A DNA stretch of 40,731 bases from Pseudonocardiales bacterium (GTDB lineage Bacteria; Actinomycetota; Actinomycetes; Mycobacteriales; Pseudonocardiaceae). Shown in pieces: positions 1 through 40,731 of this stretch; the stretch's first letter is position 1, and each line of letters begins with the position of its first letter. Below the pieces are notes generated by a model. It was not told the DNA's origin. It saw only the letters and a program-made list of their open reading frames with translations, and made no database searches. Location: the NCBI GenBank assembly GCA_019241525.1, contig JAFAWY010000104.1:1-40731 (forward strand), read 5' to 3'. The position numbers were made by a program, and so were the translations under genes.

Positions 1-316
1 AAGGCACCCGCACCACCGACCGCGACAACACCTCCGCGGTATGCCCATGCCGCGTCTCCGCCTCATCCACATACAACGGACGCACCTCCGGCGGATCATC
101 CGACCGCGGCAAGATCACCCGATGCAACACCCGCCCCGGCACCACCGGCACCGCCGGGGAGACCTCCCGCAAATTCGTTTCCAAAAAATTACTGCCCGCT
201 GTATCCCCAATGACTTCCTGCTCAATTTCTGGCCGAGCCTGGGTGGAATCTGCGTGCTCCCGCACTGATTCCGCCCCTTGGGGGCCGATCTTTTGCTTAG
301 CAACATTCCACTGCAT
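1..316 (-). CDS. GlfT2-like galactofuranosyltransferase, N-terminal part (cut by window edge)
   Basis: The minus strand is open without a stop from an ATG at 316 to the window edge (105 codons). About 60 residues into the frame comes VLHRVILPR, then DDPPEVRPLYVDE and AEVLSRSVVRVP. This matches the start of GlfT2, whose Mycobacterium tuberculosis form has LLSRVILPR followed by VRKLYLEE. The complete glfT2 at 675 has the equivalent LLQRLIFPRR and VRALYLDE, so this is a second, divergently transcribed paralog. The catalytic GT-A domain lies outside the window. Upstream of the first LHRVILPR there is an acidic, low-complexity extension of about 60 residues; a later start cannot be excluded, and GAGG lies 12 nt before the ATG. 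Family assignment is by motif only; whether the whole gene is intact cannot be seen. Confidence 0.75.
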   Translation of the reverse strand, partial: MQWNVAKQKIGPQGAESVREHADSTQARPEIEQEVIGDTAGSNFLETNLREVSPAVPVVPGRVLHRVILPRSDDPPEVRPLYVDEAETRHGHTAEVLSRSVVRVP

Positions 317-674
317 GCAGTAGTCGATCCTCGTTCTGATTGGCTTTCTCTGCGAGGCGCAGCGCCCGGGCGTAAGCTACCGGTACCCGGCAACGGAAAT
401 GGTCCCTGTTAACGAAATGTGCATCCAGTGCTACCTCAACCGTCGACGGAATAAGCGGTGGTGTGCAGGTCCACTTCGTTTAAAGGCAACATTTGCTGCC
501 GGCTTCGAATCTCGCGTATGCGGGCGACGGGCGGGTCGATGCGTTACCTGCCATCAGGATGACGGCTTGACCTGCGGATATGTCATGCAGCGGTGGCCGC
601 CCGAAGCTGGGTCACTGCCTACGGTTACCCTCTGGCGACGCCGACACCGCTATCTCGCCGGAACTGGGGAGTTC
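317..674. other. Divergent intergenic region between the two glfT2-like genes
   Basis: This 358-bp stretch separates two outward-facing glfT2-like starts and should hold both promoters. An open frame continues upstream of glfT2 to 399, but its translation (Cys/Arg-rich, no resemblance to GlfT2) looks non-coding. I see no convincing -35/-10 pair, although TTGAC followed by AT-richer sequence occurs near 568-585. No RNA gene or repeat is visible. Confidence 0.4.
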
Positions 675-2672
675 ATGCCGAGCAGCACCGTCTGTAGCCC
701 GGAGCACGCGGGCACCAGCGCACCGGCCGACTCGTATTCGACCCTGCTCCAGCGATTGATCTTCCCGCGCCGGGCCGACCCGATGGCGGTCCGGGCGCTG
801 TACCTCGATGAGCGATTGACGGCTGCTCGGCGGGTGTGGCCTCCCGCCGGCGGTGCCAACCCGCACGATGTGGACGTCGAAGTCACCCTCGCCAGCCCCA
901 ATGCCCGGCGGGTGCGCGCGCTGTCCCGGACCAGCGCGCAAGTACCGGCGCAGACCGAGGTCTCGTTCGCGGCGTACTTCAACGCGTTTCCTGCCAGTTA
1001 CTGGCGGCGCTGGAGCACGCTGCGCACGTTGCGGCTGCAGATGGACCTCGAGGGTGCCGGACGCGTCGACATCTACCGGTCGAAGGCCGACGCCACCCAG
1101 ATCCACGTGCAGGGCCACCTTATCGAGGGTGGTCGCCACGAGCTGGACGTCGAGCTGGACCTGACGCCGTTCGAGGACGGCGGCTGGTACTGGTTCGACA
1201 TCAGCACCGAGGACTCAGAGCTGGTGGTGCACTCCGGTGGCTGGCACGCTCCGGTAGCCGCGCCCGGCCGCGCCGCGGTGACCATCGGGATGCCGACCTT
1301 CAACCGTCCCACCGACTGCGTGGCCACCCTGCGGGCAATCGGCGAAGACGAGCTGGTGCGCTCGATCGTGACCGCGGTGGTGATCCCCGACCAGGGCGTT
1401 AACAAGGTTCGCGACCAGGACGGCTTCGCGTCAGCGCAGGCGGTGCTCGGTGATCGGTTGCGGATCATCGACCAGGCCAACCTCGGCGGCTCCGGTGGCT
1501 ACGCGCGGGTGATGTACGAAGCACTGGAAAACACCGATTGCGAGCAGATCCTGTACATGGACGACGACATCGTCCTAGAACCGGACTCGATCCTGCGCGC
1601 GGTGGCATTCTCCCGCTTCGCCCGCTGCCCGATGCTGGTGGGCGGCCAGATGCTGCAATCCCAGGCCCGCTCCCGGCTGCACGCCTGGGGTGAGGTGGTC
1701 GACCGGCGACGGATGCGCTGGAACAAGGCGCCGGGCACTGAATACGACCACGACTTCGCGCAACACTCGTTACGCGAGACCGCGTGGATGCACCGGCGCA
1801 CCGACGTCGACTACAACGCTTGGTGGATGTGCCTGATCCCGCGCACCGTCGCCGAGCACGTCGGCCTGCCGCTGCCGCTGTTCATCAAGTGGGACGACGT
1901 CGAGTACGGGTTGCGGGCCCGTGCAGCCGGTTACCCCACCACGACCGTCCCCGGTGTCGGGATCTGGCATATGTCCTTCGCCGACAAGGACGACGCCACC
2001 GACTGGCAGGCGTACTTTCACCTGCGCAACCGGCTCGTCGGCGCAGCACTGCACGGCACCGATGCGCACGCCACGGCGTTACTTGCCGACAGTCTCAAGC
2101 ACGCGTTGAAGCACGCCCTGGCGATGGAGTACTCGACGCTGGCTCTGCAGGAGATGGCGATCCGGGACTTCCTGGCCGGCCCGCAGTCACTGTTCGACAA
2201 GCTGCCCACCGTGCTGGGTGAGGTCCGGGCCCGGTGCGCCGATTTCACGGACGGGCAGGTGGTGGACTCCCAGGAGCTGCCGCTGCCCGCCGGTGGCCGG
2301 CAGGCCCTGCAACGCATGCTCAAGCCACCTACCAATCCGGTCACAATCAGCGCCACCCTGCTCAAGCGCTTGGCGCATCAGCTGCGACCGGTCGATACTC
2401 ACGCCCAGCAGCGCCCGCAACTGGCGCTGTCCCGCCAGGACGCTCGCTGGTTCGTGCTGTCCGCGCTGGACGGGGTGACCGTCTCGACCGCTGATGGTCG
2501 CGGCGTGACCTACCGCAAGCGCGATCCGCAGGCGTTCCGGTCGATGCTGGCCCGCTCGATGGCCCTGCACCGGCAACTCGCCGCGGAATTCCCGGCGCTG
2601 CGCAAGCGCTACCGCGCCGCGGCACCGCAGCTCACTGACCGCACCGGCTGGAAGCGAGTATTCGACGCGTGA
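675..2672 (+). CDS. glfT2: Galactofuranosyltransferase GlfT2 (galactan polymerase)
   Basis: This gene encodes the bifunctional UDP-galactofuranosyltransferase that extends the galactan chain of arabinogalactan with alternating beta-1,5 and beta-1,6 linkages at the inner membrane face. The 665-residue protein has the family layout: an N-terminal beta-barrel (SFAAYFNAFPASYWRRW at about 97-113), a GT2 GT-A domain with TFNRP (208-212), the metal-binding DDD at 296-298, GEVVDR (340 region), WDD at 406-408 and His432 in WHMSFADKDD, then a helical C-terminus. These match the Asp256-258, Glu300, Asp371/372 and His396 set of the mycobacterial enzyme (637 residues). The start at 675 follows GGGGAG at 666-671; the frame is open further upstream but is not GlfT2-like. 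An insertion of about 20 residues near 52-78 is absent from the mycobacterial protein and from the partial paralog at 1-316. It heads an operon with the phosphatase and ubiA (TGATG junction). Confidence 0.95.
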   Translation: MPSSTVCSPEHAGTSAPADSYSTLLQRLIFPRRADPMAVRALYLDERLTAARRVWPPAGGANPHDVDVEVTLASPNARRVRALSRTSAQVPAQTEVSFAAYFNAFPASYWRRWSTLRTLRLQMDLEGAGRVDIYRSKADATQIHVQGHLIEGGRHELDVELDLTPFEDGGWYWFDISTEDSELVVHSGGWHAPVAAPGRAAVTIGMPTFNRPTDCVATLRAIGEDELVRSIVTAVVIPDQGVNKVRDQDGFASAQAVLGDRLRIIDQANLGGSGGYARVMYEALENTDCEQILYMDDDIVLEPDSILRAVAFSRFARCPMLVGGQMLQSQARSRLHAWGEVVDRRRMRWNKAPGTEYDHDFAQHSLRETAWMHRRTDVDYNAWWMCLIPRTVAEHVGLPLPLFIKWDDVEYGLRARAAGYPTTTVPGVGIWHMSFADKDDATDWQAYFHLRNRLVGAALHGTDAHATALLADSLKHALKHALAMEYSTLALQEMAIRDFLAGPQSLFDKLPTVLGEVRARCADFTDGQVVDSQELPLPAGGRQALQRMLKPPTNPVTISATLLKRLAHQLRPVDTHAQQRPQLALSRQDARWFVLSALDGVTVSTADGRGVTYRKRDPQAFRSMLARSMALHRQLAAEFPALRKRYRAAAPQLTDRTGWKRVFDA

Positions 2673-3259
2673 TGTTGCAACAGTGGTTTATTTCGGGGCT
2701 TATTTCGGGAGCTAATCCACAACAGCGGGAAGTCGCCCTGCTGTCCGCGGTGCAGCGCCGGATTGCGGTGCCCCAGGTGGTCACCGCTGCCCGCGGGCTG
2801 TCACATTTCGGCGAGCATGCGCTGGGCTGGTTGGTGCTGGGTGCGCTGGGTGCGCTCATCGACCGGCGGCGCCGGCGAGACTGGTTGGCCGCTGCGGCTA
2901 CGGTCGCTGCCGCGCACGGCACGTCCATCGCGGTCAAGCGGGTGGTGCGCCGGCAGCGCCCCACCGATCCTTCGGTGACGGTGTTGGCTGGCACCCCCAG
3001 CCAACTGTCCTTCCCCTCGTCGCACGCCGCCTCGACGACCGCGGCGGCGATCCTGTACGGCGGGCTGCTGCGTCGCCGCCTCACTCCGGCACTGGTACCG
3101 CCTATGCTGATCAGCAGGTTGGTGCTGGGGGTGCACTACCCGACCGATGTGCTGATGGGTTCCGCTCTGGGGGCGGTGATCGGCGCGGGGATGCGACGGC
3201 GGCTCCTCGGTCAGGTTCGCGGTGCAAACCCCGCTATTGGCGAGGGGGAAAAGCAATGA
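2672..3259 (+). CDS. PAP2-family phosphatase (decaprenylphosphoryl-5-phosphoribose phosphatase candidate)
   Basis: This is a 195-residue membrane PAP2-superfamily phosphatase, the positional and size match of Rv3807c. That protein is proposed to remove the 5-phosphate from decaprenylphosphoryl-5-phosphoribose on the way to the arabinose donor. All three signature motifs are present: KxxxxxxRP (KRVVRRQRP, about 89-97), PSSH (about 115-118) and SRxxxxxHxxxD (SRLVLGVHYPTD, about 148-159). Hydrophobic segments surround them. The ATG overlaps the glfT2 stop by one base (TGATG); a GTG three bases earlier at 2669 is an alternative. Its own stop overlaps the ubiA start as ATGA. The tight coupling between the galactan polymerase and the phosphoribosyltransferase supports a role in lipid-linked arabinose supply. 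Confidence 0.88.
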   Translation: MLQQWFISGLISGANPQQREVALLSAVQRRIAVPQVVTAARGLSHFGEHALGWLVLGALGALIDRRRRRDWLAAAATVAAAHGTSIAVKRVVRRQRPTDPSVTVLAGTPSQLSFPSSHAASTTAAAILYGGLLRRRLTPALVPPMLISRLVLGVHYPTDVLMGSALGAVIGAGMRRRLLGQVRGANPAIGEGEKQ

Positions 3260-4167
3260 CCACTACTGCGCCGGGGCAGAACCAGACCGTCGCCCGGCCG
3301 CTCAACGCTGTCACCGGGTTGGTCCGCGCGATGCGGCCCCGGCAGTGGGTGAAAAACGTTCTGGTGCTCGCCGCGCCCTTTGCCGGCGGTGTGCTGTTCC
3401 ACGTGCAGGCGCTCATCGCAGTGGGGATCGCTTTCGTCGCGTTCTCCCTGGCCGCCTCCGGCGTGTACCTGGTCAACGATGTGCAGGATCTCGAAGCAGA
3501 CCGAGCACACCCGACCAAGCGCAACCGGCCGATCGCGGCCGGGTTGGTGGCCCCGCGGCTGGCGCTGATGATGGCCTGCTTGCTGTTCGTGGCCGCGCTG
3601 GTGACGTCATTCGCCGCCTCGACCGACCTGGCGATCGTGACCGCGATCTACATCGCGGTGCAGCTGTCCTACTGCTGGTGGCTCAAGCACCAGCCAGTGG
3701 TGGACATCTCGATCGTCGCGTCAGGTTTCCTGCTGCGGGCTATCGCGGGTGGCGCCGCAGCGCAGATCGCGCTGTCCCAGTGGTTCTTGCTGACCACTGC
3801 GTTCGGATCGCTGTTCATGGTCGCCGGCAAGCGGTACGCGGAGATCCGGCTCGCGGAGCGTACCGGCGCGAAGATCCGCAAATCGTTGGAGCGCTACACG
3901 TCGTCGTACCTGCGGTTCGTGTGGACCCTGTCAGCCACCGGTGTGATCATGACTTATGGTCTGTGGGCGTTCCAGCTCAGCCAGGCCAACCACTCCCGCT
4001 GGCCGGTGATCTCCCTGGTGCCGTTCGTGGTCGCCGTGCTGCGTTATGCCGTGGACGTCGACAACGGCAACGGCGGCGAACCGGAGGACATTGCTCTCGG
4101 CGACCGCGTTCTTCAGGTACTCGGCGCATGCCTGGTCGGCACCCTCATCGCCGCCGTCTATCTCTAG
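3256..4167 (+). CDS. ubiA: Decaprenyl-phosphate phosphoribosyltransferase (UbiA family)
   Basis: This 303-residue polytopic membrane protein is the DPPR synthase of the UbiA prenyltransferase superfamily (Rv3806c type). It transfers 5-phosphoribose from PRPP to decaprenyl phosphate, the first step toward decaprenyl-phosphoryl-arabinose. The first Asp-rich motif NDVQDLEAD (NDxxDxxxD, residues 74-82) is followed by RAHPTKRNRP, and the second conserved loop is KRYAEIRLAE at about 192-201, as in this subgroup rather than in ubiquinone enzymes. About eight or nine hydrophobic segments are visible. The start overlaps the phosphatase stop by four bases (ATGA), so translation is probably coupled. In mycobacteria aftB follows this gene; here it does not, and a palindromic element follows instead. 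Confidence 0.94.
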   Translation: MTTTAPGQNQTVARPLNAVTGLVRAMRPRQWVKNVLVLAAPFAGGVLFHVQALIAVGIAFVAFSLAASGVYLVNDVQDLEADRAHPTKRNRPIAAGLVAPRLALMMACLLFVAALVTSFAASTDLAIVTAIYIAVQLSYCWWLKHQPVVDISIVASGFLLRAIAGGAAAQIALSQWFLLTTAFGSLFMVAGKRYAEIRLAERTGAKIRKSLERYTSSYLRFVWTLSATGVIMTYGLWAFQLSQANHSRWPVISLVPFVVAVLRYAVDVDNGNGGEPEDIALGDRVLQVLGACLVGTLIAAVYL

Positions 4168-4188
4168 ACATCTGCCCGCTACCCCGAC

Positions 4189-4244
4189 ATGAAGCCATAC
4201 CGGGCTCGGGCTGAATTGCCTTCCCGATATGGCTTCATACGGGA
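4189..4244. repeat. Intergenic palindrome between convergent genes, possible bidirectional terminator
   Basis: The arm at 4189-4204 (ATGAAGCCATACCGGG) pairs with 4223-4238 (CCCGATATGGCTTCAT): 16 bp with one mismatch or wobble and an 18-nt loop. The right half also folds on itself (CCCGATATG, GCTT, CATACGGG). It sits just after ubiA and just before the end of the convergent small gene at 4261. There is no T-tract. A near-copy of the right half (CCCGATATGTCTCCATACC...) lies at 11317-11340, so it is a small repeated element rather than a one-off hairpin. Confidence 0.6.
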
Positions 4245-4260
4245 TGAGGGATTGTGCTCG

Positions 4261-4518
4261 CTAGGCTTCTTCGAGGGCCTCGCCGAATGCGTGCAGAGTT
4301 GCGCTGCGCCGCTGATCGGCCAATAGGTGGCCGGCAGCGATGATGCACGCCACCGGCCATTCGATGATTTCCAGCGCGGCCAGCGCCCCGATCCCAACCA
4401 GATAGGCGAGCTGATCGGGCGGCCCGAGATCGATCGTGCCCAAGCCCGGCAAAGTAATGCGCACATCCTGGTGCTTACTCACCTGCTGCGCGGCATGTCG
4501 CGCGGCTACTTTGGACAT
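4261..4518 (-). CDS. Small conserved membrane-associated protein, function unknown
   Basis: This encodes 85 residues starting MSKVAARHAAQQVSKHQDV, then RITLPGLGTIDLGPPDQLAYL and one strongly hydrophobic segment, VGIGALAALEIIEWPVACIIAAGHLLA (about residues 45-71), ending in a polar tail with FGEALEEA. I recognise it only as the kind of small conserved protein of unknown function found in actinobacteria. The start at 4518 has GGAGG 9 nt upstream; an ATG two codons earlier (4524) is too close to that site. The open frame extends further upstream but through a strong hairpin (4554-4583), so it was not used. The protein is probably anchored by a single membrane helix. It is convergent with ubiA and lies downstream of the lipoprotein gene on the same strand. 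Confidence 0.7.
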   Translation of the reverse strand: MSKVAARHAAQQVSKHQDVRITLPGLGTIDLGPPDQLAYLVGIGALAALEIIEWPVACIIAAGHLLADQRRSATLHAFGEALEEA

Positions 4519-4553
4519 GACCATCCCCCTCCCGGGCTTTATCAACATGCGAC

Positions 4554-4583
4554 CGCCGGACCGGGCGAGGGCCCGGTCCGGCG
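4554..4583 (-). terminator. Strong GC hairpin upstream of the small membrane gene
   Basis: The arm CGCCGGACCGGGC at 4554-4566 pairs perfectly with 4571-4583 across a GAGG loop (13 bp). No T-run follows on either strand. It lies between the lipoprotein gene and the small gene at 4261-4518, both on the minus strand, so it could end lipoprotein transcripts or act in the 5' leader of the small gene, whose start is 35 nt further on. Confidence 0.5.
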
Positions 4584-4721
4584 CACACGATCCCCTGCTG
4601 CTTGCAGCCGGTGCATTACCAGGGTCTAGCAAGCATTGTCAACCTGCCGTTCACCCGGAGGTTGCCGGCCAGCCCGTTGCATCTTGCCTTGCCGCCACCG
4701 CCAGTTTCTACCCTGGCCACC

Positions 4722-4826
4722 GTGGAAGAGCTGCTTATCAACGTGCTGGCCGCCAGCGTGGCGTACCTGCTAGAACGGCTGGTGCTCCGGCTGATCCGGC
4801 ACCTGCTCCCGGCTCCGGCTCAGTAG
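4722..4826 (+). CDS. Very small putative membrane peptide (34 aa), possibly leaderless
   Basis: The frame from GTG at 4722 encodes VEELLINVLAASVAYLLERL followed by a short basic tail (RLIRHLLPAPAQ). It is one amphipathic or transmembrane helix with a basic end. The frame is open back to a TTG at 4602, but that part (LPLHLALPPPPV type) looks non-coding. There is no Shine-Dalgarno before the GTG. A TACCCT hexamer at 4709-4714 lies 7 nt upstream, the spacing expected of a leaderless transcript. It is convergent with the lipoprotein gene, whose stop lies 12 bp away. The peptide composition is protein-like, but such a short frame could be chance. Confidence 0.42.
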   Translation: MEELLINVLAASVAYLLERLVLRLIRHLLPAPAQ

Positions 4827-4837
4827 AGGGAGAAGCG

Positions 4838-5794
4838 TCAGCTCCCGTTCTGGTTGCCGGCTAGGTTCGTGCTCACAGGCCCGACGTACACGGCCTGGGT
4901 GTACTGCTTGCCGTTGTATGCCGCCAGTGCTGCCGGGTCGATATTGCTTCCGACGAACGCAGTCGCCTGGTTGATGTCGAAGGCGGGCTGCAGCGTGCCG
5001 GTGAGCTCCACGGGTGAACCGGGGGTGAGCGTTCCGGTGTCCTTGGCGACGGCAAGCAGCGTCTGGGCATTGTTGCCGGTGTTACCGGTGTTGTTGTTGG
5101 TAGGCGCAACGATGATGGCGTGCCCACCGAGGACCTGGGACACCGTCCCGGTAACCGTGATCTGCTGGCCGGTGTAGGTCTGCATGTTGCTCAGCACATC
5201 GCTGACTGAGCCGCAGTTGCCATTCTTGAGGATTCCGCTGCTGCTCTGCTGCGTCAGGTTCGAGCTGATAGGTCCAGCGAACCCAGCCTGCACGTAGGGC
5301 TTGCCGTTGTACGCAGCGAAATCTCCTTGGCCCAGGTTGCCACCGGTGTAGGTTGCGGCCTGGTTGGGATCAAAGGTGGGCTGCAGCGTGCCCTCGACCT
5401 GCACAGGAGCCCCCGGGCTCAACGCCGTGGTGTCCTTGCTGACGGAAAGTACCGTCTGAGCGTTACCGGTGTTGTTGTTGCCGGTAATGCTGTTGGTACT
5501 GCTGGGCGTCACGGTGAAGGCGTGCTGGCTGACGACTTGGCCCACCGTCCCGGTAATCGCCACCGGCTTGCCTGCGAAGTCCTGTGGGGTGCTCGCCACC
5601 TTGTCGCTGGTCACGCACGTTTTCACGTTAGCTGCGTTGGGAGCGCCCTGGCTCTGCGCGGGTGCGCCGTGCTGGCCTTGTGGTGCAGGGGTCTCATTGC
5701 CACCTCCGCCGCAAGCGCCGAGCACCAGCGCCGACGAAGCGGCGATAGCGACGAGACCCAACCTTGTTCCTGCGCGTCGTTTCGTGTTCATCAT
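4838..5794 (-). CDS. Secreted lipoprotein with two repeated ~115-residue domains
   Basis: This 318-residue protein begins MMNTKRRAGTRLGL, has a hydrophobic segment and a lipobox LGAC with Cys28, followed by GGGG, so it should be lipidated and held on the outer face of the membrane. After a Pro/Gln/Gly linker come two homologous units (about 60-178 and 194-308). Each has a Cys near its start, then a VTGTVSQV...HA(F/I) strand pattern, an Asn/Thr/Gly-rich insert (TGNNNTGN and NNNTGNTGNN), a GTLQPxFDxNQA motif and AAYNGKxY. The strand pattern is reminiscent of OB-like beta domains, but I cannot name the family. Start: AGGGAAG lies just upstream of ATGATG (5794/5791). The frame extends 17 codons further without a signal-like sequence. 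The substrate and role are unknown. The neighbouring STAS-sigma gene lies upstream on the same strand with 141 bp between. Confidence 0.82.
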   Translation of the reverse strand: MMNTKRRAGTRLGLVAIAASSALVLGACGGGGNETPAPQGQHGAPAQSQGAPNAANVKTCVTSDKVASTPQDFAGKPVAITGTVGQVVSQHAFTVTPSSTNSITGNNNTGNAQTVLSVSKDTTALSPGAPVQVEGTLQPTFDPNQAATYTGGNLGQGDFAAYNGKPYVQAGFAGPISSNLTQQSSSGILKNGNCGSVSDVLSNMQTYTGQQITVTGTVSQVLGGHAIIVAPTNNNTGNTGNNAQTLLAVAKDTGTLTPGSPVELTGTLQPAFDINQATAFVGSNIDPAALAAYNGKQYTQAVYVGPVSTNLAGNQNGS

Positions 5795-5935
5795 GTCTTC
5801 CCTGATTGTCCGAATCGGCGCGCCATCGCTTGATGACGCCGACAATTACGGCTACCCGGTACGGCCCTGACGGCACAATAATCCGGACATTCGTTATTGA
5901 CCTGTGATATTTGTTACTGGACTGTGACGAAAATG

Positions 5936-7189
5936 TTAGTGATCAGCGTATGTTGCGCTTTCGCTCGCCATACGTGACTGGAGAAAGGCCAGTGTTTGGC
6001 GGAGCACCCGGGAGACGTGCATCTGCGAGATTCCGACCTGCTCGGCGATCTGAGCCTGCGTGAGTTCGTGAAAAAATCGCAGCGCGAGGATGGTGCGTTC
6101 CCGGGGAGCGAGCTCGGCGAGTAAGGGGCGTAGCGCCTCGCGATCGTCGATTCGCCATACCTCGGCGTCAAATTCTCCGATGACGTTCTGCTGGGTCGCA
6201 GTGGTGTCCCCATAGCCGAGCATCTCGTCCAATGATGAGCTTCGGTACGCCTCTCCGGCGTGCAACGCTTCGATCACCTTCTCAGTCGGGATCCCCAACT
6301 GATCGGCGATCTCGCTGGGCCGGGGAGAGCGGCCCAGCTGTTGGGACAGATCCACCAGCGCGCTCCTGACGGCCAGGTAAAGATCCTTGACCCGGCGTGG
6401 CACCCTGGTGGACCAACCATGATCACGAAAGTACCGCCGTAGTTCGCCGGTGATCGTCGGTATCGCGAAGGACAGGAAGTGGGAGCCGCGGTCGGGTTCG
6501 AAGCGGTCCACAGCATTGATCAGTCCTATGGTGGCCACCTGAATCAGATCATCCAGCGGCTCACCGCGGCCAGCGAAGCGGCGGGCGAGGTGTTCGGCCA
6601 GCGGAAGGTATCCGTTGATCAGTGCCTCGCGCACCTGATGCCGCTCGACCAGATCAGGTGTCAGCTGTGCGTAGCGGTGATGCAGGGCAACCAGATGCGC
6701 GTACTCGTCGTGTCCTGGTTCGGTGCCGAGCGGCTGCTCCGGGGCAGCCACGACGGTGGCATGATCGCCGTGGGATTCGCCACTCCCGGTGGCCGCGGGA
6801 ACGACCTCCAGCAGACAATCCAGCCCGGTTATTTTCAGCGCCTGAGCTGGTACCGGCCGGTTCGGGGCTCTCAACTGGAGTGTGGTGCCTTGCTGGGCGG
6901 CGGTGCGCCTGGCATTGATCAATACCGAGAGCGCCCCTGCGCCGAGAAAGGACACGTGACTCAAATCGATGATCAAGCGCCCCGGCCGCGCGGAGAGCAG
7001 CCCACCGAGATGTTCGTCAAGCGACGATTCGGTGAGCATGTCTATCTCACCGATCACAGCGAGAAGCACTACTTCGGGATCGCGCTGGTCGACGATCATC
7101 GAAAACGGTTGGTTGCCAGCTATCGAACTCGGTGGTTTCGCTCGTTGTGTGGAACCACGACACGGCTGGTGTGCCCGATCAGCGCTCAT
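5936..7189 (-). CDS. SigB/SigF-family RNA polymerase sigma factor fused to an N-terminal STAS domain
   Basis: This encodes 417 residues in two parts. Residues about 30-135 form a STAS (anti-sigma-factor-antagonist) domain: VVLLAVIGEIDMLTESSLDE, then LIIDLSHVSFLGAGALSVL. Residues about 185-405 form a SigB/F/G-type sigma-70: region 2 (EPLDDLIQVATIGLINAVDR, 210-229), region 3 (SPRPSEIADQLGIP, 288-301) and a region 4 helix-turn-helix (LTQAQIAEQVGISQMHVSRV, 376-395). Such sigma factors are normally held by an RsbW-like anti-sigma kinase and released by a separate STAS protein; here both ends of that switch are in one chain. In the STAS loop the usual phosphorylated Ser (FLGSxGL type) is replaced: FLGAGAL puts Ala84 there. 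GGAG lies 4 nt before the ATG. No anti-sigma factor gene is visible nearby. Its regulon is likely stress-related by family, which is inference. Confidence 0.9.
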   Translation of the reverse strand: MSADRAHQPCRGSTQRAKPPSSIAGNQPFSMIVDQRDPEVVLLAVIGEIDMLTESSLDEHLGGLLSARPGRLIIDLSHVSFLGAGALSVLINARRTAAQQGTTLQLRAPNRPVPAQALKITGLDCLLEVVPAATGSGESHGDHATVVAAPEQPLGTEPGHDEYAHLVALHHRYAQLTPDLVERHQVREALINGYLPLAEHLARRFAGRGEPLDDLIQVATIGLINAVDRFEPDRGSHFLSFAIPTITGELRRYFRDHGWSTRVPRRVKDLYLAVRSALVDLSQQLGRSPRPSEIADQLGIPTEKVIEALHAGEAYRSSSLDEMLGYGDTTATQQNVIGEFDAEVWRIDDREALRPLLAELAPRERTILALRFFHELTQAQIAEQVGISQMHVSRVLRQTLAFLQSRMASESATYADH

Positions 7190-7275
7190 ACAACTCCGCA
7201 GTCAGTAGAGATTTGCGTTCCCCCGGACGGCCATGCGCGCTGGTGGCTGTCACGAACCGAACCGAGCTCCACGCT

Positions 7276-7320
7276 AAAGCCAATGACCACAAATGTCACT
7301 TTTTGCATGGGCTTTTTTTT
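7276..7320 (+). terminator. Terminator-like hairpin with T8 tract in a divergent promoter region
   Basis: AAAGCCAATG at 7276-7285 pairs with CATGGGCTTT at 7306-7315 (one mismatch, 20-nt loop), and T runs from 7313 to 7320. The polarity is plus-strand, yet no plus-strand gene ends here. It lies 142 bp upstream of the aldehyde dehydrogenase start and 87 bp upstream of the sigma gene start. It could be an attenuator in an aldehyde dehydrogenase leader or a block to antisense transcription through the sigma gene. Confidence 0.5.
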
Positions 7321-7461
7321 GCTCGTCAGCGCAGGCCCGTTGGCGGAAAAATCGGGCGCCGTTTTGGTGTGCGCGGGCTTTGACACTGCCCCGATCGGCG
7401 GGCGATCACCCATACTGAGCTGACCCCGCAGATCTGACGATGCGACCCCCAGAGGCACACG

Positions 7462-8922
7462 GTGAGCTTGCTCGATGCACGTCGCTGGCACGGCCGGATC
7501 TTCACCGGAAGCTGGCAAGTCTCCGCTGGCGGGGACGCCGCGGTGGTGGAGCCGGCGACCGGCACGGAGCTGGGCCGGATCGGTATGGCTGGAGCCGAAG
7601 ACGTCACCGCCTCGGTTGCGCAAGCAGCTACCGCCCAGCGGGAGTGGGCCGCGACACCGTTTCCCGTGCGCGCGGCGGTGCTGCGGCGCGCCGCGGATGC
7701 AGTGCAGCGGCATACCGATGAGCTGCGGGATTGGATCGTCCGAGAGACCGGTGGCATCCCGGGCAAGGCCTACTTCGAGCTCGATCACGCCGCGCAGAAC
7801 TGCTACGAAGCCGCGACGCTGCCGTCGCGGCCGCTGGGCGAGCTGCTGCCTAGCGCGGCGCCGCGGTGGAGCATGGTGCGCCGGGTGCCCGCCGGGGTGG
7901 TCGGGGTGATCACGCCGTTCAACGGCCCGCTGGCGCTGGCGATGCGATCGGTGGCACCGGCGCTGGCGCTGGGCAATACGGTGGTGCTCAAACCGGATCC
8001 GCGCTCCGCGGTCTCTGGCGGGGTGGCTCTCGCCGCGCTGTTCGCCGAAGCCGGACTGCCCCCGGGCGTGCTCCATGTGCTGCCCGGTGGCGCGGACATC
8101 GGCGCCGCGGTGGTCACAGATCCGCACGTCAGGGTCATCTCGTTCACCGGATCCACCGCCGCGGGCCGTGCCGTTGCAGGGTTGGCCGGCCGCCACCTCA
8201 AGCGGGCTCACCTGGAGTTAGGCGGCAACTCCGCGCTGATCGTGCTGGACGACGCTGATCTGGACCAGGCCATCAGCGCGGCCGCGTTCGGCTCGTTCTT
8301 CTACCAGGGGCAGATCTGCATGACCACCGGCCGGCACCTGGTGCACCAGGCTGTTTACCCGGAATACGTGGCGCGGCTGGCCGCCAAGGCCGACCGGTTG
8401 CCGGTCGGCAACCCGGCGACCGAGCAGGTCGCACTGGGGCCGCTTATTGACGCGGGTCAGCGCGACCGGGTCCATCAGCTGGTGACCAGCAGCGTGGCGG
8501 CGGGCGCCCGGCTGGTCACGGGTGGAACCTACCGGGATCTGTTCTACCGCCCCACAGTCCTGGCCGATGCGGGGCCGTCCATCCCCGCGTATGAGCAGGA
8601 GGTTTTCGGGCCGGTGGCAGTGGTCACGCCGTTTGCCACGGTGGACGACGCGGTGAAGCTGGCGTCGGACAGCGAGTACGGTCTGGTTCTGGGCATCTTG
8701 ACTGCCGATGTGGCCCGTGGCCTGGCTTTGGCCGAGCGGATCCCCACCGGGATCGCGCACATCAACGACCAGACCGTCAACGACGAGGCGCACGCGCCCT
8801 TTGGCGGCGTGTCGGCTTCCGGCACCGGTTCCCGCTTCGGCGGCGTCGCCGCCAACATCGAGGCGTTCACCGAAACCCGCTGGATCACTGCCCGGGGCGA
8901 CATCGCGCCGTACCCCTTCTGA
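7462..8922 (+). CDS. NAD(P)-dependent aldehyde dehydrogenase, benzaldehyde/vanillin dehydrogenase-like
   Basis: This 486-residue enzyme belongs to the aldehyde dehydrogenase superfamily, oxidising an aldehyde to the acid with NAD(P)+. Seen in the sequence: the oxyanion Asn in TPFNGPL (N154), the cofactor Lys in VVLKPDP (K177), FTGSTAAGR (228-236), the general-base Glu in LELGGNS (E252) and the catalytic Cys in GQICMTTGRH (C286). The C-terminal HINDQTVNDEAHAPFGGV and SGTGSRFGG are typical of the aromatic-aldehyde subgroup (benzaldehyde or vanillin dehydrogenases), so an aromatic substrate is likely but not proven. The GTG start has AGAGG about 6 nt upstream. It stands alone, divergent from the STAS-sigma gene, and is followed by two large hairpins. 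The length is normal for the family and nothing is missing. Confidence 0.92.
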   Translation: MSLLDARRWHGRIFTGSWQVSAGGDAAVVEPATGTELGRIGMAGAEDVTASVAQAATAQREWAATPFPVRAAVLRRAADAVQRHTDELRDWIVRETGGIPGKAYFELDHAAQNCYEAATLPSRPLGELLPSAAPRWSMVRRVPAGVVGVITPFNGPLALAMRSVAPALALGNTVVLKPDPRSAVSGGVALAALFAEAGLPPGVLHVLPGGADIGAAVVTDPHVRVISFTGSTAAGRAVAGLAGRHLKRAHLELGGNSALIVLDDADLDQAISAAAFGSFFYQGQICMTTGRHLVHQAVYPEYVARLAAKADRLPVGNPATEQVALGPLIDAGQRDRVHQLVTSSVAAGARLVTGGTYRDLFYRPTVLADAGPSIPAYEQEVFGPVAVVTPFATVDDAVKLASDSEYGLVLGILTADVARGLALAERIPTGIAHINDQTVNDEAHAPFGGVSASGTGSRFGGVAANIEAFTETRWITARGDIAPYPF

Positions 8923-8930
8923 GCGCGCCG

Positions 8931-8997
8931 CGTCGTGAACTCGACGCTACCGACGTTGTCGGTGCCGCTACACGTCGGTCTTGTCGAGTTCACGACG
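8931..8997. repeat. Long two-part palindrome, copy 1 of an intergenic repeat
   Basis: CGTCGTGAACTCGAC (8931-8945) pairs perfectly with 8983-8997. After a symmetric 3-nt internal loop, ACCGACGT (8949-8956) pairs with ACGTCGGT (8972-8979), leaving a 15-nt loop. It begins 8 bp after the aldehyde dehydrogenase stop. The left strand GTGAACTCGACGCTA is repeated at 9058-9072, so this is a repeat unit and not only a terminator. There is no T-tract. Confidence 0.75.
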
Positions 8998-9056
8998 TCC
9001 GCGGCGACACCAAGTCCGAGACGCCATCCTTCGCCGTTCCCGCCGGCGTCGTCTGC

Positions 9057-9117
9057 CGTGAACTCGACGCTAGCGACCTTGCAGGGGCCCAAGAATGTCG
9101 CTCACGTCGAGTTCACG
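9057..9117. repeat. Long two-part palindrome, copy 2 of the same intergenic repeat
   Basis: CGTGAACTCGACG (9057-9069) pairs perfectly with 9105-9117. Inside, AGCGAC (9072-9077) pairs with GTCGCT (9097-9102), and CTTG (9078-9081) with CAAG (9090-9093). The outer arm and the GCTA(C/G)CGAC start are shared with the copy at 8931, while the inner arms differ but still pair. It ends 6 bp before the dprE2 stop. Together the two copies fill the gap between convergent genes and may end transcription from both sides. Confidence 0.72.
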
Positions 9118-9123
9118 ACATGA

Positions 9124-9879
9124 TCAGATCGGCAGGCGGCGGAAAATCGGGCGGGGGACGTGGCGCAGAGCGGACATGATGTAGCGCAGGGGGCTGGGGG
9201 CCCAGGCTTGCTCCCGGTTCTGCGCCACCGCATCCATGATCACTTCGGCGACCTGCTCGGGGGTGACCGACAGCGGGGCAGGTTTCATGCCTGCGGTCAT
9301 CTTGGTGTGCACGAAACCAGGCCGGATCACGCACACCTTGATGCCGGACGGGCGCAGCGCCTCGGTGAGCCCGGTGTAGAAGGAGTCCAGGCCGGCCTTG
9401 GTGGAGCCGTAGCAGAAGTTCGAACGCCGCGGCCGCTCAGCAGCTGCCGACGACAGCGCGACCAGCGTGCCATGCCCTTGCCGCTTGAGGGCGTCGGCCA
9501 GCAACACCCCGACCGACACCGCGCCCACGTAGTTGACCTGGGCGAGTTCCACCGCGGCAGCGTGGTCGGTCCACGCCTTCTCCTGGTCACCGAGCAGTCC
9601 GAAGGCCACCAGGGTCAGATCGATGTCGCCGTCAGCGAAGGCCTTCTCGATCGTCGCCGGATGTGTGTCGGTGTCCGCGGCGTCGAAGGGCAATGGGGTC
9701 ACCGTGGCGCCCAGACGGTCCAGCCGTGCGGCGGCTTTGTCCAGCCGCGGCGACGGCCGGCCGGCCAGCACCACGCGCAACGGGCGGCGGGCGGCGTAGC
9801 GCGCTGCGGTGGCCAGCGCGATCTCGGAGGTGCCGCCCAGCAGCAGCAGGGATTGGGGGTTGCCGACAGCGTCGATCAC
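9124..9879 (-). CDS. dprE2: Decaprenylphosphoryl-2-keto-ribose reductase DprE2
   Basis: This 251-residue short-chain dehydrogenase carries out the second half of the decaprenylphosphoryl-ribose to decaprenylphosphoryl-arabinose epimerisation, reducing the 2-keto intermediate with NAD(P)H. It has the Rossmann glycine motif GGTSEIA (15-21), Ser143/144 in [12 protein letters not shown] and the YxxxK pair Tyr157/Lys161 in CYGSTKAG. The beginning ([16 protein letters not shown]) and end ([20 protein letters not shown]) align closely with the mycobacterial protein of 254 residues. The start is GTG at 9879, overlapping the dprE1 stop as GTGA; a longer frame exists upstream but lies inside dprE1. Coupling to dprE1 fits the two-subunit epimerase. 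Confidence 0.95.
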
Positions 9880-11228
9880 AGCTCGAGTCTCCTGGACAGG
9901 TCGGAAGCGAAAACCCCCGCTGGGTCGGCGGTGGCGCGGAGCTTGCGCCACTCGTCGATCCGCGGGTACATGCGGTGCAGCGCGGCCGGGGAGGTGCGCG
10001 ATTCCTTGGCCAGGTACAGCCGGCCGCCGGCGTCGAGCACTTGCAAGTCAAGCCGATCGCAGAACTCGGCCAGCCCCCGGCGGATCGGGAGGTCCACAGT
10101 AATCGTCCAGCCGGGATGGGGAAACGACAGCGGCGCCGGGCTGGCCTCACCGAAGCGCTTGAGCACGTTGAGGAACGACACGTGGCCCGAGCGCGCGATC
10201 TGCTCCACGATGCGCCGGAAGGTGTCCTCGGCGCCGAAGGGCACCACGAACTGGTATTGCAAGAACCCGCGCGGGCCGTAGGCCCGATTCCACTCGCCGA
10301 TCATGTCCAGCGGGTGGTAAAAGCTGGTCAGGTTCTGGATCTCGCCGCGGCGGCTCTTGGGCGCCTTGCGGTACCACGCCTCGGACAGCGCCATGAAGGT
10401 GGCCTTGTTCGCCAGCCCGTTGGGCAGCGCCTTGGGCGCGGTGAACAGCTGTGGCGCGTCGAAGGCCAGCGGATTGCGGCGCAGTTTGGGGGGTAGCTGG
10501 TCGGCTCGGGCAATGCTGCCTCGGGTGAGCACCGCACGGCCCAGTTTCGCGCCGGTGGACATCGCGTCGAACCACGCTGCGGAGTAGTCGTAGTCATCGT
10601 CAGAGCCGTCGGTCAGCAGCGCCATCAGCTCATCCAGGTTTGTGGTGCGGTCGGTGTCGACGACGAAATACGCCGATTCGACGGGGGTGAGCGCGATGGT
10701 GGCGCTGATGATGATCCCGGTCAGCCCCATGCCGCCGACGGTGGCCCAGAACAGCTCGTCGGATGGCGTCAAGGTGATGATCGACCCGTCGGCGACGACC
10801 AGATCGAGACTACGGACGTGGTTACCGAAGGTGCCCGCGCTGTGGTGGTTCTTGCCGTGAATGTCCGCCGCGATCGCGCCGCCGACGGTGACCTGCCGGG
10901 TGCCCGGCAACACCGGCACCCACAGGCCCAACGGCAGCGCGGCGCGCATCAGCGCGTCAAGGCTGACCCCGGCGTCGACAGTGGCCAGGCCGGTGCTGGC
11001 GTCGAGGGAGTGGATCCTGGCCAGCCCGGTCATGTCGATGACCAGGCCGCCTGCGTTCTGTGCCGGGTCGCCGTAGGAGCGTCCCAAGCCCCGGGCGATC
11101 ACGCCGCGCTCCCCGGCGGCGCGCACCGCTCGCTGGATCGACTCATGCGTCGGGTTGGTCAGCACTCGCGCTGTGCTCGGCGCCGTCCGTCCCCATCCGG
11201 TTAGCGCCCGCACCACCATCTCGCTCAT
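9876..11228 (-). CDS. dprE1: Decaprenylphosphoryl-beta-D-ribose 2'-oxidase DprE1
   Basis: This 450-residue FAD enzyme of the VAO family oxidises decaprenylphosphoryl-ribose to the 2-keto form; with DprE2 it yields the sole arabinose donor for arabinan. Seen: the N-terminal [13 protein letters not shown]-binding [10 protein letters not shown] (45-54) and [20 protein letters not shown] (107-126) with the NHH active-site region (127-129), and [10 protein letters not shown] with the catalytic-site Lys408 (Lys418 in M. tuberculosis). In [10 protein letters not shown], Thr377 occupies the position of M. tuberculosis Cys387, the residue trapped covalently by benzothiazinones; the ten-residue offset is the same as for Lys408/418. 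The stop overlaps the dprE2 start. The first ATG of the frame was taken; another lies three codons later. A palindrome and 111 bp separate it from the emb gene upstream on the same strand. Confidence 0.96.
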
Positions 11229-11316
11229 TGCCGCCGGAGGCTACCCACGCCCCAACGGTGTCTGCCCTTCGGGGTTATCGGCTCCGTTCGAACGCCTCTG
11301 TGCGCGTCCTTCTGAG

Positions 11317-11340
11317 CCCGATATGTCTCCATACCGGGAT
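11317..11340. repeat. Short palindrome CCCGATATG/CATACCGGG, second copy of the element at 4223
   Basis: CCCGATATG at 11317-11325 faces CATACCGGG at 11330-11338 over a 4-nt loop, with one wobble position. It overlaps the stop codon of the emb gene at 11340-11342 on the minus strand, so it would be the first structure in the 3' end of that transcript. It aligns with 4223-4244 at about 19 of 23 positions, also immediately beyond a gene end. No T-tract follows. Confidence 0.6.
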
Positions 11341-14213
11341 TATCGGCGCTGGGATAAGGAGGTGTTTCGGGCACTGGAGAGTTGGACAGCGCCCCAGTCA
11401 ATCTCGGGGTGGCCGGCCAGGCGGGTGGGGATGTCGCGCAGCTCGCCGAAGGGGCGCAGACCCGCGAAGACGCCGCCCTGGCCCTGATCGGTGGCGATCC
11501 CTGAGAGGCGGCCGTGGCGGCGCGGCGCTTCGATCACCACGCGAGGGGTGCTGGCCAGCCCGTCGACGACTTCGACGATGTTGTGCACGCAGGGGAACAG
11601 GAACGCTTGCGGCCAGCTCACCAGCACTGGTCCGTGGCTGTTCAGGTATTGGGTCAACCCGATCACCGAACGCAGCCGGGGTCCGGTGACGGCTAGCCAG
11701 CCGTTCGGGTCGGTGGTCGCGTCGACGGCGTGGACTCGGACTCGGTTTGCGCCGCCTGGTATCTCGCTTGCGTCGATGCCGACGGCGCGCCATGGCCGGT
11801 ATTCCGGTGGGCCGTCCAGCTCGTCCTGATTCGCTTTGACCAGGTCGAACGGGGTGCGCGCGCCAAGCGGGATGACACCGGTGGGTGCCGTGCGGCCGAA
11901 CTCCAGGGACAGCCTGTTGCCCCGGTCGGTGCGGCCGGACACCGATACGGCGACTCCGCTGGCTGGGCCCAGAGCAGGCAGGATGAACCAGGGGCTGGTC
12001 AGTGTGCCGGTGCTGCGCGGGCCATCAGCCAAGCTGCCCCACAGTTGCGCGGACACTCCGGTACCGGGCGCGTCTGGTGGCGGGGCACCCGGGTCGAAAC
12101 CGCCGCCCGCGGTGAATCCGTCCAGATGCCCGGCCGGATCAGCGGGCAGCAGCACGGCGCCGTCGGGAAGCACCTGGATGTCGTCCGCCAACCCGCACGA
12201 GTGAGCGCCCGCCAGTTGATGCAGGTTCGCCAGCGCCAGCGATCCTGCCGGCCGCCGTACCGGTGCGGCGATAAAGGAGCCGAGCAGGACGGTGACTGCG
12301 GTACTCGCCACAGCTATGGCCAGTAGCGCCGGCGCAGCGATGAGTCGCTTGGTAACCAGCACGATGATTGCGGCGGCACCCAGCCACAGCAGCGGGGAGT
12401 CCAGCGGCAGGCCCAGCGGATGTACTGGGCCGTTGGCCCACGGCACGTCGTAGACGGCCGGCTGCCACCAGGAGTTCGGGCCGGCGAAGGCCAGCCCGGC
12501 TGCCCCAGCGACCAGGACGGCACCGGCCACGCTGATCCCCGCGGCGATGCGGTCACCGACCCGCGCGCGGCGCGGTTGCAGCAGCATGACCACGGCGGCC
12601 ACCAGGAACGACGCGATGAGCCCGGCGAGAGCGCCGAAGTGATGTGGCCACTTCGACGGGGTGAGCCACAGTAGCGCGAATGCGGTGGCCACAACGGCTG
12701 CCAGCCGCGCGGCTGCGCGGTCGGTCTCGTCTGACTCGCTCGTGCGGCGGATCAGCAGTAGGGCGCCAACCACCGGCAGAAGGGCCAGGGTGACCAGGAC
12801 CGGAACCCGCTTGGTGGCGGTGCCGTCCTGGTCATCGCCGAGCAGGAACCAGTACCGGTCCGGCTCGTGGTACCAGGGCAGCGACGGGCCGAAGAAGTTG
12901 TGCCAGCGGGTGGCGGTGACCAGCCCCTCCCAGGTCTGGTCAGCAAAGATCACAGTGAGGCCGACGGCGCCGATGCAGCAGAGCAGGAGCACCCGGGCCA
13001 GTACGTCGACTCGCCTGCGTGCCGACGCGCGGAGTATGGCGACGATGCGCGGCGCAAAGATCGTTATCGGGGCGGCGACCAGCAAGCTGCCAGGACTGAC
13101 AGGAAGGGTCAGCCCGGCGACGAGCGCCGCCCAGCCCAGCGCGGCGAGCCCGCGAGCCCGGTAGAGCAGGGCAAGCAGCGTGGTGACGCCGAAGGCGACG
13201 TACGGCTCGGGGCGCACCCCGAGGTTGAACGGCAGCCACGCGCTGAGCAGGCACACCGCGGCCAGCAGCCGGATCCGGACTGTGCTCGCCACCGCAGGCA
13301 GCGCCGCGCCAAGCACGCCGCGGCTGACCACAAACCAGGTGGCGATCCCCAGCACGGTACTGGGCAACCGCAGCCACAGCGGCGCCAAACTGACCTCGGT
13401 CAGCGGTGCCAGCAGTTGCTCGGCCAGCGCGAATGGTGTCTCCGAGGCGTTCCACCAGCGGTAATAGTTGCCGACATTGCCGGTTAGCGCGGCGTTACGA
13501 GCGATCGTGGTCGCGAAGCCGTCGTCGTCGGTCAGCGGACCGATGATCGCCCACCCGGCCAGTGTCGCGACCACGCCGGCGTCGACCCACACCGTATTGC
13601 TCCAGCGGGGGCGGGCACGGAGGCGCGACACACCAGGCACGAGGGCACGACTCGCCGGGAGGCTGCCCAACAGCCAGAGAGCGGCGATCGCGGCGAGCAG
13701 TTGCAGGGCGATGAGCACCAGCTTGAGTGCGCGTGGACTGGTGGCGAAGGGGCTGGCGGTGTGCGCGGTGACGGTCATCCCGGCCGCCTGCGTGGCATCC
13801 AGGTCGGTGCGAAACGCGAACACCTGAGGCACCGGCTCGCCAGCCAAGTCGAGCTGACCAGTCCCGATAGTGATCACGGTTCCGCCTGGGCCGGCGTGCA
13901 ACCGAGTCCGGCAGTCGGCGCTTACCACTGGCGCACTGCTCACCTCGCGCGGGCCCAGCGTCAGGTGGGCCGCACTCCCCTCAGTTCGGAGCACCAGCCC
14001 CTCACCGGGCGGGCCAGTGGCCAGCACGGTGACAGCGTGCATCTGCCCAGCGGCAGCACGCAGCGCTGAGCACGGCACAGTCACGGTCAACTCCGCGGGC
14101 CGGTACGGCGCGAACAACGCGATGGTCGATACGGCCGGCCGGCCTGACGGCGGCCAGATTACGTCGGTCTGCTCGGTGACTACAGGGGCGAATGGCAAGA
14201 CCAGCGCGAGCAC
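11340..14213 (-). CDS. Arabinosyltransferase, Emb family (paralog 1)
   Basis: This is a GT-C membrane arabinosyltransferase of the EmbA/B/C family (GT53), which adds arabinofuranose from decaprenyl-phosphoryl-arabinose to the growing arabinan outside the membrane. The catalytic-loop acidic motif is TDDDGF (Asp229-231), followed by GNVGNYYRWWN. The substrate loop WLPFNLGVRPEPYVAF, IFADQTWEGLVTATR, LTPSKWPHHFGALAG and a C-terminal beta-rich region with SWPQAFLFPC are all family hallmarks. From GTG 14213 it has 957 residues, but the first membrane helix is then cut (MLALVLPFAPVV). The frame continues upstream for 25 codons with a better helix (TLRLLAGFLGVVLALVLPF) without ATG, GTG or TTG; CTG at 14288 follows AAAGG by 7 nt and may be the true start. 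Ile237 sits where EmbB has Met306. Residues 188-203 are encoded by two units of the 22-bp repeat. It lies upstream of dprE1 on the same strand. Confidence 0.88.
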   Translation of the reverse strand: MLALVLPFAPVVTEQTDVIWPPSGRPAVSTIALFAPYRPAELTVTVPCSALRAAAGQMHAVTVLATGPPGEGLVLRTEGSAAHLTLGPREVSSAPVVSADCRTRLHAGPGGTVITIGTGQLDLAGEPVPQVFAFRTDLDATQAAGMTVTAHTASPFATSPRALKLVLIALQLLAAIAALWLLGSLPASRALVPGVSRLRARPRWSNTVWVDAGVVATLAGWAIIGPLTDDDGFATTIARNAALTGNVGNYYRWWNASETPFALAEQLLAPLTEVSLAPLWLRLPSTVLGIATWFVVSRGVLGAALPAVASTVRIRLLAAVCLLSAWLPFNLGVRPEPYVAFGVTTLLALLYRARGLAALGWAALVAGLTLPVSPGSLLVAAPITIFAPRIVAILRASARRRVDVLARVLLLCCIGAVGLTVIFADQTWEGLVTATRWHNFFGPSLPWYHEPDRYWFLLGDDQDGTATKRVPVLVTLALLPVVGALLLIRRTSESDETDRAAARLAAVVATAFALLWLTPSKWPHHFGALAGLIASFLVAAVVMLLQPRRARVGDRIAAGISVAGAVLVAGAAGLAFAGPNSWWQPAVYDVPWANGPVHPLGLPLDSPLLWLGAAAIIVLVTKRLIAAPALLAIAVASTAVTVLLGSFIAAPVRRPAGSLALANLHQLAGAHSCGLADDIQVLPDGAVLLPADPAGHLDGFTAGGGFDPGAPPPDAPGTGVSAQLWGSLADGPRSTGTLTSPWFILPALGPASGVAVSVSGRTDRGNRLSLEFGRTAPTGVIPLGARTPFDLVKANQDELDGPPEYRPWRAVGIDASEIPGGANRVRVHAVDATTDPNGWLAVTGPRLRSVIGLTQYLNSHGPVLVSWPQAFLFPCVHNIVEVVDGLASTPRVVIEAPRRHGRLSGIATDQGQGGVFAGLRPFGELRDIPTRLAGHPEIDWGAVQLSSARNTSLSQRR
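13610..13653 (+). repeat. Two units of the 22-bp CGACAC repeat inside the emb coding sequence
   Basis: Two adjacent 22-bp units end in CGACAC (13626-13631) and CGACTC (13648-13653). Their preceding parts, GGCACGGAGGCG and GGCACGAGGGCA, match the units flanking bpa at 35688-35841 and 36440-36527. They encode SRALVPGVSRLRARPR between two membrane segments of the Emb protein, in the cytoplasmic or loop region before the helix that precedes the DDD motif. Confidence 0.7.
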
Positions 14214-14712
14214 TACCCCGAGGAATCCGGCCAGCAGGCGCAGCGTGCTGTCAATCGGCCGGTGCGCAACGATGGACGCGTCGGACAGTTCGAGACCTTT
14301 CGCCGATATTCGCGCAGATTAGTGCAGTGCGGTGCGCAGCAGGCACGCCGCAGATTCCAGGACACGACCTTTGTAGCCCATCAGTGTCATGTCGGGGGGA
14401 TGAGGTCACCCAGCGCAACACTGATGAGTAAGTGTAGTGGTAGAGCAGCACGCTCCAGTATGAACGGCCACACTCGCGAAGCGGTTAGCAACGAACGCTT
14501 GGGACTGACATGACGCCCAAGTGCGTATGTGCCATCCAATCAGCGATCTTTCGGTATTGCTCTGATTTCTACTGAACCCAACGCCAATCCCAGCAATGCT
14601 CACGGAGAAGGCGCAAGGTACGATCCCTATACTCCCGAGCTGACACTTGGCCGTGTGCTGGCCTAGTAAGCGAGCGGGGGACCCTGATCCGGGCGAGGGA
14701 GAGGGAACCGCG
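14214..14712. other. Divergent region between emb paralog 1 and the XRE regulator
   Basis: About 500 bp without a supported gene; the first 75 bp may be the true 5' end of emb paralog 1. A 9-bp inverted repeat, CATCAGTGT at 14379-14387 and ACACTGATG at 14418-14426, could be an operator. A good -10 hexamer, TATACT, lies at 14628-14633, 80 bp before the XRE start, but no TTGACA-like -35 stands 17-18 bp upstream. The base composition becomes lower in GC here, marking the left edge of the accessory block. Confidence 0.4.
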
Positions 14713-15588
14713 ATGTCCGAGCCACACGGCCCAGACCCCACTATCCCGCGTCGTAGGCTGCGCAGTGAACTGCGCAAGGCGCGCGAGGCCGCAAACATGT
14801 CCCAACGCGATGTCGCGGCGGCCATGGACTGGTCCGCATCCAAGTTGATCCGCATTGAAAGCGGCGCGGTCAATATCAGCACTAATGATCTGCGTGCGCT
14901 ACTGCATCACTATGGGATCGAAGGTGATCGGATCGCCACTCTCGTTGAGCTCGCTCGCGCCGCCCGGGGGCAAACACCTTGGGCAATCTATAGAGATGTC
15001 GCATCACCTGAGTACATTGCTTTTTTGGGGTACGAGTCGTCAGCCTCGGTTATCCGGAACTTCGAACCAATGCTCGTGCCCGGCCTGCTTCAAACTGAGG
15101 ATTATGCCCGAACGGTCATAAGGTTGCTTGAAGGCGACGATCCGCGGAAGGTCGATCCGCTCGTTGACCTGCGCATGCAGCGTCAAGAGCTACTTGAGCG
15201 CCGGACCTCGCCGAGCCTGAACTTCATTATGGATGAATCCGTTATACGACGGGTGGCCGGGGGCCAGGAGATTATGCGGCGGCAGCTGCGAAAAATCCAG
15301 ATGTGCTCTGAATACCCGAATGTAACTATCCGGATCGTTCCGTTCGAGCGAGGTCTGTACGCTCACCAGCGCGCCCCATATGTATTACTCGAGTTCCCGG
15401 ATCCCGAAGACGGTGATATTCTCTACGTGGAGAACCCCCAAGGTGAGTACATCATCCGGGAGGGTTCACCGGAAGAGGAAGACAGGGAGTCTCCGGTGAG
15501 TTACCTTGCATCCTTCTGGGAATTGGAACAAATTGCCAGCCGTGAACATGCCAGCGACCTTCTTTGGCGTTTATTAACCGAGGACTGA
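14713..15588 (+). CDS. XRE-family transcriptional regulator with DUF5753 domain (WhiJ-like)
   Basis: This 291-residue protein has an N-terminal helix-turn-helix of the XRE/Cro type (LRSELRKAREAANMSQRDVA, then MDWSASKLIRIESG, about 16-75) and a C-terminal DUF5753 domain (YESSASVIRNFEPMLVPGLL, TEDYAR, RIVPFERGLYAHQRAPYVLL). This is the WhiJ-like class that is very numerous in Streptomyces and Pseudonocardiaceae and often pairs with DUF397 proteins in systems acting on development or resembling toxin-antitoxin modules. A DUF397 gene lies about 0.8 kb downstream on the other strand. GAGGGA stands 6 nt before the ATG, which fixes the start. A shorter relative with nearly the same HTH is at 18699. 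The target genes are unknown. Confidence 0.92.
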   Translation: MSEPHGPDPTIPRRRLRSELRKAREAANMSQRDVAAAMDWSASKLIRIESGAVNISTNDLRALLHHYGIEGDRIATLVELARAARGQTPWAIYRDVASPEYIAFLGYESSASVIRNFEPMLVPGLLQTEDYARTVIRLLEGDDPRKVDPLVDLRMQRQELLERRTSPSLNFIMDESVIRRVAGGQEIMRRQLRKIQMCSEYPNVTIRIVPFERGLYAHQRAPYVLLEFPDPEDGDILYVENPQGEYIIREGSPEEEDRESPVSYLASFWELEQIASREHASDLLWRLLTED

Positions 15589-15606
15589 TGAGTCAATCTC
15601 CTGACA

Positions 15607-15918
15607 TTAACCCCTCGGTGGCTGAAGTCGATAAAGCTTCATTTTGGTGACCGTGTTCACTTCTTTTTCGATCGATCGCCTTCTCTGCTTGAGTAACTTT
15701 CCGAAGCGGACGCGTTCAGCACGCTGGTACCCGACCTGATACAGACTTGGAGACAGTGATTCGCCAAGCAGTTGCCGGATGTGTCCGGGCCGGAGCCGCT
15801 GTCCATGCCAGCAGAATTTCTTCGGCAATGGATTTGCGTTCGGTGGACTTTCCGGGATGCTACGATGTCTAGAACGTCCATTTTGTATTGAAGTGGTCCG
15901 ACGGTGGTAGTGAGACAT
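15607..15918 (-). CDS. Small basic hypothetical protein, doubtful
   Basis: A 103-residue frame begins at an ATG with AGGA 5 nt upstream. It is strongly basic, with a middle part LRPGHIRQLLGESLSPSLYQ and a charged helix-like end (KLLKQRRRSIEKEVNTVTK). I do not recognise a family. It is convergent with the XRE gene, the two stops being 18 bp apart. Its codon use is less GC3-biased than that of the cell-wall genes, as throughout this block, so coding status is uncertain; it may be a decayed fragment. Confidence 0.25.
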   Translation of the reverse strand: MSHYHRRTTSIQNGRSRHRSIPESPPNANPLPKKFCWHGQRLRPGHIRQLLGESLSPSLYQVGYQRAERVRFGKLLKQRRRSIEKEVNTVTKMKLYRLQPPRG

Positions 15919-16403
15919 TAGATCCTGTGCCTAGAGTCGCACGGGGCAAACAACAACTCCTGTGGTAGCAGGCTGACCCGGCGTCGCTCACCCGGCTAGG
16001 CCACGTCGGTTACCAGGCCGAAGGCGTATAGGTCTGCACGTGCCCCCTGGCGGATCGTGCCGCCGGTGAGCGTCAGGCGCCGCGTGCCACAGCCGTCCGT
16101 GCGTTTCTGCGCAACCTTGCTACCTGACCACGACACAGACCAGCACGCTGTAGTCCATGACATGACGAGCGCTGAGGCTCTTCGACGCCGAGGACTGTGG
16201 TGACCCGGCCAGCATCGGTCGCTGGCTGACGCCTACCTCTGAGCTGAGTAATGCAGAATCCGGCAGGAGATAGGTATCACGTAACGACCTTGAATAGTGC
16301 AGACGGCGGTGGTTGGCTACCGCAGCCGTTGAAAAAATATGTTCAGCCGGACTCATATGACTTGTCCGCGTATTGCAAGGGGTTTACCGCGTCGGCAACT
16401 GTA
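15919..16403. other. Accessory stretch without a confident gene
   Basis: No confident gene. On the minus strand a frame ending with TAG near 15996-15998 reads ...RTDGCGTRRLTLTGG followed by TIRQGARADLYAFGLVTDVA; this looks like the C-terminal end of some protein and its upstream part fades into noise, so it may be a pseudogene tail. I cannot name the family. The rest is of mixed composition, falling to AT-rich sequence near 16330-16340. Confidence 0.3.
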
Positions 16404-16601
16404 CTAGTTTTTGAATTCGTCCGCGCGTGCGCAGAAGTTTTTCCATATCGCGTCTTTGAAGGTTAAAAATGGCCCCGAAGGGGCTTTCGAGTCGCGGACC
16501 AATGTCATTTTTCCGGTGCGCGCTACCTCAACGCAGCCAGAATTCCCGCTTGCAGTGCTCTTTTTCCACAGAAGAGATCGCTGCTGCTCCTGCTCCGTCA
16601 C
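16404..16601 (-). CDS. DUF397-domain protein
   Basis: This 65-residue protein starts VTEQEQQRSLLWKKSTASGN and continues SGCVEVA...VRDSKAPSGPFLTFKDAIWKNFCA, the complete and typical DUF397 pattern (W-K/R-KS near the start, CVEVA, VRDSK, L-F-T-x-x-x-W). These small actinobacterial proteins partner WhiJ-like XRE/DUF5753 regulators, and some pairs behave like toxin-antitoxin modules. The start is GTG at 16601, with AGAGGGG 8 nt upstream; the open frame continues further but loses family resemblance. It lies apart from both XRE genes of this block (14713 and 18699) and on the opposite strand, unlike the usual tandem order. The length is normal for the family. Confidence 0.85.
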   Translation of the reverse strand: MTEQEQQRSLLWKKSTASGNSGCVEVARTGKMTLVRDSKAPSGPFLTFKDAIWKNFCARADEFKN

Positions 16602-16737
16602 TGCGGATTCCCCTCTTCTCAAGTTTGATTGACCTAGCCGCCGCGCGCGCTCCGCTCTTTGCTTTTGCAACGCTCTTTGAATCTTGCAGGTTACTGAGAT
16701 GAGACAATCGTGATCAAATCGTAACCATATGTGATAT

Positions 16738-16810
16738 GCAGACTGCTATCTAGCCGTTGGAAAGTCGCGGTCTGCGGCAAGCTGAGCGTTGGCCACGTAC
16801 TGAACTCCCT
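16738..16810. repeat. Direct repeat with hairpin, copy A
   Basis: It begins GCAGACTGCTATCTAGCC, contains GCGGTCTGC (16767-16775) which pairs with the first nine bases (one G-T wobble), then CGGCAAGC, and ends ACGTACTGAACTCCCT. It aligns along its whole length with copy B at 16854-16928, 116 bp further on. Confidence 0.7.
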
Positions 16811-16853
16811 GGATTTGAAGTGTTCCCTATTGCGCCTACTGACAAGACGTCGG

Positions 16854-16928
16854 GCAGACTGCTATCTGGCTTTTTGGAGGTAGCAGTCTGCGGCAAGCGA
16901 GGACCTTGGTGACGTAGTGAACTTCCCT
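16854..16928. repeat. Direct repeat with hairpin, copy B
   Basis: GCAGACTGCTA (16854-16864) pairs perfectly with TAGCAGTCTGC (16881-16891) over a 16-nt loop, then CGGCAAGC, and the end ACGTAGTGAACTTCCCT matches copy A. The stem is kept in both copies although its bases differ (GCAGTCTGC here, GCGGTCTGC in A), suggesting the fold matters. Confidence 0.7.
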
Positions 16929-17442
16929 CGTACGAGGTGCGCCCGTCGAGGGGTGGCGGAACGACGCATGCAGACCGCCACTGTCCGGCTTGCCGCATCG
17001 CAACCGGGGTGCGCGGAGGACTTAGCTACCGAATGTGGCAAAAAACAGCGCCTCCAAAGTCTCTGCCGGGACTCGGAGCCACTGTTTTTCGGCGTCGTAG
17101 CAGCTGTTACGGCACCCTCTGCTGCACTCAAGATGGACAGCCAGGCCACGCAACAATACTACACGCCAAGCGGCAAGCTGCAAACTTGCTTATGTATATC
17201 GGCGCCGTGCCAGACCGTTAACAGGCCGCTTCGGCAAGACACCACGCGGACTGTTCGACAGCCTTCTGCGGCTTCCCGGAAGGCGCTATGAGCGGATGTC
17301 ACAGCTCCTGTTGACAACCCACGTGTAGGGATATGTCAAAGAGTTCCCAAACAACGTGCATTCGCCAAGAACATCGCGGAAGGCCGGGTAGGCTCGAACT
17401 GGCTCCCATGGGGAGACGTGGTACGAAGAGAAGGTATTCGAC

Positions 17443-17862
17443 ATGAACGGTCAACCTCAAAGGATGAGTTTCCGGCATATAGGGAGAAAATCTGAGCGTA
17501 CGATTCCCCGCCGGTCATGGTGGCGTCGCCTGCTGGGTACACGCCATGTAGACCCGGAACACGTGCATCTGGACGACAATCAGCGGCTCGTCCGGCGTTT
17601 GCAAGAGGCCATCGTAGAGCTCGGGCTCACCCAGACCACCTACAGCATCAGTGGAGGCGACACCCTCCACGTCCCGGAGATGGTGTCGGTGATGGGCAGG
17701 CCTCCGAGCAAGGTGGACATCCGTATCCTGCAAAGTCAGACGCTCGAGGACTTCGCCACACAGGCCCCAGCGATCGCGTACAGGCTCGGCGTGGCGAAGG
17801 TTCGCGTGGTCGGGCTGGGTCCGTCCGTTATACGGCTGGAACTGGTGCGGGAACAAGGTTGA
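17443..17862 (+). pseudogene. Truncated FtsK/Tra-like translocase fragment (integrative element remnant)
   Basis: A 139-residue frame with a good ribosome site (GAGAAGG, 8 nt before ATG). It contains VPEMVSVMGRPPSKVDIRIL, then QTLEDFATQAPAIAYRLGVAKVRVVGLGP and SVIRLELVREQ. This resembles the region just N-terminal to the ATPase core of FtsK/TraSA-type DNA translocases encoded by actinomycete integrative and conjugative elements (AICEs). The stop comes directly after this region, so there is no Walker A or Walker B motif and no ATPase domain; full-length relatives are several hundred residues longer. Downstream reading frames do not restore it. I therefore call it a 5' remnant of a transfer gene. 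It lies beside palindromic repeats, XRE/DUF397 genes and a small membrane protein often seen in such elements. The family call rests on motif memory without a search. Confidence 0.55.
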
Positions 17863-18420
17863 CCGCCGCGCGTCTGATCACCGGCTGCCGGTCAAGTGCG
17901 CGCCGACGCAGCAGACACCGGCGCGATCTGGTGCGGTGGTCGGTTACCCGCCGAAATACGCGACGATGGTTGCCGGTTTCTGGTGTCGCTCGGGCAAGAC
18001 GTTTGACGCGACGGCCACCGTAACCAAACCAACGTCCCGAAATCTTTTACTGGACACGGGAATCTGATCTTGGCATCGTCGTCGCCGCTACGACGCCAAG
18101 GCCCTGCGCATGAACATGCGCAGCGGACCTCGTTAACCTTACCTGCGAGCAAACCCATTGCCAAGTAGTATTATGCGCCAAGATATCACGCCAAATCATC
18201 CATCGATGGCAACGAGCCCGATGGCTCACAATTTTCCGCGACGGCTCGATACGGTCGAGTTACAACAGTATGTCTGGAGTAGCACATTCCCGCTGATGGC
18301 GTGTCGAACGGTCCGCCAGCGTTCTGCGTCGATCAGAAAACGTGCTGGGTGCCCGTTAGCGTGGCCCGTGGTCTTCTGAATTCGGTGATCAATTAGATAG
18401 GCATGGAGGTGAATCTATCG
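17863..18420. other. Gene-poor stretch with hairpins after the translocase fragment
   Basis: No supported gene. A 9-bp perfect hairpin, CTGCGCATG (18104-18112) with CATGCGCAG (18115-18123), and just before it an imperfect stem (CTTGGC at 18069-18074 with GCCAAG at 18095-18100) could be a terminator or operator. The remainder is AT-richer than the cell-wall genes and looks decayed. Confidence 0.4.
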
Positions 18421-18576
18421 ATGCGTCGAGGTGGGACTGAAAGGATCATTCGTGCCGCGATCGGTAACTGGGGTATGACCCTGAGGCTGTGCCTTCTCGT
18501 CGGTGTGGTAGCCGCTGCAATGGCGATCGTGGTCTATTTGGTCCACCCGTCGGCTCTGTTCATGTTCATAAGATAG
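18421..18576 (+). CDS. Small single-pass membrane protein (51 aa)
   Basis: The frame encodes MRRGGTERIIRAAIGNWGMT followed by LRLCLLVGVVAAAMAIVVYL and VHPSALFMFIR. The layout is a basic N-terminus, one clear transmembrane helix (about 20-40) and a short tail. A perfect GGAGGTGA stands at 18405-18412, 8 nt before the ATG, which makes translation very likely. I know the type only as small unknown proteins found near XRE regulators and integrative elements in actinomycetes. It lies 122 bp upstream of the truncated XRE gene in the same direction, so the two may be co-transcribed. The function is unknown. Confidence 0.7.
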   Translation: MRRGGTERIIRAAIGNWGMTLRLCLLVGVVAAAMAIVVYLVHPSALFMFIR

Positions 18577-18698
18577 CGGACATGCGGTGGTGGGGGGTTG
18601 CCTTCACCTGCCACTTCGCCGAATAACGAAGTTTCTCGCGCCCAGGACTGCGAGGTATGATTGCGACCGCATTCGTGTGGCAGGAAAGGATTCCGACG

Positions 18699-19007
18699 AT
18701 GACGGCAAGTCAGGATATGTCGGCCTTGCGGCTATCGGCCGAGTTGCGTAATAAGCGCGAACTGGCGCAACGTACTCAGAAGCAAGTCGCTCATGCCATG
18801 GACTGGTCAGCGTCCAAAGTAATCCGCATCGAAGCCGGCGCGGTGGGTATCTCCACCACCGACCTTCGGGCACTACTCGCCTACTATCAGATAGAGGACG
18901 AGAAGCAGACCGAGGAGTTGGTTGAGCTAGCGCGGGTGGTGCGAGCCAACAGGAGCTCCCACAATCGCAATGTGGACGCAGAACGCGGTTTTTCCAGGCC
19001 CGATTAG
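18699..19007 (+). CDS. Short XRE-family HTH protein lacking the DUF5753 domain
   Basis: This encodes 102 residues: LSAELRNKRELAQRTQKQVA, then HAMDWSASKVIRIEAGAVG and STTDLRALLAYYQIED, nearly the same HTH as the 14713 protein. After ELARVVRANRSSHNRN the protein ends at a TAG, whereas WhiJ-like relatives continue about 180 more residues with DUF5753. It is therefore either a truncated gene or a stand-alone DNA-binding protein; no continuation is visible before the convergent helicase gene, whose stop is 24 bp away. AAAGGA stands about 8 nt upstream of the ATG. An earlier in-frame start at 18657 is possible but lacks a ribosome site. Confidence 0.7.
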   Translation: MTASQDMSALRLSAELRNKRELAQRTQKQVAHAMDWSASKVIRIEAGAVGISTTDLRALLAYYQIEDEKQTEELVELARVVRANRSSHNRNVDAERGFSRPD

Positions 19008-19030
19008 CGCAGTCTGCATCCAGACTGCGG

Positions 19031-21385
19031 TTAAACGAGGGTGAGGACGTCCGGGAGGGTGCCTAGGTAGACGATGCACAGGCGGCTTGTGGTACGGGTC
19101 AGGGCAACGTAGAGATCGTTGAGGCCGCGTGGGGACTCGGCCATGATGGTCGCGGGATCGACTAACACCACCGCATCGAATTCGAGGCCCTTGGCCTGGG
19201 CCACGCTGAGTACGGTGATCGGCGCGTCGAGATCGGCGTTACTGGCCGCCGGAACTACAGCGCGCAGCTCGGCCAGTTGCGCGGCGGGACCCAGCACGGC
19301 GACCCGGCCGTTGCCGACCGCCACTGCCTCCTCGGCGACCACTGCCGGCAGGGCGTCGGCCAGCGCACCGGCTGCGACATAGCGTGGCGACACGCCGGTG
19401 TGGCGCACCGACTGCGGAGGCGTGATGTCGACATCGATCGCGGCGAGCACCCGATCGGCCAGCTGCGCGATCTCCGCGGGGTTACGGTAGTTGATCGTGA
19501 GCTGTTCCAGCCGCCACCGATCAGCGACATAGGGGCCCAGCACGTCAGCCCACGATCCGGCGCCCGCACGGTTGCCGGTCTGCGCCAGGTCCCCGACCAC
19601 GGTCATCGAGCGGCTCGGGCACCGTCGCATGAGCACCCGCCACCCCATCGGGGACAGCTCCTGGGCCTCGTCCACGATGACGTGACCGTAGGTCCACGTG
19701 CGGTCCGCCGCAGCGCGCTCGGCCGTGCTCTCGTAGCGCCGCGCGCGCTGCCGGTCGGCCAGCCGGTCGGCGTCGATGAGATCAGTGGCGCGGAGCAGTT
19801 CGGGATCCAGATCCTCGTCCAGGTCCAGGATGTCGAGCACGCCTTGCGCGTACTGCAGCTCCTCGCGCAACGCGGCCGCCTCGCGGGCGGCTTCGGCGCT
19901 GCCGTCAGAGCCCAGCAGTTCGGCTGCCTCATCCAGCAGCGGGACATCGGCAGGGGTCCACACCAGGTCTGGATCGGCTGCTGGGTCCGGCGCAGGCCGG
20001 GCCAACAGGTCACGATCTGCACCAGCCAGCAGCCGGCGGGTGGCGCTGGCCAGCAGTTGCGGGTCGGCGTAGAGATCCCGTAGCAGCTGCTCAGGTGACA
20101 GCGTCGGCCACAGTGACTCCAGCGCCGCCGTCAGCCCCGGGCTATCGCGCAGCTCGGAGCGAATGTCTGCCACATCGCCGCGGTCCAGGAAGCCGGCGCC
20201 GAGCCCGGCCGCGACCCGCTCGGCCAGTGCGGACACGACTTCCCGGAAGAAGATCCGTTTCGCCTCGTTGTGCGGGCGCCGCGAACGCCGCGCCCGGGTA
20301 CGCGCCGGCAGGCACACCGCGCGGTCCAGCTGGACGGCCTGCCCATCGACGACAACATCGATCGGCTTCTCCGGCACCCGCTGGCGGTCCCGGACCGCGG
20401 CAGCCACCACCTTCGCCATTTCCAGGCGACCCTTGACCGCGGCGGTCTCATCGGATTCGACACCGCGGGCATGCAGGCCCGGATGCAGCTGGGCGACCGT
20501 GCACAGCAGCACGCTGGTCTCGCCGAGGGAGGGCAGTACGTGCTCGATGTAGCGCAGGAACGTCGCGTTCGGCCCGACCACCAGTACACCGCGTTTGGCC
20601 AGCTGGCGGCGGTGGGTGTAGAGCAGGTAAGCCGCCCGGTGCAGCGCGACGGCGGTCTTGCCGGTGCCCGGGCCGCCCTGCACGACCAGCACGCCCTGCG
20701 GCTTGGCGCGGATGATCCGGTCCTGCTCAGCCTGGATGGTCGCGACGATGTCCGACATCCGGCCGGTCCGGCTCTCCGCGAGCGCGGCCATCAACGCTGC
20801 TTCGCTGGTCAGGCTGGTCGCTGACGATGGCTCAGCGGCAGAGGAATCGGAGAGATCGAGCACCTCGTCATCGACGCTGAGCACCGTACGGCTTCGGGTC
20901 CGGATGTGCCGCCGGCGGCGCACACCCTCGGGACGGGCCGCAGTCGCGGTGTAGAACGGGCGCGCAGCGGGGGCCCGCCAGTCGATGAGCAGGGGCTGGT
21001 AGTTGTGGTCCTCATCGAGCAGGCCCAGCCGGCCGACGTAGCGCCGCCCGTTGCAGGCGTCGTCAGGTCCGTCACCGGAGTCGGCATCAGGGTCACTGTG
21101 CAGATCCAGGCGCCCGAAACACAAGCCCTGCTCGACGCCGTCCAGGTTGGCCAGCTGCTGGGAGTACATCGCTGCAGCGGCGTCGCGCTCGGTGAGCGCT
21201 TGCGGGGTGCCGGTGGTGGGCGCCCGCAGTACCTCAGCCAGGCGCGCCGCGGTGTACCGGCGACGTTCGTCGAGATGCCGGTAGAGCAGGCTGATGTAGT
21301 CCTGCTCCACCGCAACGGCAGCATCGACGTCGATGTCTGGGCCCGAGACGCTAGGGCTGTTGGGCAAGACCGGCACGCGATGCAT
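19031..21385 (-). CDS. UvrD/Rep-superfamily helicase-like ATPase, HelD/HelR-type
   Basis: This 784-residue superfamily 1 ATPase is of the HelD type, whose members bind RNA polymerase and recycle or rescue it; the actinobacterial HelR branch is linked to rifamycin tolerance. Seen: a coiled N-terminal part (EQDYISLLYRHLDERRRYTA), YVGRLGLLDEDHNYQPLLIDWRAPAARPFY (the DWRAP motif typical of HelD), Walker A GGPGTGKT (237-244), VGPNATFLRYIEHVLPSLGE, HVIVDEAQELSPMGWRVL (motif II DEAQ), INYRNPAEIA and a C-terminal LSVAQAKGLEFDAVVLVD with YVALTRTTSRL. It is not a UvrD repair helicase, as shown by the HelD N-terminal and secondary-channel insert. The start at 21385 has AAGG only a few bases away; the frame extends 21 codons further without a signal. 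No rifamycin-associated element is visible upstream. Its place among arabinan genes looks incidental. Confidence 0.85.
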   Translation of the reverse strand: MHRVPVLPNSPSVSGPDIDVDAAVAVEQDYISLLYRHLDERRRYTAARLAEVLRAPTTGTPQALTERDAAAAMYSQQLANLDGVEQGLCFGRLDLHSDPDADSGDGPDDACNGRRYVGRLGLLDEDHNYQPLLIDWRAPAARPFYTATAARPEGVRRRRHIRTRSRTVLSVDDEVLDLSDSSAAEPSSATSLTSEAALMAALAESRTGRMSDIVATIQAEQDRIIRAKPQGVLVVQGGPGTGKTAVALHRAAYLLYTHRRQLAKRGVLVVGPNATFLRYIEHVLPSLGETSVLLCTVAQLHPGLHARGVESDETAAVKGRLEMAKVVAAAVRDRQRVPEKPIDVVVDGQAVQLDRAVCLPARTRARRSRRPHNEAKRIFFREVVSALAERVAAGLGAGFLDRGDVADIRSELRDSPGLTAALESLWPTLSPEQLLRDLYADPQLLASATRRLLAGADRDLLARPAPDPAADPDLVWTPADVPLLDEAAELLGSDGSAEAAREAAALREELQYAQGVLDILDLDEDLDPELLRATDLIDADRLADRQRARRYESTAERAAADRTWTYGHVIVDEAQELSPMGWRVLMRRCPSRSMTVVGDLAQTGNRAGAGSWADVLGPYVADRWRLEQLTINYRNPAEIAQLADRVLAAIDVDITPPQSVRHTGVSPRYVAAGALADALPAVVAEEAVAVGNGRVAVLGPAAQLAELRAVVPAASNADLDAPITVLSVAQAKGLEFDAVVLVDPATIMAESPRGLNDLYVALTRTTSRLCIVYLGTLPDVLTLV

Positions 21386-21475
21386 CCACCTTCGACGACG
21401 GGTACGGCGAACTTGACGGCAACCGGTGGACGGTCGCCGATATTCCAAGGTAGCAAGACCCGCTCGCCGGGTCGC

Positions 21476-21787
21476 TCAGCTTGGCCGGCCGTTCGCGTCC
21501 GCGCCGGCGCTTCCGACCTCACTTCCGGAGAGGTGGTTGGCGTTGCCAGCGGCGCCACCGACGGTGTCCGGATTGGCCATGCCTGGGTGGTCCAGCCACC
21601 AGAGCAGGTTGTTGAAACTGTGCGGCTGGCTGGAGTCACCGTGGTGTCCCGGCGTGCCGCTCGCGCCGTTGCTGTTGCCGCCAAGGATGCCCTGGATACC
21701 AGCGGCACGCATTGACAAGACGGTGCGCGCGGGCAGCAATTCCGCCTCGTAACGGCCGATTTCGGCGTCGCTCATCGCATTGACCAT
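21476..21787 (-). CDS. Small Gly/Asn/His-rich protein with an ELLPARTVLS motif
   Basis: A 103-residue protein: acidic start MVNAMSDAEIGRYE, the motif AELLPARTVLSMRAAG, then a Gly/Ser/Asn-rich part (QGILGGNSNGASGTPGHHGD), a hydrophobic patch (FNNLLWWLDHP) and a Gly/Ala/Asn-rich end. A GGGGGGA run stands 4 nt before the ATG at 21787. The LLP(A/E)R(T/E) motif near the start recalls leader-like sequences in small actinobacterial peptides of unknown function, so it may be a peptide precursor or a small exported protein, but it has no signal peptide and no modification enzyme gene is near. It precedes the helicase gene on the same strand by 90 bp. I do not recognise a named family. Confidence 0.6.
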   Translation of the reverse strand: MVNAMSDAEIGRYEAELLPARTVLSMRAAGIQGILGGNSNGASGTPGHHGDSSQPHSFNNLLWWLDHPGMANPDTVGGAAGNANHLSGSEVGSAGADANGRPS

Positions 21788-21798
21788 AAGATCCCCCC

Positions 21799-21909
21799 GG
21801 AGTTACGGATACGTAGGTAAGGCTCGTCGCCGGCGGCAGTGCCGGCCCAGCCGTCACTTACAGTGCCCAGACGGACACGAGGTCGCAATCCGTATCACTA
21901 CGTAACTCC
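21799..21909. promoter_or_regulatory. Spaced inverted repeat GGAGTTACG/CGTAACTCC upstream of the small gene
   Basis: GGAGTTACG at 21799-21807 and its complement CGTAACTCC at 21901-21909 flank the likely promoter region of the 21787 gene. Each is followed by a related GATACGTA or ATCACTACG sequence. The distance (about 93 bp between arms) suits two operator half-regions better than a hairpin. No protein is known for it. Confidence 0.35.
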
Positions 21910-21954
21910 TTGGGGTTATTACTTAACCGTCCGTTGATGCTACGCAGAGCGCCA

Positions 21955-24900
21955 TCACGGGAGTTCAGGCACGTGAAGGTGCCCGAAGTGCTGCCAGCCC
22001 CACGTTGTTCTGGTGACACGGGAGATAGCCGGGAGGCTGAACGTAGTCACCGGTGTCCAGTGATACAGGGTGCCCACATCCCGCATCGGGTCGCCTCGGA
22101 GGTACACGGCCAACTTCTCGGCCCGGACCAGTGATCGCGGGGTCGCAAACGGTCCACCCAGTTCTGGCGCCGTGGCGATGTAGCCAGAGCTGTCGGCGGC
22201 AGGGGTGCTGACTCGCCAGCGGGGCAGTGCGGCGGTTCCTTCCGGAGTGCCGGCGATCTGCAGACACGGATACAGGAACGCCACCGGCCAGTCGACGATG
22301 GCCTCGGTTCCGGGTGGCAAGAGATCGTGCATCGCAACTGTGCGGGGAACGCGTGGTACCGAGAAAACCAGCGGCATCGTGCCCGGCGCCGGAGATGCGG
22401 TGACCGTAAGTCGTACGAGATCGGCCGACCGGGAATCCGGCACCGCGATTCGGACATCCCTTGGCGCCGGTGCACCGGGCTGGTCGGCCAGCGCGACGGT
22501 ATGCGACACGCTGGGTTTCGGACCGCCGGAATGAGCAAACTCCGCCACCAGGCTGGTACCCCGGTTGAACTCCCCGCTGATGGTCACCACGACCGGCATG
22601 TTCCGGTGATCCAGGCGATACCAGGACGTGTGTCCACGGACGAGCGAGCCGGTCCTGATGCGCCATCCCGGCAATGCCATCCCGGCCATCTGCAGCGAGG
22701 TGGCATCCGCAGGAAGGGACCCCGCTAAATCACCACCTCCGAATGCGGGCAGTAGCCCGGCGAGCGGGTTGGTTTCCACCTCCAGGTGGTCGGCCAGTCC
22801 GCAGTTCGGCCCGGTCAGTGTCTTCAGACTGTCTGCTGCCAGGCTGTAGCTATTGCGTTGCCTGATTCCCGCACGGGCGACGGAACCGACTTCCAGCCCG
22901 ACGGTGGCGACGATGAGAACCAGCGCGAGCAACCCAGGCGCAGGGACGTATCGCGTGATCGACGGCGGCCGCCCGCCTGCCTGGGCCCAGGCCACCGACA
23001 CACCCGAGATGGCCGTCAGCAGCAGTCCTCCGGCGAGCGCGGTGGTAGCTGCGGAGACGCCGCCAAGCTGAGGCGCCAGCGTGCTCCAAGTGATGCCATA
23101 GTTCGACACGTAGGGCCACTGATTGCGGCCGGCCAGCGCGTAACCGGCAGCCAGCGCCAGCGCTGCGGTGCCGACGGTGGTGGCCGCCAACGGCCGGGTT
23201 GTGGCCCGCGCGAGCGCGGTCTTGGACCACAGCTGAACCGCGACCACCAGAACGGCACTGCCCACCCCGGCGAACGCGCCGAAATGGTAGGTCCACTTGG
23301 TCGGGGTGAAAGTCAACGCGGCCAGTGACAGCACCAGCGTCATCGCAAGCCGGAACACCGGGCCCCTGGCGGTGCCCGCGGTGCCCCGATCCCGGAACCA
23401 GCCGATTCCGGCGAGCCCGAGCAGGGTCAGCAGCACCGGCACCCGGCGCTGCAACGCGCCCTCGACGGAGTCGACAGTGAGCAACTTTGCGTAGCGTTGC
23501 GGTTCCTCGAACCACGGCTGGACCCCGACGATCAACGTCCGAATCCGGGTCGCCTCCGACACCGACGCCAGCGTCTGATCCGCGTAGGCCAGCAGCAGCG
23601 CGCTACTCGGGGCGGCGATCAGCAGCACCAGCAGCGCGAACCGGGACAGGTTGGGTCGTTGCCGCAGCGCGCGCAGCAGCGGCACCAACCCGGCCAACAA
23701 CGGCGTGAACGTGACGATCCCCGTGGGCGTTACCGCCGTCGCGGCCGCCGCCACGACCAGACCCAGCAGCACCGGTAGCAGCCTGCGGGTGACCACCGCG
23801 CGCTCCACCCCGAGCAGCACGAGCAGCCCGGCCACCGCGATCCACGGTTCCGGCCGCAGTCCCAGGTTGAAGGGGAGCCACCAAGCGGCGAAGGCGGCGG
23901 CCGCCACCCAGACTGTTCCCGGTCGCGCCGTGAAGGTACCCAGTCGGGGCAGCAAAGCGCGGGACAGCAGCAGCCAGCAGACCACTCCCAGCACGGTGGA
24001 CGGGATCCGCATCCATAGCGGGGCAACGCTGACCCGAGCCCACAGCGAGTACAGCTCGTAGAACCATCCGAACGGCGCCTCAGGTGCGTTCAGCCAGCGA
24101 TACAGGTTCCCGATGTAGCCGTTCGCGCCGCGGGTGCGGATGATCCCGGTGATGTAGCCGTCATCGACGGTGATCGGTCCGATCACCGCCCACACCGCTA
24201 GGCCCGTTGTCACCACCACGTCGACGGCCCGGATCTGCCACCAACCCGACGACACCAGGCGAACTCGGCGGGTGCGGGCGTCCCCACTGTCCAGCCGGGC
24301 GACCGTGAGCAGTGCTGCCAGCAGAGCCAGCACGCTGAGCACTGCGAGAGCGGCCTTGGCCAGCGTCATCGAGGTCTGGAACCGGGTATCGGTGACGAGG
24401 GTCATGCGCAGCCCGGCGGTGCTGGGCGCTTCCGTGAACGCCCCCGCCACCACCGGCCGGACATCTGCCCTGACTTCGCCGGCGGGCTGGCCGTTGACGT
24501 CGACCCAGGTTCGATCCGGATCAGACCCGATCTGCAGGACGCACGAACCTGCAGGTTGCGTCGTGCGCGCTACTTGCTTGCCGTAGCTGGATACCACCAG
24601 GTGGCCGTCGAGACGCTCAACCCGCAGCCCGGGCAGGAGCGGCGCAGTGGGATCGGGCCGCAGCGCCACGGTGGACAGCAACACCGTGTCCGCTGACGGG
24701 TCGCCTGCGCAGGGCACGGTCGCGGTGAGGTCCACCGGTTGGTAGGGCATCAGCGGGATGGCCGCAGCTGTCACAGCGGGATCCGCGCCAACCGTGGGCC
24801 AGCTCAAGGTCACCCGATCCTGAGCTACGGGAGCAAACGGCACCGCCAAAGCGGCCAGTGCAGCGATCAGGCCGAGCACGATCGCGGCGTACCACAGCCG

Positions 24901-24963
24901 ACGGGATCCGCCGGGCGTTTCCAGTGACGCACCCAGCCAGGGTCGAGCCCGCGTTTCGGGCAT
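21955..24963 (-). CDS. Arabinosyltransferase, Emb family (paralog 2)
   Basis: This 1002-residue Emb-type GT-C transferase has a first membrane helix (LWYAAIVLGLIAALAALAVP, 23-42), an extracellular beta domain, the catalytic-loop DDG in TVDDGYITGIIRTRG (Asp267/268), GYIGNLYRWLNAPEAPFGW, the proline-rich loop WLPFNLGLRPEPWIA, AYADQTLASVSEATRIR, FTPTKWTYHFGAFAG and a C-terminal carbohydrate-binding-like beta region with DWPVAFLYPC. It therefore should transfer arabinose from the decaprenyl donor outside the cell. Compared with mycobacterial EmbA-C (about 1095 residues) the C-terminal end is shorter and lacks the final SGLWSPGPLR motif. Ile274 stands where EmbB has Met306. ATG 24963 was preferred; GTG at 24978 is in frame. 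It follows paralog 3 on the same strand across a gap of under 100 bp, so the two are probably one operon. Confidence 0.9.
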   Translation of the reverse strand: MPETRARPWLGASLETPGGSRRLWYAAIVLGLIAALAALAVPFAPVAQDRVTLSWPTVGADPAVTAAAIPLMPYQPVDLTATVPCAGDPSADTVLLSTVALRPDPTAPLLPGLRVERLDGHLVVSSYGKQVARTTQPAGSCVLQIGSDPDRTWVDVNGQPAGEVRADVRPVVAGAFTEAPSTAGLRMTLVTDTRFQTSMTLAKAALAVLSVLALLAALLTVARLDSGDARTRRVRLVSSGWWQIRAVDVVVTTGLAVWAVIGPITVDDGYITGIIRTRGANGYIGNLYRWLNAPEAPFGWFYELYSLWARVSVAPLWMRIPSTVLGVVCWLLLSRALLPRLGTFTARPGTVWVAAAAFAAWWLPFNLGLRPEPWIAVAGLLVLLGVERAVVTRRLLPVLLGLVVAAAATAVTPTGIVTFTPLLAGLVPLLRALRQRPNLSRFALLVLLIAAPSSALLLAYADQTLASVSEATRIRTLIVGVQPWFEEPQRYAKLLTVDSVEGALQRRVPVLLTLLGLAGIGWFRDRGTAGTARGPVFRLAMTLVLSLAALTFTPTKWTYHFGAFAGVGSAVLVVAVQLWSKTALARATTRPLAATTVGTAALALAAGYALAGRNQWPYVSNYGITWSTLAPQLGGVSAATTALAGGLLLTAISGVSVAWAQAGGRPPSITRYVPAPGLLALVLIVATVGLEVGSVARAGIRQRNSYSLAADSLKTLTGPNCGLADHLEVETNPLAGLLPAFGGGDLAGSLPADATSLQMAGMALPGWRIRTGSLVRGHTSWYRLDHRNMPVVVTISGEFNRGTSLVAEFAHSGGPKPSVSHTVALADQPGAPAPRDVRIAVPDSRSADLVRLTVTASPAPGTMPLVFSVPRVPRTVAMHDLLPPGTEAIVDWPVAFLYPCLQIAGTPEGTAALPRWRVSTPAADSSGYIATAPELGGPFATPRSLVRAEKLAVYLRGDPMRDVGTLYHWTPVTTFSLPAISRVTRTTWGWQHFGHLHVPELP

Positions 24964-25051
24964 CGTGGCGCTCGGCACCGCGGCAGCCTAGGGTGCTGGG
25001 GATCACTAACCGGGACGGGGTATACACCCTTAGTGGCGTACCACGGCCGGG

Positions 25052-28000
25052 TCAGCCAACGTCTCCGTGGTAATTCTTGGCGGCCAGCGTGGGTAGCCGG
25101 GCCCATCCTGCTCGCCGTACCTCGCTGACGTGCAGGTCGACCAGCCCGGTGGGGTGGTCGTAGATCACCCGTTCCACCCGGCCCCAGGGCAGGCTGGGCG
25201 GCCCGCTGGGCGCCAGCCGGCTGGGTATCCGCACGGTGGTCGCCGATCGGCTCGCCGGTACCTGGCTGCCACCTCGCCACACCTCGAAGCCGAGATCGAG
25301 GAATCCGCGACCAAAACCCTCGTCGCTGAGCACCAGGATCTCCGGTGCCCGCGCGATGCCATGCTGGACCCCCACCTGCTGGAGGCACGGCAGGAAGGCG
25401 GCGGTGAGTTGGTCGACGTACACCGACCGACCGGCGGTGAGAGTAGACAGCGGGCGCCAGTCGGCCAGCCGGGGTTGGCCTACCGCCAGCCAGCTGTCGG
25501 CACCTGCCGTCGGGGTCCACAACACCAGCCGCACCTGGGACGGCCGGGTCTTGCCGAGCCGATCGAGCGCGACCGCAAGCTCGTTCCACTCTGTCTGTGG
25601 CACTGCCCGATCGAGTTGCAGCGCCACCTGGCCGGCCACGGCAGGATCTGGGCCCGACGCGGTGGCGTATTGCAGGATCAGCCGCTGGCCAGCCGGAGCA
25701 CCCAGCACGGGCAGCAGCAGCGTGCTGCCTCCCCCTGAGGGCAGCGCAGCGGGCAGGGTGAACCAGGGGCTAAGGAGCCAGCCGGCCGGCCTGGTCAATG
25801 AGCCGGTGTCCAGGTCGCGGCCGGGGTCGTAGCCGATGGCGTTGTGCCAGATCAGCGTGCCGGGAGCCGGCGGCGGTACCGGTGCGGGTTGCTGTGCTGC
25901 CTCGGCGAACGAACCCGTGGTGGTCGGGGTACCGGTGGGTACCGGTTGGGCCGGGGTGTCCACGGCGATCTGAGCGTAATCGGCCAGTGCGCACGGCTGG
26001 CCGTGCGCGGACCGTACCGCGGACAGGGCCACCGACCACCCGGGGTATTGGCGCAACGGGGCCCACGCGAACACGACGAGTGTCATCACCACCAGCGCGG
26101 TCGATCCGGCGACCAGCACTGCACGGTCGGCGGCCGGCCCGCGATCCATACCGCGGCGACGCCACCACCACATGGCGCAGGCCGCGGCCAGTGCGACGGC
26201 CACCCACAGTAGCGGGTTGGCCAGCTGGACCGGTCCCAGCCTGGGTCGCACGCTGACCAGGTCAACGCGGTCCTCGGCAAGCGTGAGGTGGTTGCCGAAG
26301 GGCTGTCCTCGATCCGAGTAGGGCCGCCAGATGTTCGGCCCGGCGAAGCTCCACGACACCGCACCGACCAGCACCCCCGCCGCCATCGTCGCGGTCATGA
26401 CATCGGCGCGCCGGGGCCGCAGGGGCAGACGAAACGGTGCGTGCAGCAGGGCGGCGGTGAGCAACACCATGGGCACCGCCGCCGCCGCTCCGAAATGGTT
26501 GACGAACTTGGTCGGGGTGGGCGCGAGCAACGCCAGGGCCAGCGCTGAACCGACCGCACTGCTGACCAGCAGCCGTCGCACCGGGTCGTCACCATTGCCT
26601 ACCGGGCCAGTGGGTCGCCAGCAGGTTTGGACCAGGGAGGTCAGCCCGACGACCAGGACCACTGCGATGGTGAGCACGACGGGGGCCCGACGGGCCCACT
26701 GGCTGGAATCCTGGAAGCTCAGAATCGTCTGGTAATGGACGAATTCCTGGTACCACGGAAATGCCTGGTAGTACCACTGATGCACGGCGGTGGACTCCAG
26801 CACGTCGCCCAGCGTCGCGTCGGCGCAGCCCACCAGCACCACAGCGGAACCGGTGGCCACCAGCAGCAGCACCGCGGCCAGCCGAGCGCTCACAGGCCGC
26901 GCCCGCCACCAGGTTGATAGCCAGGGCACGGCCATTACCAGCGGCGCCGCTGCTACGAGCCCGGACGGCGAGACCGTCATGGCCAGTGCCGCGCTGGTGG
27001 TGGCCGCCGCGAAGACACCGACCGAATGGCGCCGCCGGGCCAATTCGCTCAGCAGCAGCGTCGCTGTGGCGAACAGCACGATCAGCGGTTCGGGGCGCAG
27101 TGTCATCCCGTACGGCAGCCACCACAGCAGGTATGCCACCAGCAGTGCCCACGTTGCCCGGGCTGCATCCAGCTCCGGGCCGAAGGTGACCAGCAGCAGA
27201 CGCAACAGCAGCCAGGTGATCAGCCCGTAAATCAACGGCACCAGGCGCATCCACGCCAGGCCCCATCCACCCAGCGTGCCCCATAACTGCAGCACATACT
27301 GGCTGGCGACGAAGGGATTCTCGGTGACGTTGAACATGTAGATGGCGTTGCCGAGCGAGCCGGAGGCGCCGGCGCCGCGGGCCATCAGCTCGTACCACGA
27401 ATCGTCGAAGTTCGTGGGGGCCAGTACTACCCACGCCAACGAGACGGCGACCAGCACCGCGTCTGCTGCCCGCAGCCGGGGACGTGCCAGCCGGATCCGG
27501 TCGCCGCCCCACCATCGCCAGGCCAACCCGAGAAGCACCAGCAGGGCAGCTGCGCATAGTCCCAGCAGGACCGTCTTCACCGTGGTCGGGCTGGATTCGT
27601 AGCGGCTGTCGGGCTGCAACGTCACCGCCAGACCCGCCGCCACCGGCAGCCCCTCGGCGTCGGTGGTCAGCTCGTTGACCTGCGGTACCGGCACTGATGC
27701 AGGGCCGCGTGTCGCCGGGTTGTGCGGGACGCCCGCACCCGGGTCATGCGGGGCACCCGCACCCGGGCCGTCTCGCAGTACCCGTACCCCACCGGCATCC
27801 GCCAGCACCCGGTAGGTGCATTGATCACCGGGGAGTAGTTCCCGTATCAGAGTCCGGCCAGACGCGGTGACCCGCACGAGGCCTGCATTAACCGAGACGA
27901 CCAAGCCCTGGCTGACCTGACCACCTGTTCCCGCCGTGGCCGGCAGGGTGCGCAGCGCCTCGCCGCCGCCAGCCCGTTGATCAAGCGCGGCGAGTACGGC

Positions 28001-28255
28001 GCACGGCACGCGGGCATCCAGGCTCAGTGGCCGGTAGGGCACCAGCGGCACCACAGTGGAACGGATGGGCTGACTGGCCTTTGGCCACTGCACCACCGGG
28101 TTGTCGGCATCGACCGGGGCGAACAGGACCCCGATCGCGGCGACCAGCGTCAACACCGCCACCCCGGCCAGCACCGCCGCCCGCCGGATCCCGGTGTCCC
28201 CGCGGACGGGAGTCACGGGCGCCGCAGGACGGGCGCCGACATCAGCCTGGATCAC
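25052..28255 (-). CDS. Arabinosyltransferase, Emb family (paralog 3, divergent)
   Basis: This is a 1067-residue member of the Emb family and the most divergent of the four. The first helix (AAVLAGVAVLTLVAAIGVLF) is followed by VQWPKASQPIRSTVVPLVPY, typical of the Emb N-terminus. The catalytic loop reads TNFDDSWYELMARG (Asp284/285) instead of DDGY, then GNAIYMFNVTENPF. LLWWLPYGMTLRPEPLIVL, VGCADATLGDVLES, LLAPTPTKFVNHFGAAAAVP and the C-terminal DQLTAAFLPCLQQV agree with the family. A 24-bp DNA repeat encodes GAGxPHxP units at about 165-181 in the extracellular domain. The start is uncertain: GTG at 28255 is used because the longer frame runs into gtrA, divergently transcribed 130 bp away; there is no clear ribosome site, so it may be leaderless. 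Whether it keeps arabinosyltransferase activity with the altered loop is open. Confidence 0.85.
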   Translation of the reverse strand: MIQADVGARPAAPVTPVRGDTGIRRAAVLAGVAVLTLVAAIGVLFAPVDADNPVVQWPKASQPIRSTVVPLVPYRPLSLDARVPCAVLAALDQRAGGGEALRTLPATAGTGGQVSQGLVVSVNAGLVRVTASGRTLIRELLPGDQCTYRVLADAGGVRVLRDGPGAGAPHDPGAGVPHNPATRGPASVPVPQVNELTTDAEGLPVAAGLAVTLQPDSRYESSPTTVKTVLLGLCAAALLVLLGLAWRWWGGDRIRLARPRLRAADAVLVAVSLAWVVLAPTNFDDSWYELMARGAGASGSLGNAIYMFNVTENPFVASQYVLQLWGTLGGWGLAWMRLVPLIYGLITWLLLRLLLVTFGPELDAARATWALLVAYLLWWLPYGMTLRPEPLIVLFATATLLLSELARRRHSVGVFAAATTSAALAMTVSPSGLVAAAPLVMAVPWLSTWWRARPVSARLAAVLLLVATGSAVVLVGCADATLGDVLESTAVHQWYYQAFPWYQEFVHYQTILSFQDSSQWARRAPVVLTIAVVLVVGLTSLVQTCWRPTGPVGNGDDPVRRLLVSSAVGSALALALLAPTPTKFVNHFGAAAAVPMVLLTAALLHAPFRLPLRPRRADVMTATMAAGVLVGAVSWSFAGPNIWRPYSDRGQPFGNHLTLAEDRVDLVSVRPRLGPVQLANPLLWVAVALAAACAMWWWRRRGMDRGPAADRAVLVAGSTALVVMTLVVFAWAPLRQYPGWSVALSAVRSAHGQPCALADYAQIAVDTPAQPVPTGTPTTTGSFAEAAQQPAPVPPPAPGTLIWHNAIGYDPGRDLDTGSLTRPAGWLLSPWFTLPAALPSGGGSTLLLPVLGAPAGQRLILQYATASGPDPAVAGQVALQLDRAVPQTEWNELAVALDRLGKTRPSQVRLVLWTPTAGADSWLAVGQPRLADWRPLSTLTAGRSVYVDQLTAAFLPCLQQVGVQHGIARAPEILVLSDEGFGRGFLDLGFEVWRGGSQVPASRSATTVRIPSRLAPSGPPSLPWGRVERVIYDHPTGLVDLHVSEVRRAGWARLPTLAAKNYHGDVG
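27716..27763. repeat. 24-bp tandem repeat in the coding sequence of emb paralog 3
   Basis: Two 24-bp units (27716-27739 and 27740-27763) share CGGGT, TGCGGG and CCCGCACC and encode alternating GAGAPHDP and GAGVPHNP on the minus strand. A third, decayed start (CGGGCC) follows. In-frame expansion of a surface loop is the simplest reading. Confidence 0.65.
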
Positions 28256-28386
28256 GGTGTCGTCTAGGCAGTGGGCGCCAGCCGAGAAGGCACGCGTCGT
28301 CTCGGGCACCGGCACTGGCGCAGGGTAGCTGCCGGTACCCTTGCGCAGACCTGCCCTCCCACCCACCGAGTCCAGGAGGAACGCCG

Positions 28387-28791
28387 TTGGCTGCACCGCC
28401 CGCGGTACACCTTCGCCTGTCCACCCAACTCATCCGCTTCGTTCTGGTCGGCGCCGTCGCCTTCGTGGTCGACCTCAGTTGCTACCAGACATTGCTGGCG
28501 GTCGGGCTGTGGGTGCATCTGGCCAAAGCGTTGTCCTTCGTCGCCGGCACCACCACCGCGTACCTGATCAACCGGCGGTGGACTTTCCACGGTAAGGGTG
28601 GTCGGGCCGAGTATGCCTCGATCATCGCGCTATACGGGATCACCTTTGTCGTCCAGGTCGGGATGAATGCGGTGATGCTCGCGCTACTGCCGTCGTTTCG
28701 GGGTGAGTTCACCTGCGCCTTCGTCGTTGCGCAAGGCGTGGCCACGGCGATCAACTTCATCGTGCAACGGGCAGTGATTTTCCGGGCCTGA
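28387..28791 (+). CDS. GtrA-family membrane protein (Rv3789-like)
   Basis: This 134-residue protein has four membrane helices: LIRFVLVGAVAFVVDLSCYQ, AKALSFVAGTTTAYLINRRW, ALYGITFVVQVGMNAVMLAL and VVAQGVATAINFIVQRAVIF. It belongs to the GtrA/DPMS family, with the signature NRRWTF and a C-terminal NFIVQRAVIF. The mycobacterial relative Rv3789 lies beside dprE1 and has been proposed both to flip decaprenyl-phosphoryl-arabinose and to act as an anchor or regulator for AftA; the exact role is disputed. The start is TTG at 28387, chosen because AGGAGGA stands 7 nt upstream and all upstream frame is non-conserved. It is divergent from emb paralog 3 and followed after 145 bp by a strong terminator. 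Its place among emb genes supports a role in arabinose donor handling. Confidence 0.9.
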   Translation: MAAPPAVHLRLSTQLIRFVLVGAVAFVVDLSCYQTLLAVGLWVHLAKALSFVAGTTTAYLINRRWTFHGKGGRAEYASIIALYGITFVVQVGMNAVMLALLPSFRGEFTCAFVVAQGVATAINFIVQRAVIFRA

Positions 28792-28936
28792 GCGGTCGCC
28801 CAACCCAGAAGAGTGGTAGAAAGTGCGACTCGCCGCGGCATAATGTGCGCGCCGCGCCGTGGTATCACTCGCATGGAGCATACCAAAAGTGGCACAATGA
28901 GACGTGCGGGTTCGGGACCCCCAGCCGGATCCGCCG

Positions 28937-28984
28937 CCCCTCGCGGAACACCTCCCCCTCGTTTCCGCGAGGGGCCCCTTTTTT
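28937..28984 (+). terminator. Rho-independent terminator downstream of gtrA
   Basis: CCCCTCGCGGAA (28937-28948) pairs perfectly with TTCCGCGAGGGG (28963-28974) over a 14-nt loop, followed by CCCC and T6 (28979-28984). It is the clearest intrinsic terminator of the window. The gtrA stop is 145 bp upstream, so it either ends a long gtrA tail or a separate short RNA (see findings). The rest of 28792-29202 holds no supported gene, being the gap between convergent gtrA and the gene at 29203; a small imperfect stem (GAGA/TCTC near 29187-29201) lies just after that gene's stop. Confidence 0.88.
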
Positions 28985-29202
28985 GATCTGTTGGTGGCTC
29001 TCCAAGTACCGCCAACCCCGTTGCTGGACGTCTTCACCCGCAGCCAACCCCCGCACCTGCGATGTGCCGGGACTCTGGTAACAGCGCAACCTCTGCCGGG
29101 AACGGCTGCGGTCAGATGCCATACGGCTGCCGACGGCAGGTTCGTCGAGTATGGCGATCATGCCGGCATCGCGCGCGGTGCGGTCTTGAGAGGCCCAGTC
29201 TC

Positions 29203-29595
29203 TTAAGGGGTCAAGCTCAGACGAGCTAGCTGGACGTAGACCTCGTCGATCGGTTCGGGTCGCGCGGCTGCGCCGGCTACCGGTCGTGGGCGTGGCCGGC
29301 GCGGGATCCGAGCACCGGATCCGCCGCCGCGGCCGGGATACACCAGCAGGCCACTGACTGGATCGGGCACTGCGTCGAGGGCGGCGATCACCGCGGGCAG
29401 CTCACGGAAGTGGTCACGGTCGTTTTCAGTGGTGAATTCCACCTCGATCACGACGCCCCACCGGTGCTCGTGCCATTCCCACCGCAGCGCTCCGTTGGTG
29501 ATCGCCGCTTCAGTGAGATTGTCGCCGTGGGCACGTCGCCAGCTACTCGCCGGGAATGCCCCGTCGAAGATCTCGATGGACAACCACTGGTCCAT
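29203..29595 (-). CDS. Conserved hypothetical protein (130 aa)
   Basis: A soluble 130-residue protein begins MDQWLSIEIFDGAFPASSWR and continues RWEWHEHRWGVVIEVEFTTENDRDHFRELP, then AVIAALDAVPDPVSGLLVYPGRGGGSG, with a Pro/Arg-rich tail. The alternation of strands and the DxVxD segment give a small alpha/beta fold; I do not recognise a named domain. It has the look of a conserved actinobacterial protein of unknown function. It lies downstream of emb paralog 4 on the same strand, beyond a hairpin, with no strong ribosome site, so it may have its own promoter in the 95-bp gap. No enzymatic motif is visible. Confidence 0.7.
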   Translation of the reverse strand: MDQWLSIEIFDGAFPASSWRRAHGDNLTEAAITNGALRWEWHEHRWGVVIEVEFTTENDRDHFRELPAVIAALDAVPDPVSGLLVYPGRGGGSGARIPRRPRPRPVAGAAARPEPIDEVYVQLARLSLTP

Positions 29596-29651
29596 ACGAA
29601 CGACGGTACCCCTGAATCGGACATATCACCATGTTGATGACTGTCCTGGAA

Positions 29652-29688
29652 CCGCGGCTGGTGGTACGTGAAGAGCCACCAACCGCGG
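29652..29688 (-). terminator. Hairpin at the end of emb paralog 4
   Basis: Reading the minus strand, CCGCGGTTGGTGG (29688-29676) pairs with CCACCAGCCGCGG (29664-29652) with one G-U pair and an 11-nt loop: 13 bp, starting 3 nt after the emb stop. The T-tract is poor (TTCC). It probably ends or protects the emb transcript. Confidence 0.68.
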
Positions 29689-29690
29689 GT

Positions 29691-32600
29691 TTAGCGGCCG
29701 AGTTGCGAAATGGCGGCGGTCTGGCTGCCGCTGCGCAGCGGGCCGGGAGACCACCAGCCGCTGCGCACGGCGGTACCGGTCTTCAGAGTGGGAGCTGCGG
29801 CATCGGGAACCCGAGGCTGGATCACCATCAGCTTGCCCCAGTCGGTGTCCCAGTTTTCCTTGAGGTAGGTCGGGACCTCCTGCTGGGTAGCCAGTATCTG
29901 CAGCCAGCCGATCGGGCCTCCGGCGTCGCGTGACGACCAGGTCTTGCTGTAGTCGGTCAGCAGCTCATCAGGCAGCAGCCGGTACTTCGGCAGCTCGGCG
30001 ATGCCGTTGCGCAGGCCGAACGGGCGCACGCACGGGTGCACGAAGCCCACCGGCCAGTCCAGGAACACCGGTGGCGTCGGCGCGACGAGGTCGGTCAGCG
30101 ACCGCAGCACCGGAACCCGCGGCGCTGAGAACGCCAGCCAGCCCTCGTCGGTGACGTCGGCGTCGATGGCGATCAAGCGGACCGCGTCGGCTCCAGCGGC
30201 GCGGCCGACCACCCCCAGGCGGAAGTCCCGCCAGCCCGGGGCGTTGGCGGTGGCCCGCCCGCCGATCGGGGTCTGGACGAGGACGCGGAAGCCGCGCTCG
30301 GTACGCCGGGCGAACTCGGCGAACAGCGGTGTGGTGGGAGACAGCTTCCCGGCGACGGAGACGACCACCGGCGCCCGGCCCTCGCGGGCCGCGGCCGGCA
30401 GCGCGTACCAGGTGGTCCGCACGTTGCCGGTGCCAGCGCTGTCGGGGTTGAAGCTGCTCCAGATCGGAATCTCGGTGCCGCCGAGACCCGACGGTGGAGC
30501 CTGGACCGGATTGTCAAAGCTGTCACTGTCGTTGGCCGGCTTGGGCAGCCGGTCACCACGGGCGCTTTGCCCGTCGGCCCTGTCGGGCGGATTCAAGCCG
30601 GAGTTGGTGGCCGGAGTTGCCTTGACCGGGAACCGGTTGAGCTCGAAACCGCGCTGCAATGGGATATCGGCCAGCAGGCTGCCGTGCAACGGCGCCAGCG
30701 CGCCAGCGCGCCGGTCGGGCTCCACCAGCACCGCATCGGTGAGGTTGCAACTGTGCCCGGTGATGTGGGCGATGTTCGCGGCAGCCATGCTGTAGCCGTC
30801 GCGCTGCTTGTGCATGGCCTTGACCATGACGGCGACTTCGGCGAGCACCAGCAACCCGCAGAACACCGCGATCGGGGCGGACGCGATCCGCAGGGCCCGC
30901 CGGCCGCTGCGCCGGTCCGGCAAGGGTGGTGGTGGTTCACCCGGCTCATGCCGTAGCCCTTCGATCACGGCCACGAATCCCGCCAGCACGGCGCCCACAA
31001 TCAGCAGGGTGCTGGCCTGGATGCCGTGCAATGACGGCGGCTTGTCGAACCACGGCACCCCGTACTGGGACACGTACCAGGGCGCGTTGGGTCCCGTGGA
31101 GGACATCGCCAGGATCACCAGCATGCCGGACAAAAACCACCAGCGGTTACGCGCCGAGCGCAGCACGTTCGAGCTGGTGGCCAGGGCGGTCAGCGCGGCC
31201 AGCGCGGCGCCGATCGAGGCGAACGCGCCGAAGTGGTGCGTCCACTTGGTCGGAGTCAGCGCCAGCAGCGCCAGCGCGGTACCCGCGGTGCCGATCAGCC
31301 GCCGGCTCGGGCCCAGACCTGCGCCGGGGATGCCGCCACGGCGCAGCAGCACCACCAAGCTGGTGCCCAGGCACAGCAGCAGCATCAGGACCGGGAAGCG
31401 GCGGGCCAGCGCCCCGTCAGGCATATCTGAGAACAGCCACTGGTAGCGCAGCGGTTCCTGGAACCAGGACAGGTTGGGTCCGATCTCGGTGCGGATCCGG
31501 GTGGCTTCCAGCACCCCGGCCAGCGTTTGATCAGCAAAGATCACCACGAGGACGAGCAAGCCGGCACCGAGCACCGGCCCCATCACCGCAGCCCAGCCAG
31601 ACGCGGCGGCGTGCTGGCGCAGCAGCTGGACCAGCGGTCGCAGCGCCACCAGGAACGGCGCGATCGCGATGAAGCCGGTGGGGGTGGCGGCGACGGTGAA
31701 CGCGGCCGCGATCAGGCCCAGCAACAGCGGCAGCATCCGCCGGGTGGCCACCGCGCGTTCCACCGCGCACAGCACCAGCAGCGAGCCGATGGCCACCACC
31801 GGCTCCAGGCGCAGCCCGTTGTTGTAGGGCAACCAGAAGGCCAGGAACACCCCGGCAGCCGCCCAGCCGGCAGCGGCGCTGCGGCGCACCTCCCGGCCCA
31901 GCCGCGGCATTACCTCGCGGCTGATCAGCATCCAGCTGACGCCGCCCATCGCGAAGGCGGGCAACCGCAGCCACGGCGGGGTCGTGCTGATCTGTGACCA
32001 GTACGCGTAAAGCTCGTAGGGCCAGCCGAAGGGAGCTTCCGGGACGTTGAACCACCGGTAGTAATTGCCGATGTATCCCATCTCGGCCCGGGTGCGGATC
32101 ATCGTCAGGATGTAGCCGTCGTCGGAGGTAATCCCGCCGATGACCACCCAGACCGCGAGCACTGCCAGCACGGTGGCGTCCCGCCCGGTGGGGCGCCACC
32201 AGCCGGACGGCAGCAGCCGCGGGGCCTGGCGACCGATCCGCCGGTCCAGGCGCTGCACCAGGATCAGGCTGATTACCACGGCCACCACGGCCAGCTCGAT
32301 CGCCAACAGCTTGGTCGGATGGGGAACGGACTGGTAGCGGGTGTCTGGGGTGATCTGCACCGACAGCCCGGTCACCGGGTCCAGCCGCTCGTCGAGCGCG
32401 GAGTAGATGCCGGTCACTTGCGGCCGGACGTCTTGGGTGACCTTGACGAACCGGGTCGCACCGGCGGATGCCGTGGTGCCCTTGGCGCTGGAGGTCACCT
32501 TGATCAGGCACGGATCGGTGCCCGCTGGGATCGCACTGAGCATGATGTTGCCCAGTGCCTGCCCGCGGCTGATCAGGGTCAGCTTGCCGTCCGCGACCTG

Positions 32601-33002
32601 GAGCACCATGCCGACCGCGGCCCCGTCCGTCGAGTTGGCCGGGGTGGTGGACAGCAGCGACGCCGGCTGTGTCGAGCGCCCTTCCACCGAGGAGGCTGCG
32701 ACGCAGGGGATCGTTGCGGTCAGGTTCTGCGGCTGGAAAGTGACCAGCGGGGCGTTGACCGGGGCGAGGTGCCTGCCGTTCGGCCAGGTGATCACGGTGG
32801 TGTCCTGGATCACCGGCAGCAGCGGCACGGCGACAGCCAGCAGCGCGCCGAGCAGCCCGAAGACGGTGGCAGCCAACCGGAGCAACCGAGCCCCTCGGGC
32901 TGTCTTAACCCTGCCGGGGTGATCCTCGGTGGCCTGCTCGTCGGCGTCACTGTCAGGGCGCGATGAACGGCGCGTGATCTCGATGTGCCCGGATGTCAGC
33001 AC
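29691..33002 (-). CDS. Arabinosyltransferase, Emb family (paralog 4, most like mycobacterial EmbB/EmbC)
   Basis: This 1103-residue GT-C transferase is closest in length and motifs to mycobacterial EmbA-C. Seen: the first helix (LLRLAATVFGLLGALLAVAV), an N-terminal extracellular domain, the catalytic loop ITSDDGYILTMIRTR (Asp294/295, matching EmbB Asp299/300), GYIGNYYRWFNVPEAPFGWP, WLPYNNGLRLEPVVAI, FADQTLAGVLEATRIRTEIG, LTPTKWTHHFGAFASI and a complete C-terminal carbohydrate-binding region ending SGWWSPGPLRSG. Met301 corresponds to EmbB Met306, the main ethambutol-resistance position. It adds arabinofuranose from decaprenyl-phosphoryl-arabinose to arabinan. The start is GTG 33002, the only candidate before the first helix that leaves a cytoplasmic tail of normal size. 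It lies 63 bp after glfT1 on the same strand, so co-transcription with wzm-wzt-glfT1 is possible. Confidence 0.93.
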   Translation of the reverse strand: MLTSGHIEITRRSSRPDSDADEQATEDHPGRVKTARGARLLRLAATVFGLLGALLAVAVPLLPVIQDTTVITWPNGRHLAPVNAPLVTFQPQNLTATIPCVAASSVEGRSTQPASLLSTTPANSTDGAAVGMVLQVADGKLTLISRGQALGNIMLSAIPAGTDPCLIKVTSSAKGTTASAGATRFVKVTQDVRPQVTGIYSALDERLDPVTGLSVQITPDTRYQSVPHPTKLLAIELAVVAVVISLILVQRLDRRIGRQAPRLLPSGWWRPTGRDATVLAVLAVWVVIGGITSDDGYILTMIRTRAEMGYIGNYYRWFNVPEAPFGWPYELYAYWSQISTTPPWLRLPAFAMGGVSWMLISREVMPRLGREVRRSAAAGWAAAGVFLAFWLPYNNGLRLEPVVAIGSLLVLCAVERAVATRRMLPLLLGLIAAAFTVAATPTGFIAIAPFLVALRPLVQLLRQHAAASGWAAVMGPVLGAGLLVLVVIFADQTLAGVLEATRIRTEIGPNLSWFQEPLRYQWLFSDMPDGALARRFPVLMLLLCLGTSLVVLLRRGGIPGAGLGPSRRLIGTAGTALALLALTPTKWTHHFGAFASIGAALAALTALATSSNVLRSARNRWWFLSGMLVILAMSSTGPNAPWYVSQYGVPWFDKPPSLHGIQASTLLIVGAVLAGFVAVIEGLRHEPGEPPPPLPDRRSGRRALRIASAPIAVFCGLLVLAEVAVMVKAMHKQRDGYSMAAANIAHITGHSCNLTDAVLVEPDRRAGALAPLHGSLLADIPLQRGFELNRFPVKATPATNSGLNPPDRADGQSARGDRLPKPANDSDSFDNPVQAPPSGLGGTEIPIWSSFNPDSAGTGNVRTTWYALPAAAREGRAPVVVSVAGKLSPTTPLFAEFARRTERGFRVLVQTPIGGRATANAPGWRDFRLGVVGRAAGADAVRLIAIDADVTDEGWLAFSAPRVPVLRSLTDLVAPTPPVFLDWPVGFVHPCVRPFGLRNGIAELPKYRLLPDELLTDYSKTWSSRDAGGPIGWLQILATQQEVPTYLKENWDTDWGKLMVIQPRVPDAAAPTLKTGTAVRSGWWSPGPLRSGSQTAAISQLGR

Positions 33003-33065
33003 GCGCAGGAGGCTAGTCCAATGGGACGAGCGCTAGGCGACCTGTCCCGAACATTGACCATAACT

Positions 33066-33977
33066 TTACCTCGGTACGTGGCCGGCCGGGTGCCCTGAGT
33101 ACCGGTAGAACCGCTCCGCGCGGCCTTGCCGCAGCAGCTGCAACCACTGGCGGAATGCTTGGGGGTCGCGTTTGGTGACCAGGAAGTACAGCCCGAAGCG
33201 GAACACCTCGAGCATGCCGATCCGCCGCATCCCTGGCTGGGACAGTAGGTAGCCGCGGTTGCGGTAGGTGTAGTAACGCTTGACGTCGTCGGCGGGGTCC
33301 TGGGCGTGGAAGTGCCCGTGCAGCATCGGCTTGAACTCGGCCGTGCCGTCCGGGTGGGCGTAGGAGGCTCGCAACGTGGTGCCGAACCGCAGCCCGGAGC
33401 GGACTACCCGGCGGTGCACGTCGACCTCGTCACCTCGGACGAACAGGCGGTAATCCGGCACGCCGACGACGTCGAGTGCGTCGGCGGAAAACAGCGCACC
33501 GTTGAAGAAGCTGGCGATGCCGGGCAGGAAATCCGTGCCCAATTCGCTGACCTGGCGTTTCCAGTTCAGTCCCCGGCGCAGCGGGAACGCCAGCCGCTCG
33601 GGATCGTCGATGTTGACCACCACCGGAGAGATCACCGCGAGGTCCCGGCGTTTGGCCTCTTCCAGCAGCGTTTGCAGCACCCGGACGTCGGCGGGGCGCC
33701 CGTCGTCGTCGGCCAGCCACACCCAGTCCGCACCGAGGGCCAAGGCGTGCAGGATGCCCAGCGCGAACCCGCCTGCGCCGCCGAGGTTGCGCTGCGACAG
33801 CAGGTACGTCGACGGGATGGGGCAGTCCTCGACCACGTCCTCGGCCGGATCGTCCGGCCCGTTGTCCACCACCACGAGGTGGTCGGGCAGCCTGGTCTGC
33901 TCTGCGATGACCGCCAACGACTTGGCCAACGACTCCCGGCGGTGCCGGGTCACTACCACCGCGATCACGCGCGTCAT
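33066..33977 (-). CDS. glfT1: Galactofuranosyltransferase GlfT1
   Basis: This 303-residue GT2 enzyme adds the first two galactofuranose residues to the rhamnosyl-GlcNAc linker on decaprenyl diphosphate, priming the galactan that GlfT2 extends. Seen: the nucleotide-binding start VIAVVVTRHRRESLAKSL, VDNGPDD (38-43), QRNLGGAGGFALG (62-74), the metal-binding WLADDDGRP (Asp90-92), FNGALFSADAL and RGDEVDVHRRV, as in Rv3782. It lies in the conserved order wzm-wzt-glfT1 (Rv3783/Rv3781/Rv3782 relatives), 22 bp after wzt, so one operon is likely. The start ATG is just inside the frame and well placed before the first strand. Confidence 0.94.
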   Translation of the reverse strand: MTRVIAVVVTRHRRESLAKSLAVIAEQTRLPDHLVVVDNGPDDPAEDVVEDCPIPSTYLLSQRNLGGAGGFALGILHALALGADWVWLADDDGRPADVRVLQTLLEEAKRRDLAVISPVVVNIDDPERLAFPLRRGLNWKRQVSELGTDFLPGIASFFNGALFSADALDVVGVPDYRLFVRGDEVDVHRRVVRSGLRFGTTLRASYAHPDGTAEFKPMLHGHFHAQDPADDVKRYYTYRNRGYLLSQPGMRRIGMLEVFRFGLYFLVTKRDPQAFRQWLQLLRQGRAERFYRYSGHPAGHVPR

Positions 33978-33999
33978 CGGACGCCGGCCCCCTTCACTG

Positions 34000-34770
34000 T
34001 CACTGGAGGGCTCCCGTGAGGGAGGCCGGGTTTTTGTAATGGGACAAGACGGTCCCGAGACTGCCTTGCTCGCGGATCTCGCCGCGGTCGAGCCATAGCG
34101 CTGAGGTGCACAGTTGAACGAGGAACTCGTCGGAGTGGGACGCGAACACCAAGATCCCGGACCGCTCGACCAGGGCGGTCAGCCGATCCCGGGCCCGTTC
34201 CAGGAATGCCGCGTCCACCGCGCCGATGCCCTCGTCAAGCAGCAGGATCTCCGGGTCGATGCTGGTCACAACACCGAGCGCCAGCCGGACCCGCATGCCG
34301 GTGGAATAGGTACGCAGCGGCATGGACAGGTAGTCGCCGAGCTCGGTGAACTCAGCGATCTCGGCGGTGCGGGCTTCCATCTGCTTGCGGGTCATGCCGA
34401 GGAACAAGCCACGGATGATGATGTTCTCGTAGCCGGAGATCTCCGGGTCCATCCCGACGCCCAGGTCGAATACGGGCGCGACCTTGCCCACGATCTGCGA
34501 GGTCCCCCGGGTCGGCTCGTAGATGCCGGACATCAGGCGCAGCAGCGTCGACTTACCGGCCCCGTTATGCCCGATCAGGCCAACCCGGTCGCCGTGGCGC
34601 AACGACAGGGTGATGTCCCGCAGTGCCTCGACGACGGGCACCCTGGCGTCGGTTCCGATCTTGCCGCCGGCCCGTCCTACGGTGCCCAGCACCGCCTTTT
34701 TCAGTGACCTGGTCTTGGCGTCGAAGATGGGGAATTCAACGCTGGCGCGGCGCACCTCAATGGAGACCAT
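34000..34770 (-). CDS. wzt: ABC transporter ATP-binding protein Wzt (galactan export)
   Basis: This 256-residue ATPase is of the polysaccharide-export ABC class, the relative of Rv3781. Seen: Walker A GHNGAGKST (67-75), Q-loop region APVFDLGVGMDPEISGYENI (98-117), signature YSTGM (155-159), Walker B ILLLDE (175-180) and the H-loop SHS (His212). There is no extra C-terminal sugar-binding domain, as in the mycobacterial protein. With the permease Wzm it is thought to move the lipid-linked galactan to the outside, where the Emb enzymes act. It starts 7 bp after the wzm stop and ends 22 bp before glfT1, consistent with one operon. Confidence 0.93.
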   Translation of the reverse strand: MVSIEVRRASVEFPIFDAKTRSLKKAVLGTVGRAGGKIGTDARVPVVEALRDITLSLRHGDRVGLIGHNGAGKSTLLRLMSGIYEPTRGTSQIVGKVAPVFDLGVGMDPEISGYENIIIRGLFLGMTRKQMEARTAEIAEFTELGDYLSMPLRTYSTGMRVRLALGVVTSIDPEILLLDEGIGAVDAAFLERARDRLTALVERSGILVFASHSDEFLVQLCTSALWLDRGEIREQGSLGTVLSHYKNPASLTGALQ

Positions 34771-34777
34771 GTCGCTA

Positions 34778-35626
34778 TCACACCCAGTACGAGACTCGGG
34801 CCCGGTAATTGCGCAGGACGACCAGCGCTACCGCCCACCCCACCACGGTGATGGCCAGGGTAACCACCCAGTGCCGGATTTCGAAGGACTCGCCGATCAT
34901 CGGCCGGCGCAGGATCTCGACGAAGTGCAGGAATGGGTTGAGCTCGGCCCACTGGGCACGGTGCGCGCCAGGGCCACCCTTTCTGATCAGGTCCTCGTAA
35001 TTCCAGACGATCGGTGTCATGAAGAAGCTCAGCGTGACGATGCTGTTCGTCACCGGCGGGATGTCGCGGTAGCGGGTGGAGATGATCCCGATCAGGATCG
35101 CCACCCAGGCTCCGTTGAGCACGATCACCACCAGGGCCGGGATGGCCAGCAGGCCGGCCCACCCCAGCGCCCGCGGGAAGATCAGTATGAGGGCGACCCA
35201 GACCAGCGCGTTATGCGCGAAAAACAGCAGTTGCCGCCAGACCAGCCGGAAAACGTGCACGCTCAACGGCGCGGGCAGGTGCTTGATCAGTCCCTCGTTT
35301 TTGATGAAGACCTCGGCGCCTTCGTTGATGCAGCTGGACATGAACTGCCAGATGATCAAGCCGACAGCCAGGTAGGGCAGGAAGAACGCGATCGGCTGGT
35401 CGAACAGCGCCGCGTACAGCAGGCCCATGCCCAGCGCCTGCACTCCTAAGCTAATGGTGATCCAGAATGGTCCGATCACCGACCGCCGGTAGCCCTGCTT
35501 GATGTCTTGCAAGCCCAGGTGCCCCCACAGCCTGCGCTGCTGTAGTCCGGCCGCGAGGTCGCCGAACGCCCGCGACCAGCTCCGGGTCGCCGCCGCTCGG
35601 ACCTGGAGCACCTCGGGGGAGGTCAC
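34778..35626 (-). CDS. wzm: ABC transporter permease Wzm (galactan export)
   Basis: This 282-residue ABC-2 type membrane protein is the relative of Rv3783 (about 280 residues). It has a cytoplasmic start (SWSRAFGDLAAGLQQRRLWG), the family region GLQDIKQGYRRSVIGPFWIT, and about six membrane segments including LYAALFDQPIAFFLPYLAVGLIIWQF and VVTLAITVVGWAVALVVL; FIKNEGLIKHLPAPLSVHVFR is typical of O-antigen and teichoic acid exporters. The start is GTG at 35626 with GGGA about 5 nt upstream. The much longer open frame upstream runs through the 22-bp repeat array and into bpa antisense and was rejected. It heads the wzm-wzt-glfT1 unit; the array at 35688-35841 lies directly in its upstream region and could influence its expression. 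Confidence 0.9.
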   Translation of the reverse strand: MTSPEVLQVRAAATRSWSRAFGDLAAGLQQRRLWGHLGLQDIKQGYRRSVIGPFWITISLGVQALGMGLLYAALFDQPIAFFLPYLAVGLIIWQFMSSCINEGAEVFIKNEGLIKHLPAPLSVHVFRLVWRQLLFFAHNALVWVALILIFPRALGWAGLLAIPALVVIVLNGAWVAILIGIISTRYRDIPPVTNSIVTLSFFMTPIVWNYEDLIRKGGPGAHRAQWAELNPFLHFVEILRRPMIGESFEIRHWVVTLAITVVGWAVALVVLRNYRARVSYWV

Positions 35627-35687
35627 CGTGTCCCGCACGAGGTGCGAGGGTACTAGGGCGCAGCTCAGCGCTGTGGCTGACGTGCTG

Positions 35688-35841
35688 ATCAGCTGTGTAG
35701 CCGCGACACGTGGTGCCTGAGGGCGCGACACCCGGCGCGCGGGGACGCGACACAACCTGCGCAGAGGCGCGACACGGCGCGCATGGGTGCACGACATACC
35801 TGGCACGAGAGCCCGACACGGAGTGCACGGGGGCACGACAC
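35688..35841 (+). repeat. Seven-unit array of a degenerate 22-bp repeat ending in CGACAC
   Basis: CGACA(C/T) starts at 35704, 35726, 35748, 35770, 35792, 35814 and 35836, an exact 22-bp period with no exception. Each unit is five variable bases, then GC at positions 6-7, a Y and purine-rich middle (consensus GCRYGRRGGCR), then CGACAC. The array fills the gap between wzm (start 35626) and the bpa stop (35865). The same unit occurs inverted at 36440-36527 and in the emb gene at 13610-13653. It does not encode a repeat protein that fits any gene here. Confidence 0.9.
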
Positions 35842-35864
35842 GCCGGGCTGCGACGGGCGCTGGT

Positions 35865-36410
35865 TTAGAGGTACTGGCCGGTGCTGGGGCCTCGGGCTCC
35901 GGGATCCCCCTGGGGACCGGGGACCATGCCGGGTGGCATCGCGCCGGCGGGCAGTCCACGGCGCATTTGCTCCAGCTGCACCCGGGCAGCCATCTGCTGG
36001 GCGAACAGCGCGGTCTGGATGCCGTGGAACAGTCCCTCCAGCCAGCCCACCAGCTGGGCTTGCGCGATGCGCAACTCGGCGTCGCTGGGCGTGGCGTCCT
36101 CGCTAAACGGCAGCGATAACCGCTCCAGCTCGTCACGTAGCTCGGGGGCCAGACCCTGCTCCAGCTCGCGGATCGAGGACTCGTGGATTTCCCGCAGCCG
36201 GCTGCGGCTGGCGTCATCCAACGGCGCTGCGCGCACCTCTTCCAGCAGCTGCTTGATCATGCTGCCGATCCGCATCACCTTGGCGGGTTGCTCGACCTGG
36301 TCAGCGACCTCCATGCCGCGCTGATCGGTGGTGTTGCCGGCTATCGTGGCCTGCACCGGGCGGCCATCCGGCCCAACCACGACGATCTGCTGCTCATTCG
36401 GTTCGCTCAT
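35865..36410 (-). CDS. bpa: Bacterial proteasome activator Bpa (PafE)
   Basis: This 181-residue protein is the ATP-independent ring activator of the 20S proteasome (Rv3780 relative, 178 residues). A disordered acidic start is followed by the four-helix core: VEQPAKVMRIGSMIKQLLEEVRAAPLDDASRSRLREIHESSIRELEQGLAPELRDELERLSLPFSEDATPSDAELRIAQAQLVGWLEGLFHGIQTALFAQQMAARVQLEQMRRGLP in outline, and the C-terminal GQYL, the HbYX-like tail that docks in the proteasome alpha ring. It lets the proteasome degrade unfolded proteins such as HspR without ATP. The start at 36410 gives MSEPNEQQ; two ATGs nine and twelve bases earlier (36419, 36422) are alternatives. It is flanked on both sides by inverted arrays of the 22-bp repeat, so its promoter must lie inside or next to the upstream array. 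In mycobacteria it also adjoins the wzt-glfT1-wzm genes. Confidence 0.95.
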   Translation of the reverse strand: MSEPNEQQIVVVGPDGRPVQATIAGNTTDQRGMEVADQVEQPAKVMRIGSMIKQLLEEVRAAPLDDASRSRLREIHESSIRELEQGLAPELRDELERLSLPFSEDATPSDAELRIAQAQLVGWLEGLFHGIQTALFAQQMAARVQLEQMRRGLPAGAMPPGMVPGPQGDPGARGPSTGQYL

Positions 36411-36439
36411 AAACCCCATCATCCGCCCCCCATCCTGGC

Positions 36440-36527
36440 GTGTCGCGCGCTTATGCGCTGCGTGTCGCGCCTCCATGCCCACTGTGTCGCTGCTTGGTGC
36501 CGGCTATGTCGCGTGTGCCGCGCTCTC
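36440..36527 (-). repeat. Four-unit array of the 22-bp CGACAC repeat, inverted, upstream of bpa
   Basis: On the plus strand (G/A)TGTCG starts at 36440, 36462, 36484 and 36506, again exactly 22 bp apart. Read on the minus strand the units match those of 35688-35841 (for example GGGCATGGAGGCG then CGACAC). The array occupies most of the 126-bp gap between the bpa start and the quinone oxidoreductase stop, leaving 18-30 bp before the bpa start codons. Confidence 0.88.
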
Positions 36528-36536
36528 AGCGCCCGC

Positions 36537-37511
36537 TCATCCGCCGGTGGTCAGCAGGATCTTGCCGAACACCCCACCCTCCTCGAGCATCCGGTGCGCC
36601 CGTGCTGCCTGCGCCAACGGCAGGGTTGCGTGCACCACCGGCTTAACCCGGCCGTCGCCGAACATCGGCCACACCCGGGCCACAACGTCGGCGCACAGGG
36701 CAGCCTTTCCGTGCGGGCCATCCACCGGTCGCCCGCGCAGCCCGATGGCCGCGATGCTGGCCCGCTTGGGCAGCAGCGCACCGAGATCGATCTCCGCTTT
36801 AGTCCCGCCTTGCAGGCCGATCACCACCAGCCGTCCATCCGGGGCGAGTGCGGTGAGGTTGCGCGCAAGGTATTTCGCCCCCATGTTGTCGAGGATGACA
36901 TCGGCGCGGCCGCGCAACTCGTCGGCGAAGTCCTGGGTGCGATAGTCAATCAAAATCTGGGCGCCCAGCTCACCGCAGCGGGCCAGTCGCGGACCTGCTG
37001 CCGTGGTCGCTACCGAAGCGCCCAGCGCCCGGCCCACCTGGATGGCATGCGTGCCGATACCCCCAGACCCACCGTGCACGAGCAGCAGTTCACCTGCAGA
37101 CAGCCTCGCGTGGCGCACCACCGTCGACCACACGGTGCAGGCCACCTCGGGCACGCCGCCGGCGGTCACCACATCCACTCGCGGTGGCAGCGGCATCACC
37201 TGCCCGGCAGGCACCGCGACCCGCTCGGCGTAGCCGCCGCCGGCCAGCAGCGCGCACACCTGATCGCCCACTTCTAACCCGGTCACCCCGTCGCCGAGCT
37301 CCGCCACCCTGCCGGCACATTCCAGTCCCGGGATTTCGCTAGTGCCGGGGGGTGCGTGGTAGCGACCTTGGCGTTGCAGCAGGTCCGCCCGGTTCACCGA
37401 GGTCGCGGCGACGTCAATCAGCACTTCCCCGGCCCCGGGAGTGGGATCGGGTTGCTCGGTCAGCACCAAGGCGTCCGGTCCGCCGTACTCCGTAATGGAA
37501 ATCGCGCGCAC
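36537..37511 (-). CDS. NAD(P)H quinone oxidoreductase, zinc-independent MDR family (PIG3/Qor-like)
   Basis: This 324-residue medium-chain reductase has a GroES-like N-terminal domain (SVNRADLLQRQGRYHAPPGTSEIPGLECAGRV) and a Rossmann domain with HGGSGGIGTHAIQVG (146-160), the PIG3/quinone reductase pattern; zinc-binding Cys/His residues of alcohol dehydrogenases are absent. It reduces quinones or enones with NADPH in the cytoplasm. Rv3777, an oxidoreductase of the same type, lies near bpa in M. tuberculosis, so the neighbourhood is conserved. The start GTG 37511 has AGGA close upstream. An ATG at 37544 would overlap the divergent GNAT start and adds only non-conserved residues. The gene ends next to the inverted 22-bp repeat array. 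Confidence 0.88.
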   Translation of the reverse strand: MRAISITEYGGPDALVLTEQPDPTPGAGEVLIDVAATSVNRADLLQRQGRYHAPPGTSEIPGLECAGRVAELGDGVTGLEVGDQVCALLAGGGYAERVAVPAGQVMPLPPRVDVVTAGGVPEVACTVWSTVVRHARLSAGELLLVHGGSGGIGTHAIQVGRALGASVATTAAGPRLARCGELGAQILIDYRTQDFADELRGRADVILDNMGAKYLARNLTALAPDGRLVVIGLQGGTKAEIDLGALLPKRASIAAIGLRGRPVDGPHGKAALCADVVARVWPMFGDGRVKPVVHATLPLAQAARAHRMLEEGGVFGKILLTTGG

Positions 37512-37542
37512 GATTCCTGACCGTAGTCGTAGCGTTTCGGCC

Positions 37543-38211
37543 ATGCCCCCGGTCCCGGAGGAAACGCAGCCACCGAACGACCCCTGGCCGTTGCGGCACC
37601 TGGCGCTACGTACCCCCCGCCTCACGCTGCGCCCGGATGACGACGAGGGCCTTTACGAGCTCGCGGCGGTGGCGGTGCGCGGCATCCACCCGCCGGAGCA
37701 GATGCCCTTCGCGCAACCCTGGACCGATCAGACCCCGGGTGACCTGGTGCGCGGCGTCCTGCAGCACAACTGGGCTCGGCGTTCCCAGCTGAGCCCGTCG
37801 GGATGGAAAATCAACTTCCTCGTGCGCCACGGTGGAGCGGTGATCGGCGTGCAGGAGTTGGCGGGACAGGATTTCGCCGTCACTCGAGAGGTTTCGACGG
37901 CTTCCTGGCTGGGCATGGAGCACCAGCGCCGGGGATTCGGCACCGAGATGCGCGCCGCCGTCTTGCTCCTGGCCTTCGATCACCTCGGCGCCACCAGCGC
38001 ACGCTCGGCTGCGTACTCCGATAACTCAGCGTCGCTGCGGCTGAGTGAGAGGCTGGGCTACCGGCCCGACGGCACTGCCACGTTTGCCCGCCGGGGGGCC
38101 GTAGCCACCGAGAGCCGGTTGCTGGTGACCGACCAGCAGTTCATCCGTCCACCATGGACCCTTGGAGTGGACGGGCTCGATGGCTGCCGCGAGATACTGG
38201 GTGCTGTCTAG
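37543..38211 (+). CDS. GNAT-family N-acetyltransferase (RimJ/RimL-like)
   Basis: This 222-residue acetyltransferase contains LRTPRLTLRPDDDEGLYELA at the start, a central GGAVIGVQELAGQDFAVTREV sheet, the acetyl-CoA-binding loop SWLGMEHQRRGFGTEMRAAV (Q/RxxGxG/A in the form QRRGFG) and the C-terminal SARSAAYSDNSASLRLSERLGYRPDG, the RimJ/RimL type seen in ribosomal-protein or small-molecule acetyltransferases. The substrate cannot be told from the sequence. It is divergent from the quinone oxidoreductase with only about 31 bp between the starts and has no ribosome site, so a leaderless transcript is possible. The next gene begins 11 bp downstream, so an operon with the FMN enzyme is likely. Confidence 0.85.
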   Translation: MPPVPEETQPPNDPWPLRHLALRTPRLTLRPDDDEGLYELAAVAVRGIHPPEQMPFAQPWTDQTPGDLVRGVLQHNWARRSQLSPSGWKINFLVRHGGAVIGVQELAGQDFAVTREVSTASWLGMEHQRRGFGTEMRAAVLLLAFDHLGATSARSAAYSDNSASLRLSERLGYRPDGTATFARRGAVATESRLLVTDQQFIRPPWTLGVDGLDGCREILGAV

Positions 38212-38222
38212 GGTGCCTGCTT

Positions 38223-39401
38223 ATGGCGCACTTCGGTGATCTGACGCACGATATCTACCAGCGGGGACTCGCCGGCCATCGGCCAGACCTCCCGATGACG
38301 GCCGACGAGCTGGAGGTCGCGGCGCGCCGCGTACTGCCGGCCGAGACGTTCAGTTATGTGGCCGGTGGGGCGTCCACCGAGCGCACCATCGCCGCGAACC
38401 GGGAGGCATTCGCCCGCTGGCGGATCGTGCCGCGGATGCTGCGGAGCGTCACCGAACGTGATCTGTCGACGACCGTGCTGGACACGCCGATGACGGCACC
38501 TGTGTTCACCGCCCCGGTCGGGGTATTGGGTCTGGTGCATCCGGAGGCCGACTTTGCGGTGGCTCGCGCCGCTGCGGGACTGGGGTTGGTCAGCATGTTG
38601 TCCACCGCGTCGTCGGCTTCGCTGGAGGACGTCGCGGCCGCGACGCCGGATGCGCCGCGCTGGTTCCAGCTGTACTGGCCACGCGATCCGCAGCTGGCCG
38701 AGTCTCTGGTTCGCCGCGCTGACGCGGCCGGCTACCGGGCGATTGTGGTGACCGTGGACACCTGGACGCTGGGCTGGCGGCCACGGGATCTGGCGTTGGC
38801 GCACCTGCCGTTCCTGCAACGCAAAGGCATCGCCAACTACCTGTCCGATCCGGTGTTCCAGGCCCGGCTCAGCGCGTCACCCGAAGGATCCGAGCAGGCC
38901 ATGCAGGCCGCTATCCGCCTCTGGACGGAGCTGTTCGGCAATCCGGTGCTGAGCTGGTCAGACCTCGCCCTGCTGCGGGAGTGGACCCGGCTGCCGGTGC
39001 TGGTCAAGGGGATCTGCCATCCGGATGATGCGCGGGTCGCGCTCGACCATGGTGCCGACGGGCTGGTGGTGTCCAATCACGGTGGTCGGCAGGTCGACGG
39101 GTCCCGGGCAACGCTGGATTGCCTGCCCGGTGTGGTAGCCGCCGCCGATGGCCGGGCCCCAGTGTTGCTCGACTCCGGGATCCGGTGCGGCGCTGACGTG
39201 CTGATCGCGCTGGCGCTGGGTGCGCAGGCGGTGCTCGTGGGGCGACCGTGGATTTACGGTCTGGGGTTGGCCGGGCAACGGGGGGTGGAGCATGCGCTGC
39301 GCGTGATCCTCGCCGACTTTGATCTCACGCTGGCGCTGGCCGGTTACTCCAGGCCGTCAGATCTGAGCGCGGACAGCGTCGTCCGGGAATCGACCGGCTA
39401 A
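38223..39401 (+). CDS. FMN-dependent alpha-hydroxy acid oxidase, lactate 2-monooxygenase-like
   Basis: This 392-residue flavoenzyme of the glycolate oxidase/lactate dehydrogenase family oxidises 2-hydroxy acids to 2-keto acids or, in the lactate monooxygenase branch, lactate to acetate and CO2. Seen: FSYVAGGAS (Tyr45), TAPVGVLGLVHPEADFAVARAA, STASSASLEDVAAA, WFQLYWPRD, the FMN Lys262 in LVKGICHPDDA, catalytic His286 and Arg289 in SNHGGRQVDG, DSGIRCGADVLIALALGA and GRPWIYGL. WRPRDLALAHLPFLQRKGIANYLSDPVF is the loop typical of lactate 2-monooxygenases, favouring that substrate. The start ATG has AGGG about 10 nt upstream, within 11 bp of the GNAT stop. Nothing essential is missing. Confidence 0.9.
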   Translation: MAHFGDLTHDIYQRGLAGHRPDLPMTADELEVAARRVLPAETFSYVAGGASTERTIAANREAFARWRIVPRMLRSVTERDLSTTVLDTPMTAPVFTAPVGVLGLVHPEADFAVARAAAGLGLVSMLSTASSASLEDVAAATPDAPRWFQLYWPRDPQLAESLVRRADAAGYRAIVVTVDTWTLGWRPRDLALAHLPFLQRKGIANYLSDPVFQARLSASPEGSEQAMQAAIRLWTELFGNPVLSWSDLALLREWTRLPVLVKGICHPDDARVALDHGADGLVVSNHGGRQVDGSRATLDCLPGVVAAADGRAPVLLDSGIRCGADVLIALALGAQAVLVGRPWIYGLGLAGQRGVEHALRVILADFDLTLALAGYSRPSDLSADSVVRESTG

Positions 39402-39588
39402 CGTCCGACCACCTGCGCGGGGCAGTGACTTTCCGTCCGTTACTGGCCGCGGTGGCGTGTATCAGACCCCCGCTCGCGGCAGAGCGACCCCCTCCCGGCT
39501 GGCTTGCGCCGAATGGAGTAGTAGGTTCCCGGCACCCAGCCTGGCGGTGGAGTGTGCTCGGGCCTCACGACGGGAAGTGGTGAAGCTG

Positions 39589-40614
39589 ATGACAGATCCA
39601 GTAATAGGCGTGGCAGCCAATGGGATGGTCCCTGACCGTGGCTTCGCGGGCGGCCCAACCGCGGGTCCTGTCCACGGCGGCGGGGGTGCAGCGGTTGACA
39701 CGGAGCGGGCGCCGGCAGGAGAACGTTTCGCTCCTGCTCCGCCGCGGCTGCGAGCGCCAGGCCAGGTTCCGGTGTTGATGCCGGACACCGCGATGCAGAA
39801 GGTCATGTTGCCCGGATTGGTGGATCTGACGCTGGGCAATGTGGTGGTGCCTGGTCGTTTTGACCCGCACCGCATCGCCGGTTTCGTGACCCGGCTGGAA
39901 GATGTTCCAGCGAGCTCGTCGTCAGAGCTCATCCGGCGCTACGGGTTGGATCAGGTGACCGGCTGGCCGATCACCGACGAGCTGCACGTATTGCGCTTCT
40001 ACGCGCACGACCCACAGCTGTATATCGCTCCGTTCGAGCGCAGTGTCTTCCAGGTGGATCTCATGGAGCTGCCGGCTGGTACCGAGCTGTGGCGAATCGA
40101 TAGTCAGGGTGACGAGCAACGCGTGGGTGCCTACCTGAACCGGCAGGTTGGATGGGTCAGCACGGGACCAGCAACGCTGGGACCGGCGAGCTGGCACCGT
40201 CCACCGGTCCCGTTGCGACCGAGTGTGCGGCGCGGTCTGGTTGCGCAATTCCACGGCGGGGACTACGACGCCGACTTCGGTCCGCATCCCGGCGAGGTCA
40301 CCCTGCATCCGCTGCCCGGCAGGCGGGCGCCCGAGGAGTTCATCGAGCAAGCAGGCGTGTGCACCCTGCCGGTCATGATCGATGAGCTCGATTCGCTTGA
40401 GCTGGTGCGCTGGAGCGGTAGCTGGCATGGCCTGCCGGTGGAGCTGGTGGAGTCCGGACCGGATCAAGCCGTGATCCACTACATCGGCGAGAATGGGCCA
40501 CGGGCGGCTGACCTCGGTCTCGCGGAGGTCGACTACCGGGTCTGGCGGGGGTGGGTTGCCCGCACGGAGCTGTCGGATGTCGGTATGCAGCGCTACATGC
40601 TGCACAGTTCCTGA
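39589..40614 (+). CDS. Conserved hypothetical protein (341 aa), function unknown
   Basis: The protein starts MTDPVIGVAANGMVPDRGFA with a Gly/Ala/Pro-rich flexible part (to about residue 65), then MPDTAMQKVMLPGLVDLTLG, a soluble alpha/beta-rich body with ELHVLRFYAHDPQLYIAPFE, and a C-terminal WSGSWHGLPVELVESGPDQAV and YRVWRGWVARTEL. No membrane helix, signal peptide or catalytic motif stands out. I do not recognise the family. The flexible N-terminus with a compact rest recalls proteins linked to secretion or to surface systems, but that is speculation. The start was set at 39589; a GTG nine bases earlier is possible, and the upstream frame to 39457 is non-conserved in look. It precedes a tRNA gene by 70 bp. 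Confidence 0.7.
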   Translation: MTDPVIGVAANGMVPDRGFAGGPTAGPVHGGGGAAVDTERAPAGERFAPAPPRLRAPGQVPVLMPDTAMQKVMLPGLVDLTLGNVVVPGRFDPHRIAGFVTRLEDVPASSSSELIRRYGLDQVTGWPITDELHVLRFYAHDPQLYIAPFERSVFQVDLMELPAGTELWRIDSQGDEQRVGAYLNRQVGWVSTGPATLGPASWHRPPVPLRPSVRRGLVAQFHGGDYDADFGPHPGEVTLHPLPGRRAPEEFIEQAGVCTLPVMIDELDSLELVRWSGSWHGLPVELVESGPDQAVIHYIGENGPRAADLGLAEVDYRVWRGWVARTELSDVGMQRYMLHSS

Positions 40615-40650
40615 GTAAGTCGGGCACGACGCCATCGAACGCCACTCACG

Positions 40651-40666
40651 GGCTGTCCCGACAGCC
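40651..40666. terminator. Short palindrome between the unknown gene and tRNA-Ser
   Basis: GGCTGTC (40651-40657) pairs with GACAGCC (40660-40666), 7 bp with a 2-nt loop and no T-tract. It lies 36 bp after the stop of the 39589 gene. A TACCGT hexamer at 40671-40676, 8 bp before the tRNA, could be the tRNA -10 box. Confidence 0.4.
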
Positions 40667-40684
40667 ACGCTACCGTGACGCCTT

Positions 40685-40731
40685 GGAAGCGTGGCAGAGC
40701 GGTCTAATGCACTCGCCTTGAAAGCGAGCGT
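40685..40731 (+). tRNA. tRNA-Ser(TGA), 5' part, cut by the window end
   Basis: It starts GGAAGCGTGGCAGAGCGGTC, a class II acceptor and D-arm pattern, then an anticodon arm CTCGC with loop CTTGAAA and GCGAG. The anticodon is TGA, reading UCA serine codons. The long variable arm and T-arm lie beyond the window. Confidence 0.93.

Follow-up and report, generated by a model that had tools for sequence, protein, structure and literature searches.

Tandem 22-bp CGACAC repeat arrays as candidate polar gene-boundary elements in some Pseudonocardiaceae

How transcripts end in actinobacteria is poorly understood, and a locus in a Pseudonocardiales bacterium raises the question of what a run of short, evenly spaced repeats is doing beside the stop codon of a gene. 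We analysed a stretch of 40,731 nucleotides (the window; contig JAFAWY010000104.1 of assembly GCA_019241525.1) in which seven cores, six CGACAC and one CGACAT, start at positions 35704, 35726, 35748, 35770, 35792, 35814 and 35836, all exactly where an earlier sequence-only reading had placed them. This array (array 1, 35704 to 35841) carries CGACAC on the plus strand and is separated by a C-rich leader of 23 nt (35842 to 35864, minus strand) from the stop codon of bpa, the minus-strand gene for the bacterial proteasome activator (35865 to 36422; PF10759, 2.2e-79), so that the unit reads GTGTCG-N16 in the sense of the bpa mRNA. On the other side of bpa, array 2 (36440 to 36511, minus strand) has four cores at 22-bp spacing, three CGACAC and one CGACAT, and lies 17 bp from the bpa start and 25 bp from the stop of the upstream gene, a quinone-oxidoreductase-like member of the zinc-binding dehydrogenase family (36537 to 37511, minus strand). 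Both arrays face bpa, which is thus fenced on both sides with the GTGTCG side inward. The next gene downstream of bpa (34778 to 35638, minus strand) encodes an ABC-2 type transporter membrane protein and is the wzm of the sequence-only reading.

Within the window, CGACAC-N16-CGACAC occurred six times against 0.01 expected, with none of 100 shuffles reaching six, and a fuller pattern with at most three mismatches gave 10 matches against 0.27 expected. The 13 units that had been counted by the sequence-only reading were recovered as the seven of array 1, the four of array 2 and a lone pair at 13626 to 13652, which lies inside a predicted coding gene on the minus strand (11340 to 14213). No intrinsic terminator, sought as a hairpin followed by a T-run, was found in 35400 to 36700, and no Rfam 15 covariance model matched at E up to 1 within 33000 to 38500. 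Array 1 had no match in phages, and one array from Saccharothrix had none in plasmids. A CRISPR had already been dismissed, rightly so: no identical repeats are split by unique spacers, the units are 22 bp long, and their 16 non-core positions follow a consensus too.

A genome scan showed that the 22-bp spacing recurs far from bpa. The genome that holds the window (G000; 4.7 Mb in 148 contigs) contains 117 core pairs at 22 bp (58 + 59), compared with 5 matches (1 + 4) to a reversed control pattern. More than 20 core pairs were present in 5 of 100 genomes, namely G000, G009, G028, G031 and G048, and 9 of the 10 other genomes from the genus of G000 were at background. A three-core scan of the family, in which CAACAC and one mismatch were allowed, matched 80 of 297 genomes, 17 of them with at least 20 matches and their congeners often with zero, and in an order-level sample of 200 genomes none of the 171 from outside the family had more than two matches. 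Named carriers among the GTDB matches listed included Saccharothrix, Kutzneria viridogrisea, Amycolatopsis antarctica, Haloechinothrix, Kibdelosporangium and Rhodococcus rhodnii; many of the other matches listed in that scan look like unrelated repeats. In the congener G007, no 22-bp signal was found in 60 3′-end gaps (200 kb, one contig). Because most relatives lack arrays, these are not essential.

The core is less constant than its period. By our reading, 22-bp arrays in G245 (L255/L259/L263) and G336 (L257/L261/L265), two genomes that stood out for the reversed control pattern, and in G017 (L256/L260/L264) have CAACTC, CGACTC or GAACTC where the register would place CGACAC; the core therefore seems to drift and the period to stay. 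A Dehalococcoidia genome (OY282365.1; L055, L056, L079, L080, L092 and L123) contains arrays of an 11-bp unit, CGACACYTATG, in several places.

We located arrays of at least three cores relative to genes called by our own script, which was trained on codon-position GC and stands in for curated annotation. The set comprised 166 arrays, 35 from G000, 22 from G009, 32 from G028, 30 each from G306 and G135 and 17 from two named Saccharothrix, after the removal of 2 arrays that fell inside called genes, 5 at the edge of a stretch and 3 duplicates; G133 (24 arrays) was treated apart, and G025, G307, Haloechinothrix, Kibdelosporangium, Rhodococcus and the loci of G245, G336 and G017 were excluded. 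In these array-bearing stretches, which were selected by pattern and whose counts are not genome-wide rates, the nearest gene lay on the GTGTCG side of 151 of the 166 arrays (binomial p 2e-29; this value and that for unpaired arrays below assume independence, which does not hold for the arms of pairs or for orthologs shared by G000 and G009). Group median distances to the gene were 8 to 65 bp on the GTGTCG side and 117 to 334 bp on the other. Divergent gaps held 6 of the 166 arrays, and 2 of 35 in G000, where such gaps hold 24% of the intergenic bases (p 0.009). Unpaired arrays in co-directional gaps faced a stop codon in 44 of 56 cases (p 2e-5), and in G135 the stop-facing arrays began within 9 bp of the stop in 22 of 23 cases. 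A start codon was faced by 33 of the 166 arrays, 17 of which belonged to inverted pairs. In a Pfam check of the gene calls, 22 of 24 array-facing genes tested (of 34 listed) had a domain, many of them metabolic, and they include genes that by domain are proB-, glnA-, prs-, hisA- and coaX-like.

Close inverted pairs kept a fixed order, GTGTCG first and then CGACAC, in G000 (5/5), G009 (3/3), G028 (6/6) and Saccharothrix (9/9), and were mixed in G025 (3 and 2). The exception to the orientation rule is G133, a genome with a CAACAC core, where only 7 of 24 arrays had the closer gene on their GTGTCG side and the inverted pairs had the opposite order to that of other genomes in 8 of 10. Eight of ten CAACAC inverted pairs in this genome (L195-L206) have 25 to 35 bp between their arms. 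Stretches selected independently of arrays were the spaced stretches of G133 and the single contig of G007; in the former, four clear arrays obey the rule according to an earlier gene finder that is prone to strand errors in GC-rich genomes. For G000 and G009, both gene finders gave identical numbers of stop-facing arrays.

The unit in G000 reads R-C-C-G-G-G-C-A-C-G-A-G-G-G-C-R-CGACAC on the CGACAC strand, with little T, in a consensus for which the presence of the core was a precondition. Upstream of the first core the signal is concentrated in the six bases directly before it. Downstream of the last core a signal fainter than that inside the array reaches about +10, which blurs the edges of the putative binding site, and a box of about 14 bp defined by the array ends was dropped. 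When arrays from five genome groups were followed outward from their ends, 254 further steps were of 22 bp, 17 of 21 bp and 8 of other lags (14 to 30), a count partly conditioned by the selection of stretches by an exact 22-bp pair. The strict spacing claimed by the sequence-only reading thus holds in array 1, and elsewhere it is a strong preference, not an absolute. That reading had also set the array apart from a random minisatellite, and we agree that it is not freshly slipped: in G000, adjacent units are scarcely more alike than units of different loci (0.56 vs 0.53 identical), so its arrays look old. The same comparison in G009 (0.79 vs 0.58) is a sign of recent homogenisation. In G306, long runs of near-identical 22-bp units lie at contig ends (C10, 166242-166489; C13, 2-359), where they probably broke the assembly. 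In many Saccharothrix arrays (L048, L071, L086, L107, L118, L141), the unit before the first CGACAC has GAATTC or GAACTC instead of the core, and these units sit at the gene-distal array end.

Neither the units nor the unpaired arrays fold in an evident way. By inspection, no internal inverted repeat was evident in the unit consensus, and unpaired arrays (the first 40) folded no better than their shuffles (mean z −0.52 sense and −0.25 antisense). In the largest set (17 pairs), mirrored units of paired arms were 0.741 identical and units of different loci 0.728; mirrored units were somewhat more alike than those of other loci in the smaller sets from G000 (0.602 vs 0.529, 11 units), G028 (0.656 vs 0.583, 14 units) and G306 (0.701 vs 0.671, 9 units); we see no clear co-evolution of the arms. 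A hairpin terminator is disfavoured on this ground and because G000 has 5 close pairs against 35 arrays of at least three cores. At 3′ ends of G000 and G007 that lack arrays, recognisable hairpins are scarce (21/137, shuffled 6%, and 6/65, shuffled 8%, respectively). The idea that arrays replace hairpin terminators holds in G028, where hairpins followed 1 of 24 array-bearing 3′ ends compared with 16 of 51 without an array, and fails in the pooled set (24/152 vs 66/315, p 0.21). A G-quadruplex was also discarded, since four GGG runs occur in only 3 of the 35 arrays of G000.

The positions of the arrays are inherited within the genus. For 14 of the 22 arrays of G009, an array stands at the orthologous place in G000 (within 250 bp); for 1 the flanks aligned with no G000 array between them, and for 7 the flank was absent from the G000 stretches compared. 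G009 represents a species about 89% identical to that of G000 (86.6-90.5% over the stretches compared), and at most of the shared places the two have different numbers of recognised cores. Both arrays at bpa are present in G009, the 3′ array having spacings of 22, 21, 21, 22 and 20 (by eye), and the congener G002, otherwise at background, has a two-core remnant before bpa (L152, 1505-1531; 3 mismatches, 0.01 expected). The question that the sequence-only reading had posed about close relatives thus has a divided answer, because no array follows bpa in ten array-bearing genomes of other genera; at several of these ten loci there is an apparent hairpin after the stop, an anecdotal observation by eye. 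Cross-genus ortholog pairs were both faced by arrays in 2 of 61 cases, against about 1.3 expected by chance on our own arithmetic, and between genera the arrays were probably either gained separately or turned over fast.

From these sequence patterns we tentatively propose that the array serves as a polar element at the gene boundary: a head-to-tail row of putative binding sites just outside the gene, with the GTGTCG side inward. A few to about a dozen sites with the CGACAC/GTGTCG core would lie two helical turns apart, a DNA-binding protein would coat them as a head-to-tail multimer, and the bound protein would pause or stop RNA polymerase leaving the gene; at the 3′ end this would block read-through and at the 5′ end antisense transcripts. 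The earlier suggestion of a phased, putatively protein-binding array is supported to that extent. Action at the DNA level is favoured by the two-turn spacing, the lack of a fold signal in unpaired arrays, the lack of clear co-evolution between arms and the fact that starts as well as stops are faced, and a polar boundary element to which a multimeric protein would bind is the likeliest role. Each half of the idea has a precedent: H-NS filaments prolong pauses and aid Rho-dependent termination (PMC4337669), and BldC assembles head to tail on direct repeats (PMC5859096). By our own reasoning, cores 5 to 9 bp past the stop speak against a roadblock and would leave little room for one because a stalled polymerase would leave an mRNA without a stop codon. 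A broader and, in our estimate, unlikely version is that some Pseudonocardiaceae fence their gene borders with putatively protein-coated arrays that would admit RNA polymerase and not let it out, a sequence-specific guard against antisense transcription and read-through. Across lineages the core of these arrays (CGACAC, CAACAC, CAACTC, CGACTC or GAACTC) would drift with the putative binding protein. The constancy of the side on which the gene lies makes the array a directly testable candidate boundary signal, and carriers and non-carriers within one genus provide natural controls.

What a boundary element has to be weighed against above all is an old repeat expansion without function, a minisatellite that survived best outside genes and took its polarity from transcription-coupled or replication-slippage bias. 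We consider this somewhat unlikely. The arrays are patchy within genera, and their copy number, free change of which the sequence-only reading had named as the mark of a neutral minisatellite, does vary between species; the homogenised arrays of G009, the near-identical runs of G306, the chance level of position sharing across genera and the bare bpa loci of ten other-genus carriers all fit such drift, as do the similarly placed repeats of Xanthomonas and Nostoc, for which the authors of that study found no regulatory role (PMC4692102). Free decay, however, would erode both the genome-wide consensus and the 22-bp spacing, which the diverged units of G000 still keep, and the strong polarity also counts against it. 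The functional form might instead be RNA, with GUGUCG repeats in the 3′ UTR as targets of an RNA-binding protein or a nuclease controlling transcript stability or the position of the 3′ end. The sense orientation, the closeness to stop codons and a sense strand nearly free of A (2-3% A in G000 and G009) count in its favour; we nevertheless hold it to be distinctly unlikely, considering the start-facing arrays, about half of them (17 of 33) in inverted pairs, the 22/21-bp spacing, which suits turns of DNA and for which RNA offers no obvious reason, and G133, which mostly reads the opposite strand.

Two further readings appear improbable. In a Rho-dependent terminator, the C-rich leader would serve as a rut site of which the array is part, and post-stop leaders in G000 and G009 are indeed 53-55% C with an array compared with 32-38% at 3′ ends without one. 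Against this, the arrays of G000 contain about as much C (36%) as G (35%), the sense strands of leader and array in G028 are G-rich, and Rho is not known to require a conserved core of six bases. The C-rich leader may help Rho in the genus of G000; as a general explanation it fails in G028, and we give it little credence. Least probable, in our view by far, is the role that the sequence-only reading had proposed, an iteron-like or operator array regulating the wzm promoter. Array 1 does lie between bpa and wzm, with 65 bp from its far end to the called start of wzm, but its gene-facing side hugs the bpa stop at 23 bp, a placement that recurs after many kinds of unrelated genes, and 35400 to 36700 contains no match to a sigma-70-type promoter (weak evidence, other promoter types being outside the scan). 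Replication iterons were rejected too, because the arrays are dispersed over many contigs and follow unrelated genes, not a rep gene or origin.

Among known repeats, the mycobacterial MIRU, from a related family, are likewise oriented tandem repeats that lie between genes and close to stop codons, with a unit of about 50-100 bp in contrast to the 22 bp here. In the literature searched, which largely excluded subscription journals, we found no description of 22-bp CGACAC-type arrays, and the parts of the K. albida genome paper available to us contain no mention of such repeats. REP/BIME elements are likewise short, extragenic and numerous in some genomes, and roles in termination or in the stability of mRNA have been hypothesised for them (PMC3733652). 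REPs are palindromic, however, and the units here are not; the REP-linked Y1 (RAYT) transposase family, PF01797, was found in 1 of 14 genomes (G133) and in none of G000, G009, G028, G306 and G135, and mobility by RAYT was rejected for this reason. The core contains the GACAC of WhiA sites (PMC3781837), a likeness of sequence alone: WhiA targets are described as lying upstream of genes and lacking a consistent direction, the accessible parts of that paper describe no 22-bp array, and the core is CAACAC or CAACTC in some of the genomes compared here. The TAACTGA repeats of Beggiatoaceae also form many patchy intergenic sets of direct repeats (169 in one genome), but they are heptamers mostly just before start codons, with a proposed translational role (PMC4679880). 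The BldC operators of Streptomyces are similar in that direct repeats follow one another head to tail in varying number, and there a cooperative multimer binds them; they consist of AATTXXXX(C) and lie in promoters, in contrast to the GC-rich 22-bp units with a CGACAC core at gene ends (PMC5859096).

The best parallel comes from Xanthomonas and Nostoc, in the form of heptamer repeats (GGGAATC and GGGGA(C/T)T), even though their unit is quite different. These heptamers prefer sites within 50 bp of a stop when on the sense strand and sites upstream of an ORF when on the antisense strand, are rare between divergent genes, show no functional theme and form arrays whose length differs between species at shared loci (PMC4692102). 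In Xanthomonas, transcript starts and stops were commoner at quadruplex-capable than at control repeats, yet its authors were unable to identify a gene-regulatory role (PMC4692102). The differences are that theirs are G-rich units of 7 nt, associated with G-quadruplexes and preferring four units, compared with 22-bp units with a fixed core here, and that the Nostoc heptamers favour the non-coding strand (PMC4692102). What the two systems share is polar placement outside genes (151 of 166 arrays here, but 7 of 24 in G133), and this very similar rule hints at a principle common across phyla.
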